Below, piece after piece: positions 1 to 64,000 of a stretch of DNA of 64,000 nt. This DNA comes from Leucobacter sp. cx-328 (GTDB lineage: Bacteria > Actinomycetota > Actinomycetes > Actinomycetales > Microbacteriaceae). The stretch's first letter is position 1. Every line of letters begins with the position of its first letter. A model generated the notes under the pieces. It worked only from the letters and a program-made list of their open reading frames with translations. It ran no database searches and was not told where the DNA came from. The stretch spans positions 62,001-126,000 of the forward strand of contig NZ_JACVMX010000005.1 of the NCBI RefSeq assembly GCF_014530035.1. The letters are read 5' to 3'. The position numbers and the translations under genes were made by a program.

Positions 1-6
1 AGCGCA

Positions 7-606
7 ATGCAGCCGCTGCGCCTGCACGAGCGCACGCTACCAACGGCGCCTGAACTCGCTCCGCTCCTTCCCGGCGGCGCACTCCGCGAAGGGGGCATCT
101 ACTCGGTCTCCGGCTCTTGGCAGCTCGCGCTTACTTTCCTCGCCCCCGTGTCACAAAGTGGCGCGTGGTGCGGCATTATTGGCTGTCCAGATCTCAGTGC
201 TGAAGCCGCTGCCGAGGTGGGCATTGCTCTTGACCGCTGCATCATCGTGCCAAATCCCGGCAATCGCACGACCGCGGTCGCCGACATGCTGAGCGGCACA
301 GTCACTGCGCTCCTCACGAAGTTTCCCGCCGAGGTCCCACCACACGACGCAGAACACATCGCAGCCAGACTTCGCGAGCAGGGCTCTGCGCTCATTGTCA
401 TGGGAGATTGGCGTCGCACCGATGCCGAGATTCGAGTGACAGATTCCCGCTGGCTTGGGCTAGACACTGGCCGCGGTGCACTCCGCGACCGCGAGTTGAC
501 CGTTCGCAGCAATGACCACCGCGGCCCTCGCACGCACAAGATCCGATTCGCTGGCGGCCACCTGGCCCCGCAGCAATCACCAGTCCGCTTGGTGGCAACG
601 CGATGA
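7..606 (+). CDS. imuA: ImuA-like RecA-fold accessory protein of the DnaE2 mutasome (5' end may be outside the window)
   Basis: The gene encodes about 199 residues and overlaps the start of imuB by 4 bases (ATGA). It is assigned mainly by position: in actinobacteria a small RecA-like ImuA protein precedes imuB and dnaE2. The N-terminal half (GGALREGGIYSVSG, then a hydrophobic stretch) resembles the degenerate nucleotide-binding core of ImuA/SulA-type proteins, but I see no intact Walker A motif. The frame is open to the left edge of the window, so the true start may lie further upstream. In this system ImuA and ImuB are thought to help recruit DnaE2 for error-prone translesion synthesis after DNA damage. 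Any LexA box that controls the operon would be outside the window. Confidence 0.7.
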   Translation: MQPLRLHERTLPTAPELAPLLPGGALREGGIYSVSGSWQLALTFLAPVSQSGAWCGIIGCPDLSAEAAAEVGIALDRCIIVPNPGNRTTAVADMLSGTVTALLTKFPAEVPPHDAEHIAARLREQGSALIVMGDWRRTDAEIRVTDSRWLGLDTGRGALRDRELTVRSNDHRGPRTHKIRFAGGHLAPQQSPVRLVATR

Positions 607-2204
607 GCCTCGAACAAGCCAAGCAGCGCATCATTGCACTGTGGTTCCCCGATTGGCCCGTTTACGCACACCTTGATGCATTTAGCGCCGAACTGGCCGA
701 TCCGCTCCCACCGCTTGCTCTCACGTCCAAGCGCACGATCGTTGCGTGTTCACCCTCGGCGCGCGCACGCGGTGTGCGGATCGGACTGCGCGAGCAAGAA
801 GCCCGCCTCCGCTGCCCAGATCTCGCAATCGAACCACTGCATCCCACGCTGGGAGCAGAGCGCTTCGCGACACTGCTCGCGGCCTTCGCAGACCTTATTC
901 CTCACATCGCCGAAGAACGACCCGGCCTTGCCGTCATGCAGGCACGAGGCCCCGCGCGGTTTTATGGCAGTGAACTGCAGGCCGCACAAGAGCTGTGCAG
1001 GTTCGCGACCGAACTCGGCTATGTCACCGCTCGCGTTGGCATAGCCGAGGGCAGATTTGCGGCAGCACAGGCTGCCAGAACTGACGCGCAAAACCCATAT
1101 CTGGAAACAGCGGAAGCAGGCGTCAGAGTGCTGCGCCCTGGCACCGCGCGAGCGTTTCTTGCGCCGCTCCCTGTAGACCTCGCGATCGCAGCCTCACCAC
1201 GTTTGGGCGACACATTGCACGGGCTCGGCATCCACACGCTTGGCGCTTTCGCAGCGCTCCCCGAACCTGCCGTGCGCGCCCGTTTCGGCCCCAGCGGTAT
1301 TGCCGCACACCGTCGCGCGCAGGGGCTTGACCCGGCAACCCCCGCGACAATTCAAGCGTATGCTCCAGCACAGACGTTCGAGGTGACACAAGAGTTTGAG
1401 TCCCCTATTGATACTGCTGAACAACTCGCTTTTGCGTGCAGTGCGCTCGCAAATACCTGTGTCGATCAGCTCGCGCAGGCAAACCTTGTCTGCACAGAGC
1501 TTCGCATCACTCTGGTCGATGACATCGGCGTACTTCACGAGCGAGTCTGGGGACACCCCCAGCATTTCTCTGCGGCAGATCTCCTCACGCGTATTCGCTG
1601 GCAAAGTGAACAGGTTCCCCGCGCTCCCGAACGCACTGGGTCTGGCATCGCGCGAATCCTGGTGTTTCCAGTTCGTACTGATGCGGCTGCGGCGCACGAA
1701 CCAGGCCTCTGGAACACCGGCGCAGACGAACGCGTGCATCACCAGTTCAGTCGCGTGCAACAGCTCCTCGGCCCGAGCAGCATCGGCACGTTCTCTCTCA
1801 CAGGTGGGCGCCTTGTCAGCGAACGTCAGGCGTTCACGCCGTGGGGCACCGTACAAGCTGACGCGTCACGCAACAGTGCCGCTGCACCGTGGCCGGGGGC
1901 GCTCTCGGAGCCGCATCCCTCTCTCGTTTTTGATCCACCAATTCCCGCGCATCTCATTGGCACCGATGGCACTCCCCTGCTCGTCACCTCCGATGACGTA
2001 TTGTCAGCAGACCCTGCTGAGTTCACGGCAGGGTCACAGCAGAGTGTTCAGGTCGCGCACTGGTCCTTCCCGTGGCCGTTGCGTGAGCGTTGGTGGGAAG
2101 GCAGACCAGTCAGACACCGCTTACAGATCGAGCTTGCAGACGGCACTGCCTGGCTTCTCATTACTTCGAACCAGTCATGGTTCGCCGAGGGGAAGTACGA
2201 CTGA
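603..2204 (+). CDS. imuB: ImuB, catalytically inactive Y-family polymerase homologue
   Basis: The 533-residue protein has a Y-family polymerase layout, but the N-terminal strand reads ALWFPDWPVYAHLDAF instead of the acidic D-x-D motif of DinB/UmuC, as expected for ImuB, an adaptor rather than a polymerase. The motif QAFTPWG near residue 409 sits where mycobacterial ImuB has its beta-clamp-binding motif, so it is a probable clamp contact (inference). Known role: with ImuA it brings DnaE2 to the replication clamp at lesions. Its stop overlaps the dnaE2 ATG as TGATG, and its start overlaps the imuA stop, so the three genes look translationally coupled. Confidence 0.88.
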   Translation: MSLEQAKQRIIALWFPDWPVYAHLDAFSAELADPLPPLALTSKRTIVACSPSARARGVRIGLREQEARLRCPDLAIEPLHPTLGAERFATLLAAFADLIPHIAEERPGLAVMQARGPARFYGSELQAAQELCRFATELGYVTARVGIAEGRFAAAQAARTDAQNPYLETAEAGVRVLRPGTARAFLAPLPVDLAIAASPRLGDTLHGLGIHTLGAFAALPEPAVRARFGPSGIAAHRRAQGLDPATPATIQAYAPAQTFEVTQEFESPIDTAEQLAFACSALANTCVDQLAQANLVCTELRITLVDDIGVLHERVWGHPQHFSAADLLTRIRWQSEQVPRAPERTGSGIARILVFPVRTDAAAAHEPGLWNTGADERVHHQFSRVQQLLGPSSIGTFSLTGGRLVSERQAFTPWGTVQADASRNSAAAPWPGALSEPHPSLVFDPPIPAHLIGTDGTPLLVTSDDVLSADPAEFTAGSQQSVQVAHWSFPWPLRERWWEGRPVRHRLQIELADGTAWLLITSNQSWFAEGKYD

Positions 2205-5200
2205 TGGCTGGCTGGCACAACCCAAAGATCACCTGGTCCGAGCTTGAGCGCAGGCTCTCCGGGCGCCCGGACGCGGGCGCCCAAGTGGCCGCAACACCGC
2301 CGGCAGAGAAGGTTTCCCCGCGTCAGGGATCCGCCCACACACCAGAACGTGATGACTCCCACATTCCGTATGCAGAGTTGCATGCGCACTCCCACTACAG
2401 CTTCCTCGACGGCGCATCCTCACCGCAGCAGCTCATCCGCACCGCGGCCGAACTTGACCTCGATGGCATCGCAATCACCGATCACGATGGCCTCTATGGG
2501 GCTGCCCGTTTCGCAGAGGAAGCAACCGCTTTCCCCAACGTTCGCACCGTATACGGGGCCGAACTCAGTCTCGGCCTCGATGTCCCCCAGCTCGGCGCGA
2601 TCGACCCAGTTGGCACGCACCTGCTCGCACTCGCCCACGGCCAGGAGGGATATCACCGACTCGCGAGCGCGATTACCCACGCGCAACTGGCCGGCGGCGC
2701 AAAAGGCCGCCCCGTCTATGACCTCGAGTCGCTCGCCGAATCAGCTGGCGGCGAATGGGCCATTCTGACCGGCTGCCGCAAGGGCGCGGTACAGCAGGCA
2801 CTCAATACCGCTTCGAACAGATCCGACGGAGAAGACGCGGCCCTATTGGAACTCAATCGCCTCATTGCACTCTTCGGACGCGACCAGGTGCACGTTGAGC
2901 TCACGCACCACGGCCGCCCCGGCGACGATGCGCGGATCGACCAGCTCGCCGGCCTTGCCAAGCACGCAGGTGTGCCCATCTTGGCAACCGGCAACGTGCA
3001 CTACGCGACCCTCGCTGAGACGCCACTGGCCGAAGCGGTGGCCGCGGTTCGCGCGCGGAGAAGTCTCGCGGAAATGAACCCGTATCTGCCTGCGAACGGT
3101 TCTGCACGATTGCGAAGCGGTGCCTGGATGCTGAACCGGTTTGCCAGGCACGCAGACGCTGTGCTGCGCACCGCGCCCCTGGCCCGCGAACTCGCGTTCC
3201 CTCTCGCCAAGGCGAAGCCAAACCTGCCCCGTATCCCACTACCTGACGGGCAGACGCAGATGGGTTGGCTCCGCGAACTCGTCTGGCGCGGCGCTGAACA
3301 GCGGTACGGGCAAGCACTCGACGCGGCAAAGCGCGCACGCATCGAGCGCGAACTCGGAGTCATTGAAGCAAAAGACTTCCCCGGTTACTTCCTCATCGTG
3401 CACGACATCGTGCAGCATGCCCGTAGCCTCGGCATCCTCTGCCAGGGGCGCGGATCGGCTGCGAACTCAGCCGTTTGCTACGTGCTCGAAATCACCGCGG
3501 TCGACTCGATCTACTACGACCTCCCGTTTGAGCGATTCCTCTCAAGCATGCGCGATGAAGAGCCAGACATCGATGTCGACTTCGATTCTGAGCGCCGCGA
3601 AGAGGTCATCCAATACGTCTACGCCAAATACGGCAGGCTGAACGCCGCTCAGGTTGCCAACGTCATCACGTACCGCCCGAAAGCAGCGGTGCGCGATGCC
3701 GCGCGCGCCCTCGGTTATAGTTCTGCCCAGCAGACGGCATGGACGAAACAGCTTGAACGCGGCGGCAAGATCGCCGAGAACACCGCGCTGCCAGCGCCTG
3801 TCGCCAAGTTGGCAGAGATGATGTTGACGGCGCCACGTCACCTCGGTATTCACTCCGGCGGCATGGTACTCACCGACCGTCCCGTCGGCGAGGTCTGCCC
3901 AATCGAGCACGCCCGCATGGAGCGCCGCACGGTCCTCCAATGGGACAAAGACGACTGCGCGTCTATGGGTCTTGTCAAGTTTGATCTACTTGGACTCGGC
4001 ATGCTGAGCGCGATCCGCAAATCATTCGACATGATCGCGGCAGGCACCGGTGAGCAATGGAGCATCGAAACCATTCCCCGTGAAGAGAGCGGCGTCTACG
4101 ACATGCTCTGCCGCGGTGACGCGGTCGGTGTCTTCCAGCTCGAAAGCCGCGCGCAGCTCAATACGCTCCCCCGACTCAAACCACGCAAGTTCACTGACCT
4201 CGTGATTGAAATTGCGCTCATCCGGCCGGGGCCAGTACAAGGCGGCTCCGTGCACCCCTACCTCCGCAGACGCTCGGGTGCCGAGCCCATCACCTATCCG
4301 CATCCCACGCTTGAGCCCGTACTCAAGCGCACGCTCGGCATTCCACTCTTCCAAGAGCAGCTCATGCAGATGGCAATGGCCGTTGGCAATTTCACGGGTG
4401 AAGATGCCGACCAGCTCCGCCGAGCAATGGGGTCAAAGCGCGGCGAGGAGCGGATCGACAAGCTCAAGTCGAAACTCTTCACTGGCATGGCCGAACACGG
4501 CATCGTGGGTGATGAGGCAGCTCGAATCTTCGAACAGATCGAGGCGTTTGCGAGCTTCGGCTTCGCAGAAAGCCATTCGATCAGCTTTGCGTTGCTCGTC
4601 TACGTGAGTGCCTGGCTCAAGCTGCACTATCCGGCGGCGTTCCTCGCTGGGCTGTTGCAGTCTCAACCCATGGGCTTCTACTCACCGCGATCACTCGTCG
4701 AAGACTCCCGAAGGCACGGCGTCGAGGTGTTGCCCCCTGATGTCCAGTTCTCCGATGTCGCCTCGGTCATCGCCCCGAGCGCTTCGCAGGGTTCGCGCGC
4801 TTCGCAAGGTTCGCCCAGCCCGCTCCAAGAACCGAGTGGGATCCACGCCTGCACCATCTTCGAACAACCACCGGTGGGCCTATTCGACAGCAGTAGACCA
4901 GACGAGAGCGGGCAACACCGACGTGACCGCAATGTTCATGTGCGGCTCGGTCTCACTGAGATCCGCGGCATCGAGACGGCAACAGCAGAGCGCATCGTCG
5001 CAGCCCGCGCGCGCGAGCCGTTCCTCGACATGGCCGACCTTGCCCGCAGAGCAGACCTCAGCAAAGATCAGCTCGAGGCGCTCGCGAGCGCGGGCGCGTG
5101 CAGCGGCATCGGTCTTGAACGACGCGAGGCACTCTGGTCGGCAGGCCCCAGCTCAGAAAACCGTGAGCGTTATCTCCCAGGCATCGCCACCTCCGTGCAA

Positions 5201-5635
5201 CCGCCCCTGCTACCTCTCCTCACCCCTGGCGAGCAATCTGCACTCGATCTTTGGAGCACGGGTGTGGTCACCGAGCATCATCCGCTCAGCCTGTTGCGCG
5301 ACCAGCTCGATGTACGTCGTGTCGTACGATCCGACCGCACCAGCCAGGTACGTCCAGGGAGCATCGTCGAAGTCGCTGGCGTCGTCACCCATCGGCAGCG
5401 CCCCAGCACGGCAGGCGGTGTCACCTTCCTCACTCTTGAAGATGAGAGTGGCACCGTCAACATCGTGGTCTGGCAGAAGATGTGGGAGCGGCACAGGTTG
5501 GTGGCTCGATCCGCGCCAGCGCTCATCGTGCGAGGCCGCCTAGAACGATCACCAGAAGGGGTAGAAAACGTCGTCGCCGAAAGTTTCGAGCCTTTAGCTG
5601 CCCCACCCGCCGTGCAGTCTCGAGATTTTCAATGA
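2204..5635 (+). CDS. dnaE2: Error-prone DNA polymerase III alpha subunit DnaE2
   Basis: The product has about 1143 residues, slightly longer than usual for DnaE2. An N-terminal PHP domain begins near residue 56 (ELHAHSHYSFLDG, ITDHDG). The C-family polymerase active site is PDIDVDFD near residue 454, followed by FQLESRAQ and the IRPGPVQGG motif. An OB-fold region lies near the C-terminus (VEVAGVVTHRQRP). A low-complexity Ser/Gln-rich insertion occurs near residues 860-910, where repeated GCTTCGCA-like DNA is visible. I chose the ATG at 2204 because it overlaps the imuB stop (TGATG) and follows GAGGGGAAG; an open reading frame extending upstream to 2090 lies inside imuB. DnaE2 does mutagenic lesion bypass. 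Confidence 0.92.
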   Translation: MAGWHNPKITWSELERRLSGRPDAGAQVAATPPAEKVSPRQGSAHTPERDDSHIPYAELHAHSHYSFLDGASSPQQLIRTAAELDLDGIAITDHDGLYGAARFAEEATAFPNVRTVYGAELSLGLDVPQLGAIDPVGTHLLALAHGQEGYHRLASAITHAQLAGGAKGRPVYDLESLAESAGGEWAILTGCRKGAVQQALNTASNRSDGEDAALLELNRLIALFGRDQVHVELTHHGRPGDDARIDQLAGLAKHAGVPILATGNVHYATLAETPLAEAVAAVRARRSLAEMNPYLPANGSARLRSGAWMLNRFARHADAVLRTAPLARELAFPLAKAKPNLPRIPLPDGQTQMGWLRELVWRGAEQRYGQALDAAKRARIERELGVIEAKDFPGYFLIVHDIVQHARSLGILCQGRGSAANSAVCYVLEITAVDSIYYDLPFERFLSSMRDEEPDIDVDFDSERREEVIQYVYAKYGRLNAAQVANVITYRPKAAVRDAARALGYSSAQQTAWTKQLERGGKIAENTALPAPVAKLAEMMLTAPRHLGIHSGGMVLTDRPVGEVCPIEHARMERRTVLQWDKDDCASMGLVKFDLLGLGMLSAIRKSFDMIAAGTGEQWSIETIPREESGVYDMLCRGDAVGVFQLESRAQLNTLPRLKPRKFTDLVIEIALIRPGPVQGGSVHPYLRRRSGAEPITYPHPTLEPVLKRTLGIPLFQEQLMQMAMAVGNFTGEDADQLRRAMGSKRGEERIDKLKSKLFTGMAEHGIVGDEAARIFEQIEAFASFGFAESHSISFALLVYVSAWLKLHYPAAFLAGLLQSQPMGFYSPRSLVEDSRRHGVEVLPPDVQFSDVASVIAPSASQGSRASQGSPSPLQEPSGIHACTIFEQPPVGLFDSSRPDESGQHRRDRNVHVRLGLTEIRGIETATAERIVAARAREPFLDMADLARRADLSKDQLEALASAGACSGIGLERREALWSAGPSSENRERYLPGIATSVQPPLLPLLTPGEQSALDLWSTGVVTEHHPLSLLRDQLDVRRVVRSDRTSQVRPGSIVEVAGVVTHRQRPSTAGGVTFLTLEDESGTVNIVVWQKMWERHRLVARSAPALIVRGRLERSPEGVENVVAESFEPLAAPPAVQSRDFQ

Positions 5636-5643
5636 ACATTAGC

Positions 5644-5656
5644 TAAGCTGACCGAG
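5644..5656 (+). promoter_or_regulatory. Probable leaderless -10 element of pncB
   Basis: TAAGCT at 5644-5649 ends 6 nt before the GTG start of pncB, and there is no Shine-Dalgarno sequence. The spacing fits transcription starting at the first base of the start codon. I see no convincing -35 box. Confidence 0.4.
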
Positions 5657-7002
5657 TGAACACCACAGCACGGTCCACCGCTTTCTTCACCGACCATTAC
5701 GAGCTGACGATGGTTGATGCGGCGCTTCGCAATGGCACCGCTCACCGTCAGAGCGTCTTTGAGCTGTTTGCGCGCCGACTCTCGGGCGCACGTCGATACG
5801 GCGTTGTTGCCGGCGTCGGCCGTCTGCTCGAAGCAATCGAACAGTTCCGTTTCGGTGACGCTGAACTCGAGTTCCTCCGTCGCAAGAACATTGCGAGCGC
5901 CGAGACACTCGATTGGCTCGCAAACTACCGTTTCAGCGGTGACATCTGGGGCTACCCCGAAGGTGAAGTCTTCTTCCCCGGCTCACCACTGCTGACGGTT
6001 GAGTCAACCTTCGCTGAGGGCGTGGTACTCGAGACTCTCGCCCTCTCCATCCTCAACGCTGATTCTGCCGTCGCAACCGCTGCTTCGCGCATGACCAATG
6101 CGGCGCATGGCAAGCCGCTTGCAGAGATGGGCTCACGCCGCACCGGTGAGTACAGCGCGGTCGCAGCCGCACGCGCCGCGTACATCGCAGGCTTCGGCGC
6201 CACCTCAAATCTCGAGGCTGGTCGCACGTACGGTATCCCAACGATGGGCACCGCCGCGCACAGCTTTACCCTCCTCCACGACAGCGAGCGTGAAGCATTT
6301 GAGGCACAGATTGCCGCGTTCGGTGTCGATACCACGCTCCTCGTTGACACCTATGACATCGAGCAGGGCGTGCGCACCGCGATCGACGTTGCTGGCACCG
6401 AACTTGGCGCTGTGCGCATCGACTCGGGCGATCTCCCAGTCGTCGTCGCGCGGGTGCGAAACCTGCTTGATAGCCTCGGCGCAACCAACACGAAGATCAC
6501 CGTCACAAACGACCTCGATGAGCACACCGTGGCTGCGCTTTCCCACTCTCCGGTCGATGCGTTCGGGGTCGGCACCTCGGTGGTTGTTGGTTCAGGCACC
6601 CCGACCATGGGTATGGTCTACAAGCTCGTCTCCCGCCAGGGAAACGACGGCGAGTGGGTCTCAGTCGCGAAAAAGAGTGCAGACAAGGCCACCGTCGGCG
6701 GCCGCAAGTCTGTACGACGCACTTTTGACGCGAAGGGGCACGCAAACGCAGAGCTCATCTTTGCGAGCAGCGACCCTGCAGAGCAGCACGGTTCGCACGC
6801 AAACGACGACGCCGCCGCAGCGACCACCGGTCGAGACGTGCTCGTACCGCTCATGCTCAACGGCGAAATCGAGTCCGGTCATACCGGCCAGGAGGGGATC
6901 GCGCTCGCACGCGAACGTCATATTACGAGCGTCGCAGAGCTGCCACTCGTGGCAATGAGCCTCACACGAGGAGACCCCGCTATCCCTACCGAATACCGGT
7001 AA
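5656..7002 (+). CDS. pncB: Nicotinate phosphoribosyltransferase
   Basis: The 448-residue enzyme converts nicotinate plus PRPP to nicotinate mononucleotide in NAD salvage, coupled to ATP hydrolysis. Recognisable signatures are TDHYELTM at the N-terminus, the GTAAHSF segment with the likely phosphorylated His, RIDSGDL, and the phosphate-binding run GVGTSVVVGSGTPTMG. An acidic, Asn/Asp/Ala-rich stretch (HANDDAAAAT) near residue 385 looks like a lineage-specific loop. It starts with GTG. It lies just after dnaE2 but probably has its own promoter. Its 3' end forms one arm of a hairpin shared with the convergent DUF3039 gene. Confidence 0.95.
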   Translation: MNTTARSTAFFTDHYELTMVDAALRNGTAHRQSVFELFARRLSGARRYGVVAGVGRLLEAIEQFRFGDAELEFLRRKNIASAETLDWLANYRFSGDIWGYPEGEVFFPGSPLLTVESTFAEGVVLETLALSILNADSAVATAASRMTNAAHGKPLAEMGSRRTGEYSAVAAARAAYIAGFGATSNLEAGRTYGIPTMGTAAHSFTLLHDSEREAFEAQIAAFGVDTTLLVDTYDIEQGVRTAIDVAGTELGAVRIDSGDLPVVVARVRNLLDSLGATNTKITVTNDLDEHTVAALSHSPVDAFGVGTSVVVGSGTPTMGMVYKLVSRQGNDGEWVSVAKKSADKATVGGRKSVRRTFDAKGHANAELIFASSDPAEQHGSHANDDAAAATTGRDVLVPLMLNGEIESGHTGQEGIALARERHITSVAELPLVAMSLTRGDPAIPTEYR

Positions 7003-7015
7003 AGCGCGGGGTCTC
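6971..7015. terminator. Hairpin between convergent pncB and the DUF3039 gene
   Basis: GAGACCCCGC (6971-6980) and GCGGGGTCTC (7006-7015) form a perfect 10-bp inverted repeat that spans the pncB stop codon. There is no T-run, so it could serve both strands or act with Rho. Confidence 0.55.
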
Positions 7016-7029
7016 TGCGAGGGGGTGCG

Positions 7030-7302
7030 TTACTTACGCATTCCCTCGTACACCTTCTTGCAGTCTGGGCAGACCGGGAACTTCTCGGGGTCACGCGACG
7101 GCGTCCACTTCTTGCCGCAGAGGGCACGCACGGGTTTGCCGGTCACCGCCGATTCGAGGATCTTGTCTTTCGGCACATAGTGCGAAAAACGCTCGTGATC
7201 GCCGTCTTCAATCTGCGAGTCTTCGAGAAGCTTCTCGAGTTCGCGGTCGAGAACGTCGACCCCTCCAGCAGGCTCAGACTCACGTCGCGTAAAGATTCCC
7301 AT
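7030..7302 (-). CDS. DUF3039 domain-containing small protein
   Basis: The protein has 90 residues and unknown function. It ends in a conserved zinc-ribbon-like region: LESAVTGKPVRALCGKKW, then FPVCPDCKKVYEGM. This gives Cys residues in a C-(n)-CxxC arrangement, typical of DUF3039, a family found in actinobacteria. I chose the ATG at 7302 (MGIFTRRESEP); the frame remains open upstream but that extension runs into the neighbouring terminator and is not conserved-looking. TAGAAT lies 7 nt upstream, so the mRNA may be leaderless. Confidence 0.85.
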   Translation of the reverse strand: MGIFTRRESEPAGGVDVLDRELEKLLEDSQIEDGDHERFSHYVPKDKILESAVTGKPVRALCGKKWTPSRDPEKFPVCPDCKKVYEGMRK

Positions 7303-7309
7303 AGCTGGC

Positions 7310-7315
7310 ATTCTA
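7310..7315 (-). promoter_or_regulatory. Probable leaderless -10 of the DUF3039 gene
   Basis: On the minus strand, TAGAAT is followed by 7 nt and then the ATG at 7302, with no ribosome-binding site between them. Confidence 0.45.
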
Positions 7316-7326
7316 CCGCGCAAACC

Positions 7327-7365
7327 AAAAGCCGGCTGAGTCGAAATAAGACCCAGCCGGCTTTT
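7327..7365 (-). terminator. Rho-independent-like terminator of the ABC exporter operon
   Basis: AAAAGCCGGCTG (7327-7338) and CAGCCGGCTTTT (7354-7365) are perfect 12-base inverted repeats. On the minus strand the stem runs into TTTT, just downstream of the ABC permease stop. Confidence 0.8.
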
Positions 7366-7390
7366 CACGAGCAGTTCGCACTCCAGTGAA

Positions 7391-8965
7391 CTAGTCGAAC
7401 ATCTGTGTTGCCGCGATAAGTTCTGGACCGCGTCGATTGAAGATCGCGCCACCAATCAGCACGCCGACAATGAGCACAAGCAAGCCGAAGCCGAGACCAA
7501 CGACAAGCGCAAGAATGTTCCAGCCAAGTTCGGGCACCGCAATCGCGTATCCCGAGAGCAGTACAGGGACGAGCGAGAGCATGGCGGCGGTGATCATCGA
7601 CATCGTCTGAGCGGTGCCAGAACCAGAGCCAGACCACTGCGGCTGCGCAAAGGGGCTCTCACCGGGACGCGTCGCAGGATACGGCATCAGTGCAGAGAAG
7701 ATACTCGAAACGCCACTCGCAACCAACAGCACACCAAGGTTCATGCCGATCAGAGCTGGCAACACACGCCAATCACCGATGATCGTCGCGGTCAGGCTTG
7801 AGCCAATCACCGCGATCGGAACGCCGAACATCAGTACAGGAGCAAGTCTGCCCCAACGATCTGCGCGGCCGTCAACACCACTTGCGACGTGTTCCCAAAT
7901 CGCCGTCGAGTCCATTGCGACATCGTTGTGCTGCGACCAACCGAAGAGGAGCATCAGCACCGGGAGCGGAATCACCGCGAGCACGCGAATATCTGCGCCG
8001 GCCACCCAGAAGGCAAGCAGCATCACGATCGGCGCGATCGGAATAGCAGCGAGCGCAACACGGTAACGCGGATCTCGTGCCCAGTACGTCAGCTGACGCG
8101 CAGCAATTGCTGAAGCCGGGCGAGCTGCGAAGCGTTCGAACCAGCCGAGGCCGCGTCGGGCGCTCAGCACGTCGACCGGCGCTTCAAGCGAGACATGAGT
8201 CTTGCCGGCTACGAGGAACCACAGACCACCAAGCACGATCGTCGAGCCGAGCAATACACTCAGGCGCAGCAGCGCGTCGACGGTCATACCGGTGCCAAAC
8301 ATTGAGCTTGCGGTCAGGCCAGCACCGAAGGGCGTCCATCCAAGCACGCGAGCTGCGTCTTCAAGCATCTGTGCTTCTTCAGGACGGAACACCGTGGCGA
8401 AGGCAAAAGCGATGACAGGAACGATTGCAATCAACAGGACGACGCCGATGAGGCGAACGGTGCCTTCGATCCGGGCACTCACCCACAGCTTGGAAAGACC
8501 TGCCATCAGCCGAGCGCTCACCAATACGAACAGCGCAGTCAGTACTCCAGCGAGCGGAACAGCCCAGACAGGGCCGACCGTCCACAGCGGGCGGGTACAC
8601 AGCACAGTCACTAGCCACACAATGAAGGTGAAGAACGGCCACGTCAAGACGCCAGAGGACAGCATTGCCCATGCGATCGAGCGTGAACGCACCGGGTAGG
8701 CAGTGAACTGGCGAACATCGAGCATACGACGCGAGTCAAAGAATGGGACGATGGTTGCAGCGATCAGCAGGATCGAGCCAACGAGCACGTCGATCGTGTC
8801 ACGCACGACGATATCGTTCACCACCAGCAGCGGCAGCAGTCCAAGCAGCACGGCCGCAGCGAAGCCGAGCATGAGACGGATCGCCGCGCGAACGACGTGA
8901 CCTGCGGAGCCGCGGAAGATTCCGCCGAGCAGTGCTACTCGGAGTCGGAAGAGCCTTGCAGCCAC
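7391..8965 (-). CDS. ABC transporter permease (large integral membrane protein)
   Basis: The 524-residue protein is hydrophobic throughout and I count roughly 10-12 membrane segments, with a more polar middle (LEAPVDVLSARRGLGWFERF). It starts at a GTG that overlaps the 3' end of the upstream ATPase gene by 31 bases; GAAGGGG lies 5 nt before this start, inside the ATPase gene. It is therefore very likely the membrane partner of that ATPase. The pair resembles ABC-2 type exporters, but I cannot identify the substrate from sequence. The gene ends just before a strong hairpin terminator. Confidence 0.8.
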   Translation of the reverse strand: MAARLFRLRVALLGGIFRGSAGHVVRAAIRLMLGFAAAVLLGLLPLLVVNDIVVRDTIDVLVGSILLIAATIVPFFDSRRMLDVRQFTAYPVRSRSIAWAMLSSGVLTWPFFTFIVWLVTVLCTRPLWTVGPVWAVPLAGVLTALFVLVSARLMAGLSKLWVSARIEGTVRLIGVVLLIAIVPVIAFAFATVFRPEEAQMLEDAARVLGWTPFGAGLTASSMFGTGMTVDALLRLSVLLGSTIVLGGLWFLVAGKTHVSLEAPVDVLSARRGLGWFERFAARPASAIAARQLTYWARDPRYRVALAAIPIAPIVMLLAFWVAGADIRVLAVIPLPVLMLLFGWSQHNDVAMDSTAIWEHVASGVDGRADRWGRLAPVLMFGVPIAVIGSSLTATIIGDWRVLPALIGMNLGVLLVASGVSSIFSALMPYPATRPGESPFAQPQWSGSGSGTAQTMSMITAAMLSLVPVLLSGYAIAVPELGWNILALVVGLGFGLLVLIVGVLIGGAIFNRRGPELIAATQMFD

Positions 8966-10008
8966 TCGAGCCCCTTCTCTTCTTCGCGCTCGCCAGTAAG
9001 CGAACGGAACCGCTCTTCCAAGCTCATGCCATCGCGAACATCGTCGACGGTGCCCTGAGCGATGACCGAGCCATCAACAATGATTGCGACGTGGTCGCAC
9101 ACGCGCTGGATCAGGTCCAGACTGTGGCTCGACATCACGACGCTGCCGCCGCCTGCGACGTACTTCTCAAGAATTTCGGTGAGATTTGCAGCCGAGACAG
9201 GGTCGATCGCTTCGAACGGCTCGTCAAGCACGAGCACCTGCGGCGCGTGAATCATCGAGCACGCGAGTGCGATCTTCTTCTGCATGCCAGCGGAATAGTC
9301 AGAGACAAGACGAGTGAGCGCCGAGTCAAGGCCAAAGGCCCGCGCAAGCTCAGCGCCGCGCTTTGCAACGTCTGCTTCTGGAACGCCGTGCAGGACGCCG
9401 CAGTAGTACAGCAGCTGGGCGCCAGTCAGACGGTCAAACAGACGTAGTCGGTCGGGCAGTGTGCCGATAAGGCGCTTTGCAGCAGGACCATCGGCCCACA
9501 CATCAACATCGCTGACCGTCACGCGGCCCGAGGACGGACGCAGCAGGCCACTGATCATCGAAAGTGTCGTGGTCTTGCCTGCGCCGTTCGGGCCGACAAA
9601 GCCGGTGAAGGAGCCAGCGTGTACCTCAATTGACACTTCGCCAGCGGCGACAACCGAGCCGTAGATCTTGGTGAGCATCTCTGTGCGCAGGACGACTGGG
9701 TTTTGCGTGGCAATTCGGCCGCGCTCACGAGCACGAACGACCGAGGGAATCGGCACCTCGATACGGCCCGTGCGGGGCGCAGCGTGCGAGGTTGTTGCCT
9801 GAGCATCAGCCGCTTCTGGCGTCTTCACGGTCGCCTGCTCTGGCTCTGGCGCAGAACGCTCAGGAGCCTCAGCCTGCGTTGCCGACGTGCGACTCGGTCG
9901 CACTCGCGGCGCAGGGGTCGAATTCACGTCGGATTCGCTGGCGCCAGTGGGTAACACGTCTGGTTCAGACGCGCCATCGCTGGTCGCAGAAGAGGATTCG
10001 TGCTGCAC
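8935..10008 (-). CDS. ABC transporter ATP-binding protein with disordered N-terminal extension
   Basis: The product has 357 residues. The C-terminal two thirds form an ABC ATPase: Walker A GPNGAGKTT, signature region YSAGMQKKIALA, Walker B VLVLDEPFEA and a switch His (SHS). Spacing and sequence match ABC-2 drug or lipid exporter ATPases. The first ~115 residues are unlike the family: rich in Ala, Ser, Thr, Pro and Glu, and predicted disordered by composition. GTG is the only plausible start and there is no downstream ATG before the ATPase core, so the extension appears genuine. It is encoded directly upstream of, and overlapping, its permease. Confidence 0.85.
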   Translation of the reverse strand: MQHESSSATSDGASEPDVLPTGASESDVNSTPAPRVRPSRTSATQAEAPERSAPEPEQATVKTPEAADAQATTSHAAPRTGRIEVPIPSVVRARERGRIATQNPVVLRTEMLTKIYGSVVAAGEVSIEVHAGSFTGFVGPNGAGKTTTLSMISGLLRPSSGRVTVSDVDVWADGPAAKRLIGTLPDRLRLFDRLTGAQLLYYCGVLHGVPEADVAKRGAELARAFGLDSALTRLVSDYSAGMQKKIALACSMIHAPQVLVLDEPFEAIDPVSAANLTEILEKYVAGGGSVVMSSHSLDLIQRVCDHVAIIVDGSVIAQGTVDDVRDGMSLEERFRSLTGEREEEKGLEWLQGSSDSE

Positions 10009-10044
10009 GCTATTAATCTACCAAACGTTAATCGTCGCGACCGG

Positions 10045-10062
10045 TCGACTCACAGGAGTCGA
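10045..10062 (-). terminator. Small hairpin after the CDP-glycerol-type transferase gene
   Basis: TCGACTC (10045-10051) and GAGTCGA (10056-10062) are perfect inverted repeats with a 4-nt loop. They lie between the stop of the upstream minus-strand gene and the ABC ATPase start. There is no T-run. Confidence 0.45.
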
Positions 10063-10072
10063 TGCCGTCACG

Positions 10073-11356
10073 TTACTTTTCGGTTCCCGGGTGAGTACCG
10101 AGGTCACCGTCGGGTTGAGATCTGTGCTGAGTAGCGTCAGCAGCACGATGCGCTGCCGCCCGCTCCATCAGCGTTTCGATCGCAGCGTGGAAGCGCTTGG
10201 TCGGCGCCCCCGGTGTCGTGTCGCCGAAGTATCGCTCTGACCACACACCGAGACGCTCGCGGGCGGTGCCGTCGTTGATCACACCGTCGAGCACGTCGGC
10301 GATTGACGTGGTCTGCGACGCATCAAGCCACTCGCACACGCTGAGGTAGCCGCCCTCGTCGACGGTGGCCTCTTCAGCAATCGGACGGGTAACCATGAGC
10401 GGTTTGCCAGTTGCGAGCCGGTCGTACACCATCGCCGAGATGTCACAGATCGCGACGTCTGGCACACGCAGCTGCCAGCCAAGAGCCGGAGCGGTGTCAT
10501 AGACGTGATGAGCTGCAGGATCGGCCTCGTTTGCCGCGGCGATCATCGCAATGATGCGCTTGTTCGCGGCCCCGAAGCTTTCACTGACAACACCGCTACG
10601 CGGATGCGGGCGGTAGACCACACGGTGCTTGCCTGTCGCAAGGAGCTCACGCACGAGCCCCTCACCGTGCGACTCCACGGAGCCGTAGCTCGCTGCAGGT
10701 CGGTCGCCTTCCCAAGTTGGTGAATAGAGCACGACCGTACGGCCATCTGCGGGGAATGGCGGTTCGCCGTCGAAATAGTCAGCTTGCGGACGGCCAATCT
10801 CGATAGTGCGCGACTCAACGTCGTAATCCCACAGTGCGGCAGACAATCGTGCGCGAGCGGCCTGCCCAGCAACAAACGCATAGTCATACGTTTTGTACTG
10901 GTTGCTCGTCATATACATTTTGTCGCTCTCGCCGTGATTCACGAACACGTGCCAACGCGAGCCATAGCGCATCATCTGGAAGTTACGCGTGTTCTGGTTC
11001 ACGTAAAGAATGACATCGAGCTGTTCCTGCTCGATGAAACGCTCAAGGTGCGTCACCTTGGGCACGTGAACGACGTCGAGGCCGCTCTCCGTGATGAGCT
11101 GGCGTGCACCCGCAGTGTTGCGCGCCAGGACGACAACGGGCCAGCTCTTCGAGAGCTCCGCGAGCGGCGCGTACCACTGACGCATCTGGTAGATATTCAC
11201 GTCGCTGTCAGCGAAGTACACGCCAACACGGTACTTTCCGACGGGCAGCGGGCCGCGCTCTTCAAGCAGCTTGCGCAACTCAAAGTGCGCCTTCCGTCCT
11301 TTGAGGACCCGCTTTGCGAGCTTGATTGCGCGCTTACTGTCTTTCGCCAACTGCAT
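10073..11356 (-). CDS. CDP-glycerol glycerophosphotransferase-family protein
   Basis: The 427-residue protein matches the C-terminal fold of the TagF/TagB family, which transfers glycerol-phosphate or similar units from CDP-linked donors to cell-wall polymers. Visible signatures are VNHGESDK (HGxx region), VVLYSPTWEGDRP, VVYRPHPRSG and CDISAMVYDRLATGKPL, where other members have TDYSS. The N-terminus is basic, without a signal peptide, consistent with a cytoplasmic enzyme at the membrane face. It is divergent from the GT2 gene and close to a second, two-domain member of the family. The acceptor polymer cannot be inferred. Start: ATG at 11356, with TATCCT 6 nt upstream. Confidence 0.8.
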   Translation of the reverse strand: MQLAKDSKRAIKLAKRVLKGRKAHFELRKLLEERGPLPVGKYRVGVYFADSDVNIYQMRQWYAPLAELSKSWPVVVLARNTAGARQLITESGLDVVHVPKVTHLERFIEQEQLDVILYVNQNTRNFQMMRYGSRWHVFVNHGESDKMYMTSNQYKTYDYAFVAGQAARARLSAALWDYDVESRTIEIGRPQADYFDGEPPFPADGRTVVLYSPTWEGDRPAASYGSVESHGEGLVRELLATGKHRVVYRPHPRSGVVSESFGAANKRIIAMIAAANEADPAAHHVYDTAPALGWQLRVPDVAICDISAMVYDRLATGKPLMVTRPIAEEATVDEGGYLSVCEWLDASQTTSIADVLDGVINDGTARERLGVWSERYFGDTTPGAPTKRFHAAIETLMERAAAHRAADATQHRSQPDGDLGTHPGTEK

Positions 11357-11362
11357 AAAGCA

Positions 11363-11368
11363 AGGATA
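11363..11368 (-). promoter_or_regulatory. Probable leaderless -10 of the CDP-glycerol-type transferase gene
   Basis: On the minus strand TATCCT is followed by 6 nt (TGCTTT) and the ATG at 11356, with no Shine-Dalgarno sequence. Confidence 0.45.
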
Positions 11369-11394
11369 CCGGGCAGGTATGGGAAGATCGTGTT

Positions 11395-12447
11395 GTGAGC
11401 GCTGCCAATCCCCTCCCGGAGCTGCCCGAGCTTCCCGCTGTGAGCTACATCATGCCCGTCCTCAACGAGGAAGACTTCCTTGAGGCCGCGGTCGAGACGA
11501 TCCTCGCGCAGGACTACGACGGTGAGAAGGAGATCGTGCTTGCGCTCGGCCCGTCTCGCGATGCGAGCAATGAGATTGCGGCGCGGATCGCAGGGCGTGA
11601 CCCCCGCGTCGTCCTCGTCGACAACCCCGAGCGCGACATCCCTACCGGCCTGAATCACGCAATCCGCGCAAGCCACTTCCCCGTGGTGATCCGCGTTGAC
11701 GCCCACTCGGAACTCACCCCTGACTACACCCGTGTCGCGATCGCAGCGCTGCGCTCGACCGGCGCAGCCAATGTTGGCGGCATCATGCTCGCTGCGGGAT
11801 CCACGCCTGTGCAACGCGCGATCGCCCGCGGTTACAACAGCCCATATGGCCTCGGCGGCGGCGCGTACCACGGGGACGGTACACCCGGCCCAGCCGAGTC
11901 TGCGTATCTCGGTGTCTTCCGACGTGACGTGCTTGACCGGGTCGGTGGCTATGATCCCGCGATTCTGCGCGGTGAAGACTGGGAACTGAACCTGCGGATC
12001 CGCCGTCTCGGTGAGACTATCTGGTTCGAACCCAAGCTCGGCGTCACCTATTGGCCGCGTGCGAGCTTCGGTGCGCTCTCTCGCCAATTCTTCGCGACCG
12101 GTAACTGGCGCGCTGTCCTCGTCCGTAAGTACGGCGGCGCAAATCCCTGGCGATTTTTCGCCCCTGGCACGCTCGTTGTCGGTCTCGTGATCGGCCTCAT
12201 CACGCTGCTACTGCAGGCGTGCGGTGTCATGGCTTTTGCCTCAGCGTGGTCGATTCTCTGGGCGCCGACCGCACTCTATGTCCTTGGAATCGTCTTTGCA
12301 GTGGCGCGGATCCCAGAACAACACGGGCTTCGCGACCGGTGGCTCACGGCCGTCACCCTCGTAACGATGCATACGTCGTGGGGCTCCGGATTCTTGCGCG
12401 GCATCATCTTCGGCGGCGGCAAGGTCGTCGACCGGTCGCGGATTTAG
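11395..12447 (+). CDS. Family 2 glycosyltransferase, membrane-associated
   Basis: The 350-residue protein has the GT-A fold: SYIMPVLNEEDFLEAAVETILAQ at the N-terminus, a nucleotide-sugar Asp motif (VIRVDAHSEL), an acceptor-side motif (GEDWELNLRIRRLG), and a C-terminal pair of membrane segments (FFAPGTLVVGLVIGLITLLL and a second helix after it). The arrangement resembles glycosyltransferases acting on lipid-linked wall or exopolysaccharide precursors. It sits between two CDP-glycerol-type transferases and may act in the same polymer pathway (inference from neighbours). It starts at GTG and is transcribed divergently from the upstream transferase. Confidence 0.85.
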   Translation: MSAANPLPELPELPAVSYIMPVLNEEDFLEAAVETILAQDYDGEKEIVLALGPSRDASNEIAARIAGRDPRVVLVDNPERDIPTGLNHAIRASHFPVVIRVDAHSELTPDYTRVAIAALRSTGAANVGGIMLAAGSTPVQRAIARGYNSPYGLGGGAYHGDGTPGPAESAYLGVFRRDVLDRVGGYDPAILRGEDWELNLRIRRLGETIWFEPKLGVTYWPRASFGALSRQFFATGNWRAVLVRKYGGANPWRFFAPGTLVVGLVIGLITLLLQACGVMAFASAWSILWAPTALYVLGIVFAVARIPEQHGLRDRWLTAVTLVTMHTSWGSGFLRGIIFGGGKVVDRSRI

Positions 12448-12454
12448 CGTTCAC

Positions 12455-12491
12455 GGATGTCCGTGCTGCGCCGAGCGCAGACCGGACATCC
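12455..12491. terminator. Bidirectional hairpin terminator between convergent genes
   Basis: GGATGTCCG (12455-12463) pairs with CGGACATCC (12483-12491), and inside it CTGCGC (12466-12471) pairs with GCGCAG (12475-12480). The stem has one 2x2 internal loop and a 3-nt tip. It separates the GT2 gene and the convergent two-domain transferase gene. Confidence 0.8.
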
Positions 12492-12502
12492 ACAGACCGG
12501 AG

Positions 12503-14896
12503 CTAGCCGCGCAGGCCGCGCACCTCGAGCGAGTCGACTACACGTGCCGCGGCGCGACCGTCGTCGAACGGCGCAAACTTCTTCCGCCATGCGGCCGCAC
12601 GTGCAGCATATTCCTGACGCCACGCTGCCGAATCGCCGGCAGCACCGAGTTCGAGCGCGTGCGCCACAACCGAGGTACGCGAGTCCAAGATTGGACCGGG
12701 CGCCTCGCGTTCGAAGTCGAACGTGAAGCCACGCTCACTGTCGCGGTACGCTGCGAGGTCAGGAGCGAAGAACAACATAGGCGTGCGCGACACCGCTGCA
12801 TCGAACATGACGGATGAGTAGTCAGTCACGAGCAGGTCGCACGCAAGCAGCGCGTCGTTGATGTCTGGATGGCGAGACACGTCGATCACGTTGCCGAGAC
12901 CCTGCGTCGCATAGCCGCCAAGATCGTGCGTACGGGTGTGCCCGCGAGCAATGACCGTCCAACCATCGCCAAGCTCCTGCGCGAGCTTCACCACGTCGAG
13001 ATCGTCACTCGGACCTACCTGCCGCTCACGCCACGTCGGCGCGTACAACAGCACGCGTGCGTCATCGCTGAGACTGAGGCTCTTGCGGGCCGCACTGCGG
13101 ACGATTGGATTGATCTCTGCGTTGCCGTCGCGATCCACCATGACGGCCTGCGCGAGCCTGTCATCGCGCGGGTATCCTGTCTCAAGCATCTCGCCCTTGA
13201 ACGCATAGTTCTTGCGGAACTGCTCCGTCGAGTGTGGGTTTTGGGAGATCATCAGCGACCAACGTGCGCTCTCACGGCGGATCGCGATCCGCGTTCGCAG
13301 AGACACATTCGGCCGACCAAGCGCCAGGTGCTTGAGCATCGTGCCGTGCCAAGTCTGCAGGACGACCTGATTTCGCTGGCGCTTGAAGCCGAAACGCAGC
13401 CAGTCATTGACGACCAGGAACGCTGCGCGCTTGCGAGCCGCGTGCCACTCATGACCACCGACGAGCACGGGAACTGCGCCTGCTGGCACCGCCTGATCCT
13501 CGCTCGTGACGCTCCAGTAGCGAGGCACCGTGGGCAAACGATCCACGATTTCACGATCAATTGCGAGCGGGTTACAGCTCACCTGGCGGCCATAGAACGA
13601 TTCAAAGAACACTGAGTTCGCCGGCACGAGTTCGGCAGCGGGAGTATCGAGCTGCGCGATTGCGTCGAGGACACGGTGCGCGGATCCGCCAGCAGGGAAC
13701 TCATGGAATCGGTCCGCGAGTGCCTTCGCCTGGCGAATTGCTTCCCAGTGCTCACGGCTACCGGACTCGAGCAGACGGCCGAGACGTGCTTGCACCTCAG
13801 CCCAGGTCGTGTCGATGCGGCCGGAGGTCGTGACGTGGAGTGGCTCGTACAGTCCACGGGTCGCTTCGTAGTGTGCGAGGTCTGGTGCAAACCAGACAAT
13901 CGGACGGTGCAGAAGCGAGAAGTCGACCGCGATCGAGGAGTAATCAGTGATGAGCAAGTCGAAGGCGCTGAGCAGCGGAGTAATGTCACGGGCGTGCTCG
14001 CTCGACAGCAGGTGCACTCGATCACCGATGAGATGCGCGTACTCTCCCTCGCCGAGCGGGTGCGAGCGAATCACGAGGTGCGAGTCTGACCGTTCGAGCT
14101 GTGCGATGAGGTCAGCAGCTTCTGTTGCTGTTGGGATCGCAGCGTCGGTCTCGCCGTCGCGCCAGGTTGGCGCGTACATGATGATCGTGTCTGAGCCGGT
14201 AACAGCGCCACCGAGGAGCGCGCACACTGCCCGCTTCGCATCGGTTGCACGTGCGGGGTCTGCCGCCTGACGTGCAAGCTGATCGTCGCGTGCATCACCG
14301 AGTACCTGGACCTTGCCCGGCTGTACTCGGAACGCCGAACGCATGCGCTGTGCCGATTCGACGGAGCCGGCGACGAAGAGCGAAACCTGCTGAGTGCCGC
14401 GCAGGTACATACGGCGCAGGACCGCGCGGAGCGGAGCCGGGCCGCTGAACGTCATGGTGACGGGCGAATCGAGATGGATGCGTTTGAGCGGAGCTCCGTG
14501 CCAGAGTTGCACGACAAGTGCGCGGAACGGCGCGTATCGGTTCACGTCGCCGAGGCCGTGGGTGACGATGAGGTGACGAGCGCGGAGTGTCGTCCAGAAT
14601 CCTTGCCAGGAGTCACGTTGCAGCGGGATGAACCCTTCGGCTGCAGCGAGCGCGGTCTCGGTTTCTGCCCGGTCGCCTGACGCGATCGACCAGAAGATTT
14701 CGGCGTGCGGATCGCGAAGCTTGAGGGCACGCGCAACCTCAAGGGCTCCCTCTCCAACGCCAATGCCGCTCCCGAACACCCACCGGTCGTGCTTACGCGG
14801 TACGAACCAGGAGAACAGCCAGCCGAACGCGTATGCGGGGATCGAGAGCAGCTTGACAAGGTTGCCCGTGGCGAAATGGAACCGGCTCTTGCTCAT
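12503..14896 (-). CDS. Two-domain CDP-glycerol glycerophosphotransferase-like protein
   Basis: The protein has about 797 residues and carries two tandem copies of the TagF-type transferase fold. Domain 1 has QLWHGAPLKRIHLD, MYAPTWRDGET and ITDYSSIAVDF; domain 2 has QTWHGTMLKHLALG, LYAPTWRERQ and VTDYSSVMFDA. Both keep the His-Gly and Asp-Tyr-Ser-Ser motifs of the active family, so this is not an obvious active/inactive pair. A short hydrophobic stretch near residues 10-30 could contact the membrane. It probably builds a phosphodiester-linked wall polymer. I prefer the ATG at 14896; an upstream ATG at 14932 would begin at the edge of the preceding terminator. Confidence 0.87.
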   Translation of the reverse strand: MSKSRFHFATGNLVKLLSIPAYAFGWLFSWFVPRKHDRWVFGSGIGVGEGALEVARALKLRDPHAEIFWSIASGDRAETETALAAAEGFIPLQRDSWQGFWTTLRARHLIVTHGLGDVNRYAPFRALVVQLWHGAPLKRIHLDSPVTMTFSGPAPLRAVLRRMYLRGTQQVSLFVAGSVESAQRMRSAFRVQPGKVQVLGDARDDQLARQAADPARATDAKRAVCALLGGAVTGSDTIIMYAPTWRDGETDAAIPTATEAADLIAQLERSDSHLVIRSHPLGEGEYAHLIGDRVHLLSSEHARDITPLLSAFDLLITDYSSIAVDFSLLHRPIVWFAPDLAHYEATRGLYEPLHVTTSGRIDTTWAEVQARLGRLLESGSREHWEAIRQAKALADRFHEFPAGGSAHRVLDAIAQLDTPAAELVPANSVFFESFYGRQVSCNPLAIDREIVDRLPTVPRYWSVTSEDQAVPAGAVPVLVGGHEWHAARKRAAFLVVNDWLRFGFKRQRNQVVLQTWHGTMLKHLALGRPNVSLRTRIAIRRESARWSLMISQNPHSTEQFRKNYAFKGEMLETGYPRDDRLAQAVMVDRDGNAEINPIVRSAARKSLSLSDDARVLLYAPTWRERQVGPSDDLDVVKLAQELGDGWTVIARGHTRTHDLGGYATQGLGNVIDVSRHPDINDALLACDLLVTDYSSVMFDAAVSRTPMLFFAPDLAAYRDSERGFTFDFEREAPGPILDSRTSVVAHALELGAAGDSAAWRQEYAARAAAWRKKFAPFDDGRAAARVVDSLEVRGLRG

Positions 14897-14933
14897 TTCA
14901 CCAACTGTAGGGCATCTCGCTGGGGTGAACATG

Positions 14934-14970
14934 CCTGTGCGGCGGAACCGATTCGGATCCGCCGCACAGG
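14934..14970 (-). terminator. Strong hairpin terminator of the HtrA-type protease gene
   Basis: CCTGTGCGGCGGA (14934-14946) and TCCGCCGCACAGG (14958-14970) are perfect 13-base inverted repeats with an 11-nt loop, 22 nt after the protease stop on the minus strand. Confidence 0.8.
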
Positions 14971-14992
14971 GTATTCATCTTGTTGCTAATGG

Positions 14993-16603
14993 TTACCAAT
15001 CAAGGCTTCCGAGGGTGGCCTCGACCTGTCCGGCGACACCGCCGCGCAGGTAATCGATGGTCACCTTCTCGTTGGCGCCGTGAGTGCGGACCAGAGCTGA
15101 GACGGTGACACCGTCTGCTGCTGGCACGCCATCAACTGCGGTGACAACGTCACCGACCTTCAAACCAGCCTTCGCCGCTGCACCGCCACGGACGACCTCA
15201 GCGATCAGGCCACCGGCGGCCTGCGCGTCAACGTCGGTATCAGCGCTTGCGTCGAGCACGCTTGCGCCGAGCAAGCCGTAGGTTGGCTTCTCGCCTGCGA
15301 TGATTTCGTCAGCGACGCGAACTGCTGCGTTTGCGGGGATCGCAAAGCCAAGGCCTGCGCTTCCCGCGGTGCCCTCACTCGCGCCAGGTGAAGCAATAGC
15401 CACGTTAATTCCGATGAGTTCACCGGCGCCGTTCAGCAGTGCGCCACCCGAGTTGCCAGGGTTGATCGAGGCATCCGTCTGAATCACCGGGAGCGTTACC
15501 GAACCGGTGGGCTGCTGCTCCTGGCTCTGCGAATCGAAGCGGAAGTCCCACGGCGAATTAGAACCGTTCTCGTCCTGCTGCGCGTTCGGGTCGCTCGGAA
15601 CGAGCGGGCTACCGACCGTGATGCCGCGGTTGAGCGCGCTGACGACGCCGCTGGTGACCGTGTTCGACAGACTCATCGGTGCGCCGATTGCGACTGCAAG
15701 GTCACCAACATTGACTTTGCTCGAGTCAGCAACCTTGATCGGGGTGAGTCCTTCAGGGTCAACCTTCAACACAGCGATATCGGTGTACGGTGCGGTGCCG
15801 ACGAGCTTCGCATCACGGACGCTGCCGTCGTGTAGCTTCACCTGTACGGTCGGATTACTCGTCGCGCCATCAAGCAGTGCGACGTGGGCGTTCGTGATGA
15901 TGTAGCCCTCATCGCCGTAGATGACGCCAGAGCCAGAGCCCGAAGCACCATCACCTGAGACAAGCACGGTGACAACGCTCGGGGTCGCGACAAGTGCAAC
16001 CTGCGTCACATCAGTCGCGGTCGAAGCATTGTTCAATGTCACTGCGCTCTGGTTTACTGCGGTCGCCGGATGCGAGTTCGCAGATACGATCGCTGCGACG
16101 CCGCCGCCTACGATGCCACCAAGCAGCGCACCGATCGCAAGGCCAACGAGCAGAACGTTGCCCTTGCTCTTCTCAGCTGACTTCTTGGGCTCTGGGTTCA
16201 GGCCGAAGCTCGCGCCACCTTCGCCACCGGTCGGCGGCACAGGCGGAACCTGACCGTGGTCGTGGCCCGCGGCGGGCGGGAGTACCTCGGTGACCTGCTG
16301 CGTCGGATGCGCAGGCGCAGCAGGGACAGCAGGCGCTGCGTGTGCACTTGGAGCTGCAGGCGCAGGGTGCGTAACGGGAGCAGCGGGTGCTACTGACGCT
16401 GACGGTGCGACCTGCGCAACCGTGGGTGCGGGCGCAGCCGGCGCAGCGGGGGCAACCGGGGTAACCGGAGCACCCTGCGCGGCAGGCACCACAGGAGTGG
16501 CAGGAGCTACAGGAGCAGCGGGTTCCGCACCCGCAGCGGTCTCAACAGGGAGAGTCGACTCCGGCGTCGGCGTCGACTGTTCAGATTCTGGGGTATTCGC
16601 CAT
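14993..16603 (-). CDS. htrA: Membrane-anchored HtrA/DegP-type serine protease with PDZ domain
   Basis: The 536-residue protein starts with about 140 residues rich in Ala, Pro and Val, presumably cytoplasmic and disordered, then one membrane helix (about 150-174). The trypsin-like domain carries a complete triad: His240 in TNAHVALLD, Asp275 in TDIAVLKVD and Ser385 in NPGNSGGALL. A loop of about 30 residues rich in Gln, Asn and Ser interrupts the domain near 338-366. A PDZ domain (about 440-530) follows. Such proteases do quality control of extracytoplasmic proteins. It is transcribed alone; AAGGA lies 9 nt before the ATG. Here it is not beside sigE or tatB, unlike in mycobacteria. Confidence 0.93.
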   Translation of the reverse strand: MANTPESEQSTPTPESTLPVETAAGAEPAAPVAPATPVVPAAQGAPVTPVAPAAPAAPAPTVAQVAPSASVAPAAPVTHPAPAAPSAHAAPAVPAAPAHPTQQVTEVLPPAAGHDHGQVPPVPPTGGEGGASFGLNPEPKKSAEKSKGNVLLVGLAIGALLGGIVGGGVAAIVSANSHPATAVNQSAVTLNNASTATDVTQVALVATPSVVTVLVSGDGASGSGSGVIYGDEGYIITNAHVALLDGATSNPTVQVKLHDGSVRDAKLVGTAPYTDIAVLKVDPEGLTPIKVADSSKVNVGDLAVAIGAPMSLSNTVTSGVVSALNRGITVGSPLVPSDPNAQQDENGSNSPWDFRFDSQSQEQQPTGSVTLPVIQTDASINPGNSGGALLNGAGELIGINVAIASPGASEGTAGSAGLGFAIPANAAVRVADEIIAGEKPTYGLLGASVLDASADTDVDAQAAGGLIAEVVRGGAAAKAGLKVGDVVTAVDGVPAADGVTVSALVRTHGANEKVTIDYLRGGVAGQVEATLGSLDW

Positions 16604-16714
16604 GAGCAGTGTCCTTCTTGGTCTTTGGTGCCTCTAGCTTCTCGTAATTTCCTATGTTTTTGACGAACAAAACCTGCGAGCCTGCTGCACATCAATTGCG
16701 TGGCTTCTGGTTCG

Positions 16715-19258
16715 CTATTCGATATCGGCGACTGCATCCCGCGCACGCCACACGCACCGTTTGCGAATCATGCCTGTCAGTAACACCGCGGCAGCGCATC
16801 CCAACAAACCGATGCCACAAAAGACGGTCAGCTTCAAGTGCCCGTTTCCGGTGAAGACTAGGGGCGGGCTCGGCGGCCGATGCACAACCGTTCGTTCATT
16901 TTCAAGGCCACAATCACCACGGTGCAGCACGATCACCTCACCTGACTCGTCATCGCGCGCCAACAATGTCTCCACCCAGTAGACAACGCCATCACTCTGC
17001 GCAGTCACTGTCGGCGACCTGAACTGTGCGCCAGTCTTGGTAACGTGCACCGCCGCCGTTGTCGCCACAGGCTGTGCTTCGCAGGACGCAGCAGCGACCT
17101 CCGCCGCGGTCCAGGGCTTTTCACTTGATCGTTCGCGCCATTCCTCGTCAAACATAGGTTGCCCCGCCCGTGGCTGCAGAAAGGCGGTAAACGTGAGTTC
17201 TGTTCGCATCCCCTCCGGTAACGCACCCGAAACCTTGGCCACGTCATGCATCAGCTCCCCGACGTTAACCTGCTGCAATGCCTCAGTTTCAACTTTAGGT
17301 TGCTCAATGACCGCAGACGCTTCTGGCGAACCCCACACATCGCAGGTGTCGTCAATGAGCGGCTGAATCTCTTCTGGTTGATCTTCTTGGAGCACGCAAG
17401 ACTGCACGGTCACTCCACTTCGCACCTCACGCGGCACCAACACTTCCACTTCAACCCCGAGCTCGGCTTCAGCTCCGGTATCAGCGACTGACATCGGCAA
17501 CGAGCGCAGCCGTCCACCGTCATCGTCGACGACTGAGGCCTGTGCCTGCATGTCTGCATCGCCGACCTGGACATGGGTCAGCAGTCGCGCAAGCACCCGC
17601 GCAGTTTCCGGGGCTTGCGCCTGCGATAATACATTTCGCGGCGCTTCGTACACCGTCGAACGCACCACGAGAGGAATCGTTGTGTTGCTCGCGATGAGGC
17701 ACCCGTCGTCCTCGCACGCGAAGTCCCATCGGGCGACCGTTGATCCGCCAATTGGCAAGACTTGGTCACGTAGCCTCGTAAGTGGGACGGCACGCATGGG
17801 TTGCACATGTGTTTCCTGGGGCTGCCCAAACTCGTCCGCAAATGCGTAGTCACCGCGCAGATGCCATGCTTCCTCCGGTCCGGTTTGCAGCTCGGGGCCC
17901 TGATCAGCGCCCCGTATGCGCCATACCCAGTTGTAAAACCCAACCTCACGCGCCGAGCCGGCTGGAGCGGTCGCAAGGTACTCCCCTGGGCCCTCATTAG
18001 CGATAAGCCGCACTTGTGCAGCGATCGGCAGCTTCGCAGGGTCAGGGTCTTTGTTTGGGAGCTGCTGGAGTGGACCATACAACGTGCCTTCCGCTTCAAG
18101 CGCACGATATTTCCGCTCGTCATTCTCAACATAAGTAGGCCAGTGCGAGCCGGACTCCGCTGCGAATACCACCCGGTCGGTCGGCTCGTCGGTGGGCGAG
18201 AGACGCACCACATCAACCTGCGTCGACAGGGTTGGCCTAAACTCAACCGGCGCAGGAGCGATGCCGCCCCAACTTCCACCTCGCGTCACCACTTCCTGCC
18301 GCGCAACACCGAGTTGCTGCTGCGTTGCCGAGTCCCGACCCGCGAAGACCGTGACCGCTGCCGGCCACCCTCGTCGCGATACTTCCCAAGACCCCGCCGC
18401 ACTCGGCCCGGTCGCGGTGGCGTCAGTCTTCCCAAGCGCTTGATCCCAGCGGATCGAGTGCGAGCGGCCGTCCGTAATCGCTATCGATCTGCGATCAGGT
18501 GAAAACTGCACACCAGCATCAGGATCGCCGCTCGCGACGGCCCCTTTGAGTTGAACCTGTTTCGTGCCCGCGGCCGCGACGAGTGTGCCTGCCGTGCGGA
18601 TCTCCCCCTCCCAATGCATCGTGGGAGCCATAACCTCAGCAATAGCTGGCGTTGGTTTCGCGTTCAGCTTTGCTTCGCGCACCATTTGATCGGCAAGCGC
18701 AACCCACGCTGCTCCGCTCGCACGGCGATCGCGGATCACGTTCTCCTGCAACCAAGAATCACCCGCGCTTCGAATAATCCAGATTGCCATCGAAACGGCA
18801 GCCGCACGCCCGTTGGGGTCGGCGACCGTGTGAAGCGGCACACCGAAGTTATGCAGAATGTAGGCCATCTGGCGCAGCCCTGCCGGGTCGCTGTACGGCG
18901 CAACGTAGTGCTTGTTTCCGGCCGTCCAGTACCCGCGCAATGTTGAGACGTTGTTTTCCCCCGGCGCTTGCGGGTCGAGCGGCGTCTCGGCCCCAGGCTC
19001 GAGGCAGTACACCGCCAGCTTGGTACCGGGCACCAGGTACGCGCCCATAAACCACTTCGAGGTCCAGACGCCAGGCCCAAAGCTCGCCGCTTGCACGGTT
19101 GTTGGCGGCTGACCCAGTGTCCATCCAACGCCGCAACTCAAAGCCAGCAGGACCACGAACGTGCCCATCACCGCGCGCCGGACAGCGTTCGTTCGCTTTT
19201 TCACCCAGCTTCTGTATGTCGCTCGGTCTGTCTGTGGTCGATGTGGCCTCGTACTCAA
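16715..19258 (-). CDS. Large surface protein with thioester-domain-like N-terminus and sortase-like LVFTG tail
   Basis: The 847-residue protein has a basic N-terminus and a hydrophobic segment at about 30-49, then a long extracytoplasmic part. Residues 75-165 resemble the Cys-Gln thioester domains of Gram-positive adhesins: VYCLEPG (Cys85), AYILHNFGVP and AAAVSMAIWII, but where those domains have TQxAIW this one has VSMAIW, so the cross-linking Gln is absent. The middle region has beta-rich sequence of no family I recognise. The C-terminus is LVFTG (800-804), a hydrophobic helix and RKR, a layout like a sortase signal with a non-standard motif. It starts with TTG, supported by GGGGAGG 5 nt upstream. 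Confidence 0.72.
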   Translation of the reverse strand: MSTRPHRPQTDRATYRSWVKKRTNAVRRAVMGTFVVLLALSCGVGWTLGQPPTTVQAASFGPGVWTSKWFMGAYLVPGTKLAVYCLEPGAETPLDPQAPGENNVSTLRGYWTAGNKHYVAPYSDPAGLRQMAYILHNFGVPLHTVADPNGRAAAVSMAIWIIRSAGDSWLQENVIRDRRASGAAWVALADQMVREAKLNAKPTPAIAEVMAPTMHWEGEIRTAGTLVAAAGTKQVQLKGAVASGDPDAGVQFSPDRRSIAITDGRSHSIRWDQALGKTDATATGPSAAGSWEVSRRGWPAAVTVFAGRDSATQQQLGVARQEVVTRGGSWGGIAPAPVEFRPTLSTQVDVVRLSPTDEPTDRVVFAAESGSHWPTYVENDERKYRALEAEGTLYGPLQQLPNKDPDPAKLPIAAQVRLIANEGPGEYLATAPAGSAREVGFYNWVWRIRGADQGPELQTGPEEAWHLRGDYAFADEFGQPQETHVQPMRAVPLTRLRDQVLPIGGSTVARWDFACEDDGCLIASNTTIPLVVRSTVYEAPRNVLSQAQAPETARVLARLLTHVQVGDADMQAQASVVDDDGGRLRSLPMSVADTGAEAELGVEVEVLVPREVRSGVTVQSCVLQEDQPEEIQPLIDDTCDVWGSPEASAVIEQPKVETEALQQVNVGELMHDVAKVSGALPEGMRTELTFTAFLQPRAGQPMFDEEWRERSSEKPWTAAEVAAASCEAQPVATTAAVHVTKTGAQFRSPTVTAQSDGVVYWVETLLARDDESGEVIVLHRGDCGLENERTVVHRPPSPPLVFTGNGHLKLTVFCGIGLLGCAAAVLLTGMIRKRCVWRARDAVADIE

Positions 19259-19416
19259 GGCAGCCTCCCCTCGGCACCGCGAACTCTCCGCGATGCCAAT
19301 GATTCTGCGGAACCCCGCGTCGAGTCAGGGAGTTATACACACCACCCGCCACGCCCGAAACGACTGGCTCTTCGGCCTCGATTCGTCGGATCCTCATACG
19401 CCGTGTATTGTTTTAC

Positions 19417-19499
19417 ATGTGCCGCGGGATGGAGCAGTTCGGTAGCTCGCCGGGCTCATAACCCGGAGGTCGTAGGTTCAAATCCTGCTCCCGCAACTA
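19417..19499 (+). repeat. 83-bp direct repeat, copy 1 (contains initiator tRNA)
   Basis: This segment is identical to 19720-19802. It covers the whole tRNA plus 6 bases before and 3 after, so the duplication is tight around the gene. Sequences outside differ, including the two terminators. Confidence 0.9.
19423..19496 (+). tRNA. Initiator tRNA-fMet (anticodon CAT), copy 1
   Basis: The 74-nt gene folds as a cloverleaf. Initiator features are visible: a C1:A72 mismatch at the end of the acceptor stem (CGCGGGA against TCCCGCA) and three G:C pairs at the base of the anticodon stem (GGG CTCATAA CCC, CAT at 19457-19459). The T arm has GGTTCAAATCC. The genome reads CTA after the discriminator A, so CCA is not encoded. 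Confidence 0.95.
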
Positions 19500-19502
19500 T
19501 GA

Positions 19503-19544
19503 GGAAGGCCCTGATCTATCACAGATCAGGGCCTTCCGGCTTTT
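19503..19544 (+). terminator. Terminator of initiator tRNA copy 1
   Basis: GGAAGGCCCTGATCT (19503-19517) and AGATCAGGGCCTTCC (19523-19537) form a perfect 15-bp stem with a 5-nt loop, followed by GGCTTTT. Confidence 0.9.
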
Positions 19545-19719
19545 GTATGCCAGAAAGTTGCCACCGCGCGCCTGCGCCTGGAGATCGGCCAAAGACCGGA
19601 CAATCCTGCTCAGCTTCGCCCTAACGACGGTCGAATTCCAAACGAAGGCGACTCGCCATGACGCGCCCACGAAACACGCTCGTTTAGGCGATATCCGCAA
19701 ACCCCCACTAGTCTCTTAG

Positions 19720-19802
19720 ATGTGCCGCGGGATGGAGCAGTTCGGTAGCTCGCCGGGCTCATAACCCGGAGGTCGTAGGTTCAAATCCTGCTCCCGCAAC
19801 TA
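19720..19802 (+). repeat. 83-bp direct repeat, copy 2 (contains initiator tRNA)
   Basis: Identical to 19417-19499 over its full length; see that entry. The 220 bases between the copies contain the first terminator and no gene that I can support. Confidence 0.9.
19726..19799 (+). tRNA. Initiator tRNA-fMet (anticodon CAT), copy 2
   Basis: The gene is base-for-base identical to the copy at 19423-19496, with the same C1:A72 mismatch and GGG/CCC anticodon stem. It again lacks an encoded CCA. Confidence 0.95.
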
Positions 19803-19806
19803 GTGA

Positions 19807-19849
19807 GAAAGGCCCTGGTCAAGTGATTACCACTTGACCAGGGCCTTTC
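19807..19849 (+). terminator. Terminator of initiator tRNA copy 2
   Basis: Perfect 19-bp inverted repeat: arms at 19807-19825 and 19831-19849 (GAAAGGCCCTGGTCAAGTG and its complement) with a 5-nt loop. The core GAAGGCCCTG/GAAAGGCCCTG resembles copy 1 but the rest differs. Confidence 0.9.
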
Positions 19850-19971
19850 GCTTTGTCATCACGCTACGAATACTGTGCTTGACATGCACAACCGGTGAGG
19901 GCGGTACCGTTTCTCGGTTTGCCCCCACCTGTTGAATGTGAGCAACGCTGTCGAGCTCGGGGCTCCACCCG

Positions 19972-20067
19972 AGACACTCCGACGAAACACCGTGGTTCCC
20001 GAGAACACCTATTTCTACGCGCTAAAACCATCAATTTCGGGAGAATGTACCCGTTTCGCGGGCTTGA
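19972..20067. repeat. Palindromic intergenic repeat R1 (diverged copy)
   Basis: This is the most diverged of five related elements of about 96 bp. The right half is clear: centre TTTCTACGCGCTAAAA, then TTTCGGGAGAA and the end TCGCGGGCTTGA. The left end (ACTCCGACGAAAC) matches only loosely. It lies between the second tRNA terminator and the 3' end of the UPF0182 gene. About 120 bases before it (19850-19971) hold nothing I can identify. Confidence 0.65.
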
Positions 20068-20123
20068 GTGCCGCTAGCCGCTGCCGCCCCAGAGCACGGC
20101 GCTCACCCACCCTGGGCATAGAC

Positions 20124-20163
20124 AGAGGGAGGGCCCGGAACAGATGCTCCGGGCCCTCCCTCT
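20124..20163 (-). terminator. Terminator of the UPF0182 gene
   Basis: AGAGGGAGGGCCCGGA (20124-20139) and its exact complement (20148-20163) form a perfect 16-bp stem with an 8-nt loop, 18 nt after the gene's stop on the minus strand. Confidence 0.85.
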
Positions 20164-20181
20164 CTGCGCTAGGCGCGGTGA

Positions 20182-23178
20182 CTACTCTGCAGCGATCGCA
20201 GCTTCAAGAGCCGCACGCAGCTTCTCGTCTGCCTTGCCGTAGGCCGTCCAGTCACCCTTCTTCATTGCAGCATCGCGTTCGTCGATTGCCTGCTGCATCT
20301 GCTTCAGGATTTCCTTCGTGGTCTGCACAGTCGGCGTTTGACCACCGTCAGTGCCGCCTTCGGTACCGGCCTCGGCATCCTCTGTGCCGCCGCCTGCGAT
20401 GTTACTGTCGCCAGCAGAGACGCCCGAGTTGCCGCCAAACAGCTCGTCAAGCGCTGCGTCAAGCGTGTCTTCGAAGGCGATGTCATCACCGAACGAAACA
20501 AGCACCTTCTGGAGCAGGGGGAACTGCGTACCAGATGACGCCTCGATGTAGACCGGCTGGACGTACAGCAAGCCACCACCGACCGGGAGGGTCAGCAGGT
20601 TACCGCTGACCACCTGGGTGCCACCCTGACGCAGCAGGTTCAACTCAGTTGACACCTTCGGGTCAGTGTTGAAGTTGTTCTGCATCTGACCAGGGCCAGC
20701 AATCGTGTTGCCCTTTGGCAGGGTCAGCAGCTTCAGCGTGCCGTAATCGTCTGAGATCACGCCGTCCTTCGAACCAGCGTTCGAGTTCGCGGCGAGATAG
20801 CCCGTGAGAATGTCGCGCGCGTTCTTACCGGTCGCGTCAGGAACATACGTCGAGTAGATCGAGTAGTTCGGCTCTGCCTCCTTACCGGCAGACAGCGTGA
20901 GGTAGTACGGCGGCTGCGCCACTTCCTGGGTGCCGTCGGTCGTCTTCGATGCGACGGGATCGTTCGGCGTACGCCAAGCGTCTTCCTTCGAGTAGAACGC
21001 GCCAGCGTCAGTGACGTGGTACTTGCTCAGCACCTCGCGCTGCACCTTGAACATGTCCGTCGGGTAACGTACGTGGCTGAGCAGATCACCGCTCATTTCC
21101 GATACCGAGGTGAAGGAGTCAGGGTAGATTGACTGCCAGGCCTTCAGGATGGGATCGGTTTCGTCCCAGGCATACAGCGTGACAGATCCATCGTACGCAT
21201 CAACCGTCGCCTTGACCGAGTTGCGAATGTAGTTGAGGTTCTTCGGCAGCGGCGAAGTGCGGGTCGTGTCGGCATCGGCGATGAGCGAGTTCATATCGTT
21301 CATCTGCGAATACGGGTAGTTTGCCGAGGTCGTGTAGCCGTCGATGATCCAGACAATGCGTCCGTCGACCACCGAAGCGTAGGGCGACTCGTCGAGCGTC
21401 AGGTAGGGCGCAACCTTCTGCACACGCTCGAGCGGGTTGCGGTCGTAAAGCACCTGCGAACCCTCTGCAACATCACCCGACAGCAGCAGCTCGACGTCCT
21501 GGAACTTGAGCGCGTAGATCATCTTGGTGAGAACATTATTCAGGACCGGGCCGCCATCGCCCGAGAACGTTGTGAAGTTCGGGCGACTATCGTCAGCCTT
21601 CGTTTCCTCCGTGGATGCGCCCTGCTCAGCGTCATCGGTCTTCTCGCTCGGCTCGCCCTCTGCCGCCTGCTCAGCGGTTGACTCAACATCAGAATCTGCG
21701 GGGTAATCGAGCTCGATCGACTTCTTCCGCTCGCCACCCACGACCGAGTATTCAGGTGAGTTCATTCCGAAGTACACACGGGGCTCAAACTCGCCGAGAC
21801 GGCCCGTGCTCGGAATACCGCTCTCAAGGAAGACGGGCTCGCCACCGGACGATCGCTGGTTACCGTAAGCAGCGACAAGGCCATAACCGTGCGTGTACAC
21901 GAGGGTTCGGTTGTACCAGCCGGTCTGCCCGGAGATATCGATGTCACGAACTGCAGAGATGGTGTCTTCGACCTTGCCATCAAGTACGTAACGGTCGACG
22001 TTCAGACTCTCGGGGAACTTGTAGTACTGCTTGCTCTGCTCGAGCTGCGAGAAGGTACGAGCGATCTTCTCGGGGTCCATGATGCGGATGTTTGCCGTTG
22101 CAACGGCATCGTCGCGGAGTGCGCCTGGCTCAGCGTCAGTCTCTGCGTCATAACGTTCAATCTTGACCTTGTCGAGACCATATGCCGCACGGGTTGCCTC
22201 GATGTTGCGCTCGATGTACTCAGACTCGAGGCTCTTCTCATCGGGGGTGACACGGAACTGCTGGATGGTCCAGGGGTAGCCAACACCGACCACCAGTGCA
22301 GACACCACGAAGAGCGAGGTACCAATCACGGGCAGACGCCACTTGCCGGTGAACGCGGTCACCAGGAAGAGGATCGCAACGAGTGCCGCGATGCCAGCGA
22401 GGATCTGCTTGCCTGGAATCACGGCGTTGGCACCCGAGTACATCGCACCGGTACCGATCGCCGTACTCTCAGTCAGCGTGCTGTACTGGCCAAGCCAAAG
22501 GCTGCCGCCAAGAATCAGCAAGAAGAGGAAGATGAGGATGGCCGCCTGAATACGAGTTGCCTTCGAAACTCGGAACTCACGTGCCGAGATCGAAACGCCA
22601 CCGTAGAGGAAGCTTGTCGCTACGCCAGCGATGAGTGAAATCAGTACGACTGCCGAGGCAAACGAAAGCACCGACTGCCACAGCGGCAACGCAAACAAGT
22701 AGAACGAGATATCAAGGTTGAACTGGGGGTCAGTTGTGCCCGTGGGCGAACTGTTCATCCAGAGCATGACCTTCTGCCAGCTCGATGCCGCAGCCGTGGC
22801 CGCAAACAGACCGATGACCGCGGGTAGACCCCACTTCACGACGCGGCGGATAGGCTCAAACGCCTCCTGATACCGGTCGAGCTGTGCGGTCAAGCGCGCG
22901 TAGACGGGGCGCTTGCGGTATGCAATGTCGATCGACAGGAACACCGGGATGGCCATTCCCAGGAAGCCGATCACAAACATCACCGCCGCCGCGATCCATT
23001 GGGTCGCGAAGACCGGCAGGAAGTCAACCTGTCGGAACCACAGAACTTCGGTAAATACCGCCGCTACTGCCAAAAAGGCAATGACGAGAGCCACCACGAG
23101 CACGACAGTAATCGCGAGTGGTGAAAACTTCCTCGTTTGGGCGGGATCAGTAACAATCGGGTCGGTCACGTCTGCCAT
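20182..23178 (-). CDS. UPF0182 family large membrane protein
   Basis: The 998-residue protein belongs to UPF0182 (COG1615), whose function is unknown. The N-terminal ~330 residues carry about seven membrane helices (first near residues 20-45). The long remainder is a predicted extracytoplasmic domain with family motifs such as YGLDKVKIERY, WYNRTLVYTHGYG and YMLPLP-type proline-containing runs (LLTLPVGGGLLYVQPVYIE). An acidic insertion near 500-530 and a Gly/Asp/Glu-rich tail near 920-950 look disordered. It lies next to the PDZ/Lon-like protease gene, as it does in many actinobacteria, which suggests a shared envelope role (inference). Confidence 0.92.
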   Translation of the reverse strand: MADVTDPIVTDPAQTRKFSPLAITVVLVVALVIAFLAVAAVFTEVLWFRQVDFLPVFATQWIAAAVMFVIGFLGMAIPVFLSIDIAYRKRPVYARLTAQLDRYQEAFEPIRRVVKWGLPAVIGLFAATAAASSWQKVMLWMNSSPTGTTDPQFNLDISFYLFALPLWQSVLSFASAVVLISLIAGVATSFLYGGVSISAREFRVSKATRIQAAILIFLFLLILGGSLWLGQYSTLTESTAIGTGAMYSGANAVIPGKQILAGIAALVAILFLVTAFTGKWRLPVIGTSLFVVSALVVGVGYPWTIQQFRVTPDEKSLESEYIERNIEATRAAYGLDKVKIERYDAETDAEPGALRDDAVATANIRIMDPEKIARTFSQLEQSKQYYKFPESLNVDRYVLDGKVEDTISAVRDIDISGQTGWYNRTLVYTHGYGLVAAYGNQRSSGGEPVFLESGIPSTGRLGEFEPRVYFGMNSPEYSVVGGERKKSIELDYPADSDVESTAEQAAEGEPSEKTDDAEQGASTEETKADDSRPNFTTFSGDGGPVLNNVLTKMIYALKFQDVELLLSGDVAEGSQVLYDRNPLERVQKVAPYLTLDESPYASVVDGRIVWIIDGYTTSANYPYSQMNDMNSLIADADTTRTSPLPKNLNYIRNSVKATVDAYDGSVTLYAWDETDPILKAWQSIYPDSFTSVSEMSGDLLSHVRYPTDMFKVQREVLSKYHVTDAGAFYSKEDAWRTPNDPVASKTTDGTQEVAQPPYYLTLSAGKEAEPNYSIYSTYVPDATGKNARDILTGYLAANSNAGSKDGVISDDYGTLKLLTLPKGNTIAGPGQMQNNFNTDPKVSTELNLLRQGGTQVVSGNLLTLPVGGGLLYVQPVYIEASSGTQFPLLQKVLVSFGDDIAFEDTLDAALDELFGGNSGVSAGDSNIAGGGTEDAEAGTEGGTDGGQTPTVQTTKEILKQMQQAIDERDAAMKKGDWTAYGKADEKLRAALEAAIAAE

Positions 23179-23254
23179 TACACGCTTTCTCGTCGCCGGT
23201 GTTCAGTACACCGCGGGCAAGGTTTCTACCACCCTACCTGTCCGAGCTGGCGAG

Positions 23255-24349
23255 TTACCTGGCTTTACACAGTTCAAGTCCGGCTGGCTTCGTTCCGTTC
23301 TGATATTCCTGCACCACGCTGAGCGCTTCTTCAAGCGTCCCAACCGGAGCGACGGTGAGCCCTGACGGCACATTTTCGGGGACCTGGCCACAGTTCTCGA
23401 TTGGCATGAGGAAGAGGTCAGTGCCTGCGCGATCCGCCGCCCACATCTTTTGTTTGAGGCCACCAATCGCCCCAACCGTGCCATCCGCGCTCATGGTGCC
23501 AGTTCCGCTCACGTTCAGTCCGTCAAATAGCGGCTCCTCGGTGAGCCGATCAACCACGCCGAGTGCAAACACGAGACCGGCACTCGGTCCACCGATATCT
23601 TCAAGGTGGATCTTCACGGTGTCTGGAATGTCTGCGTACTGCGTGAGCGTCACCCCGATGCGCGGCGCTTCAGCATCAGCTGGTTGTTCCGGCGTGATGC
23701 TGACGGTCTGCATCTTGCCGTCACGGCGGATCCCTATATCGACGGGATTTCCCGCGCCGCGTTGTGTGAGCAACGCTCGGAACTCGTCGAGGCTCGTGAT
23801 CGGCGCACCGGCCGCAGTGATGAGCACATCGCCGGCCTGTAGCACCCCTTCTGCGGCCTCTCCCTTGGCCACATCGTGCACCCGAAGTTCGACGGTGATC
23901 TCCTCACCGAGGGCAGCATAGGCCGCGATGAGCGCGGTCGACTGCGAGGACTCCATCATGGCAGCGCTCAACTCTTTGCGCTCGTCGCCCGTGATGTTGT
24001 CGGGATAGACCTTGTCAATCGGCAATCGATCCTGGGTTGCATCGAAGAACGTTGGGATGATCTCAAAGAGACTTGCGCTTCGCTCAGGAGTACCAATGAG
24101 TGAAACAGTGAGGAGGTTGAGTGTTCCAGGCGTGTCGAAGCCGCCATCATCTGTCGATTCGATGACTTCGACTGCACCAGATTCAAGCTCAATTTCACCC
24201 AGCACGTTCACCACCGGGCCCGGGCGCTCCACTGCGTATCCCGAAGGGATGAATCCGACGAGCATCAAAAGCACAATCACCATCGTGGCAACCGTCGTCC
24301 CGCTTGGCTTTTTCCAAGACCGCTTTACCGCAGTGGTTTCCTGGCTCAT
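23255..24349 (-). CDS. PDZ-containing Lon-like (S16) membrane protease
   Basis: The 364-residue protein has one N-terminal membrane helix (about 18-38), a PDZ domain (about 165-220, with GVLQAGDVLITAAG) and a C-terminal Lon-type proteolytic domain. The S16 Ser/Lys dyad is visible: Ser256 in GGPSAGLVFALG and Lys299 in GGLKQKMWAADRAG. There is no AAA+ ATPase domain, so it matches the YlbL-type anchored proteases. I chose the ATG at 24349, preceded by GAGGAGCGGA; the frame extends upstream but overlaps the divergent gene's leader. It is transcribed in the same direction as the UPF0182 gene and divergently from DUF2342. Confidence 0.9.
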   Translation of the reverse strand: MSQETTAVKRSWKKPSGTTVATMVIVLLMLVGFIPSGYAVERPGPVVNVLGEIELESGAVEVIESTDDGGFDTPGTLNLLTVSLIGTPERSASLFEIIPTFFDATQDRLPIDKVYPDNITGDERKELSAAMMESSQSTALIAAYAALGEEITVELRVHDVAKGEAAEGVLQAGDVLITAAGAPITSLDEFRALLTQRGAGNPVDIGIRRDGKMQTVSITPEQPADAEAPRIGVTLTQYADIPDTVKIHLEDIGGPSAGLVFALGVVDRLTEEPLFDGLNVSGTGTMSADGTVGAIGGLKQKMWAADRAGTDLFLMPIENCGQVPENVPSGLTVAPVGTLEEALSVVQEYQNGTKPAGLELCKAR

Positions 24350-24520
24350 TCCGCTCCTCGCAGTGTTCCGTTTCGGAAATGGCGTTGCTGCTGCGATCCG
24401 CGCCCTGACCAGCTGTTCGCAGTCGGCGCAACGGAATCCCGGCGACGGAGGCCAATCTAGCAGGCGAAACCGAGCCTCTTGCCGTAGCGTTAATTCCATT
24501 CACTCTTGAAGGAGGATGCC

Positions 24521-25933
24521 ATGGGAGCAGACGATTTTGACCGGTCTGGCTCGAACGACGACTTCGAGGATCTGCAGCGCATGTTGCGCGACATGCTGTC
24601 CGGTCAGGGAATGCCTGAGGGCGGCTTTGACCCGGAGAAATTTGCTGGGGCTGCTGGGTTACCAGGTGACCCAGCAGCGCTGAAGAAGCTGTTCGAGACG
24701 CTCCGCGGCGCAATGAATAACACCACCGATGGCGTCGATTGGTCGCTCGCTCGAAAGTCTGCGATCGAGGCTGCTGGGGGCACTCAACCGGCGGATCCGG
24801 CGCCGGCTGAACGCGCTTTCCCCGTCGCGTCGCTCTGGCTCGATGAGGTAACTACGCTCGGCACGACGCAGGACGCACCCCGCACCGTTTCACGGATCGA
24901 GTGGGTTCAGCAGACGATCGACACTTGGATCAGCCTGGCCGAGCCCGTCGCTGAGTCCATCTCGAATGCGCTGCTTGGTGCGCTCGAGAGCCAGGTGCCA
25001 GAGGAAATGCGCGCAGGCATCCTGTCACAGGCAGGACCTATGCTGCGCAACGTCGGTGGCGCACTCTTTGCGATGCAGCTCGGCTCCATCGTCGGCCGAA
25101 TCTCAGGCGAGGTCGTCTCGGCTGGCGATGTCGGCATCCCGCTGTTCTCTGGCGCTGGGAAGGAAGGCGGCGCGCTACTCCCCTCGGGTGTTGCCGCATT
25201 CGCTTCAGGTCTCGAACAGGATCTTGAAGCGGTCACGCTCTACCTCGCGGTGCGCGAGCTCGCGCACGCACGTCTTTTCCGCCACACCAAGTGGCTCCGT
25301 CTAAGCCTGCTCACGGCGATCACTGATTACGCACGTGAGATCCGCATTGATACTGCGCGTATGGAAGAGCTCGCGCGCGACTTCGACCCGTCGCAGACGG
25401 AGGAATTCCAAGCGTTGCTCACAAGCGGCGCTCTCATTCCGCCGAAGACTCCCGAGCAGGAGGCTGCGCACGCTCGCCTCGAGACCATGCTCGCGCTCAT
25501 CGATGGCTGGGTAGACGTCGTCACCGAACAGGCAACGAAGCGCCTCCCCGGCGCGAACGCGATCGCTGAAATGGTGCGTCGCCGACGCGCAGCAGGTGGC
25601 CCTGCAGAACGCGCATTCTCCGCCCTAGCTGGTTTGGAACTGCGTCCCCGACGCATGCGTGAGGCTGCCGCGATGTGGCGTCTCGTTGAGGAGCGTAGCG
25701 ATGCTGCAACCCGTGACGGCCTCTGGTCGCACCCAGATCTGTTGCCGACCGGCGACGAGGTTGACGATCCACAGTCGCTGCTCGTACGCCTCGGCCTGAC
25801 CGACGCTGAGCCGGAGATCGATTCGTTCGACGCCGACCTTGCGCGACTACTGAGTGGCGACCTGCCGCCACTCAAGCGTGACTCGGACGATTCTGACGGC
25901 GTCACAGGCGAAAAAGATCAGCCAGAAGCGTAG
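24521..25933 (+). CDS. Zinc-dependent metalloprotease-like protein, DUF2342 family
   Basis: The 470-residue protein matches DUF2342, a family predicted to be zincin-like and often annotated as zinc-dependent metalloprotease or F420-biosynthesis-associated. The likely metal-binding helix is VRELAHARLFRHTKW near residue 243; the family's usual E-x-x-H-type motif is only approximate here. The N-terminus is acidic and glycine-rich (SNDDFEDLQRMLRDML). The GGAGG sequence 5 nt before the ATG at 24521 decides the start; a TTG at 24506 lies upstream of it. It is divergent from the PDZ protease, as in mycobacteria, and ends in a very strong hairpin. Confidence 0.87.
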   Translation: MGADDFDRSGSNDDFEDLQRMLRDMLSGQGMPEGGFDPEKFAGAAGLPGDPAALKKLFETLRGAMNNTTDGVDWSLARKSAIEAAGGTQPADPAPAERAFPVASLWLDEVTTLGTTQDAPRTVSRIEWVQQTIDTWISLAEPVAESISNALLGALESQVPEEMRAGILSQAGPMLRNVGGALFAMQLGSIVGRISGEVVSAGDVGIPLFSGAGKEGGALLPSGVAAFASGLEQDLEAVTLYLAVRELAHARLFRHTKWLRLSLLTAITDYAREIRIDTARMEELARDFDPSQTEEFQALLTSGALIPPKTPEQEAAHARLETMLALIDGWVDVVTEQATKRLPGANAIAEMVRRRRAAGGPAERAFSALAGLELRPRRMREAAAMWRLVEERSDAATRDGLWSHPDLLPTGDEVDDPQSLLVRLGLTDAEPEIDSFDADLARLLSGDLPPLKRDSDDSDGVTGEKDQPEA

Positions 25934-25946
25934 TCATTTTGTAGGT

Positions 25947-25999
25947 ACGTAGCGAGGTCCCGCCAGTTGTGGATAACAATTGGCGGGACCTCGCTACGT
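25947..25999 (+). terminator. Very strong hairpin after the DUF2342 gene
   Basis: Two perfect 19-base arms (25947-25965 and 25981-25999; ACGTAGCGAGGTCCCGCCA and its complement) are extended by a G:T wobble and TTGT/ACAA, leaving the loop GGATA. The next gene begins only a few bases later, so the hairpin may insulate it. Confidence 0.85.
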
Positions 26000-26004
26000 T
26001 CACA

Positions 26005-26976
26005 ATGCCATCTATGACTCGAACGACGAATCCTGTCCCTGCCCGATTCTCCGCCCACACCACCTCAGGCAGCGCCTCTCACACGGTCTGGACGCTTGAT
26101 GCTGTTCCACTCTGCTGGGAATCCCCCGATGTGCTTCGCCTGGGTTTCGATCGGGTGACCGCACGCCTCGGACCGTTGTCTGCTGCCGCAAAGCGCGTGA
26201 TCGAGCTGCTCTGCGCAGGCGTCTCCGGCGTGAACGACCCGCACGCCGCCGTGGCCGAGGCGATCCGTATGGCGGGCGCCCGAGATGAAGGAGCCCGCAA
26301 TCTCGCCCCTGTGCTCCCCCGGTATCTCAGTCGGCATCTCCCACCCGCACTAGAGCTCGGTCGCGTCGGCATGCCTGCGTTGCGCACGTTTATCGCAGAC
26401 AACGGCCGCAATGTTGATGGCCTGGCGCGGGCGCTTGATGCATGTGGCGCATTCGCCTTTACGCGGATCACTTCCCGCCCTGACATGGTGTTGCGGGTGA
26501 TTCGCTATTTAGAACCCCTCGAGTGGACACACCGATGGCTCCTCAGCGGCACACCGCATTTACTCATGAGGTACACCGATACCGCGATCCGCATCGGCCC
26601 CCTCGTAGGCGGCGAGGGGCGTCCGTGCCACACGTGCGAGGCGCTCGCCCTGGTCGATGTTGATCCACTCCTCCCGCGTTTGGCTGCTCAGCTCGTCGAT
26701 ACGACACCGGTTTCAGAGAGTCAGGCGTTGACGCGTATCGCGATCGCTCATGCGGTGCCGTTCGTTCACGCTTGGCGCCAAGGCGAAGATTGGGTACACC
26801 AGAGGCAGTTAGTGCTCGAAGTGAACGGTGTCGGTACTTGCGGAGAGGACGATGGCGACCGCGAGCGCGCGCCCGAACAGGCGGTTGAGCGGGCACGCGT
26901 GAGCGGGATGCACTGGGAGACCGTAGCCGCGCATCCCGAGTGCGGTTGCGCGGTTGCTGAACGGCAGGCAGCCTGA
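26005..26976 (+). CDS. ThiF/TOMM leader-binding-type protein (cyclodehydratase-like), orphan
   Basis: The product has 323 residues. The segment IGPLVGGEGRPCHTCEALAL followed by DVDPLLPRLAAQL closely fits the E1/ThiF-like leader peptide-binding ("cyclodehydratase C-protein") families, which have G-x-x-PCxxCxxL...D...WPxLxxQL. The C-terminus HPECGCAV is also typical of that group. No YcaO partner, precursor peptide or dehydrogenase is nearby, so the modified substrate is unknown. Related genes occur beside DUF2342 and uvrD2-like genes in other actinobacteria, as far as I recall. An upstream GTG at 25969 falls inside the terminator loop, so I prefer the ATG at 26005; ATG 26014 is also possible. 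It ends 4 bp before the convergent helicase gene. Confidence 0.68.
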   Translation: MPSMTRTTNPVPARFSAHTTSGSASHTVWTLDAVPLCWESPDVLRLGFDRVTARLGPLSAAAKRVIELLCAGVSGVNDPHAAVAEAIRMAGARDEGARNLAPVLPRYLSRHLPPALELGRVGMPALRTFIADNGRNVDGLARALDACGAFAFTRITSRPDMVLRVIRYLEPLEWTHRWLLSGTPHLLMRYTDTAIRIGPLVGGEGRPCHTCEALALVDVDPLLPRLAAQLVDTTPVSESQALTRIAIAHAVPFVHAWRQGEDWVHQRQLVLEVNGVGTCGEDDGDRERAPEQAVERARVSGMHWETVAAHPECGCAVAERQAA

Positions 26977-26980
26977 ACGC

Positions 26981-28699
26981 TTAGATTCCTGCCTCCGCGA
27001 TAAAGCGCGATGGCGCCGAGCCCGACTGCCGCGAGCCTGAAAGGAAGAGCCTGTCCCGCGCTCGGGTGAGGGCCACGTAGCAAAGACGGCGCTCCTCCTC
27101 GATGGCGGCTTCGTCCTGCGCATAGTTGATCGGGAACATTCCCTCGCTCATGCCGATGACGTGCACGAGCGACCATTCCAAACCCTTGGCTGCGTGAACG
27201 GCAGATAGCGTGACCGCTTCTACCTTCGGCTCGTGCTGCGAGCGCTGACGCGCGACGAGCTCGTCAGCAAACTCGCGGATCGTTGTGCCTGCCGGCATTT
27301 CGTCCACGAGACCGAGCAGCGCGTTCAGCGCTTCCCAGCTCTCACGCTCGGCAGCACCCTCGGGTGGCTGCGAGGTCCAGCCGCCAGCGCGCAACGCGTC
27401 ACTGACAACCTGAAATAGCGGCCGTGGGTCGCCGGTTTTTGCTTCGCCACGCAACAGCAGCACTGCACGCTTCACGTCTGCGCGGTCGAAGAAGCGCTGG
27501 CCGCCACGCACTTGCGACTGGGCGCCCTGCCTTGCGAGCGCTTCTTCGATTCGGACGAGCTGCGCGTTCGTTCGCGCAAGCACAGCGATGTCAGAGGGCG
27601 CGGTACCCGAGCGGATTGCGGCGGCCACCGAGGCTGCGACCGCCTGTGCTTCGTCAATGTCAGTCGAGAACCATTCGAAACCGGGCGCGAACACCTGTGC
27701 TGCAGTTGCCTCAAGCGTCTCGGTACCAGAAGGTGTCTCTGGTGCGCCGCGCATGGGGCGCAGCTGCAGTGCGCCCGGGCGCTGCTTCATCAACCGGTTC
27801 GCGGCGGCAACGATGGGAGCGGTCGAACGGTAATTGCGTTCGAGTCTGAATTCACGCGCATTTCGGAAGTCACTGCTGAAGCCCAGTAGGTAGTCGCTCG
27901 AGGCGCCAGCGAACGAGTAAATGGTCTGGCTCGCATCACCGACAACGCAAAGATCATTGCGATTACCCAGCCACAGCTTAAGTAACTCGTACTGCAGCGG
28001 CGAAACGTCTTGGAACTCATCGACGGTAAAGAAACGATACTGCTCACGTACCTGCATTGCGACGCGCGGCTCAACCTCGAGCATGCCAGAAAGCAGCACG
28101 AGTACATCTTCAAAGTCGATCTGACGACGCTCTTCAAGAATCTGGCCGTACTTCGCATGCATGTCGACAAGTGTCTCTGGGGTGAGACCGTTGAGCGCCG
28201 GCCGTTCGCCGATCTTGGCCGCGTACGTATCGAGGTCGAGACGCGATACCTTACGCCACTCGATCTCGAACGCGACATCGCGCAGTGTATCGGTGCTCAG
28301 GCGCATGCCGAGCGACTCGGCAGCCTGCGCGAGTACGGGAACTTTGCCGTTCAGAATCTGGGGCGCATCGCCACCGACAACCTGCGGCCAGAAGAAACTC
28401 AACTGAGCGAGCGCCGCACCGTGGAACGTGCGCGCTTTCACTCCGTCAGCGCCGAGGTCGCGCAGGCGCCCCTGCAACTCACCGGCGGCCTTTCGGGTGA
28501 AGGTAACGGCGAGCACACGATCCGGCGCATAGACACCCGTGCGTACGCCGTACGCAATACGGTGCGTAATCGCACGCGTCTTACCCGTACCAGCGCCCGC
28601 GCGCACCACAACTGGCCCAGCGAGCGTTTCAGCGATGGCGCGCTGATCGGGGTCAAGCCCGGCAAGTACCGCATCAGCGCCCGAAACTGCGCCGCTCAT
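26981..28699 (-). CDS. uvrD2: UvrD/Rep-family SF1 DNA helicase (UvrD2-like, without HRDC tail)
   Basis: The 572-residue protein is a superfamily 1A 3'-5' helicase. Motifs seen: LDPDQRAIAETLAGPVVVRAGAGTGKT (Q motif and Walker A), VTFTRKAA (Ia), VDEFQDVSPLQ (II), VGDASQTIYSFAGA (III), ERNYRST (IV), VHAAKGLEW (V) and YVALTRARDRL (VI). Mycobacterial UvrD2 continues into a tetracysteine and HRDC region, but this protein ends soon after motif VI (RFIAEAGI). It overlaps nudC by four bases (ATGA), which supports both the start and co-transcription with nudC. It is probably involved in DNA repair. Confidence 0.9.
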   Translation of the reverse strand: MSGAVSGADAVLAGLDPDQRAIAETLAGPVVVRAGAGTGKTRAITHRIAYGVRTGVYAPDRVLAVTFTRKAAGELQGRLRDLGADGVKARTFHGAALAQLSFFWPQVVGGDAPQILNGKVPVLAQAAESLGMRLSTDTLRDVAFEIEWRKVSRLDLDTYAAKIGERPALNGLTPETLVDMHAKYGQILEERRQIDFEDVLVLLSGMLEVEPRVAMQVREQYRFFTVDEFQDVSPLQYELLKLWLGNRNDLCVVGDASQTIYSFAGASSDYLLGFSSDFRNAREFRLERNYRSTAPIVAAANRLMKQRPGALQLRPMRGAPETPSGTETLEATAAQVFAPGFEWFSTDIDEAQAVAASVAAAIRSGTAPSDIAVLARTNAQLVRIEEALARQGAQSQVRGGQRFFDRADVKRAVLLLRGEAKTGDPRPLFQVVSDALRAGGWTSQPPEGAAERESWEALNALLGLVDEMPAGTTIREFADELVARQRSQHEPKVEAVTLSAVHAAKGLEWSLVHVIGMSEGMFPINYAQDEAAIEEERRLCYVALTRARDRLFLSGSRQSGSAPSRFIAEAGI

Positions 28700-29673
28700 T
28701 CGTTGCCCTCATTGCTTGCATTACACTCGTCGACCTCGTCGGCCTCGTCACCCTCGTTGAGCCACAACTGCACAAGCCAGCCCGCAATCGAGAGCTCACC
28801 AGGAAGCTTGACACCGACCGGCGGGTGCCGAAGCTCGTCACGGGTGAACCAGCGCAGCTCGGAAATCTCTGCCGGATCCGCGACCAGATCAGCGGGTGAC
28901 TGATCCGCCGCCAATTTCGCACGGAATCCCAGCATCAGCGAGCGCGGGAACGGCCACGGCTGCGAAGCGACATACGTGATGTCGGTGACACGAGCGCCGG
29001 CTTCCTCGCGCATCTCACGTTCGACGGCGTGCTCGGCGGTTTCGCCGGCATCGATGTACCCGGCAAGGAGCGAGAATCGGCCAGATTCCCAGAGAGCATT
29101 CGAGCCGAGCAGGAGCTTGTTGTCGTGCTCAACAATCACGATGACCGCTGGGTCCATGCGCGGGAACAGCTCTGCGCCATTCGCGTCGCGACGCGACCAG
29201 CCGCCGTCGGCGATAGTCGTGGGTGTGCCGTCCTGGGGTGAGAACCCGGCTGTGCGATGCCAGTTCAACAGCGCGGCTGCGATCGTGACAATCTCACGTT
29301 CGGCTGCGGGCAGCTCGGTGCCGCGCGCGAATGGATGCGCCCATTCCACGTCTGGATCGGTGGGCCTCGCCTGATCTGCAGCTGCCTCAGCAGCAGGCAG
29401 CTCGCGTGCAAACACCGCTGCACCTTCCATCCGCCCGATAAAGACGACCTCTTCCGGCCGGTCACCGATCGTTGAACCAAGTACGAGGTGGGAGACGTCA
29501 GCAGACTCGCGACGTAGCGGAATCTGGCCTGCCCGAAGTTCAAGCATTCGTGCGGCCTCACTCGCCCACGCCGCATCAAGCGCGGCGGGCTGGGTGCGGA
29601 TCGCCGAATCGCGGTCAAGGTAGCCTGCGCCGAGCGGGACTCCGCCCGTCTGATTCGTTTCGCGTGCGCTCAT
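28696..29673 (-). CDS. nudC: NADH pyrophosphatase / RNA deNADding Nudix hydrolase NudC, zinc ribbon degenerate
   Basis: The 325-residue protein has a proper Nudix box (GYIDAGETAEHAVEREMREEAG) followed by the NudC-specific SQPWPFPRSLM, so it should hydrolyse NAD(H) and possibly remove NAD caps from RNA. The region preceding the box normally contains a four-Cys zinc ribbon; here it reads HRTAGFSPQDGTPT and RRDANGAELFPRMDPAV, with no cysteines. ATG 29673 was chosen because GGGGAGG lies 5 nt upstream. An alternative upstream start at 29703 lacks a ribosome-binding site. The gene overlaps the downstream helicase start, forming a two-gene operon. Confidence 0.9.
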   Translation of the reverse strand: MSARETNQTGGVPLGAGYLDRDSAIRTQPAALDAAWASEAARMLELRAGQIPLRRESADVSHLVLGSTIGDRPEEVVFIGRMEGAAVFARELPAAEAAADQARPTDPDVEWAHPFARGTELPAAEREIVTIAAALLNWHRTAGFSPQDGTPTTIADGGWSRRDANGAELFPRMDPAVIVIVEHDNKLLLGSNALWESGRFSLLAGYIDAGETAEHAVEREMREEAGARVTDITYVASQPWPFPRSLMLGFRAKLAADQSPADLVADPAEISELRWFTRDELRHPPVGVKLPGELSIAGWLVQLWLNEGDEADEVDECNASNEGNE

Positions 29674-29742
29674 CGCATCCTCCCCAGATATTGCTCTCGC
29701 CACTCGTGCGCGTGGCGCGTGGAACCGACCGCCCTGGTTGCT

Positions 29743-29748
29743 TACCCT
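29743..29748 (+). promoter_or_regulatory. Probable leaderless -10 of the kinase-fold gene
   Basis: TACCCT is followed by 6 nt (AAGGTC) and then the ATG at 29755. Confidence 0.4.
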
Positions 29749-29754
29749 AAGGTC

Positions 29755-30999
29755 ATGTCCAGCACCCCTCTCACCCTAGCTGCGCTCGCGACCTCTGCGG
29801 TACCGGATCTCGAGCCGCTCGCGGTGCGCCCTTACAATCCGTCAGGGCAGGACTTCCGATCGGCGGTGCTCACCACCGCGAGCGAAGAACTTCTCGTCAG
29901 CGTGCCGCGCAATCACTCAGCTGAAGTCGCCCAGGCTGCAAGCTTGCTTGCGTTCTCGGCGCTCACCGAGGGCGCACGGGCACAGCTCCCCTTCGCGGTC
30001 CCAGAAGGACGCGGAATGACGCGCACTGGCGAGTCCCGCGCGGTTGTGTCGACTTTCCTGATTGGTGGGCGGATCGATCCCTCAGCACTCGCAGCGGATT
30101 CACTTCTCGTTGACCCGATTGCAGCGGCAACCGCAGCGATCCATGCGCTCCCCCGCACGGTCGTGCAGCAGGGCGGGCTTCCCGTGCGCACCGCAAACGA
30201 TTTGCGCCTGCTCGCCACCCGGATCGTGGATCGCGCTGACGCGACCCGTTTTCTGCCAGACACGGTGCACCGTCGGTGGCTCGAGGTCATCGAGAATGCT
30301 GAGCTGTGGGACTTCACGCCGGTCGTGACGCATGGCTCGCTCAATGCCGAAGCACTGCTTGTGGAGGACGACGAGATTCTCGGTGTGCTCGGTTGGTCGG
30401 AGTTTGGCGTCGGCGACCCAGCGGCTGACCTCGCGTGGCTGCATGGTGCGTCGCAGGGCACATTTGGTGCCGTTCTTGAGGCCTACCTGGGGCTCGTCGA
30501 TACCGGTAACGCTGACGCGCTCACTGCCAGGAGCCGCCTTTACCACGAGCTTGAAATCGCGAAGTGGCTGCTGCACGGCGTCGAACATCACGACCGTGAG
30601 GTCGTTGATGACGCGGTGAGCATGCTCGACCGCTTTGTCGATGCGCTCAGCCTGCTCGCGCCCGCGACGGCGACGCGTGCCCCGCTGAACGCGGAGGAGG
30701 CGCTCGATCTGCTTGAGCAGACTCCCGATGTCAACGATCATATGTCTGACACTGCGGCCTACGAGGCCCTCGACGAGGATCGGATGTTCGCCAATGACAC
30801 CGACTTCATCGAGCCGCTCACGGCGGCTACGGCTGCAGAACCAACGACGGAGTCAGAGGCGACTGCGGCTACCGAGGCGAATGCGACTGCTGAGGCCCCG
30901 GCGGCCGCAGAGATCGCTGACGAGCAGGTGACCGAGGCATACGGCGACAACGATCTCCCTACGCGCGCTCCAAATGCTCAGCCGCAAGAGGGTCACTAA
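29755..30999 (+). CDS. Aminoglycoside/macrolide phosphotransferase-fold protein, probable pseudokinase
   Basis: The 414-residue protein has the APH-type kinase fold in its first 310 residues. The catalytic loop is recognisable but altered: HGSLNAEALLVEDD at 193-206, where active enzymes have HGD-L-x-x-x-N, and ILGVLGWSEFGVGDPAADLAWL, where the metal-binding Asp of IDW is Gly213. Catalytic base and metal ligand are therefore both missing. The last ~90 residues are Ala/Thr/Glu-rich and apparently disordered. It lies divergent from nudC-uvrD2 and its 3' end overlaps that of adnB by 41 bp. A phosphotransferase of this kind occurs at the equivalent position in other actinobacteria. It is more likely regulatory than a resistance enzyme. 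Confidence 0.75.
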   Translation: MSSTPLTLAALATSAVPDLEPLAVRPYNPSGQDFRSAVLTTASEELLVSVPRNHSAEVAQAASLLAFSALTEGARAQLPFAVPEGRGMTRTGESRAVVSTFLIGGRIDPSALAADSLLVDPIAAATAAIHALPRTVVQQGGLPVRTANDLRLLATRIVDRADATRFLPDTVHRRWLEVIENAELWDFTPVVTHGSLNAEALLVEDDEILGVLGWSEFGVGDPAADLAWLHGASQGTFGAVLEAYLGLVDTGNADALTARSRLYHELEIAKWLLHGVEHHDREVVDDAVSMLDRFVDALSLLAPATATRAPLNAEEALDLLEQTPDVNDHMSDTAAYEALDEDRMFANDTDFIEPLTAATAAEPTTESEATAATEANATAEAPAAAEIADEQVTEAYGDNDLPTRAPNAQPQEGH

Positions 31000-33900
31000 C
31001 CCGCTCCGCGGCCGCCTGCCAGATCTCTTCAAGCTCTGGCAGCGTGCGCACCTGGTCTCCTCTGAGCTCGACGCCCTCTGAGACGTAGAACAGCGAGACG
31101 TCGATCCTCTCAGGCGCCACTCCTGCCCACTGGGCGTAGGCGTGCCGGTAGAGGTCGAGCTGGAAGAAGCGTGTCTCGCGCTCCTTCGCGGTCTGCGGTG
31201 AGCGGCCTGCCTTCCAGTCGATGACCTCGAAGCGGGGCTCTTTTTCACCCTCGCGTGGCGGCAACTCGTACACAGCGTCGAGCTTGCAGACGAGGGTGCG
31301 GCCGGCAAAGGGCAGCGCCACCTGCTGTTCAACCGAGATCGGCTGCAGATCTGCCCAGCGCGACGCCTCGAACAATTCGATGAGCGGTTGCAGCTCAGCC
31401 TCGTCAACGAACGCGTCAAGACCTTCTACTGCCGAATCGATCTCGGTGTCGGGTTCGAGATCGAACAGCGCGAGGCTCGTGCCGTGTGCAGTCGTCGCTC
31501 GGCGCTCCACCCACTCGTGGAAACGGTTACCAATGCGTGTGCGCCGGAACGGCCGCTGCGGGATCGGACGCAGGCGGCTCCGCTCTGCGGCTTCAGGGTC
31601 TTCGACAAACTCGTGGAATGTCGACGCCGTGATTCGGCCAGGCAGCGTTTTCACGACTGCAGCATCGTCACCCTGTGCCGCCCGCTCGGCGAGCAACAGG
31701 CGGACCGTGCTGTCAATGTCGAGGTCAGCCTCTTCGGGTTCCTCAGCGATGCGCGCACTGAGCACCGCAGCTGCCGCCAGCACCACATCAGCACGTCGGC
31801 CGAGCGGATCAAGGGGCCACTGCATCGTGAGTTCTTGGGCCTCGCTCGGGTCTTCCTCATGCTCCGAGGATTCGGGCAGCCCGGTAATTACGCCGTGTTC
31901 TTGCAGTTCGAGCATGAACAGCGACGGCACACGGGCACGTGATTGACCGCCCCAGAAGCTGCCAGTCAGCAGCAGTTTCTTCGCGGCACGCGTGATTGCG
32001 ACGTAGCCCAGGCGTCGTTCCTCTTCCGCGAAGCGGTCTTTCGACTCGGTGACGTACTCAGCGATGCGTTCTTTGAGTTCTTTCTGGTTGGTCGCAATAC
32101 GCCAGTTGAGCTGCGGTCGCGCCGAGGCATCGCCGCGCAGTTCGTCTGACAGTTGTCCTTTCCGGAGCCAGCCAACGCCGCGGCGCGGGGTACTCGGGAA
32201 CTCGCCATCAACCATGCGTGGAATCGCAACGAGGTCCCATTCGAGCCCCTTCGATCCGTGCGCGGTGATGAGCTGCACCGTGCCCGGCGCTGGCGCCGAC
32301 ACGTGCTCTTCAACCTCATCGGCTTCGACCGCGCGTTCGATCCACTCAAGAAGCGATGCGAGCGTGCCGCGGCTATCGACCGCCAGGTGGCCCTCGACGA
32401 GGTCGATGAAGACGTCAAGGTTTGCCAGAGCCGCTGCGCCACCAGCGTGCTCGCGCCCCTCGTGAGATTCCAGCTCGATGTCGAGACGCAGCGCGTTCAC
32501 TGTTGCCTGGATCAGCTCGATGACGTCGCCGCCGACGCGCTGGCGCAGGTTCGCGAGCATCCACCCGGCCTCGCGCAGTCGTTCAACACCGACGTCGCTA
32601 ATGGTTTTGAGAGCTGCGTGCTTCCGGCCACCGCGCATCGGGTCGCGGATCGCTGCGATCTGGTCGAGCGCATCGATGAGCGTGAAGTCACGGTCGGGAT
32701 CAGGCAGCACACTGTCTGCCGCGATGTCTTCCGGTGAGAATTCCTGTTGCGTCTCGTCGCGGCGGGAGAACCAGCGCGCTGCGTCTTTCAGCCCAGCGAT
32801 GTCTGCGACACCAAGGCGGAAGCGCGGCCCGGCGAGCAACCGAATGAGGTCTCCCCCGGCGTCGGCGTACCACACGCAGCGCAGCGTGCTCACGACGTCG
32901 GTGATCTCTGGCGTGCTGAGCAGACCGCCGAGGCCGACGATGATGTTTGGCACGCCAGCCGCGGTGAGAGCTGCCGAGAACGGCGCCATGTGACGGCGAT
33001 TGCGGAAGACGACCGCAGAGGTCGGCAGCTCGTTCTTCTCACGAATGTGTGCTGCCCGTTCCTCTGCCATCCATGCGGCAAGCGCGTCTTGCTCTTCGTG
33101 CAGAGTCTCAGGGAATCGCCATTCGACGACACCGTCTTTTGCGCCGGGCCGCGGAGCGAGCTTCGGCACGTCAATCTCAGAGGCCGCCGCAAGTGGTGCC
33201 GCAACCACGTTGGCTGCGTCGAGCACGGTCACCGGGTTTCGCCAGCTCGTCGAGAGCGTCAACGTTGCCGCAGCCTGGGGCCGCCCGGTGCCGCGCGCCG
33301 CAAAGTCAGCATGGAACGACTGCAGACCCTCGGCTGAGGCGCCTCGCCAACCGTAGATTGACTGGTGCGGATCACCCACCGCCATGACAGGGACACCCGA
33401 GAAAATTCGCGAAAGCAGTCGGGTCTGACCGACTGACGTATCTTGTACCTCGTCAAGGAGCACGACGCCGTAGCGCCGACGCAGCACAGCACCTGCTTCG
33501 GGAACGAACTCAAGTGTGCGTGACGCAAGCGCCAACTGATCTGAGAACTCTATGAGACCGCGACGCTGTTTCTCTTCGGCGAATGCCTCAGCGAGACGCG
33601 CGAGCAGCGGGGTGTCTGCAACGTTTGCGACCGCATCACGCACTGGCGCGTAGTTCTTGCCTTCGGGGCCACCGACGGTGTCTTTCTCGTTGTACGGCAG
33701 GTCGAGTACCCGCGTGAACTCGGTGATGATTTGACGTGTCCGCTCAAACGAGGTGAGGTTGTCTGCGACCGCGTGATCGATCGCCATCGTGTGGCGAATC
33801 AGTTCGGGGGTACGCATGTCAGTCGTGAGGAGTTCACGGTCATGGCTCGCGAGGATAACCTCGCGAGCCACACGCCAGGCGGTGGCCTCATCAATGACCG

Positions 33901-34393
33901 TTGCCCCGGGGGCGATGCCCGCTGCCGCGCCGAACTCCTGCAGCACACCAGAAGCGAATGCGTTGTACGTGCTCACCTCTGGCAGGTCGAGTCCATCTTC
34001 GAGGAGAGCGACGAGCTCTGCGGCGCGCAACTTCTCTGGCTCAGTCAGGAGTCCCTGCTCGGCGTTGTCGACGAGGCGTTCGACAAAGGTGTGCAGACGA
34101 CCGGAGATACGCTCGCGCAGCTCACCCGCGGCCTTCCGTGTAAAGGTGAGGCCCAGAATACGGTCTGGGTCAATCTCTCCATTCGCGACGAGCCAGACAA
34201 CGCGGTTCGCCATGGTCTCGGTCTTGCCGCTGCCTGCACCGGCGATAACGAGTGCGGTGCCCTCGCGTTCGTGCTCGATGACAGCGCGCTGCTCATGCGT
34301 GGGGGTGAGCGGCGTTGCGCCAGGCTCGGTGAGCAACTCTGCGATGCGAGTGGCTGAGAACACTGGGGCGTTCTGCATGGGGACCTCATTCAT
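30959..34393 (-). CDS. adnB: AdnB-like ATP-dependent helicase-nuclease subunit
   Basis: The 1144-residue protein fuses a UvrD-type motor to a RecB-like nuclease. Motor motifs: AGAGSGKT (51-58), LTFTRKAA, LLDEVQDTS, VGDPHQSIYGWRG, TSWRNP, TAHGSKGLEW and YVAITRAAKKL. The C-terminal PD-(D/E)xK nuclease shows LVCKLDAVYE followed by FEVIDWKAG, then QLDLYRHAY. In actinobacteria AdnA and AdnB form a heterodimer that resects double-strand breaks, replacing RecBCD/AddAB. It overlaps adnA by four bases (ATGA). Near its 3' end it overlaps the convergent kinase-fold gene. Confidence 0.9.
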   Translation of the reverse strand: MNEVPMQNAPVFSATRIAELLTEPGATPLTPTHEQRAVIEHEREGTALVIAGAGSGKTETMANRVVWLVANGEIDPDRILGLTFTRKAAGELRERISGRLHTFVERLVDNAEQGLLTEPEKLRAAELVALLEDGLDLPEVSTYNAFASGVLQEFGAAAGIAPGATVIDEATAWRVAREVILASHDRELLTTDMRTPELIRHTMAIDHAVADNLTSFERTRQIITEFTRVLDLPYNEKDTVGGPEGKNYAPVRDAVANVADTPLLARLAEAFAEEKQRRGLIEFSDQLALASRTLEFVPEAGAVLRRRYGVVLLDEVQDTSVGQTRLLSRIFSGVPVMAVGDPHQSIYGWRGASAEGLQSFHADFAARGTGRPQAAATLTLSTSWRNPVTVLDAANVVAAPLAAASEIDVPKLAPRPGAKDGVVEWRFPETLHEEQDALAAWMAEERAAHIREKNELPTSAVVFRNRRHMAPFSAALTAAGVPNIIVGLGGLLSTPEITDVVSTLRCVWYADAGGDLIRLLAGPRFRLGVADIAGLKDAARWFSRRDETQQEFSPEDIAADSVLPDPDRDFTLIDALDQIAAIRDPMRGGRKHAALKTISDVGVERLREAGWMLANLRQRVGGDVIELIQATVNALRLDIELESHEGREHAGGAAALANLDVFIDLVEGHLAVDSRGTLASLLEWIERAVEADEVEEHVSAPAPGTVQLITAHGSKGLEWDLVAIPRMVDGEFPSTPRRGVGWLRKGQLSDELRGDASARPQLNWRIATNQKELKERIAEYVTESKDRFAEEERRLGYVAITRAAKKLLLTGSFWGGQSRARVPSLFMLELQEHGVITGLPESSEHEEDPSEAQELTMQWPLDPLGRRADVVLAAAAVLSARIAEEPEEADLDIDSTVRLLLAERAAQGDDAAVVKTLPGRITASTFHEFVEDPEAAERSRLRPIPQRPFRRTRIGNRFHEWVERRATTAHGTSLALFDLEPDTEIDSAVEGLDAFVDEAELQPLIELFEASRWADLQPISVEQQVALPFAGRTLVCKLDAVYELPPREGEKEPRFEVIDWKAGRSPQTAKERETRFFQLDLYRHAYAQWAGVAPERIDVSLFYVSEGVELRGDQVRTLPELEEIWQAAAERVSDPLAAEHLERA

Positions 34394-37300
34394 GCGTGGC
34401 TCACCGCCTGGATGATATGGATTCGGCAGTTGCCAAACTGGTGCGGATCGGTGCAGTGGTGTTCAACGCGTGCGGTGAAGCTCCCGGCTGCCATGGTGTC
34501 ACCCGCGGTTTCAATGCGTTCGAGCAGCGCGTTTCGCGTCTCAGCGTCGAGCGGTGCCTGCACGCGTTCGACGTACCCCTTGCCCTTTGCTGCGTTCGGG
34601 TGCACGTACAAGAGGCGAGCGCCCCCCGAGCTGATTTCACCGGCTTCTGTGTGCTCACTCGTTGCGCCGTCGAAGGCGCCATATTCGACGCCGAGCTGGT
34701 ACGCCTGCAGCTGAAGGTGCTGCTCTGTCGCAGGTTTGGAAGGTACCGATGCGCCCGTTTTCAGGTCAAGCACGGTGATCTCGAGCCCGTCGGCTTTTAC
34801 AAGACCCTCAAGCCGGTCAGCCTTGCCGCGAAGGGTGACGTCGCCCACTTGAACGTGGAACCCTGACTCACGACCGATGAGCTGTCGATCTGACGCGTCG
34901 AACTCACGCAGGTATACGCCAAGCCCCTCGACCATGTGTTCTGCGGTCGCGAGCGTGCGTGTCGACTCCCACTCGGCGTCGAAGGGCAGTTTTCGCCACT
35001 CTCGTCGAATGTCTGCCATGAGGGCTTCCGTGTCAGCAGTCACGGCATTCTCGAACGCGTGATGCACGAGTGTGCCAAGGCTCGCCTGGATATTGCCGGT
35101 ACCACCGCCAAGCGCGCCAACGACCCAGTCGAGCGCACAGCCTTCCACCGATTCAAGCTGGGACGGACCGACCGCGATCTCGCGCTCACCGTTTTCATTT
35201 GTGAAGAGCGCGGCTTCGGTGCTCGGAGGGAGTACGCCGTACCAGCTCTCGGGAGCCGCGCCTGCCACATCTGCCCGCGTGAGCTGCACGAGCGAGTCAC
35301 GAGCGGACACGTCAGTTGGGTCTGTCGTGAGCCGACGCCGCATAGCCGCGGTTGCCCCACGCAGTGTGAGTCTGGAGCTCGGCAGTGGATCAACAGCGAA
35401 ATCTTTCCCGAACCCGAAGAATGCACTCGGGTGCTGATCTGTGTCGCTCACTGACACCACAAGTAATTCCTGCTGCGTGCGTGAGCTTGCCTGGTGCAGG
35501 AGGCGCAGCTCGTCATGAATGGTGTCTTTGCGACTTGGCGGAACCGCTGCGCCTCCGCGCAGCCAGCGTTCGAGTGCCACCGTGCCAAGAATTGTGCCGC
35601 GCGAACGGGTGTTCGGCCACGCGCCGTCTTGCAGACCGACAACAGCGACGAGTGCGAACTCACGGCCAACCGCACCCTGCGGTGTCGTCACTGTCACTGC
35701 TGACCGTTCGCCGCTGCGGGCAAGGGAGTCTTCTGGCACAGCGCTCTCTGCGAGTTCAGCAAGCAGGGCGTGGATCGGCTGCTCACTCACCTGTTCTTCG
35801 TGCCGCTGGAGTGCAAAGAACAGACCGAGCACTGCGTCGAGTGAACGATTTGCTTCGTCTGCACGGGCGCCACGACCGCGCAGCGCTTCTTCTTGCCAGG
35901 CCTCGGCGAGGCGTGTGCCCTGCCACAGCGCCCAGAGTGTCTCGCGCGGAGTGCCGTCAGCAGCCACGACGGTGTTTGCTGCGTCGGCAATCTTGCCGAG
36001 CCTGCGCAACGCACGACCCTGCTTACTGTCGATCGCTGGTTCGACACCGGGCACGAGGAATGCGGCCAGAATAAGCTGCTCAGTTGCTTCCGGCTCACGA
36101 CCTTCTGCGCGGGCCGCACGCCGCTCCTGCATCATCAGCGAGCCGCGCAGACGGCGCACAGCAACCGGGTCCAGCCCACCAATGGGGCCGCTCAGCAGCT
36201 GGAGCACGCCTGACGCATCAAGTGGGGCGATACCGAGCGAGTGTTGCAGCAGCCTGATGAGGTCAAGCACGATGCGATGCTCACGCAGCACGATGCCGCC
36301 TGCGAGTGTGCCGGTCGGCACCTGGTGGCCGGCGAGGCCACGCGCGACCCGCGACGCTTCCGAACGCGAACGGCAGATCACCGCCATCTGCTCCCACTCA
36401 AGGGGACTTTCGCGATCGAGGCCGAGCCTGTTCGCTCGCATTCGATGCGCAATCATTCCAAGCTGCTCGGAGGTGGAGCCAGCGCGCACGAACTCGATGC
36501 GCTCAGCGGGCTCAGCCACCGACCGGCCGTCTACCGTACCTGACACGTCAGTCGACGCGAGCTGTGCCTTACGCTTCGCCGTAGCCGCGCGCTGCTGCCC
36601 GGCACCTGCGGCACCGATACGTGCAGCGAGGCTCTGGGTGAAGCCACGCAACTGCTGGCCACCGCGGTACACGTATTCCAACACCCAGAACTGCTCTGCG
36701 TCAGCACGCACGCCACGGCGCTGGAGCTCACCGCTGAGGCCTGCCAGCACCCGCGATCGCTCGCCGTGGAAAGTCTCAGTTGTCACGTCAGGATCGCCGA
36801 AGACCCAGATAGTGGTGCCCGCCGCGGCACATGCCGCGAGCAGCGCGAGCTGGCCCTCGCCAATCTCTTGCGCGTCATCAACGAGAAGCAGGCGCGGTAC
36901 CTGTACGGCCCCCGCTCGCACGCTCGCTGCGGCGGCGCGCAGCAGCCCGCTCGCGCTGTACTCCCCCGGGCGCTCAGCGCGCACGCGCGCCTCGACGGCC
37001 TCAACGATGAGCAAGGCCTCTGCCCAACGGTTCAGCAGCTGGTCTTCTGGCGCGTCTGACTGCGCAGACGATACCGCAACCCCGCGCAGCGCGGTCACCC
37101 GCGCGAGCAGTTCGCGTACGTCGAGGTCGAAGTCGTCGATCGTGCGCCAGAACTCGCGCAGCTCAGCACGAAAGGCAGGACTGCGAAGCACCTCTGCAGT
37201 GAGCCCCTCGACATTGCCGAGAGTCTCGCCAGCCTCGTCACTCTCACCGTTACTAGTCGAGCTGTCACAGGTCGCGCCCGCACCCGCGCGCGACCTGAGC

Positions 37301-37683
37301 GCAACCTCGAGCTGCTCGTCAATCAACGCGGTAATGAGTTCGTCTTGCACCGTACCGGTAAGGAGTCGCGGTTCGGTCTCACCGCCGGTCGCAGCAGCTG
37401 CTGCGAGCACCCCGAACGCGAATGAGGTGAGCGTACGTACTGGTGTGCCGCCGAGCGCACGCTCAGAGCGGTCTTCAATGGCGCCACGCAACATTGTCGC
37501 CGGCCGACGCCCGGAGGCAATCGCGAGTACGTCACCCTCGCTCCAGCCTGGCAGATCGAGCACACGCGCAAACATCTCGACGACGAGCGTGCTCTTCCCG
37601 CTGCCTGGCGCACCGAGCACCCGTGCGTGCCTACCGGGATCACCGGCAAGGACCGCGAGCTGCGCACCATCAAATTCGATCAT
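34390..37683 (-). CDS. adnA: AdnA-like helicase-nuclease subunit
   Basis: The 1097-residue protein is the partner of AdnB. Motor: GAPGSGKST (25-33), LLLVDDAQEIGEGQ (Walker B with Asp in place of the usual Glu), and a weakly conserved C-terminal motor half (TVTTPQGAVGREFALV, LLHQASSRTQQELLV). The nuclease domain is intact by eye: LRGKADRLEG, then ITVLDLKTG and LQAYQLG. Cysteines occur at EGCALDW and in the extreme C-terminus (HHCTDPHQFGNC), recalling the Fe-S nuclease of AddB, but the full four-Cys pattern is not present. It is the first gene of adnAB, with TAGGCT 6 nt before its ATG. Confidence 0.88.
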   Translation of the reverse strand: MIEFDGAQLAVLAGDPGRHARVLGAPGSGKSTLVVEMFARVLDLPGWSEGDVLAIASGRRPATMLRGAIEDRSERALGGTPVRTLTSFAFGVLAAAAATGGETEPRLLTGTVQDELITALIDEQLEVALRSRAGAGATCDSSTSNGESDEAGETLGNVEGLTAEVLRSPAFRAELREFWRTIDDFDLDVRELLARVTALRGVAVSSAQSDAPEDQLLNRWAEALLIVEAVEARVRAERPGEYSASGLLRAAAASVRAGAVQVPRLLLVDDAQEIGEGQLALLAACAAAGTTIWVFGDPDVTTETFHGERSRVLAGLSGELQRRGVRADAEQFWVLEYVYRGGQQLRGFTQSLAARIGAAGAGQQRAATAKRKAQLASTDVSGTVDGRSVAEPAERIEFVRAGSTSEQLGMIAHRMRANRLGLDRESPLEWEQMAVICRSRSEASRVARGLAGHQVPTGTLAGGIVLREHRIVLDLIRLLQHSLGIAPLDASGVLQLLSGPIGGLDPVAVRRLRGSLMMQERRAARAEGREPEATEQLILAAFLVPGVEPAIDSKQGRALRRLGKIADAANTVVAADGTPRETLWALWQGTRLAEAWQEEALRGRGARADEANRSLDAVLGLFFALQRHEEQVSEQPIHALLAELAESAVPEDSLARSGERSAVTVTTPQGAVGREFALVAVVGLQDGAWPNTRSRGTILGTVALERWLRGGAAVPPSRKDTIHDELRLLHQASSRTQQELLVVSVSDTDQHPSAFFGFGKDFAVDPLPSSRLTLRGATAAMRRRLTTDPTDVSARDSLVQLTRADVAGAAPESWYGVLPPSTEAALFTNENGEREIAVGPSQLESVEGCALDWVVGALGGGTGNIQASLGTLVHHAFENAVTADTEALMADIRREWRKLPFDAEWESTRTLATAEHMVEGLGVYLREFDASDRQLIGRESGFHVQVGDVTLRGKADRLEGLVKADGLEITVLDLKTGASVPSKPATEQHLQLQAYQLGVEYGAFDGATSEHTEAGEISSGGARLLYVHPNAAKGKGYVERVQAPLDAETRNALLERIETAGDTMAAGSFTARVEHHCTDPHQFGNCRIHIIQAVSHA

Positions 37684-37689
37684 GCATTC

Positions 37690-37695
37690 AGCCTA
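37690..37695 (-). promoter_or_regulatory. Probable leaderless -10 of adnAB
   Basis: On the minus strand TAGGCT is followed by 6 nt (GAATGC) and the adnA ATG at 37683; no Shine-Dalgarno is present. Confidence 0.45.
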
Positions 37696-37796
37696 ATGAT
37701 GACCACTGACATTGCATGGTGCGCTTGCGGCGAACGATCCACATTTCTGAGGCGCAGTGTCGGAGGTCAGGCATAGACTCATTTCGTACTTACTTC

Positions 37797-37811
37797 GTGA
37801 CGGCATGTCAC
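37797..37811. promoter_or_regulatory. Inverted repeat upstream of the DUF3107 gene
   Basis: GTGAC-(5 nt)-GTCAC is a perfect dyad 22 nt before the GTG start, in the adnA/DUF3107 divergent region. It may be an operator; no regulator is known to me. Confidence 0.25.
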
Positions 37812-37832
37812 AGCACTATGAGGAGGCTCCCT

Positions 37833-38048
37833 GTGGAGGTTCGTATCGGCATCAAGCACTCACCTCGCGAGCTCGCATTCGAGACCGAGGCAACTGCTGA
37901 CGAGGTGCGCGCTGCGCTCACTCAGGCAGCTGAGGGCTTCGCATCATTCGCAGATTCGAAGGGCAAGCAGATTATCGTTGCTGCCGATTCGATCGCATTC
38001 ATCGAGTTCGGTGGCGAGAACAGCCGCAAGGTCGGCTTCATCGGCTAA
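37833..38048 (+). CDS. DUF3107 domain-containing small protein
   Basis: The 71-residue protein begins MEVRIGIKHSPRELAFET and ends IAFIEFGGENSRKVGFIG, matching DUF3107 over its whole length. The family is conserved in actinobacteria and has no established function that I know of. The GTG start at 37833 is decided by AGGAGG 6 nt upstream; an open frame extends further 5' but would ignore that site. It sits in the conserved neighbourhood with adnAB, the ferritin-like gene and rhlE. Confidence 0.93.
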   Translation: MEVRIGIKHSPRELAFETEATADEVRAALTQAAEGFASFADSKGKQIIVAADSIAFIEFGGENSRKVGFIG

Positions 38049-38066
38049 CCCGCTTTCGGGCGGGTT
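38047..38066. terminator. Short hairpin between convergent DUF3107 and rlmC genes
   Basis: AACCCGC (38047-38053) and GCGGGTT (38060-38066) form a 7-bp stem with a 6-nt loop, overlapping the DUF3107 stop. Confidence 0.6.
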
Positions 38067-38080
38067 GCCGCGCGGCAGAA

Positions 38081-39280
38081 TTACTTCGCGTCAACCCGTT
38101 CGAGCAGCACCATCACCTCGGCATGCCCCGTATGCGGGAACATGTCGAATAGTCGTGCATTCACCGCACGCAATGAGGGCATTCGCGCGAGATCCTGCGC
38201 GAGACTCTTCGGGTTACAGCTCGAGTAGATGACCGAGCGCGTCGACGACTGCTCAAGCCAGTCAGCGAGTTCTGGGCCGATACCGCGACGCGGCGGGTTG
38301 ACGATTACCAGCTCGGGCGCATCTCCGGGAGCGCTTTCGAGCGCAAACGCGGTCGCATCACCCGCGCTGAATCGCACGGGCGCGCCCGCATCCTTCGCGC
38401 TTCGAGTAGCCGAGCGGATCGCAGCCTCGCTCACCTCGATCCCCACTGTGTCTCGGATCCCAGACGCATCGCCCGCGCCAGTTCCCGCACAGAACAGCGC
38501 GAAGCCACCGACGCCGCAGTAGAGATCCCACAGTGACGCGGGGTCAAGCTCCGCGGTCCACTCCGCAGCCTGCGCGTACAGCGCCTGTGCCACGGGAGTG
38601 TTTGTCTGGAAGAAGCTCTGGGGCTGCAAGTGCAGTGACACCGGGCCAAGATCCATCTCGAGTGAGTCGCCGAGCAACAGCTCTTCGCGCTCCCCCTCCA
38701 GCACAGCTTTGTGCTCCGGCAGCAGATTCACCGAGATCACGGTTGCTTGCGGAAGCAGTTCACGCAGTTGCGGGAGCAAAGCGCGGATCCGATCGAGCGC
38801 GCCGCTCGAACGCACAACAAACCGCACCATGAGCGCACCAGACGGCGCCTCGGTGAGATGCGCATACTTGAGTTCGCCCTTACGGTTTGGCACCGAGTAC
38901 GGCGCGAGTCCCGTCTCGTTGAGGAATTCGGCAACGCGTGGAATTGCCTGCTGCACACCTGGCTGGTGGATCAGACACTCGGTGAGATCAATGCCACGTC
39001 CATCGCCGTCGCGGCTGAGGTCAAGAATGCCAAGGGCCACGGCCCCGGTTTCACCGCCGACAGCGAGCTTTGCGCGGTTGCGGAACTCAGTGACTCCACC
39101 TGGCACTGGCGGCAGCCACGCATCATCGGCGGGTCCGTACTCGCCCAGCAAGTTACGGCACGCGAGATCCTTCTCGCGGAGTTGTACCGCGTACGGCGTT
39201 TCGATGAGTGCACACGAGCGGCAAAGATCCGCCACAAAATATCGGCACTCGGGAATCTGCGTGTCGAGCGTCACAGTCAC
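38081..39280 (-). CDS. rlmC: 23S rRNA (uracil-5-)-methyltransferase, RlmC/RumB-like
   Basis: The 399-residue protein is a TrmA/RumA-family SAM enzyme. The N-terminal Cys cluster for a 4Fe-4S centre is seen in CRYFVADLCRSCALI together with the later ECLIH, an arrangement typical of RumB (RlmC, U747 of 23S rRNA) rather than RumA. Other motifs: QSFFQTNTPVAQALY, the SAM loop LWDLYCGVGGFALFCAG, VNPPRRGIG, and the catalytic Cys in YSSCNPKSLAQDL. No TRAM domain precedes it. It follows the ferritin-like gene with only 2 bases between them, so the two are probably co-transcribed. Confidence 0.88.
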   Translation of the reverse strand: MTVTLDTQIPECRYFVADLCRSCALIETPYAVQLREKDLACRNLLGEYGPADDAWLPPVPGGVTEFRNRAKLAVGGETGAVALGILDLSRDGDGRGIDLTECLIHQPGVQQAIPRVAEFLNETGLAPYSVPNRKGELKYAHLTEAPSGALMVRFVVRSSGALDRIRALLPQLRELLPQATVISVNLLPEHKAVLEGEREELLLGDSLEMDLGPVSLHLQPQSFFQTNTPVAQALYAQAAEWTAELDPASLWDLYCGVGGFALFCAGTGAGDASGIRDTVGIEVSEAAIRSATRSAKDAGAPVRFSAGDATAFALESAPGDAPELVIVNPPRRGIGPELADWLEQSSTRSVIYSSCNPKSLAQDLARMPSLRAVNARLFDMFPHTGHAEVMVLLERVDAK

Positions 39281-39282
39281 AA

Positions 39283-40002
39283 TTACGCGGTGAGGCCGAG
39301 GCCATCCATGCGGCGAATGTGATCGGCAATGAGCTCCGTAAACACAGGCTCGACAGCGTCCGCGTCGAACTCGCGGTTTGCGCTGCGCGACAGAACCGCG
39401 CGCGCCATGAGCAGCGTGTCGCCGACGAGACGACGACCCCAGACAGCAAGCCAGCTACCGAGCTTCGGATCCGCCTCCAATTCGGCCTGCAACAGCCGCT
39501 TGAGCTCATCGCGGCCCGCATGATCGCTCAGCGTCGCGATTGCCTCCCGGCTGAAGGGATCTTTAATGCCGCTCGCGAGCTCCGCGAAGAAGTCGTCAAA
39601 CAGGCCACCAACGAGGTAGATCGAGAGGATGTGCTGGTGCCAATCGACCGCGTCGATGCGCGTGATGTAGTCCTCAATCATGGTCGAGTAGGGCTGCATC
39701 ACGACGTGCGGCGATCGCCCGCGGCGGCGGATCTCCTCCGCAAAACGCTGGTGCTTCTGCAGCGTGGCGCCCGCGACGCCAGCCAAAACTTCCTTCGCTT
39801 GGAGCGTCGGAGCACCCGAAACACCGCGCGTCGCGGCCTCGTACATCTCTAGCTGCAGGTACGCCGTCAGGCCGAGAAACTCGAGGACTTCAGGCGCGAA
39901 CGCAGCTACTTCAACCTTTTCGGCACCAGCAGACTCATCACGCGAGCGCACCTTGCGCGATGATGTCTGCTTCTTACCGATGCCACGAATCCAGTTGAAC
40001 AC
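39283..40002 (-). CDS. Ferritin-like fold protein (MiaE-like family)
   Basis: The 239-residue protein is mostly helical with a ferritin-like layout: LGLTAYLQLEMYEAATRG, LQKHQRFAEEIRRRG, a third helix with YLVGGLFDDFFAELASG and a fourth with HAGRDELKRLLQ. The Glu/His residues on these helices could bind a di-metal centre, as in tRNA hydroxylase MiaE relatives, but the substrate is unknown. The start is GTG at 40002; TAGGCT lies 7 nt upstream. It is divergent from rhlE, and followed immediately by rlmC. Confidence 0.8.
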   Translation of the reverse strand: MFNWIRGIGKKQTSSRKVRSRDESAGAEKVEVAAFAPEVLEFLGLTAYLQLEMYEAATRGVSGAPTLQAKEVLAGVAGATLQKHQRFAEEIRRRGRSPHVVMQPYSTMIEDYITRIDAVDWHQHILSIYLVGGLFDDFFAELASGIKDPFSREAIATLSDHAGRDELKRLLQAELEADPKLGSWLAVWGRRLVGDTLLMARAVLSRSANREFDADAVEPVFTELIADHIRRMDGLGLTA

Positions 40003-40009
40003 GATAAAT

Positions 40010-40015
40010 AGCCTA
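40010..40015 (-). promoter_or_regulatory. Probable leaderless -10 of the ferritin-like gene
   Basis: On the minus strand TAGGCT is followed by 7 nt (ATTTATC) and then the GTG at 40002. Confidence 0.45.
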
Positions 40016-40142
40016 CCTCGGGTTCTGTGTAGCTCTGGAATAGAATACGTACGAACTATTCATCGCCCCTGCTCACGGAAGCCGGGGCCGCTGCGCCGGA
40101 AGTATGCATGCGCAGCACCGCACACTTCGGAGGTCACATACA

Positions 40143-41663
40143 GTGACAACGTTCCTTGAACTTGGAATTGACCAGGACATGGTCGACGCGCTCACTCGGG
40201 AAGGCATCGTCGATGCGTTCCCTATTCAGGAGCAGACCATCCCCCTCGCTATCACCGGCCAGGACATCATTGGCCAGGCAAAGACCGGTACCGGTAAGAC
40301 CTTCGGCTTCGGCCTGCCTCTCCTGCAGCGCATCGGCGCGAACCCAGAGCCCGGAGTCCAGGCACTCATCGTCGTGCCGACCCGTGAGCTCGCAGTGCAG
40401 GTCTACGAAGACCTCGAACTCGCAGCGAGCGGCCGCGCGGCAACCGTCGTCCCCATCTACGGCGGCAAGGCGTACGAGGGCCAGATTGAACAGCTGAAGG
40501 CTGGTGCGCAGATCGTTGTCGGCACCCCCGGCCGCCTGCTCGACCTCTCGAACCAGCGCCTCCTCGACCTTTCGAAGGTTCGTGAAATGGTGCTCGACGA
40601 GGCAGACAAGATGCTCGACCTCGGCTTCCTCGCCGACATCGAGAAGCTGTTCTCGAAGACCCCCGAGAAGCGCCACACCATGCTCTTCTCGGCAACCATG
40701 CCCGGCACCATCGTGACGCTCGCTCGTCGCTTCATGTCGAACCCCGTGCACATTCGCGCAACCGACCCTGACGAGGGCGCTGCACAGGCGAACATCGAGC
40801 ACATCATCTACCGCGCACACTCGCTTGATAAGGACGAGGTCATCGGCCGCATCCTGCAGGCAGAAGGCCGCGGCAAGACCGTCATCTTCATGCGCACCAA
40901 GCGCGCGGCTGCAAAGCTGCAGGAGGAGCTCAACGACCGCGGCTTTAACGCGGCATCGGTTCACGGTGACCTCAACCAGGATCAGCGTGAGCGCGCAATG
41001 GCGAGCTTCAAGTCAGGCAAGAAGGACATCCTGATTGCTACCGACGTTGCCGCTCGTGGCATCGACGTTGACGACGTGACCCACGTCATCAACCACACGG
41101 TTCCCGACGATGAAAAGACCTACCTGCACCGCGTGGGCCGTACCGGTCGTGCGGGTCGCGAAGGCATCGCAGTCACCTTCGTTGACTGGGATGACCTGCA
41201 CAAGTGGGCACTCATCAACAAGGCACTCGAGTTTGGTGTTGACGAGCCCGTCGAGACCTACTCGTCGTCGCCGCACCTCTTCTCGGACCTGAACATCCCC
41301 GAGGGATCAAAAGGCCGCCTCAAGGCAACTCCCGTCAAGGAGACCGCACCTCGCAACGGTTCGCGCCGTTCGTCGGGCGACCGCGACAAGAAGGACGGCC
41401 AGCGCGATGGCGGCGAGCGCCGCAACCGCACCCGTACCCGCAGCGCAAACCCGCGCGGCGAAGGCCGTCACGAGTCGCACGGTGAAGGCCGTTCGGCAAC
41501 GGACAAGAACACCGATGTAGCTGGCGAGCAGGCAGCAGGCGAGACGGGTGACGCACCTCGCCGCCGTCGCCGCCGTCGCCGCGGTGGTGCGGGCTCGGGC
41601 AGCGCTGAGGGCGGCTCGAACGCCGGCTCAGCTTCGACCGAGGTTCCCGCACAGGACGCATAA
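40143..41663 (+). CDS. rhlE: DEAD-box RNA helicase, RhlE-like
   Basis: The 506-residue protein carries all DEAD-box motifs: FPIQEQTIPLA (Q), AKTGTGKT (I), PTRELA (Ia), TPGRLLDL (Ib), LDEAD (II), FSATMP (III), and HRVGRTGRAGREG (VI). The last ~110 residues form a disordered tail rich in Arg, Gly, Ser and Asn that ends with a run of arginines (PRRRRRRRRGG) and a Ser/Gly/Ala stretch, a likely RNA-binding arm. The GTG at 40143 is chosen because GGAGGT lies 8 nt upstream. Likely roles are RNA remodelling, ribosome assembly or mRNA decay. It is divergent from the ferritin-like gene. Confidence 0.92.
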   Translation: MTTFLELGIDQDMVDALTREGIVDAFPIQEQTIPLAITGQDIIGQAKTGTGKTFGFGLPLLQRIGANPEPGVQALIVVPTRELAVQVYEDLELAASGRAATVVPIYGGKAYEGQIEQLKAGAQIVVGTPGRLLDLSNQRLLDLSKVREMVLDEADKMLDLGFLADIEKLFSKTPEKRHTMLFSATMPGTIVTLARRFMSNPVHIRATDPDEGAAQANIEHIIYRAHSLDKDEVIGRILQAEGRGKTVIFMRTKRAAAKLQEELNDRGFNAASVHGDLNQDQRERAMASFKSGKKDILIATDVAARGIDVDDVTHVINHTVPDDEKTYLHRVGRTGRAGREGIAVTFVDWDDLHKWALINKALEFGVDEPVETYSSSPHLFSDLNIPEGSKGRLKATPVKETAPRNGSRRSSGDRDKKDGQRDGGERRNRTRTRSANPRGEGRHESHGEGRSATDKNTDVAGEQAAGETGDAPRRRRRRRRGGAGSGSAEGGSNAGSASTEVPAQDA

Positions 41664-41676
41664 GGCTGAGACCTTC

Positions 41677-41716
41677 GGAGGGGCGCGCAGATTCATTGGA
41701 ATTTGCGCGCCCCTCC
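41677..41716 (+). terminator. Terminator of the rhlE gene
   Basis: GGAGGGGCGCGCA (41677-41689) and TGCGCGCCCCTCC (41704-41716) form a perfect 13-bp stem. ATTC/GAAT extends it towards a 4-nt tip after one mismatch. Confidence 0.85.
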
Positions 41717-41753
41717 TGTGCTTTGGGGCGCAGGCTGCTGGTGCGGCGCCTAT

Positions 41754-41840
41754 GCTCGCACCTTCGCTCGCACCAGCACTCGCACCTGCGCTCACACCTG
41801 CGCTCGCACCTGCGCTCACACCTGCGCTCGCACCTCAGCT
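41754..41840. repeat. 12-bp tandem repeat (about 7 units)
   Basis: The unit is close to GCTCGCACCTGC, repeated with small changes (GCTCACACCTGC, ACTCGCACCTGC). It lies between the rhlE terminator and repeat R2. Open frames through it give only Ala/Pro or Arg/Ser/His repeats and do not look like genes. Confidence 0.85.
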
Positions 41841-41849
41841 CAGCGCACC

Positions 41850-41945
41850 CCACCCCGTCGAAACTGGCACTTCCCCGCGAGAACCCTAGTTTCAGCGCGC
41901 TGAAAGGGGTCATCTCAGCAGAAACTCCCCGTTTCGCGGGGTTGA
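41850..41945. repeat. Palindromic intergenic repeat R2
   Basis: It is a member of the R1-R5 family: left end CACCCCGTCGAAAC, centre TTTCAGCGCGCTGAAA (a perfect palindrome), and right end GTTTCGCGGGGTTGA. It lies between the 3' ends of rhlE and the Lrp gene. Confidence 0.8.
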
Positions 41946-41979
41946 TAACCAATGGAGCCGCATCGCGGGACTCAGCAGC

Positions 41980-42450
41980 CTAAGCGCTCAGCGCCGCCTT
42001 GACGAGCGGCAACGTCCGCCCCATGAAGTGCGTACCGAGCACGAGCTGTGACGATACCCGAATGACCCCTGGTGCGGTGGCAACGTGGTCAAGCACTCGC
42101 TGCAGGTCGTGCGTTGACCGGGCGACGATTGCGGCAAACAGATCCGCATCCCCAGTCGCGGTGTGCAATTCGAGCAGTTCTGGGATAGCTTCGAGGCCAA
42201 CCGAGACCCGATCGTGGCCGATCCGCTGATCAATCTGTATCGAACAGAAGCAGCGGATCGGAAAGCCGAGCGCGACGGGGTCGATGTGCGGCGCCATTGA
42301 CTTGATGATGCCGGTTTTGCGCAGTCGGTCGAGTCGACCCTGTGCGGTTGCGCGGGCGATTCCGAGTCTGCGCGCACATTCGACTACCGAAATACCGGCT
42401 TCTTCACTGGTGAGCGTGATGAGTCGCGCATCAAGTGCATCAATTGCCAC
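41980..42450 (-). CDS. Lrp/AsnC family transcriptional regulator
   Basis: The protein has about 156 residues: an N-terminal AsnC-type helix-turn-helix (IDALDARLI, ISVVECARRLGIARATAQGRLDRL) and a C-terminal RAM-like ligand and oligomerisation domain (FCSIQIDQ, ELHTATGDADLFAAIVARS). I chose GTG 42450 since AAGGAGG precedes it by 4 nt; an ATG at 42471 is possible but has no ribosome-binding site. It is transcribed divergently from the hisC-like gene, so it may control that gene and itself, probably in response to an amino acid (inference). Confidence 0.85.
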   Translation of the reverse strand: MAIDALDARLITLTSEEAGISVVECARRLGIARATAQGRLDRLRKTGIIKSMAPHIDPVALGFPIRCFCSIQIDQRIGHDRVSVGLEAIPELLELHTATGDADLFAAIVARSTHDLQRVLDHVATAPGVIRVSSQLVLGTHFMGRTLPLVKAALSA

Positions 42451-42537
42451 GAGGCCTCCTTGCCTAGACATTTTGCCTACCCTATCGCAGGCGACACCTA
42501 TCTGTCAGTACAGATTGCTACCCCAGAAATGAACCAA

Positions 42538-42567
42538 TTGACGGAGGAATTCCCGGATCCCTAGAGT
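42538..42567 (+). promoter_or_regulatory. Sigma-70-type promoter of hisC
   Basis: TTGACG (42538-42543) and TAGAGT (42562-42567) are separated by 18 bases. The start of transcription would fall near 42574, about 34 nt before the ATG. It lies in the region shared with the divergent Lrp gene. Confidence 0.6.
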
Positions 42568-42607
42568 TACGGCCGGAACACTCCATCCAGAGAAAGCGAG
42601 CCAGCAC

Positions 42608-43699
42608 ATGACTCTTGAATTCCGTCCAGGCCTCGAACATGTCGCGGCATACCGCGCGGGCAAAGCCGCCCCGGTGTCGGCGTCAGGTCAGAGCTACAAG
42701 CTCTCCTCAAATGAAAACCCCTACCCGCCGCTCGAATCCGTTCAGCGCCGCGTTGCCGCGTGCCTGCCCGACGCGATCTACCGCTACCCCAGCATCGCCG
42801 CCGAGTCGGTGGTGAATGCCCTTGCCGCACGCTTCGACGTTGCAGCGAACAACATCGCGCTGGGCGCTGGTTCCGTTGAAGTCGCTGCCCAGATCATCCA
42901 CGCACTTACCGGCCCGGGTGACGAGGTGATGTACGCATGGCGCTCGTTTGAGGCCTACCCGATTCTTACGCGCGTTGCAGGCGCTGTGCCGGTTGAGGTT
43001 CCGCTCGATGCTGATGCGCGCCACGATCTGCCGGCTATGGCCGCTGCGGTCACTGATCGAACTCGCGTCGTCTTCGTGTGCAACCCAAATAACCCGACCG
43101 GCACGGTCATCACACAGTCAGAGCTCGATGCGTTCCTCGCCGCCGTTCCCCGAAATGTGCTCGTCGTGATTGACGAAGCGTACGTACACTTTGATCGCAA
43201 CGCTGACTCCCCGAGTGGCATCGCCGAGTTTAAAAAGCACCCGAACGTCGCCGTGCTACACACCTTCTCGAAGGCATATGGTCTCGCCGGTTTGCGCATC
43301 GGTTACGCGATTGCGCCCACCGATGTCGCCGAGGCACTGCGCAAGGTATCGGTGCCGTTCGCAGTCACCGCACTCGCTCAGGAGGCCGCGGTCGCACCTC
43401 TCGAAGCCGAAGACGAACTCGGGGCGCGGATCAGCGACATCGTCACCTCACGCGAGCAGCTGACCGACGCCCTGCGAGCACTGGGTCTTCCGCTTGTCGC
43501 ATCACAGGCGAACTTCGTTTGGCTGTCGCTCGGTACAGACAGTGCACGATTCAACGCGGCGCTCGAGTCCAACGGTATTTCTGCTCGCACGTTTGCGGGC
43601 GAGGGCATCCGCATCTCGATCGGTAACGCAGCCGAAAACGAGGCGGTCATCGCAGCACTCACACAGGAAATCACGAACGGTAACGCGTCAACGGCATAG
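42608..43699 (+). CDS. hisC: Histidinol-phosphate aminotransferase-like PLP enzyme
   Basis: The 363-residue fold type I aminotransferase has KLSSNENPYPP at the N-terminus, GAGSVEVAAQII, NPNNPTG, DEAYVHF, and the PLP lysine in TFSKAYGLAGLRIGYA. The C-terminal Arg motif is GEGIRISIGN. These fit HisC, which converts imidazole acetol phosphate to histidinol phosphate with glutamate. No other his gene is near, and HisC homologues in actinobacteria may act on aromatic amino acids instead (AroAT/Pat). Both remain possible. The divergent Lrp-type regulator supports an amino-acid role. Confidence 0.87.
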   Translation: MTLEFRPGLEHVAAYRAGKAAPVSASGQSYKLSSNENPYPPLESVQRRVAACLPDAIYRYPSIAAESVVNALAARFDVAANNIALGAGSVEVAAQIIHALTGPGDEVMYAWRSFEAYPILTRVAGAVPVEVPLDADARHDLPAMAAAVTDRTRVVFVCNPNNPTGTVITQSELDAFLAAVPRNVLVVIDEAYVHFDRNADSPSGIAEFKKHPNVAVLHTFSKAYGLAGLRIGYAIAPTDVAEALRKVSVPFAVTALAQEAAVAPLEAEDELGARISDIVTSREQLTDALRALGLPLVASQANFVWLSLGTDSARFNAALESNGISARTFAGEGIRISIGNAAENEAVIAALTQEITNGNASTA

Positions 43700-43976
43700 C
43701 TCGACTACGCCTATTTCAGCGTGCTCACCCGCAATGTTTTTGCTCTGTGCAGCGTGTGACAACTTCCAGAGCAAACCTTAAATAGCTGTACAAGTTGTAT
43801 AGCCATCGCGAAACTACGACCGCCGAACAGCTACACATGTCTAGCAAACAAAGAACATGTTTACAGTGCAGCGGCTCGCCGTTACGCTCAACCACCAGGG
43901 ACGGCGTTGTCCCAGTACTTACCGGTACTAGCGCCGTGTCGACCCATTCTGACCATCCACAGTAAATGAGGACATC
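43700..43976. other. 277-bp intergenic region before the ABC importer
   Basis: No gene is seen. The stretch is AT-richer than its neighbours and has two copies of the palindrome ACATGT (near 43835 and 43855), a small hairpin GGGAC-(6)-GTCCC at 43899-43914 and a dyad AGTAC-(6)-GTACT at 43915-43930. These could belong to a leader or operator for the importer, but I cannot match a known riboswitch. Confidence 0.4.
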
Positions 43977-44990
43977 ATGGCCAACCACAAGCTCCGCGGC
44001 AGGACCTTTGCCGCAGCAGGCGTAGCCCTCTCGGCTGCACTTCTCCTGGGCGCATGCTCATCGAACGCCGGCAATGACGCCGGCACAGGCGACGAAAAGT
44101 CGTTCAAGGTAGGCATCAGCCAGTTCGTTCAGCACCCCGCGCTCGACTCCGCAAGCGAAGGTTTCAAGCAGGCCTTCTTCGACGCGGGATATGTTGAGGG
44201 CGAGACCATCACATTCGACGAGCAGAACGCGAACGGCGAGGTTCCAACTGCGACGACGATCTCACAGACCTTCGCCACCTCGAATCTCGATCTTGCGATC
44301 GCAATCGCCACCCCGTCGGCACAGGCGCTGCTGCAGAACAACACTGACATTCCGTTGCTCTTCGCAGCCGTCACTGACCCTGTTGCAACCGGTCTGCTCG
44401 AAAGCAACGAGAAGCCCGGTGCAAACATGACCGGTGTCAGCGATATGAACCCGGTCGCCGATCAGATCGATCTCATCACCGAGATCAAGCCTGAAACGAA
44501 GCGCATCGGCATCGTCTACGGTTCGGGCGAGGCAAACTCAGAGGTGCAGGTCGCACTCGCCAAGGAAGCCGCGCAGGAACGCGGTCTCGAGATCGTCGCA
44601 ACCTCGATCACCAACGCTTCCGAGCTGAAGCAGGCAGTTGAGGCGCTCAGCGACATCGATGCGATCTACACCCCGAGCGATAACCTCGTTGCATCGGGCC
44701 TCGGCTCGCTCATCTCGGTGGCTGAGGATCGCGGCATCCTCGTTGTCGGCGCAGACTCCACCCACGTTGAGGGCGGGGCAGTCGCAACTCTCGGTATCGA
44801 CTATCTGAAGCTCGGTCACCAGGCTGGCGAGATGGCGCTTCGTATCCTTGAGGATGGCGCGGATCCCGCGACCATGCCCGTTGAGTCGCAGAAGGAGCTT
44901 TCGCTCGTTGTGAACCCGGAAGCTGCGAAGCGTCAGGGTGTGGAAATCCCGGCGGCTCTCCTCGAGCGCGCTGACAGCGTCATCGAGTAA
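43977..44990 (+). CDS. ABC transporter substrate-binding lipoprotein (TrpX-like family)
   Basis: The 337-residue protein has a lipoprotein signal with the lipobox LLLGAC at about residue 27, followed by a Ser/Asn/Gly-rich linker. The mature part fits the ABC_sub_bind family (PF04392, type I periplasmic fold): KVGISQFVQHPALDSASEGF, TPSAQALLQNNTDIPLLFAAVTDP, IGIVYGSGEANS and IYTPSDNLVASGL. The streptococcal members with matching permeases and ATPases import tryptophan; the ligand here is not proven. GAGGA precedes the ATG by 5-6 nt. The gene is first in a three-gene operon with permease and ATPase. Confidence 0.87.
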   Translation: MANHKLRGRTFAAAGVALSAALLLGACSSNAGNDAGTGDEKSFKVGISQFVQHPALDSASEGFKQAFFDAGYVEGETITFDEQNANGEVPTATTISQTFATSNLDLAIAIATPSAQALLQNNTDIPLLFAAVTDPVATGLLESNEKPGANMTGVSDMNPVADQIDLITEIKPETKRIGIVYGSGEANSEVQVALAKEAAQERGLEIVATSITNASELKQAVEALSDIDAIYTPSDNLVASGLGSLISVAEDRGILVVGADSTHVEGGAVATLGIDYLKLGHQAGEMALRILEDGADPATMPVESQKELSLVVNPEAAKRQGVEIPAALLERADSVIE

Positions 44991-44992
44991 TC

Positions 44993-45952
44993 GTGATCGG
45001 TGCACTGGAAATTGGACTCCTCTATGGAGTCATGGCGCTCGGTGTCTATCTGACCTTCCGAGTGCTGAACTTCCCTGATCTCACGGTTGACGGAAGTTTC
45101 ACGACGGGCGGCGCTGTCGCTGCGTCCATGATCGTGGCTGGTCAGAGCCCGCTGCTCGCAACCCTTGCGGGTGCGGCAGCGGGCGTGGTCGCCGGCATTG
45201 TGACGGGTCTGCTCCACACGAAGGGCCGCATCGACGGACTCCTCGCCGGCATCCTCACCATGATCGCGCTCTGGTCGATCAACCTACGAATCATGGGCAA
45301 AGCAAACGTGCCACTCCTCCGCGAGGAGACGATCATGTCGCCGCTTCGCGACAACGGCTGGATCGGCAAGACATGGATCGCTGTCGTCATCTTCATCGTT
45401 GCGGTCTTCCTCGTGAAGCTCGCACTTGACTGGTTCCTCTCGACTGACCTCGGTCTCGCGATTCAGGCAACGGGTAACAACGAACAAATGATCCGCTCGT
45501 TCGGTGTAAGTACCGACCGCATGAAGATCCTCACCCTTGCGCTTTCGAACGGCTTCGTCGCACTGGCAGGCGCGGTCATCGCGCAGTACCAGGGCTTCGC
45601 AGACATCAGCATGGGCATCGGTATCATCCTCATCGGTCTCGCATCGGTGATCCTTGGCCAGGCAGTGCTCGGCCAGCGAAACATTTTCATGGCAAGCCTT
45701 GCCGTACTTGTTGGTTCGGTTCTCTACCGAATGATCATCTTCATTGCGCTGTCGGCTGGCCTGAACCCGAACGATATGCGCGCGGTCACCGCTGTGCTCG
45801 TCGTGCTCGCGCTGCTGCTGCCGCGTTGGGGCTTCCTCAAGAAGATCCCGGCGTGGAGCAACCGTGGCAACACGAGGCCGAAGGACCAGGGTCCAGATCC
45901 GGTGATCTCAGCGACCACCGGCGTCAAGGTCCCCGTAGCGGGAGGGAAGTAA
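44993..45952 (+). CDS. ABC importer permease (TrpY-like)
   Basis: The 319-residue protein has about eight membrane helices. Signatures such as LYGVMALGVYLTFRVLNFPDLTVDGSF near the start and GLAIQATGNNEQMIRSFGVST in the cytoplasmic loop are typical of branched-chain/simple-sugar-like permeases that pair with PF04392 binding proteins. The C-terminus ends in a polar tail. It starts at GTG, two bases after the binding-protein stop, and is followed four bases later by the ATPase, so all three are co-transcribed. Confidence 0.87.
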   Translation: MIGALEIGLLYGVMALGVYLTFRVLNFPDLTVDGSFTTGGAVAASMIVAGQSPLLATLAGAAAGVVAGIVTGLLHTKGRIDGLLAGILTMIALWSINLRIMGKANVPLLREETIMSPLRDNGWIGKTWIAVVIFIVAVFLVKLALDWFLSTDLGLAIQATGNNEQMIRSFGVSTDRMKILTLALSNGFVALAGAVIAQYQGFADISMGIGIILIGLASVILGQAVLGQRNIFMASLAVLVGSVLYRMIIFIALSAGLNPNDMRAVTAVLVVLALLLPRWGFLKKIPAWSNRGNTRPKDQGPDPVISATTGVKVPVAGGK

Positions 45953-45956
45953 GCAC

Positions 45957-46748
45957 ATGCTGCACATCGACAAGATTTCGAAGACCTTCTTCCCCGGCAC
46001 GATCAATGAGCGCAAGGCACTCGTAGACGTGAGCCTGCGACTGAGCCAGGGCGATTTCGTTACGGTGATTGGTTCAAACGGTGCGGGCAAGTCCACGCTG
46101 CTAAACGCAGTTGCTGGCCGCTACCTCATCGACACAGGCTCACTCACCATCGACGGCAAGCAAGTCGCAAAGCTCAAGGAGTACCAGCGCGCAAAGTACG
46201 TCGGTCGCGTCTTCCAGGACCCGATGGCGGGAACTGCTCCCGATCTCACGATCGAGCAGAACCTGTCGCTGGCACTCAAGCGCGGACAGTCCCGCGGCCT
46301 CGGCGCAGGACGCACCAAGGCCCGCCGCGAGCTATTCGTCGAGGAGCTGAAGTCGCTTGAGCTCGGCCTTGAGAACAGGCTCACGGCCAAGGTGGGCCTG
46401 TTGTCGGGTGGCCAGCGTCAGGCGCTCTCGCTGCTCATGGCAGGCTTTACGCAGCCCAGTATCCTGCTTCTGGACGAGCACACCGCGGCGCTCGATCCGC
46501 AGCGTGCGGCGCTCGTGACGAACCTCACGGAGCGCATTGTGGCGGCGGATCGCCTCACCACTCTCATGGTCACTCACAACATGGAGCAGGCGCTCCAGCT
46601 GGGTAACCGCCTCATCATGATGCACGAGGGACGGATTGTGTTCCAGGCCTCCGAGGAGGAGAAGAAGCACCTCACGGTACCGGCACTGCTCTCAGAGTTT
46701 GCCAAGATCAAGGGCGCAAGCTTCGACGATCGCGCACTCCTGGCGTAG
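45957..46748 (+). CDS. ABC importer ATP-binding protein (TrpZ-like)
   Basis: The 263-residue ATPase has Walker A GSNGAGKST, a Q-loop at GRVFQDPMAG, signature LLSGGQRQALSLL, Walker B ILLLDEHTAALDP, and the switch His in VTHNMEQAL. The Glu-His in LDEHTAALDP, in place of LDEPTSALDP, is as seen in the family that pairs with PF04392-type binding proteins. It ends the operon; repeat R3 lies 43 bp beyond and may act as its terminator. Confidence 0.9.
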   Translation: MLHIDKISKTFFPGTINERKALVDVSLRLSQGDFVTVIGSNGAGKSTLLNAVAGRYLIDTGSLTIDGKQVAKLKEYQRAKYVGRVFQDPMAGTAPDLTIEQNLSLALKRGQSRGLGAGRTKARRELFVEELKSLELGLENRLTAKVGLLSGGQRQALSLLMAGFTQPSILLLDEHTAALDPQRAALVTNLTERIVAADRLTTLMVTHNMEQALQLGNRLIMMHEGRIVFQASEEEKKHLTVPALLSEFAKIKGASFDDRALLA

Positions 46749-46791
46749 TTTCAGCCACCCGCTCTACCCGCCCAGCCACCCGCTGAGCACC

Positions 46792-46887
46792 TCAACCCCG
46801 CGAGAACGTCCCTTTCTCCCGAAAACCCGAGTTTCTACACGTAGAAACGGGTCATCTCGAGAGAAACGGGCCATCTCGCGGGGTTGA
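46792..46887. repeat. Palindromic intergenic repeat R3 (best-formed copy)
   Basis: The element is 96 bp with perfect 12-bp terminal inverted repeats, TCAACCCCGCGA and TCGCGGGGTTGA. Inside lie GAGAACGTCCCTTTCTC paired roughly with GAGAAACGGGCCATCTC, and a centre ACCCGAGTTTCTAC/GTAGAAACGGGT. The entire element can fold into one long hairpin with small bulges. It lies between the convergent ABC ATPase and response-regulator genes. Confidence 0.9.
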
Positions 46888-46919
46888 CTCCGTGTAACCT
46901 TCGGCCGATGCAAACCTAG

Positions 46920-47579
46920 TTACCGAATCGCGCCAGACTTCCGCGCGGCAGCGACAGCAGCGGTTCGTGATGAGACCCCGAGCTTCGTATAGATGTGCGC
47001 GAGGTGAGTCTTCACCGTCGCTTCGGAAATGATGAGCTCATTCGCGATCCGCGTATTGGATTTGCCTTGGGCGACCAGCGTGAGCACCTCGGCCTCGCGT
47101 GCGCTCAAGCTTTCCTGCGGTGCGCGCAGCCGGGCGAGCAGGCGGCCAGCGATCGCAGGAGCGAGCGCGCTCTCCCCCGCTGCGGCCGCGCGGATCGCGG
47201 CAACGAGTTCCTCCGGAGGAGCGTCCTTCAACAGGTACCCGCTCGCGCCAGCTTCGACCGCACCGAGAATGTCTCCGTCGGTGTCGTAGTTCGTGAGCAC
47301 GAGCACGGCTGGCGGATCGGCCAAGGCTCGAATCTCCCGAGTCGCATCGGCCCCGTTCACCGGTGCTCCGGCTCCAGCTGCGCCGGCGCCCGCCGAGACT
47401 GCACCAAACTGCAGGTCCATCAGCACAACGTCTGGCCGCAACTCGGCTGCCGCCCGCACCGCATCAGCTGGGGTGGCTGCGTCACCGACAACAGTGAATT
47501 CGGGTTCGCCCTCCAGGAGGGCACGAATCCCTGCGCGCACTACGGGATGATCATCTGCCAACACGATACGCATCGTCAT
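46920..47579 (-). CDS. NarL/LuxR-family response regulator with Gly/Ala insert
   Basis: The 219-residue regulator has a receiver domain (VLADDHPVVRAGI; phospho-acceptor Asp55 in DVVLMDL; Lys in LLKDAPP) and a C-terminal LuxR-type helix-turn-helix (LSAREAEVLTLVAQGKSN, SEATVKTHLAHIYTKLGV). Straight after the phosphorylated Asp there is an unusual ~18-residue Gly/Ala-rich insert (GAVSAGAGAAGAGAPVNG). ATG 47579 overlaps the kinase stop as TGATG; a GTG three bases upstream is an alternative. The regulator and kinase form an operon, divergent from an ABC transporter that it probably controls. Confidence 0.92.
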   Translation of the reverse strand: MTMRIVLADDHPVVRAGIRALLEGEPEFTVVGDAATPADAVRAAAELRPDVVLMDLQFGAVSAGAGAAGAGAPVNGADATREIRALADPPAVLVLTNYDTDGDILGAVEAGASGYLLKDAPPEELVAAIRAAAAGESALAPAIAGRLLARLRAPQESLSAREAEVLTLVAQGKSNTRIANELIISEATVKTHLAHIYTKLGVSSRTAAVAAARKSGAIR

Positions 47580-48790
47580 CACACTGCCTCTCTGGGAAGG
47601 GTTGCCGAGAGCACGGTACCGTGCCCTGGCGCCGAATCAATCTCCATAGCACCACCGAGCTGCAATACACGCTCTTCGATGGCACGGATCCCGAAGGAAT
47701 CTCGCGAGGGGTTGCTTGCCTGCATGACCTGCAAGTCAAACCCACTGCCATCATCTGCGACGCTCAAGCGCACGCCGCCGTCATCGGATTCGGCGAGGAT
47801 GATGCGTGCGTGATCCGCGCCAGAGTGCTTGACCACGTTCGACATCGCTCCCTGCGCGATGCGCAAAAGCGCTGTGCTGGCATCCATGCTCAACTCGCGG
47901 GACTCTATCTCAGGGGCAATGTCGACGACCACGAGGATGCCCGTGCGGCGACTCTGATCAGCCGCGAGCCGTCGGAGCGCGTCAGCGAGACCGTTCGACA
48001 GCGTCTCTGGGGTGAGCGCACGAATAATCTGTCGGGTATCGGCAAGGCTCTCAGCAGCCGTCTCGCGTGCGAGTCGGAGGTACCCGAGACCGGGCTCCGG
48101 TGTCGTACGTTCGGCCGCGTGCAACAGCATCTGAATGCTCGACAGCCCTTGCGCGACGGTGTCGTGGATATCGCGGGCAAGCCGCGCACGTTCTTCGGAG
48201 GCGCCCTGTTCGCGCTCGGTTGCGGCGAGCTGTTCGCGGGTCGCAAGGAGCTCTTGCACGAGGGCTTCACGCTCGTGCGCCTCACGTGTAAGTCGTCGAT
48301 AGCCATACCCGATGAAGGTGGCGACAACCGCACCGACGATGGGCCCAATAACTCCCCCAAAGCTGAACCCGAGGTGCAGGCCAAGTGCGAGCACTGCGAT
48401 TCCCGTCGTGACGATGACGGTGATGAGTCCGCCGGGCGACGGCAACACATGCAAGTAGAGGAAGAAGAGCGGGAATACGAGGTAGGCACCCTCGGGTGAC
48501 AGCCACACAAGGACAGTCCAAAGCAGTGTCAGCGCTGCCACCCACGCGACCGCCTGCGATGTACGGGCAGCAGGTGAGCGCGTCTCACGGAGGTGCCCAA
48601 ACACAGCACCGCCAGCATAGACCGCAAGGAAGCCGACCGCGATAATCAGCACCGGGAGGAAATGCCCAGAGCTCGACAGATAGCTCGTTGCAACGGGCAA
48701 GACGAGCAGGCCAAGCAGCAGCACGTGCAGCCCGAGGCGGAGCCCGGCAAAGACCGGTGACAGGGTGGCGTGCTCGCGTGAGTGACTCAT
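47579..48790 (-). CDS. Membrane sensor histidine kinase, HisKA_3 type
   Basis: The 403-residue kinase has five or six membrane helices in residues 15-165, a short coiled linker (EREALVQELLATREQLAATE), then the dimerisation box with His209 in ARDIHDTVAQGL, and an HATPase domain with NVVKHSGADHA and SVADDGSGFDL. There is no separate extracellular sensor domain, as in intramembrane-sensing kinases that respond to cell-envelope stress. It is upstream of, and overlapping with, its response regulator. The adjacent divergent ABC transporter is the likely regulated target. Confidence 0.92.
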   Translation of the reverse strand: MSHSREHATLSPVFAGLRLGLHVLLLGLLVLPVATSYLSSSGHFLPVLIIAVGFLAVYAGGAVFGHLRETRSPAARTSQAVAWVAALTLLWTVLVWLSPEGAYLVFPLFFLYLHVLPSPGGLITVIVTTGIAVLALGLHLGFSFGGVIGPIVGAVVATFIGYGYRRLTREAHEREALVQELLATREQLAATEREQGASEERARLARDIHDTVAQGLSSIQMLLHAAERTTPEPGLGYLRLARETAAESLADTRQIIRALTPETLSNGLADALRRLAADQSRRTGILVVVDIAPEIESRELSMDASTALLRIAQGAMSNVVKHSGADHARIILAESDDGGVRLSVADDGSGFDLQVMQASNPSRDSFGIRAIEERVLQLGGAMEIDSAPGHGTVLSATLPREAV

Positions 48791-48960
48791 GACGCTTCCA
48801 GGTTACGCCGTTACCCACGTCTCGTCATCATCCATTCGGATGACCCCGCATCAGCCGATATGAGCTGCGAAAGACCGGGTATGCGGCCGATGTTTGAAGC
48901 CCGAAACTTCGCGATTCTTGAATGGTGGCCGCGCACCAAGCGCGACCGGAAGGAGTTATC

Positions 48961-50082
48961 GTGTTCGTTGCTTGGAGAGACCTGCGGTTTGCGCGGGGTC
49001 GCTTCTTCCTCATCGGAACCGTGGTGGCACTCATCACGCTACTCGTCGGTTTCCTTTCGGGACTCACCGGCGGCCTAGCATCACAGAACATTTCTGCGGT
49101 GCTGCAGCTGCCTGGGGAGCGCGTGGTGCTGCAAAACCCTGGTGATGGCGCCCCTGACTATGCCACCTCGTCAATCTCGAACGAAACTGGCGAAGCCTGG
49201 ATCGCGGCAGACGGCGTCGAAACCGTGCTCCCCCTCGGCATCGCGCAGGCGCGCGCTGAAAACACGAGCGGGTCGGCAACTGCGGCTGAGGGCACGGTTG
49301 GCGTCGCCCTGTTCGGCATGTCAGAGGCATCTGAGAAAGACGGCACCACCGGTTCGGTCTTTGATCTCACCCCGGCAAAGTCTGGCGAGGTCGGACTCTC
49401 GCAGGGCGCGGCCGATGAGCTTGGTGCGAAGGTGGGCGATACGCTCACCATCATCGGCTCCGAATTTACGGTTGCGAAGATCGGCTCCGAGGCGTGGTAC
49501 AGCCACACGCCGGTCGTCGCAATGGACCACGGCGATTGGGCAATGTCGAACGCAAAGCTCGGCGGCACAGGCGCGCCAACGGCGCTGCTGGTGTCTGGCG
49601 CTGAGGGATCCGCGCCCGATTGGGACGGCATTGCCGCCGATACCGGCACGACCGTCAAGACTCCGATCATGTCACTGTCCGCGCTCTCGACGTTTAAGTC
49701 AGAGATCGGATCTCTTGGACTCATGATCGCAATGCTCTTCGGCATCTCTGCCCTCGTTGTCGGCGCATTCTTCACCGTCTGGACGATGCAGCGAGCTGGC
49801 GATGTCGCGGTGCTCAAGGCGCTTGGCGCCTCGAACGCTTCACTCATCAAGGATGCGCTCGGCCAGGCACTCGTCGTCCTCATCGCGGGCATCGGCATCG
49901 GCATCCTCGCGGTGACTGGGCTCGGACTTCTCGCAGGGCAGGCGCTGCCGTTCCTGCTGAGTCCGCTCACCACCGTGCTTCCCGCGCTCATCATGGCCGT
50001 CCTCGGCCTCGCAGGAGCCGCATTCGCACTCCGTACCGTCACCAAAGCTGATCCACTCGTAGCACTTGGGAGCCACCGATGA
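48961..50082 (+). CDS. FtsX/MacB-type ABC transporter permease
   Basis: The 373-residue protein has one N-terminal membrane helix (FFLIGTVVALITLLVGFLSG), a large extracytoplasmic domain and three C-terminal helices, the standard FtsX layout. The motif AVLKALGASNASLIKDALGQALVV is the typical coupling and membrane loop. The GTG at 48961 follows AAGGAG by 5 nt. Its gene overlaps the ATPase gene by four bases. Transporters of this kind export peptides or lipids or confer antimicrobial-peptide resistance; the substrate here is unknown. Confidence 0.88.
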   Translation: MFVAWRDLRFARGRFFLIGTVVALITLLVGFLSGLTGGLASQNISAVLQLPGERVVLQNPGDGAPDYATSSISNETGEAWIAADGVETVLPLGIAQARAENTSGSATAAEGTVGVALFGMSEASEKDGTTGSVFDLTPAKSGEVGLSQGAADELGAKVGDTLTIIGSEFTVAKIGSEAWYSHTPVVAMDHGDWAMSNAKLGGTGAPTALLVSGAEGSAPDWDGIAADTGTTVKTPIMSLSALSTFKSEIGSLGLMIAMLFGISALVVGAFFTVWTMQRAGDVAVLKALGASNASLIKDALGQALVVLIAGIGIGILAVTGLGLLAGQALPFLLSPLTTVLPALIMAVLGLAGAAFALRTVTKADPLVALGSHR

Positions 50083-50798
50083 TTGAACTACAGAACGTCA
50101 CCCTCACCTTCCCCGACGGCGACAGCCGAGTCACCGCGGTCGACAACGTCACCCTCACCGCGCCAGCTGGCAAGGTGACCGGTATCACCGGCCCGTCTGG
50201 CTCAGGTAAGTCTTCGATCCTTGCGGTCGCTTCGACACTCATCCGGCCTGACAGCGGAAGCGTCTTGCTCAGTAGCGCGAAACACTCCACCGTCGACGCG
50301 GCGAAACTCTCGCTCGAAGACGCAGCGGCGCTTCGTCGCGATCGCATCGGCATCGTGTTCCAGCAGTCGAATCTGCTTCCGTCCCTCACCGCTCGCGAGC
50401 AGTTGCTCGTCATGGCAGAGCTCGGGGGTGCGGATCGTCGCACCAGGCGCACGCAGATCACCGGCCGCGTCGACGAACTCCTCGCAGCCGTCGGCCTTGC
50501 TGAGCACGCAAGCAAGCGCCCGCATCAGCTCTCGGGCGGCCAGCGCCAGCGCATCGCGATCGCTCGCGCGCTCGTGCAGGAGCCGGATGCGCTCCTCGTC
50601 GATGAACCGACGAGCGCGCTTGATCAGGAGCGCGGTGCAGAAATCATGCAGCTCATCGCTGACCTCACCCACGAACGCGGCACCGCAACTCTGCTGGTGA
50701 CACACGACCTCGTTCATCGTGGCACGCTCGATGAGCTCGTCACCGTGGTTGACGGGCGCATCGCAGCCGACAGCCTCGCAGGCAGCGCGGCTGCCTAG
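50079..50798 (+). CDS. ABC transporter ATP-binding protein (MacB/LolD type)
   Basis: The 239-residue ATPase shows Walker A GPSGSGKSS, Q-loop VFQQSNLLPSLTARE, signature LSGGQRQRIAIARAL, Walker B ALLVDEPTSALDQ and the His of VTHDLVH. This set is characteristic of ATPases that pair with FtsX-like permeases. It overlaps the permease stop (ATGA). Its stop codon is directly adjacent to the stop of the convergent PHP gene with no intervening base and no terminator that I can see. Confidence 0.92.
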   Translation: MIELQNVTLTFPDGDSRVTAVDNVTLTAPAGKVTGITGPSGSGKSSILAVASTLIRPDSGSVLLSSAKHSTVDAAKLSLEDAAALRRDRIGIVFQQSNLLPSLTAREQLLVMAELGGADRRTRRTQITGRVDELLAAVGLAEHASKRPHQLSGGQRQRIAIARALVQEPDALLVDEPTSALDQERGAEIMQLIADLTHERGTATLLVTHDLVHRGTLDELVTVVDGRIAADSLAGSAAA

Positions 50799-51650
50799 TT
50801 AGCGCGGCGTGGCGGTCATCTTTCGGATGGCCGCCACAGTCGTTTCCGGGGTCGTGAAATCGCCAAGCCGGTTTGGCTTACCTGCACCGTGGAAGTCACT
50901 CGACCCCGTCGGGATCAACCCGATCTCAGCTGACCCAACGCGCAGCTCAGGGATCCACTCAGCCCGATTCTCTGGATGGTCCAGCTCGATGCCCCACAGT
51001 CCAGCTGCGGCGAGCGCTGCGAGGTCTGCGAGTGGAATTGCCTCTGACTGGCGGTTCGCAGCTGGATGCGCAATCACGGGAACCCCACCGGCCTCACGTA
51101 CCAGGCGGATCGCCTCCGCCGTATCCATCGCAAGCGTACCGATGTAATAGGGCGAGCCGGGGTACAGCAGCTCAGCGAACACGGCACTGCGGTCAACGAA
51201 GTAGCCTGCACGCACGAGTGCATCCGCGATGTGCGGGCGGCCAACCGTGCGCGCGTCTTCGGAGCCGAGCACGTCTTCCCACGTGATCGCAAAGTCTTTC
51301 TTGATGAGGTCGACCATCTTGCTCGCGCGGGTCAGCCGCGCGCGGCGCACCACCGCGAGCGCGTCAAACAGCTCGTCGTCATCCGGTGAGATGCCGTATC
51401 CCAGTAGGTGCGGCGAGCGGCCAGCAAACTTCGTGGTGATCTCGATACCAGGAAGAAAATCGATGCCGTGCATCGCTGCCGCCTCGCGTGCTTCTTCCCA
51501 ACCGTCGATCGTGTCGTGGTCGGTCAGGGCGAAGCCGCTGAGTCCGAGCGCGGCAACGTCTGCCGCGATTTCGCTCGGCCTGGTCGTACCGTCTGAAAAC
51601 ACCGAGTGCGTGTGGAGGTCAAACCCTCGTTGCTTTTCGGTGCGGTCCAT
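50799..51650 (-). CDS. PHP-domain phosphoesterase (YciV/RNase AM-like)
   Basis: The 283-residue protein has the metal-binding motifs of the PHP family: DLHTHSVFSDG, LTDHDTIDG, PGIEITT, GRPHIADAL, VIAHPA and SSDFHG. Homologues such as YciV act as 3',5'-nucleotide phosphatases or 5'-3' exonucleases on short RNA, so a role in RNA or nucleotide turnover is likely. TAGACT lies 6 nt before the ATG, so the mRNA may be leaderless. Upstream is the divergent aminopeptidase P gene. Confidence 0.9.
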   Translation of the reverse strand: MDRTEKQRGFDLHTHSVFSDGTTRPSEIAADVAALGLSGFALTDHDTIDGWEEAREAAAMHGIDFLPGIEITTKFAGRSPHLLGYGISPDDDELFDALAVVRRARLTRASKMVDLIKKDFAITWEDVLGSEDARTVGRPHIADALVRAGYFVDRSAVFAELLYPGSPYYIGTLAMDTAEAIRLVREAGGVPVIAHPAANRQSEAIPLADLAALAAAGLWGIELDHPENRAEWIPELRVGSAEIGLIPTGSSDFHGAGKPNRLGDFTTPETTVAAIRKMTATPR

Positions 51651-51656
51651 CCCGCC

Positions 51657-51662
51657 AGTCTA
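51657..51662 (-). promoter_or_regulatory. Probable leaderless -10 of the PHP gene
   Basis: On the minus strand TAGACT is followed by 6 nt (GGCGGG) and the ATG at 51650. Confidence 0.45.
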
Positions 51663-51725
51663 GGGTCTTTCCATCGCATTCGGGTCTCTGAGGTGGTTCC
51701 GGTATTGAGGTGAGAGGATGGAGAT

Positions 51726-53093
51726 ATGACCACGAGCGAGCAGGCTACCCACGAGGTAGAGATCGATAACACGAACCGAAGCACTACCCCGCAGAATGAC
51801 GCGTTCGGAACGTATATTTCGCAGCACTGGGCGGATCGGGTTGACGAGCTGCCCGCAGCCCATCCCGCCGCTGGCTTCGCTGCAACGCGTCGTGCTGCAG
51901 TCGCAGCACAGTTCGCAGGCAAGCGCCTTGTGATCGCCGCTGGCGCAATGAAGCAGCGCTCAAACGATACGTTCTACCAGTACCGCGCACATTCGGCGTT
52001 CGCGCACCTCACCGGCTGGGGCGCAGAGTCTGAGCCCGGCGCGATCCTCGTCATTGAGGACGATGCTTCGACCCTGTACTTCCGTGAGCGCGCTGGTCGC
52101 GACAGCGACGAGTTCTTTGCGAACCCTGAGATCGGCGAGTTCTGGATCGGCCCGCGCCCCTCACTCGCGCAGGTCTCGGCACTGCTTGACGTGCCAACAG
52201 CGCACCTCGCAGAGTTCCGTGCAGAGGATGGCGACATCACACTTGACGACGCTGAGCTTGCGCGCGTCACCTCTGAGCTGCGTCTCGTGAAGGACGACTA
52301 CGAACTCGCCGAAATGCAGGCCGCCGTCGATGCTACTGCGCAGGGCTTCACTGAGGTCCTCGCTGCGCTGCCAAAGGCGAGCGCTCATCCTCGCGGCGAG
52401 CGCATCGTCGAGGGCGTCTTCAACCAGCGCGCTCGTCTTGATGGCAACACTGTTGGCTACGAGACCATCGCTGCTTCGGGGCCACACGCGTGCACGCTGC
52501 ATTGGATCCGCAATGATGGCCCAGTGCGCGAGGGCGATCTTCTGCTCCTCGATGCCGGCATCGAGATGGACAGCCTGTACACGGCAGACATTACGCGCAC
52601 CGTTCCCGTCTCGGGCAAGTTCACTGAGGTGCAGCGCCGCGTGTACAACGCCGTGCTCGAAGCCGCAGATGCTGCACGCGCGATTGTGCGCCCAGGGATC
52701 CGCTTCCACGAAGTACACGACGCAGCAATGGCAGTGATCGAACGCCGCACCCGCGAGTGGGGCATTCTTCCCGAAGATGACGGCACCGCGTACTACCGTC
52801 GCTACATGGTGCACGGCACAAGCCACCATCTTGGCATGGACGTACACGACTGCGCGCAGGCGCGTCGCGAGATGTACATGGACGGTGTGCTCGAGCCAGG
52901 CATGGTCTTCACGATCGAGCCCGGCCTATACTTCCAGCCTGATGACCTCACGGTTCCCGCAGAGTACCGCGGCATCGGCGTGCGTATCGAGGACGACATT
53001 GTCGTTACCGAGAGCGGTTGCCTCAACCTCTCCGCAGGTATCCCCCGCACCGCTGACGCGGTAGAGGCGTGGATCGCTAGCGCGCAGGGCTAG
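51726..53093 (+). CDS. pepP: Xaa-Pro aminopeptidase (aminopeptidase P family)
   Basis: The 455-residue protein has an N-terminal creatinase-like domain (about 45-190) and a C-terminal pita-bread M24 domain. All five metal ligands are seen: Asp in LLLDAGIEMD, Asp in TADITRTV, His in HGTSHHLGMDVHD, Glu in TIEPGLYF, and Glu in GVRIEDDIVV. The double His and HDC pattern fit AMPP. It would remove N-terminal residues that precede proline in the cytoplasm. The ATG follows GGATGGAG closely. Repeat R4 lies 32 bp downstream. Confidence 0.93.
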   Translation: MTTSEQATHEVEIDNTNRSTTPQNDAFGTYISQHWADRVDELPAAHPAAGFAATRRAAVAAQFAGKRLVIAAGAMKQRSNDTFYQYRAHSAFAHLTGWGAESEPGAILVIEDDASTLYFRERAGRDSDEFFANPEIGEFWIGPRPSLAQVSALLDVPTAHLAEFRAEDGDITLDDAELARVTSELRLVKDDYELAEMQAAVDATAQGFTEVLAALPKASAHPRGERIVEGVFNQRARLDGNTVGYETIAASGPHACTLHWIRNDGPVREGDLLLLDAGIEMDSLYTADITRTVPVSGKFTEVQRRVYNAVLEAADAARAIVRPGIRFHEVHDAAMAVIERRTREWGILPEDDGTAYYRRYMVHGTSHHLGMDVHDCAQARREMYMDGVLEPGMVFTIEPGLYFQPDDLTVPAEYRGIGVRIEDDIVVTESGCLNLSAGIPRTADAVEAWIASAQG

Positions 53094-53125
53094 TTCGCGC
53101 CTCCCGCGCTTCCGCGCTTCCCCGT

Positions 53126-53221
53126 TCAACCCCTCGAGACGGGCCCTTTCTCTCGAGATGACCACTTTCATGCATCAGAAAGTGCTTGTTTCGAGAGAAT
53201 CGCCCTGTTTCGAGGGGTTGA
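53126..53221. repeat. Palindromic intergenic repeat R4
   Basis: The element is 96 bp with perfect terminal repeats TCAACCCCTCGA and TCGAGGGGTTGA. Inside are TTTCTCTCGA and TTTCGAGAGAA, and a centre ACTTTCATGCATCAGAAAGT. Compared with R3, both arms have changed together (CGCGA/TCGCG to CTCGA/TCGAG), which keeps base pairing. It lies between the 3' ends of pepP and the HNH-like gene. Confidence 0.9.
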
Positions 53222-53303
53222 GTCGTTGAATGACGCTCGTCTGGTCCCACGGTCCTCGACCTCGTATTACCCCGCGAAGTTAAACCACGCTGAGTAGATG
53301 CCC

Positions 53304-54032
53304 TTAGGAATTGTTGTGGATATACAAATGCGGCAGCTCTTCTCGAAGTCGCAAATACACTCGGTCCCTTGCAGAAAAGGTGATTCCCAATCGATTCGCA
53401 GAATTCCACCAAATAAGTGCTCCGATAGGCCCATCCTGAATCTCAGCGATAAAAACTTCTAGCTCCCCATCAGAAGGATTTTCGGGGCTGACCATGCTAT
53501 TCGCCCAATGCGAATGACCACTGGTGCCTTCCTTTCTCAACTGGTCCATGATCGAAAAGTCTTTGTACAAAACCAATGTGGCATTGGGCATTGACTCTGA
53601 GCCATTTAGAAAATCAATCAGGTCTTTGGGGACGTCGAACCCTCGCTCATCGATTCGACAAGCGAAATTCTTCACGTAATAACGGGCAAGGTTTGCCGAG
53701 GTGTGCGGTTCTCCAGCGAGTACATGGGACATTTGAAAGCTTGTCCGTGCACGAAAGAAGTCGGGCCTTTCGCGCACAAACGTTACGAACTGATCGTATG
53801 CTCGGTCGAATGGCTGGCTTCGCGCGCCATTACATGTTTTACACATGGTTTTGGGGAAGAGCATCAGCGGTGATTTCGGGCCATGGAATTTGGACGGACG
53901 TTCGTTCGCTAGAACAAGATAATCCGAACCTTTGAACGATTTGCGAAGTTCCGAAGCTTTTACTCGATGCTCTCGAGAGTCAGCGATGGCTCCGCACCAC
54001 CAGCACCGGGGATGAAAATCAGGTTCATTCAC
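53304..54032 (-). CDS. HNH-like zinc-finger protein, AT-rich accessory gene
   Basis: The 242-residue protein begins with CWWCGAIADSREHRVKASELRK and continues LMLFPKTMCKTCNGARSQPFDRAYD, a CxxC...EH...CxxCN arrangement like HNH endonuclease zinc folds. The rest is not recognisable; it contains several aromatic residues and ends without a known domain. Base composition is clearly AT-richer than its neighbours and codon choice differs (many TTT, AAA, AAT), suggesting recent acquisition. It starts with GTG, preceded by GGTGA. It is flanked by repeats R4 and R5. It may be a defence or homing-type nuclease, but this is an inference from the fold only. Confidence 0.65.
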   Translation of the reverse strand: MNEPDFHPRCWWCGAIADSREHRVKASELRKSFKGSDYLVLANERPSKFHGPKSPLMLFPKTMCKTCNGARSQPFDRAYDQFVTFVRERPDFFRARTSFQMSHVLAGEPHTSANLARYYVKNFACRIDERGFDVPKDLIDFLNGSESMPNATLVLYKDFSIMDQLRKEGTSGHSHWANSMVSPENPSDGELEVFIAEIQDGPIGALIWWNSANRLGITFSARDRVYLRLREELPHLYIHNNS

Positions 54033-54221
54033 TATTTCACCGTTCTGCAGCTAGCTGTTTGGTCAGGCTCTCGGAGGACGTTCCTTTGGAAGGTAGCACT
54101 GGATGCAGCCGCCAAGAGTTTGCCACGCGATTTTCAGCACGGCGCTAGCCTTCCACCCCGCACACGCTTACCGGGGAAAAGAATGGGCCGGCCTCGCGGC
54201 CGGGCGGCCTCATTCGCCCAC
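54033..54221. other. Intergenic stretch upstream of the HNH-like gene
   Basis: No gene is supported here. It contains the probable promoter of the HNH-like gene, and an imperfect GC-rich inverted repeat at 54182-54214 (AATGGGCCGG ... CGGCCTCATT), next to repeat R5. Confidence 0.4.
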
Positions 54222-54318
54222 CCAAACCCCTCGAAACCGATAGTTTCTACCGAGATCAGCCCTTTCATGCGCAAGAAAGCCCCCGTCTCGAGAGAACGGG
54301 GGCTTTTCGCGGGGTTGG
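54222..54318. repeat. Palindromic intergenic repeat R5, with an extra half-end
   Basis: The element is about 97 bp: left CAAACCCCTCGAAAC, centre TTTCATGCGCAAGAAA, TCTCGAGAGAA and right end TTTTCGCGGGGTTGG. A second copy of the right terminus (CTTTCGCGGGGTTGGCC) follows at 54334-54350, as if a fragment had been duplicated. It lies between the HNH-like gene and the 3' end of the general stress protein gene. Confidence 0.8.
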
Positions 54319-54380
54319 CCCTGCGGACCGAAGCTTTCGCGGGGTTGGCCGAGGTCAGCGACCAGGGGCCGCGCCGACAA

Positions 54381-54887
54381 CTACTGAGCAGACGGAACTT
54401 CACCCATCAGCACGCGACGCGCGTCGTGCACGAGTTCGGGCGATGTGTACAGCTCGTACCGCACCGCGATCATCTGTGTGACCGATGAGAAGCCGCGGCG
54501 GTTGCGGGTCATCGAGTACGAGACCACGCTGAACAGCATGCCAAAGCCAGCGCCGATCACAAGTGCGGCGATGAAGACACCGAGAATGCCAGTGTTGTCA
54601 GGCTGGAACAGGAACAGTAGTACGCCAAGGAACAAACCGAGGTAGGCACCAGACAGCGCACCCATAAGGGCGACGCGGCCGTAGGTGAGCTTGCCGGTGA
54701 TTCGTTCAACGCTGCGGACGTGGTTACCGACGATGCTGACCTCACGAACTGGGAAACCACTCTTTGCGAGGGTATCGACCGCAGCACGAGCGTCTTCGTA
54801 ACGGTCGTACGTCGAGATGATGTCGCCTGTCGGCAGCTCAAGTGACAGTGGCGTGCGAGGCGCTCCGGGCTGACCTGTGAAACTCAT
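54381..54887 (-). CDS. General stress protein 17M-like membrane protein
   Basis: The 168-residue protein has an N-terminal YflT/GSP17M-like domain (ISTYDRYEDARAAVDTLAKSGFPVREVSIVG) and two glycine-rich membrane helices (ALMGALSGAYLGLFLGVLLFL and ALVIGAGFGMLFSVV). In actinobacteria this family often precedes the MgtE-domain gene, as it does here in divergent orientation. The exact function is not known. TAGAAT lies 6 nt before the ATG. Confidence 0.87.
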   Translation of the reverse strand: MSFTGQPGAPRTPLSLELPTGDIISTYDRYEDARAAVDTLAKSGFPVREVSIVGNHVRSVERITGKLTYGRVALMGALSGAYLGLFLGVLLFLFQPDNTGILGVFIAALVIGAGFGMLFSVVSYSMTRNRRGFSSVTQMIAVRYELYTSPELVHDARRVLMGEVPSAQ

Positions 54888-54893
54888 ACCCTG

Positions 54894-54899
54894 ATTCTA
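54894..54899 (-). promoter_or_regulatory. Probable leaderless -10 of the general stress protein gene
   Basis: On the minus strand TAGAAT is followed by 6 nt (CAGGGT) and the ATG at 54887. Confidence 0.45.
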
Positions 54900-54984
54900 C
54901 GGCTCACGCTGCGAAGAACCCAGTGTTTTCCTTAGCGTTGCGAACGTGCTGCTCTCGACGTGCACGATTGTCAGCGGTAGACGG

Positions 54985-54990
54985 TAGCGT
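54985..54990 (+). promoter_or_regulatory. Probable leaderless -10 of the MgtE-domain gene
   Basis: TAGCGT is followed by 6 nt (AGGGGT) and the GTG at 54997. Confidence 0.4.
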
Positions 54991-54996
54991 AGGGGT

Positions 54997-56283
54997 GTGA
55001 GCAATTCGAGGGTCTTTGTCGGCCGCCTTGCGGGGCGGGGTGTTTTTGACCCTGCCGGTGATCGCATCGGAAAGGTACGCGACGTGCTCGTCGTGTACCG
55101 ACATCAGTCTCAGCCGCGCGTTGTCGGTCTCATTGTCGAGATTCCCGGCAAGCGTCGCGTCTTCGTCCCGATCAGTCGTGTGACTTCGATTGGTTCAGGC
55201 CAGGTCATCACCACTGGCCTCATCAACATTCGCCGCTTCGAGCAGCGAAGTGGCGAGATCCGCGTCCTGGCGCAGCTCATCGGCCTCCCAGCGCAGCTTG
55301 CTGATTCAACCCGTGTGCGTATTGAAGACGCCGCGATTGAACGCACACGTTCTGGAGAATGGGTGCTGTCGGAGGTCTTCGTGCACGTACTGCGCGCCGA
55401 GGTGCGCGCGTTCAGCCGCCCCGAATCACGCATCGTTGCATGGACCGACATGCGGCTGCCGCAGGAGAAGTCAGAGGCGCAGTCTGCTGAGCGTCTGATT
55501 CAGACGTTCCTCGATCTCAAGCCTGCCGACCTCGCAGAGCAGCTCCTTGAGCTGCCGTTCGAACGCATGACCGAGGTCATGGCCGAGATGTCAGATGATC
55601 GCGTTGCTGACGCGCTCGAGGAGATGACCGAGGCGGATCAGCTCTCGCTGCTCGCCCACATCCCCGAAACCCGTGCGGCCGATGTGCTTGACCACATGGA
55701 GCCCGATGACGCTGCCGATCTCGTGTCAGCCTTGCCAGATGCGAAGCGTGAAGAACTCCTCGACCTCATGGAAGATGAGGAAGAGGCAGAGGTGCGTAAG
55801 CTCCTCGGCTACGATCCAGACACCGCGGGTGGCCTCATGAGCCCGTCCGCGATCATTCTGTCGGGCGAGGCAAGCATTGCTGAGGGCCTTGCGATGATCC
55901 GCCGTGCTGAGATCTCACCAGCCATGGCATCAGCGGTGTATGTCACTCATCCGCCGTTTGAAACTCCCACAGGAGAGTTTCTCGGCATCGCACACTTCCA
56001 GCGGATGCTGCGCTTCCCACCGCACGAGCGCCTGTCTGCACTGCTCGATAGTGAGATCGAGCCGGTGCACGTCGACGCCGATGCAGCAGAGGTTGCTCGT
56101 CAGCTCGCGAGCTACGACCTAGTGGCGATCCCTGTGGTTGACGATCAGCAGCGCCTCGTCGGTGTCGTCACTGTCGATGACGTACTCGACCACCTTTTGC
56201 CAGACGATTGGCGCCATGCTGGCGACGATGACGAGGCCATCAGCTCAACCCCGACCGCTCACCGAACTGGAATGGGGGCGTGA
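54997..56283 (+). CDS. Soluble MgtE-N/CBS protein with PRC-barrel-like N-terminus
   Basis: The 428-residue protein has a PRC-barrel-like N-terminus (VFDPAGDRIGKVRDVLVVY), the MgtE N-terminal superhelix (LKPADLAEQLLELPFERMTEVMAEM, repeated L-x-x-x-DRVADALEEM) and a CBS pair (LMSPSAIILSGEASIAEGL ... LVAIPVVDDQQRLVGVVTVDDVLDHLL). The membrane channel of real MgtE transporters is absent, so it is a regulator or sensor of Mg2+ or nucleotides, not a transporter by itself. It is overlapped by the DUF1003 gene and followed by mrp, the usual actinobacterial order. Confidence 0.88.
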   Translation: MSNSRVFVGRLAGRGVFDPAGDRIGKVRDVLVVYRHQSQPRVVGLIVEIPGKRRVFVPISRVTSIGSGQVITTGLINIRRFEQRSGEIRVLAQLIGLPAQLADSTRVRIEDAAIERTRSGEWVLSEVFVHVLRAEVRAFSRPESRIVAWTDMRLPQEKSEAQSAERLIQTFLDLKPADLAEQLLELPFERMTEVMAEMSDDRVADALEEMTEADQLSLLAHIPETRAADVLDHMEPDDAADLVSALPDAKREELLDLMEDEEEAEVRKLLGYDPDTAGGLMSPSAIILSGEASIAEGLAMIRRAEISPAMASAVYVTHPPFETPTGEFLGIAHFQRMLRFPPHERLSALLDSEIEPVHVDADAAEVARQLASYDLVAIPVVDDQQRLVGVVTVDDVLDHLLPDDWRHAGDDDEAISSTPTAHRTGMGA

Positions 56284-56855
56284 TGCGCTGGGGAAAAAAC
56301 GCGTCACTTGACGCACCACGCGCCTTGGGCATGCGTGGACCGCAAGAGACGCGCACCGGAGGCAACGAACGGTTCGGTCGGTGGACCGAGAGCATCGCAC
56401 GTGGCATGGGCACCCCGTGGTTCCTGCTTATTTTGACAGCGTTCTGTCTCGCTTGGCTCGCGTGGAACACCTGGGGCCCTCAGCATCTCCGCTTTGACTC
56501 GGCAGCGCTCGGCTTCACCGCTCTCACGCTCATCCTGTCGCTCCAGGCTTCATACGCGGCGCCCATGATCCTGCTCGCGCAGAACCGCCAGGACGACCGT
56601 GACCGCGTGCAGATCGAACAAGATCGCCAGCGTGCCGAGCGCAACGTCGCAGACATCGAATTCCTTGCGCGTGAGGTTGTCTCGCTGCGCATCATGATGA
56701 AAGATCTCCCCGACCGGGAATTCATTCGCCAGGAGTTGCGTTCTCTGCTTGCAGAGCTCGAAGAAGAACCAGAGCCAGAATCGGCAGCGGTAGCAACACC
56801 GACAGACCCGGCCACATCAGTAGGCACAGCCTCGCCCCGCACCCAGGAGGATTAA
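56283..56855 (+). CDS. DUF1003 membrane protein
   Basis: The 190-residue protein matches DUF1003: a basic N-terminus, two membrane helices (PWFLLILTAFCLAWLAWN and LGFTALTLILSLQASYAAPMILLAQNRQDDRDR) and a coiled, charged C-terminal region (QIEQDRQRAERNVADIEFLAREV) ending in an acidic tail. The function is unknown. ATG 56283 overlaps the upstream stop as TGATG; a GTG one codon earlier is also possible. It is part of the MgtE-domain/DUF1003/mrp operon. Confidence 0.9.
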   Translation: MRWGKNASLDAPRALGMRGPQETRTGGNERFGRWTESIARGMGTPWFLLILTAFCLAWLAWNTWGPQHLRFDSAALGFTALTLILSLQASYAAPMILLAQNRQDDRDRVQIEQDRQRAERNVADIEFLAREVVSLRIMMKDLPDREFIRQELRSLLAELEEEPEPESAAVATPTDPATSVGTASPRTQED

Positions 56856-56862
56856 GCGCGCA

Positions 56863-58050
56863 ATGACCGCAGAGCACACGATGCCAGGTCGCGACACAGC
56901 GTCCGCACTCGAACTCACCCTGTGGACCGCGCTTGACCGCGTGCAAGACCCCGACATCCGTCGCCCGCTCACTGAGCTCGGCATGGTCCGCGAGGTCACG
57001 GTCAGCTCTGACGAGACCGGCGCCCAGCGCGCCGCAGTGAGCATCCAGCTCACGATCGCGGGCTGCCCAGCGGCTCGCCAGATCGAGGCCGACGTGCACA
57101 GCGCGATCGAGTCGGTCGCGGGCATCACCTCCGGTGACGTCGAGGTGGGCGTCATGACATCGACCGAGCGGCAGGCGTTCGTCGAACGTGTACGCGGATC
57201 ACGTCCCCGCCAGTTCGGCCCAGACTCACTCACGCGCGTCATCGCCGTGACAAGCGGCAAGGGCGGGGTCGGCAAGTCCTCCCTCACTTCTGCGCTGGCG
57301 ATGGCGTTCACGAAGCGTGGCCTCTCTGTTGGCGTGATCGACGCCGACATTTTCGGCTTCTCGATCCCGAGCGTGCTGGGCCTCAGCCGCGACGGCAAGG
57401 TCGAACAACCGACCCGCGTCGGCGAGATGATCATCCCGCCGTCCGTCGACGGTGTACAGGCGATTTCGATCGGCATGTTCTTGGGCGATGCCGATCCGCG
57501 CAATACTGCCGTATCTTGGCGCGGCCCCATGCTGCACCGTACGATCGAACAGTTCTTGCGCGACGTCTGGTTCGGTGACCTCGACGTGCTGCTGCTCGAT
57601 CTGCCGCCCGGAACGGGTGACGTCGCAATCAGTGTCGGTCAGCTTCTCCCCCAGGCCGAGGTGCTCGTTATCACGACCCCGCAGGAGGCCGCGGCCGATG
57701 TCGCCGTGCGTAGCGCGCTCGTTGCTCGCCAGACTGGTCAGAAGGTCATCGGCGTCATCGAAAACATGGCCGGCCTTGTGCAGCCCGATGGCACCGTTCT
57801 TGACCTGTTCGGCTCGGGTGGCGGCAAGGCCGTCGCAGAACGCCTCTCAGATGATGAGCACGGCACCGTTCCGCTCCTTGGCAGCGTGCCGCTGAGCCCA
57901 GACTTCCGTGCGGCAGGTGACACTGGCACCCCGCAGTCGCTGATTGCGGGGGCGGATCCGGCTGGCGCCGAGGTTCTGCGCATCGCTGATCGCATTATCG
58001 GCCTCGGCCGTGGACTCGCAGGCCGTTCGCTCGGTATCAGCCTGAGCTAA
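56863..58050 (+). CDS. mrp: Mrp/NBP35-family iron-sulfur carrier ATPase
   Basis: The 395-residue protein has an N-terminal DUF59/MIP18 domain (ALDRVQDPDIRRPLTELGMV, about 15-95) and a C-terminal P-loop ATPase with a deviant Walker A (VTSGKGGVGKSS near residue 130), VGVIDADIFGFSIP, and LLLDLPPGTGD. Family members bind and hand over Fe-S clusters. The usual CxxC of the ATPase C-terminus is not evident here: GVIENMAGLV lacks cysteines. It is downstream of the DUF1003 gene with a 7-bp gap. Confidence 0.92.
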   Translation: MTAEHTMPGRDTASALELTLWTALDRVQDPDIRRPLTELGMVREVTVSSDETGAQRAAVSIQLTIAGCPAARQIEADVHSAIESVAGITSGDVEVGVMTSTERQAFVERVRGSRPRQFGPDSLTRVIAVTSGKGGVGKSSLTSALAMAFTKRGLSVGVIDADIFGFSIPSVLGLSRDGKVEQPTRVGEMIIPPSVDGVQAISIGMFLGDADPRNTAVSWRGPMLHRTIEQFLRDVWFGDLDVLLLDLPPGTGDVAISVGQLLPQAEVLVITTPQEAAADVAVRSALVARQTGQKVIGVIENMAGLVQPDGTVLDLFGSGGGKAVAERLSDDEHGTVPLLGSVPLSPDFRAAGDTGTPQSLIAGADPAGAEVLRIADRIIGLGRGLAGRSLGISLS

Positions 58051-58079
58051 CACCGCGGGTACTGAGTGGCCGAGATCGC

Positions 58080-58436
58080 CTAGGTCGCCTCGTCGTCGTA
58101 GCGCATCATGCCCGTGAGCTTTGCCTCGCGCTCCTTGCGGGCGTTATCGAGGCGCTCTCGCCGCTCAGCAAGGCGTGCCTCACGCTCGTCCTCTGTCAGG
58201 GCATCGCGGATGATACGGCGAGGGTCATACTGGCGCGGATCAAGCTGCTTCCAGTCGACGCTTTCGTACTCTGGGCCCATTTCGTCCTTGAGCCGACCCT
58301 TCGCGCCGTCGGCCATACCCTTGATCATCTTCACGAACTCACCAAGCTTCTTGGCGTATTCGGGGAGGCGGGTAGGTCCAACGATGATCATCGCGATCAC
58401 GAGAATCACCAAGATCTTGTCGAAAGTCAGGCCCAT
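58080..58436 (-). CDS. tatB: Sec-independent protein translocase subunit TatB-like
   Basis: The 118-residue protein has the TatA/B layout: N-terminal membrane helix (KILVILVIAMIIVGPTRLPEYAKKL) with the GPxxLP hinge, an amphipathic helix, and a charged coiled-coil tail. The near-N-terminal Gly-Leu-Thr-Phe and tail length suggest TatB rather than TatA. I chose ATG 58436; a frame extends to 58655 but that extension is not hydrophobic or conserved-looking. TACGAT lies 7 nt upstream. It is convergent with mrp and divergent from the O-methyltransferase gene. Confidence 0.87.
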   Translation of the reverse strand: MGLTFDKILVILVIAMIIVGPTRLPEYAKKLGEFVKMIKGMADGAKGRLKDEMGPEYESVDWKQLDPRQYDPRRIIRDALTEDEREARLAERRERLDNARKEREAKLTGMMRYDDEAT

Positions 58437-58443
58437 ACCCGTT

Positions 58444-58449
58444 ATCGTA
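58444..58449 (-). promoter_or_regulatory. Probable leaderless -10 of tatB
   Basis: On the minus strand TACGAT is followed by 7 nt (AACGGGT) and the ATG at 58436. Confidence 0.45.
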
Positions 58450-58562
58450 CATCGCACTGCGCTGGGAAACCTCACGATGACGCGCGTGTATAGCCTCAGT
58501 GCAGCGCGCTGAACCTCTACGCTTAGAAAGTACGCGTGTTGAGTCGCGATATTGGAGGCAAA

Positions 58563-59195
58563 GTGAGCAAGGTCGAACGTAACTGGCAGTTCGTCGAACA
58601 GTACCCGAACGAGCCTGAATCGCTCGCGCGTGCACGCCGCCTCTCCACCGAGCACGGCGTGGCTCCGGTTTCCCCCTCGGTCGCGTCAGAACTCTCCCTG
58701 CTCGCGGCAGTGTCGAACGCACGCACAATCTGCGAGATCGGCACCGGTCTCGGCGTCAGCGGTCTCGCGCTGCTGCGTCACGCCCCGAATGCCACGCTCA
58801 CCACCATCGAACGTGAGTCGGAGTACGTGCGAGAAGCACGTCCCATCTTCACCGAAGCGGGCATCCCGTCTTCGCGTGTGCGCTTCGTCGAGGGCGATGC
58901 ACTCCACATTCTGCCTCGCCTGAACCTCAACTCGTATGACATCGTATTGCTCGACGCCGAGCCGGAGATTCTCCTTGAGCTCTTCGAATACGCGCTTGGA
59001 ATCGTGCGTCAGGGTGGCACCATCATCATCCCGAACGCGCTCGCACATGGCCAGGTCTCTGACCCGGCTGCTCGCGATCCTCAGACCCAGTCGCTGCGCG
59101 ACCTCCTCGCGGTGGTCGCAGAGTCGCCCGCGACGGCTGCGTCGCTGTCAGCGTCCGGAGGCGGCCTCCTCACCGTCGTCAAGCTCGCGGCCTAA
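58563..59195 (+). CDS. O-methyltransferase, SAM-dependent class I
   Basis: The 210-residue protein matches the family 3 O-methyltransferases: the SAM loop ICEIGTGLGVSGLALLRH, acidic motif TTIERESEY, and VLLDAEPEILLELFEYAL and GGTIIIPNALAHGQ, where the metal Asp is expected. The substrate is unknown; family members methylate phenolic compounds. The GTG at 58563 follows GGAGG by 5 nt. In mycobacteria the homologue lies near sigE and tatB, and here too it lies next to tatB. Confidence 0.88.
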   Translation: MSKVERNWQFVEQYPNEPESLARARRLSTEHGVAPVSPSVASELSLLAAVSNARTICEIGTGLGVSGLALLRHAPNATLTTIERESEYVREARPIFTEAGIPSSRVRFVEGDALHILPRLNLNSYDIVLLDAEPEILLELFEYALGIVRQGGTIIIPNALAHGQVSDPAARDPQTQSLRDLLAVVAESPATAASLSASGGGLLTVVKLAA

Positions 59196-59244
59196 CACCG
59201 CAGTTACGGGTGCGGAGCAGGCCGGGGACGGCCAACTCCGGCAG

Positions 59245-59288
59245 AAACACAGAACCCCCGCCTCGTTTGAGGCGGGGGTTCTGTGTTT
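59245..59288. terminator. Very strong bidirectional terminator
   Basis: Perfect 20-bp inverted repeat with arms at 59245-59264 and 59269-59288 and a 4-nt loop GTTT. The stem has AAACACAGAA at its base and a CCCCCGCCTC core, and ends in TTT on both strands. It separates the convergent methyltransferase and DUF3117 genes. Confidence 0.93.
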
Positions 59289-59302
59289 ACAACGCGGAGC
59301 AC

Positions 59303-59473
59303 TCAGCCGTCGAGCACACCTGCGAGAACATTACGCAGCTCAGCTGCTTCTTCATCATTGACCGAAACGACGAGACGACCGCCGCCTTCGAGAGGCACGC
59401 GGACCACGATCACTCGGCTCTCACGAACCGCTTCCATGGGTCCGTCCCCGGTCCTCGGTTTCATTGCCGCCAT
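59303..59473 (-). CDS. DUF3117 small protein
   Basis: The 56-residue protein begins MAAMKPRTGDGPMEAVRE and contains RVPLEGGGRLVVSVNDEEAAEL, matching DUF3117 over its whole length. The family is nearly universal in actinobacteria and uncharacterised. The ATG at 59473 follows AAGGAGG by 4 nt; an upstream ATG at 59506 would ignore this site. Confidence 0.93.
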   Translation of the reverse strand: MAAMKPRTGDGPMEAVRESRVIVVRVPLEGGGRLVVSVNDEEAAELRNVLAGVLDG

Positions 59474-59600
59474 GACGCCTCCTTGCAAGCTAGATACTTC
59501 CAACACCTATTATCCCCCGGAAACGCCAAGCGCACGAAATCGTGGCGTCATATTTGAGAAACAGATCTATTTCTTGGCCAGATATGAGTAGATGGGCACA

Positions 59601-59640
59601 AAAGTAGGGCGACGCGCAAGTGCGCCTCGCCCCAAACTTT
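59601..59640 (-). terminator. Terminator of gltA
   Basis: GGGCG-AC-GCGC (59607-59617) pairs with GCGC-CT-CGCCC (59622-59632) across a 4-nt loop. Flanking AAAGT/ACTTT at 59601-59605 and 59636-59640 lengthens the stem. On the minus strand it lies 8 nt beyond the gltA stop. Confidence 0.75.
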
Positions 59641-59647
59641 CGCTGCG

Positions 59648-60940
59648 TTAGCGGTTCAGGTGCCGTTCTGCGGAACCTGTGTACAGCTGCTGCGGGCGAC
59701 CGATCTTGGTCTGCGGATCGGTGCGCGCCTCACGCCACTGGGCGATCCAACCGGGCAGACGACCGATTGCGAACAGCACGGTGAACATGCGAGTCGGGAA
59801 GCCCATTGCCTTGTAAATCACGCCAGTGTAGAAATCGACGTTCGGGTAAAGCTTGCGCTCCTTGAAGTAGTCGTCTTCGAGTGCGATCTGCTCAAGCTCC
59901 TGCGCGAGCGCGAGCAACGGGTCGTTCACGCCGAGCTCTTCAAGCACCTTTGCCGCGCTGTCCTTCACGATGCGCGCACGCGGGTCGTAGTTCTTGTAGA
60001 CGCGGTGACCGAAGCCCATGAGCTTCACCCCATCTTCCTTGCGCTTAACCTTTTCCACGAACGCCTGGACGCTCTGACCTGAATCGCGGATCTGCGCGAG
60101 CATGTCGAGCACTGCCTCGTTTGCGCCACCGTGCAGCGGCCCTGAGAGTGCGTTGATGCCCGCCGAAACCGACGAGAAGAGATTTGCGCCGGTCGAGCCA
60201 ACGAGGCGAACCGTCGACGTCGACGCGTTCTGCTCGTGATCTGCGTGCAGAATCAGGAGCTTGTCGAGCGCGTCAACGAGCACCGGATTCATGTTGTAGT
60301 CTTCAGCCTTGTTGCCAAAGTTGAGACGCAAGAAGTTCTCAACAAAGCCAAGGCTGTTCTTCGGGTACAGGGTTGCCTGACCGATCGACTTCTTGTGCGC
60401 GTATGCAGCGAGCACGGGAAGCTTTGCAAGCAGACGAATCGTGTTGACCTCAACGAACTCGGGCACCGAGGTATCGAGCGAGTTCTCGTAGTAGGTCGAC
60501 ATGGTCTGCAGGCCGCCCGAGAGCATCGCCATCGGGTGTGCAGTGTGCGGCACAGCCTCGAAATAGTACGCCATGTCTTCGTGCAGAAGTGTGTGGCGAC
60601 GGATTTCGCTATCGAACGCTGCAAGCTGGTCTGGGGTCGGCAGCTCACCGTAGATCAGCAGGTATGCAACCTCCAGGAAGGTTGATCCCTTCGCGAGCTC
60701 TTCGATTGGGTAGCCGCGGTACCGGAGAACACCCTCATCGCCATCGATGTATGTGATCGACGACTTCGTCGATGCGGTGTTCACGAAACCGTAGTCGAGC
60801 GCGGTGTAGCCGCTCTGACGCGTCAGCGTGCTCAGGTCAATTGCCGAGTTGCCGTCGACTGCAGCCAGGATCGGAAATTCAGCCGAACCCTCGGGCAGGA
60901 TCAGCTTCGCTGTGTTGGGGCTCTGTGTCGAGTCGGTCAT
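59648..60940 (-). CDS. gltA: Citrate synthase (type II)
   Basis: The 430-residue enzyme condenses acetyl-CoA and oxaloacetate to citrate. Catalytic residues are seen in SGPLHGGANEAVL (His), GFGHRVYKNYDPR (His) and VDFYTGVIYKAMG (Asp). The N-terminal domain SAEFPILAAVDGNSAIDLSTL and length match the standard hexameric bacterial form. The ATG is preceded by GAGGAGAT. Its promoter probably lies in 60941-61100, where the minus strand has TAGGCT (61001-61006) as a possible -10, giving a leader of about 50 nt. The genes around it are not TCA-cycle genes. Confidence 0.95.
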   Translation of the reverse strand: MTDSTQSPNTAKLILPEGSAEFPILAAVDGNSAIDLSTLTRQSGYTALDYGFVNTASTKSSITYIDGDEGVLRYRGYPIEELAKGSTFLEVAYLLIYGELPTPDQLAAFDSEIRRHTLLHEDMAYYFEAVPHTAHPMAMLSGGLQTMSTYYENSLDTSVPEFVEVNTIRLLAKLPVLAAYAHKKSIGQATLYPKNSLGFVENFLRLNFGNKAEDYNMNPVLVDALDKLLILHADHEQNASTSTVRLVGSTGANLFSSVSAGINALSGPLHGGANEAVLDMLAQIRDSGQSVQAFVEKVKRKEDGVKLMGFGHRVYKNYDPRARIVKDSAAKVLEELGVNDPLLALAQELEQIALEDDYFKERKLYPNVDFYTGVIYKAMGFPTRMFTVLFAIGRLPGWIAQWREARTDPQTKIGRPQQLYTGSAERHLNR

Positions 60941-61175
60941 GTCATCTCCTCGTGAGATCTCATGCTGGCGAGCGTCTGGTTAACACTGCCAATACTTTTC
61001 AGCCTATCGGCTCCTTTAGGAGTCCACGGCCAGGCCGTAGATTCGTTACGCCCTTAACCTCAGACTATCTTGATGTCGAACAAAATGCGATGCATTGAGC
61101 TCAATGATGTTCCGTGTTTGCGCTACAGCTTTACCCTACTGGCATCCGAAGCTTCTTTGGCGCAAACACACAAAA
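60941..61175. other. Upstream region of gltA
   Basis: No gene is seen. The minus strand has a possible -10 TAGGCT at 61001-61006 next to the small dyad CTCCTTTAGGAG (61011-61022). Further upstream lie TCTTGATGTCGAACA and a pair TGCATTGAGCTCAATG (61091-61106), a near-palindrome that could bind a regulator. Confidence 0.35.
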
Positions 61176-61204
61176 GCCGCTGTTTCTTCCGAAGAAACAG
61201 CGGC
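61176..61204 (-). terminator. Terminator of the ferredoxin gene
   Basis: GCCGCTGTTTCTTC (61176-61189) and GAAGAAACAGCGGC (61191-61204) form a perfect 14-bp inverted repeat. On the minus strand it is followed by TTTTGTG. Confidence 0.9.
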
Positions 61205-61224
61205 CGGTGCATCTCGTGCGGCTT

Positions 61225-61542
61225 TTATGCCTGAGGCGGAAGAGCCGCCACTACGGGATGGTCGAAGTTGTACATGCCAACCTTTGCTGCTCCACCAGGC
61301 GAACCAATTTCATCGAAGAATTCAACATTCGCACGGTAGTAATCAGACCATTCACTGGGCAGATCATCTTCGTAGTAAATGGCTTCCACGGGGCACACAG
61401 GCTCACATGCGCCACAGTCAACGCACTCATCCGGATGGATGTAGAGCGAGCGTTCACCCTCGTAAATGCAGTCAACGGGGCACTCGTCGACGCAGGCGCG
61501 ATCTTTCACGTCCACGCAGGGAAGAGCGATCACATAGGTCAT
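61225..61542 (-). CDS. fdxA: 7Fe ferredoxin
   Basis: The 105-residue protein has Cys9, Cys17, Cys21 and Cys25 in CVDVKDRACVDECPVDC, and Cys40, 43, 46 and 50 in CVDCGACEPVCP. That pattern fits a [3Fe-4S]/[4Fe-4S] ferredoxin like mycobacterial FdxA or FdxC, with a long C-terminal extension (YYRANVEFFDEIGSPGGAAKVG). It carries electrons to unknown partners, possibly redox enzymes of central metabolism. It has its own terminator and lies downstream of the prepilin peptidase gene on the same strand. Confidence 0.95.
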   Translation of the reverse strand: MTYVIALPCVDVKDRACVDECPVDCIYEGERSLYIHPDECVDCGACEPVCPVEAIYYEDDLPSEWSDYYRANVEFFDEIGSPGGAAKVGMYNFDHPVVAALPPQA

Positions 61543-61579
61543 GATCCACGCCTTTCACTCGTCAAACAATGTTTTCATC

Positions 61580-62227
61580 TTAGCCGGTCGCAGACCCGCT
61601 AGCTGCGAGCGCGCCAAGTCCGGGCGACAAGAGCAGATACGTCACCCAAGCGGCGCCGAGGAGCCACGGGCCCGCTGCAGTAACCCGCGCTCGAATTCGT
61701 CTCCGGCGAAGATTCTGCAGTGTGAGCGCGAGCGCGAAACCGCACAGCAGCGCTCCCGCACGCAGCCACGGAGCTTCCCCGAACCCGGCAACGGCCGCAG
61801 TCGCCACGATGCCGAGCTTCACATCGCCCGCGCCAATACCCGTTGGCACACACCACCAGACAGACACCAGCAGCACGCAGGGCACGCTCATTGCGCCGAG
61901 CCGCTCAAGCAGGGGCGCGGATCCACCTCCACCCACACCAGCCGCACTCACGGCTGTACCGGCCGCGAGGAGCACGACGACAGCTGCACAGGCGAGCAAG
62001 CGATTAGGGATGCGGAGGGCTGTGTGATCCGCCGCAGAGATCACAACGCTCAGACAGCCGAGCAGTCCAGCGGCCGCTGCGGGAACAAGGATGGCGCGTA
62101 CCCAGGTGTCGGCGCTATCGCCGGGGGTGCGCACGAGCGTGAGCTGGAGTACAGCGGCGAGCGCTCCCCCGGAGACGGCCAGTACAAGAATGCCGGTGGA
62201 GAAGGCAAGTTGCTTCTCCACCGGCAT
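61580..62227 (-). CDS. Type IV prepilin peptidase-like protein (A24), lone gene
   Basis: The 215-residue protein is hydrophobic (six or seven helices) and shows the A24 aspartate motifs: ISAADHTALRIPNRLL (first Asp) and GIGAGDVKLG (second Asp). It lacks the N-terminal methyltransferase domain of large PilD enzymes, so it resembles the short TadV/FlaK-like forms. No pilin, secretion ATPase or other pilus gene is in the window. The start at 62227 is uncertain: the first 12 codons are encoded by the argB terminator hairpin. Downstream starts exist but lack clear ribosome-binding sites. Confidence 0.75.
   Translation of the reverse strand: MPVEKQLAFSTGILVLAVSGGALAAVLQLTLVRTPGDSADTWVRAILVPAAAAGLLGCLSVVISAADHTALRIPNRLLACAAVVVLLAAGTAVSAAGVGGGGSAPLLERLGAMSVPCVLLVSVWWCVPTGIGAGDVKLGIVATAAVAGFGEAPWLRAGALLCGFALALTLQNLRRRRIRARVTAAGPWLLGAAWVTYLLLSPGLGALAASGSATG
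62191..62226 (-). terminator. argB terminator hairpin overlapping the start of the prepilin peptidase gene
   Basis: TGCCGGTGGAGAAG (62191-62204) and CTTCTCCACCGGCA (62213-62226) form a perfect 14-bp stem with an 8-nt loop, 12 nt after the argB stop on the minus strand. There is a TTCTTG tail but no clean T-run. Confidence 0.75.
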
Positions 62228-62237
62228 TCCGGCATCC

Positions 62238-63146
62238 CTAGTCTGGGACGACCTCTGTACCGATGCCATGCTCGGTGAAAATCTCAAGCAGCACCGAGTG
62301 CGGCTCTCGACCGTCGATGATTGCGGCCTTTGACACCCCGCCGCGAACCGCTTCTAGGCACGCACGCATCTTCGGGATCATTCCCGACTCGAGTGAGGGC
62401 AGCATCGTCTCAAGATCAGTGACGCTGATCGTGGAGACAAGCGAACTCTTGTCTGGCCAGCTCGCATAGAGACCGGCAACATCCGTGAGAATGACGAGCT
62501 TTTCAGCTCCGAGGGCCGATGCCAGGGCCGATGCCGCCGCATCTGCATTGACATTCAGGGACTCGCCTGGGTTGTCTGCATCTGGAGCGATCGACGAGAC
62601 CACCGGAATCATGCCGGCTTCAAGCAGCGCCAGAATCGGCTCCGTGCGAACGCCAACAATGTCACCAACGCGGCCCAGGTCGACAGACTCACCATCGACC
62701 TCAACCGGCGGCCGGCGCTTGCCGATAAACAGGCCGCCATCCTCACCGGTGGTACCTGACGCGAACGGACCGTGAGCGTTGATCGACTCGATCAGCTCAG
62801 GGTTCACCTTGCCGGTGAGCACCATGCGAACGACGTCCATTGTTTCGGGGGTCGTTACACGGTACCCACCTCGGAACTCACTCGTGATACCCAGGCGTTC
62901 GAGCATGCGGTTAATCTGTGGTCCGCCGCCGTGCACGACCACCGGCCGAATACCGGCGTGGTGGAGGTAGACGATGTCCTCTGCAAAGGCCGCAAGCAGC
63001 TCCTCATCAACCATCGCGTTGCCGCCAAACTTGATGACCATGATCGTGTCACGGAACTTCTTCAGCCACGGCAATGACTCAATGAGTACCTGTGCCTTCG
63101 CTGACGCCTGCGCGTGGTCGAGCGCTTCCTTCGTGGTCGTAGCCAA
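62238..63146 (-). CDS. argB: Acetylglutamate kinase
   Basis: The 302-residue enzyme phosphorylates N-acetylglutamate in arginine synthesis. Visible signatures are [84 protein letters not shown] and [17 protein letters not shown]. Those residues fit the arginine-sensitive hexameric class. It follows argJ with a 9-bp gap, so both belong to the arg operon. Confidence 0.96.
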
Positions 63147-63155
63147 AACCTCGTC

Positions 63156-64000
63156 CTAGCTCGAGTACGCGCTGTTCTCGTGCACGTAGTCGTGCGTGAG
63201 ATCGTTGGTGCGGATCAGCGCCTGCGCGTCGCCAGCAAAGAGCTCGATGCGCACGTGCGTCTGACGCGGGGTCAAATCGCAGTCAGTCACGGGGCGATCG
63301 GGGGCACCCGCGTGGCAGAGGCGGATGCCATTGAAGCTCACATCAACCTGGTACGGATCAAACGCGGCTTCGGTGGTGCCGATCGCTGCCAGGACGCGGC
63401 CCCAGTTTGGATCGTTGCCGAAGATCGCAGCCTTGAACAGGTTGTTACGCGCCAGTGCACGACCAACCTCGACAGCGTCATCTTCGGTTGCTGCGCCGAG
63501 CACCTCGATATCAATATTGTGGCTTGCGCCCTCTGCATCGCCCTGAAGCTGCGCAGCAAGACTGTCACAGATCGCGATGAGTGCCGCAGTGAATTCAGCT
63601 TCGTCGGGGGTGACGCCCGCAGCGCCGGACGCCATGAGCGTGACCTGGTCGTTCGTCGACATGCAGCCGTCAGAGTCCAGGCGGTCGAAGCTCACCTTGG
63701 TTGCCGCGCGAAGCGCACGGTCAAGTACTTCTTCTTCGAGGACCGCATCAGTTGTGATGACCACGAGCATTGTCGCAAGGCCGGGAGCCAGCATGCCAGC
63801 ACCCTTTGCCATCGCTCCAATAGTCCAGCCCGCGCCCGTGTGGGTGGCAATCTTTTCGACCGAATCGGTCGTGAGGATCGCTGCGGGGGCGGTGGTGTCG
63901 TCTGTCGCGAGCTGCTCGACAAGCGCCGGAATGTTCAGCACGATCTTGTCGCGGAACGTCTGATCGCCAGCACCAATGAGGCCCGTCGAGCAAACGAGGA
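63156..64000 (-). CDS. argJ: Ornithine acetyltransferase ArgJ (N-terminal part outside the window)
   Basis: The frame is open to the right edge of the window, where it encodes CSTGLIGAGDQTFRDKIVLN, a known ArgJ motif; the first ~110-130 residues are missing. Visible inside: the self-cleavage region MAKGAGMLAPGLATMLVVITTDA, with the nucleophilic Thr in ATML, SFDRLDSDGCMSTNDQV, and the C-terminal ARNNLFKAAIFGNDPNWGR. ArgJ transfers the acetyl group from N-acetylornithine to glutamate. The gene lies upstream of argB in the expected arg order. Confidence 0.95.
   Translation of the reverse strand, partial: LVCSTGLIGAGDQTFRDKIVLNIPALVEQLATDDTTAPAAILTTDSVEKIATHTGAGWTIGAMAKGAGMLAPGLATMLVVITTDAVLEEEVLDRALRAATKVSFDRLDSDGCMSTNDQVTLMASGAAGVTPDEAEFTAALIAICDSLAAQLQGDAEGASHNIDIEVLGAATEDDAVEVGRALARNNLFKAAIFGNDPNWGRVLAAIGTTEAAFDPYQVDVSFNGIRLCHAGAPDRPVTDCDLTPRQTHVRIELFAGDAQALIRTNDLTHDYVHENSAYSS

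What the first reader, a model, noticed from the sequence alone, without database searches (positions are those of the whole stretch)
46792..46887. A family of ~96-bp palindromic intergenic repeats with conserved ends
Five elements (19972-20067, 41850-41945, 46792-46887, 53126-53221, 54222-54318) share size, TCAACCCC/GGGGTTGA-type termini, GAGA/TCTC inner arms and a TTTC-(8 nt)-GAAA centre. All lie outside genes, close to gene 3' ends, and three lie between convergent genes. They look like a REP/MITE-like family or a repeated structured RNA or terminator. I know no named family with this pattern.
Basis: seen in the sequence. Interest (0 to 1): 0.85.

Follow-up and report, generated by a model that had tools for sequence, protein, structure and literature searches.

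The report
Helically phased palindromic repeats in Leucobacter
Roughly a hundred old, 96-letter, mirror-symmetric DNA elements sit just after genes in this actinobacterium, and their letters repeat in step with the turn of the DNA helix, which suggests places where a protein wraps the chromosome; some relatives keep the same spacing with different letters.

Summary
The five elements belong to a family of 81 copies seen (about 100 by extrapolation) in a 2.64-Mb genome, Leucobacter by its nearest relatives. All 81 were called intergenic; 70 or 71 of the 75 places found by the gapped search are exactly 96 nt. Anatomy: four 15-bp modules (GARA-N7-YTTC and its reverse complement) with 4-, 8- and 4-bp spacers, CG steps every 19 bp, ends near CCAACCCC/GGGGTTGG. 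The copies are old: 54 of 81 align across the element in the relative cx-42, where conserved columns changed at 2% and variable ones at 9-13%. Arms do not covary outside the central bases, apart from 16 of 79 near-perfect copies, which speaks against an RNA hairpin as main constraint. A/T content is phased at 10.0-10.5 bp through the core and about 50 bp beyond each end. Two other Microbacteriaceae genomes have the same geometry with other letters; there the inner arms do covary. No RAYT gene, Rfam family or transposition footprint was found. Best reading: a 3'-end DNA-wrapping site, most likely for gyrase. No binding was shown; terminator and selfish-repeat readings stay open.

The parts
19974..20067 (.). 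element 1, degenerate 94-nt copy, after two tRNA genes, in a tandem gap
   Evidence: (C9:81974-82067)
41850..41945 (.). element 2, between convergent genes (DEAD-box helicase and AsnC/Lrp-type regulator)
   Evidence: cx-42 ortholog
46792..46887 (.). element 3, between convergent genes (ABC ATPase and LuxR-type response regulator); four 15-bp modules at 46802-46816, 46821-46835, 46844-46858, 46863-46877
   Evidence: cx-42 ortholog
53126..53221 (.). element 4, after an M24 aminopeptidase gene; near-perfect palindrome (-62.8 kcal/mol as RNA)
   Evidence: cx-42 ortholog
54223..54318 (.). element 5, upstream of nothing but downstream of a YflT-domain gene (minus strand)

Best explanation
The element is a double-stranded DNA site with two-fold symmetry around which a protein wraps the DNA, placed just downstream of genes and above all between convergent genes. 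Short A/T blocks (GARA, TTTC) about 10 bp apart, separated by G/C-rich words, would put one face of the helix toward a protein surface; CG steps every 19 bp and the dyad centre fix the register, and weaker phasing runs about 50 bp past each end. The most likely wrapper is DNA gyrase, held where transcription from both sides piles up positive supercoils, the role proposed for gyrase at REPs in E. coli. Shown: the family, its fixed geometry, constraint on module letters, absence of arm pairing in most Leucobacter copies, helical phasing, 3'-end location. Inferred: that a protein binds, that the DNA is wrapped, that the protein is gyrase, and that supercoil relief is the function.
For: Fixed length and 19-bp register in 81 diverged copies; constrained letters in ortholog pairs; arms vary independently (63 of 79 copies fold no better than arm-swapped chimeras); A/T period 10.0-10.25 bp in the core and in-phase flanks: 50-bp windows starting 0-30 bp outside the core are matched by 0 of 250 control offsets in the own genome, and 0 of 250 for starts of 0-25 bp in cx-42 (the sets are orthologous, not independent); location at 3' ends. 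The E. coli gyrase motif is symmetric, 130 bp, with 10.75-bp phased G/C, and gyrase sites are over-represented in a subset of BIME-2 (PMC6379681, passages).
Against: No binding data. The phased tract (about 200 bp) is longer than the 130-bp gyrase motif, and the letters are far more specific than that motif. In the two Microbacterium-type genomes the inner arms covary (z 6.2) and flank phasing is not significant. Natural copies as a whole fold better than chimeras, although 16 of 79 account for it in the own genome. In two of four offsets of an earlier control the shift test gave low p-values, so I rely.
Confidence: 0.42

Rival explanations
1. Bidirectional 3'-end RNA hairpin: transcribed from either side, the palindrome forms a long stem that ends transcription or protects mRNA ends.
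For: Convergent and 3' location; four of the five window copies fold better than all 200 shuffles of themselves; in the two Microbacterium-type genomes inner words covary, and all five convergent copies of G369 lie 1-24 nt from both stops; natural copies fold better than arm-swapped chimeras.
Against: No covariation of arms in most Leucobacter copies; 95 single changes at arm pairs, 52 breaking and 43 making a pair out of 129, with 4 of 17 double changes going pair to pair; separate terminators before the element at 23 of 62 gene ends; a terminator needs neither 96 bp, nor a 19-bp register, nor phased flanks.
Confidence: 0.22
2. Selfish repeat (REP- or MITE-like) that spread in each lineage and is now decaying.
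For: Dispersed and intergenic; words are shared within a genome and differ between species; several loci lack the element in cx-42.
Against: No Y1_Tnp/RAYT in the genome; no target duplication at the six loci compared, one of which keeps nine bases of the element, a sign of loss; copies as different as column frequencies predict (0.40 against 0.41) but of fixed length; constraint in ortholog pairs. Other transposase families were not searched.
Confidence: 0.16
3. Array of four to eight binding sites for a small dimeric protein (nucleoid occlusion, segregation or other chromosome-organising factor) without wrapping.
For: Dependencies between positions are local, within half-modules; TTTC-NNNN-GARA units resemble half-sites of ParB/Noc-type proteins (recalled, not tested); uneven distribution: 3 of 75 places on the 390-kb contig C7.
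Against: Phasing of bare A/T content beyond the conserved letters is not needed for such sites; no candidate protein was identified.
Confidence: 0.18

Closest known systems
REP/BIME repeats (REPs of many bacteria; E. coli BIME-2)
   Same: Dispersed intergenic palindromes, mainly between convergent and co-directional genes and downstream of coding regions (PMC3733652, abstract and passages); a subset of E. coli BIME-2 is enriched for gyrase cleavage (PMC6379681, passages).
   Different: 96-bp composite of four modules instead of 20-40 bp units; no GTAG/CGTC tag; no RAYT gene in the genome; fixed 19-bp register and phased flanks.
DNA gyrase motif / strong gyrase sites
   Same: Symmetric about a dyad, with about 10-bp phased G/C content extending on both sides; found downstream of genes.
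   Different: Far more letter-specific; about 200 bp phased instead of 130 bp; gyrase binding unknown.
ERIC/IRU elements of enterobacteria (recalled)
   Same: About 100-130 bp imperfect intergenic palindrome in many copies.
   Different: No sequence relation was tested; the module register and helical phasing described here are not, as far as I recall, features of ERIC.
Bidirectional intrinsic terminators
   Same: Hairpin-forming sequence between convergent genes.
   Different: Fixed length, most arms mismatched in Leucobacter, ordinary terminators often present as well.

Membership tests
REP/BIME | palindromic unit of 20-40 bp with a GTAG or CGTC tag at one end (PMC3733652) | tested here: not met
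   96-bp consensus of 77 copies, no such conserved tag
REP/BIME | RAYT (Y1_Tnp) gene in the genome | tested here: not met
   PF01797: no match in the own genome; the control rings in 5 of 14 genomes
REP/BIME | intergenic, mostly convergent or co-directional gaps | tested here: met
   81 of 81 called intergenic; 45 convergent, 30 tandem, 4 divergent, 2 at contig edges
DNA gyrase strong site | symmetric about a dyad with about 10-bp phased G/C content on both sides | tested here: met
   for Leucobacter; not significant for flanks of the Microbacterium-type copies
DNA gyrase strong site | gyrase binding and cleavage at the dyad | not testable with these tools
   needs Topo-Seq, ChIP or in vitro cleavage
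intrinsic terminator / structured RNA | compensatory changes between the arms | tested here: inconclusive
   Leucobacter: absent outside the centre and 16 of 79 near-perfect copies, although the whole-alignment count is above shuffles (73.4% against 70.8%); present in inner arms of the Microbacterium-type copies
intrinsic terminator / structured RNA | known Rfam family | tested here: not met
   window at gathering threshold: only two tRNAs; five relative loci at E 0.5: a tRNA and sub-threshold miRNA models
MITE | target-site duplication and precise empty sites | tested here: not met
   six loci without an alignable element in cx-42, no duplication seen; one keeps nine bases of the element
integron attC site | paired core sites RYYYAAC / GTTRRRY in arrays | not tested
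   looked at by eye only; copies are dispersed, not in arrays

The most novel reading that the evidence does not exclude
A class of DNA-wrapping elements in Microbacteriaceae whose geometry (15-4-15-8-15-4-15, CG every 19 bp, phasing over about 200 bp in Leucobacter) is conserved across genera while the letters are rewritten in each lineage: hard-wired gyrase or nucleosome-like positions at transcript ends, read largely by DNA shape.
Probability: 0.28. Interest if true: 0.88.

Novelty: new variant of a known kind. Interest (0 to 1): 0.7.

Why it matters
If these are wrapping sites, the genome marks where supercoils are taken up at the ends of convergent genes, and gyrase or nucleoid-protein positioning can be tested on about 100 natural replicates in one genome. 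Geometry kept while the letters change, across genera, would be a clean case of a shape-read DNA signal. Even as a plain repeat family I found no description: four searches of an open-access library listed no paper on such elements in these genera; one search listed only 15 of 673 papers, none of which names the family Microbacteriaceae, and most subscription journals are not held.

Tried and rejected
attC-like reading (the GTTGA/TCAAC ends recall attC core sites): dropped after looking by eye, not formally tested. ParB/Noc-like half-sites: recalled, kept only inside a rival. The flank-phasing test by random shifts was replaced by 250 control offsets, because two of four control offsets gave low p-values. 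Automatic centring of the G017 copies failed (5 of 13 placed, wrongly), so no periodicity is claimed for G017; 11 of 13 G025 copies were placed and show a 10-10.25 bp period, but they were found with model R2 and so lean to its pattern.

The column test suggested no arm pairing outside the centre; the chimera test contradicted this, and traced the excess in the own genome to 16 of 79 near-perfect copies (in cx-42 the outer words show the same excess, the inner ones do not; the removal test was not repeated there). One empty site (L053) was first aligned on the wrong strand and redone; the L055 alignment is unclear. The 400-kb background holds none of the 75 places, because I placed the stretches knowing them; it served to count missed weak copies (3, scoring 25.7-41.5 bits, all intergenic), and it overstates the contrast in gene orientation (Fisher test). 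Gene calls come from a simple codon-usage caller of my own, which misses some genes. Two literature searches on terminators and gyrase were used for background only.

Full report
WHAT WAS CHECKED. The five reported elements are real and unlike anything else in the window (52-65 of 70 template positions, at most 38 elsewhere). A covariance model of the five in both orientations (R1) found 75 places in the window's 2.64-Mb genome (150 scored candidates, the cap; 1237 candidates of the first look); 70 or 71 of the 75 are exactly 96 nt. Reading 310,638 bases around them plus the window gave 81 ungapped copies, six of them new. Another 400 kb placed between the known copies gave three weak ones, so the total is near 100 by extrapolation.

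ANATOMY. Consensus of 77 copies: CCAACCCC-G-CGARA-N7-YTTC-TNNC-GARA-N7-TTTC-ATNCGNAT-GAAA-N7-TYTC-GNNA-GAAA-N7-TYTC-G-CGGGGTTGG, that is four 15-bp modules with spacers of 4, 8 and 4 bp, and CG steps at 10/11, 29/30, 48/49, 67/68 and 86/87, exactly 19 bp apart. The module words vary (261 distinct of 316) but fewer are distinct than independent columns would give, and modules of one element do not resemble each other more than modules of different elements. Pairwise identity at variable positions equals what column frequencies give (0.40 against 0.41). These are old copies with a constrained length and frame, not a recent burst.

PLACE. All 81 were called intergenic: 45 between convergent genes, 30 tandem, 4 divergent, 2 at contig edges. 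In the 30 tandem gaps the element lies a median of 76 bp after the upstream stop and never closer than 70 bp to the next start. Background gaps of at least 100 bp are 15 convergent, 91 tandem, 40 divergent in 400 kb, a sample that holds no strong copy and so overstates the contrast.

EVOLUTION. The genus is Leucobacter by its named relatives; the nearest is Leucobacter sp. cx-42, which I take to be G014 because contig C19 has the same length, 91676. I read 64 distinct cx-42 copies. Of the 81 own copies, 41 align across the element in the stretches and 13 more in those. In the 29 of 41 pairs that could be compared column by column, columns conserved in at least 85% of copies changed at about 2%, columns under 65% at 9-13%. 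Indels exist: 26 of the 41 pairs are 96 to 96 nt. Six loci without an alignable cx-42 element were inspected; none shows a target duplication, and one keeps nine bases of the element, a sign of loss.

RNA OR DNA? If the palindrome worked as an RNA hairpin, arms should covary. Column by column they do so only at the centre (46-51; z about 7): variable segments pair at 0.443 against 0.434 expected, and positions 13 and 84 vary independently. Against this, the count over the whole structure exceeds shuffles, 73.4% against 70.8%, 0 of 500, and natural copies fold better than arm-swapped chimeras (-45.9 against -42.2 kcal/mol; also in cx-42). In the own genome a minority explains it: 16 of 79 have six or seven of seven word positions paired in the outer or inner word, and the other 63 fold no better than chimeras (-43.7 against -43.0 +- 1.0). 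Such near-perfect copies may come from quasi-palindrome correction (inference). Of 62 gene ends with an element 40 nt or more away, 23 have a hairpin-plus-T terminator before it; of 40 gene ends with a nearer element, 19 have a match, which can lie inside the element itself.

PHASING. The A/T profile of the core has its main period at 10.0-10.25 bp, and the phasing continues outside. With the amplitude at 250 control offsets as the null, 50-bp windows starting 0-30 bp outside the core are matched by none in the own genome (starts at 40 bp: 1-2 of 250; at 50 bp: 29-43); in cx-42 by none for starts of 0-25 bp, 2-5 of 250 at 30 bp, and over 100 at 40 bp. Both halves of the own set show it (0 of 250 each). 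Filtering out flanks with pieces of the element's words leaves the signal, though weaker. So about 200 bp of DNA, symmetric about a dyad, at the ends of transcription units, is phased, as a wrapping protein would select. The E. coli gyrase motif is symmetric, 130 bp long, with 10.75-bp phased G/C, and gyrase sites are over-represented in a subset of BIME-2 repeats (PMC6379681, passages; that paper also says gyrase attraction downstream of genes is not hard-wired in E. coli). This makes gyrase my first candidate; nothing here shows binding.

RELATIVES. In 54 Leucobacter genomes, own included, R2 matches 16, strongly only the own genome and cx-42. G017 and G025 carry versions with other words (18- and 19-bp units). 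In 299 Microbacteriaceae genomes three besides the own had weak matches. One of them, G366, and Microbacterium arabinogalactanolyticum (G369, reached through L129) hold 13 distinct copies each in what I read, with the same 15-4-15-8-15-4-15 spacing and CG every 19 bp but other letters (GASACCCC words, centre GGACGTCC). There the inner words covary (z 6.2), the outer words do not (z 0.3), and flank phasing is not significant. Of 25 copies whose context was called, 21 were intergenic and 4 fell inside an ORF of my caller, unresolved. L245 and L247 look like the same plan shortened by 10-12 bp at the centre, about one helical turn (by eye). Among 35 named loci scanned with R2, cx-42 gave three full and two partial elements, and L129 gave the weak match followed up here.

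JUDGEMENT. A real and, as far as my searches go, undescribed family. Location and dispersion are REP/BIME-like; size, tag and RAYT tests fail. DNA wrapping accounts for fixed length, 19-bp register, lack of pairing and phasing in Leucobacter.

Noticed in passing
L069:8-1326 (cx-42, next to the ortholog of window 53126): A 420-aa transposase-like ORF (IS30-like by recalled signature, not searched) abuts a half element, as if an insertion sequence had landed in a repeat.
   Followed up: partly
window 53304-54032: A 242-aa minus-strand ORF in a stretch of 47-53% GC between two elements, without Pfam or PADLOC match; cx-42 has different DNA there.
   Followed up: partly
own genome contig C7 (390 kb); G017 C1 from 2.25 Mb round to 0.23 Mb: Elements are unevenly spread: 3 of 75 places on C7, and a 1.37-Mb arc of the G017 chromosome without a match at E up to 1; dnaA lies at 2.01 Mb in G017 and on C6 in the own genome.
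   Followed up: no
window 54319-54360: A second, solitary element end (TTTCGCGGGGTTGG) follows element 5; similar stray ends flank other copies.
   Followed up: no
L058:5978-6073: A copy whose right side repeats the same 19-bp module in tandem, suggesting that modules can be added one at a time.
   Followed up: no
window 25947-25999 and 59245-59288: Two other strong inverted repeats (24-nt arms 96% and 20-nt arms 100% complementary), not of this family.
   Followed up: no
window 19423-19496 and 19726-19799: Two tRNA genes with identical covariance scores just before element 1.
   Followed up: no
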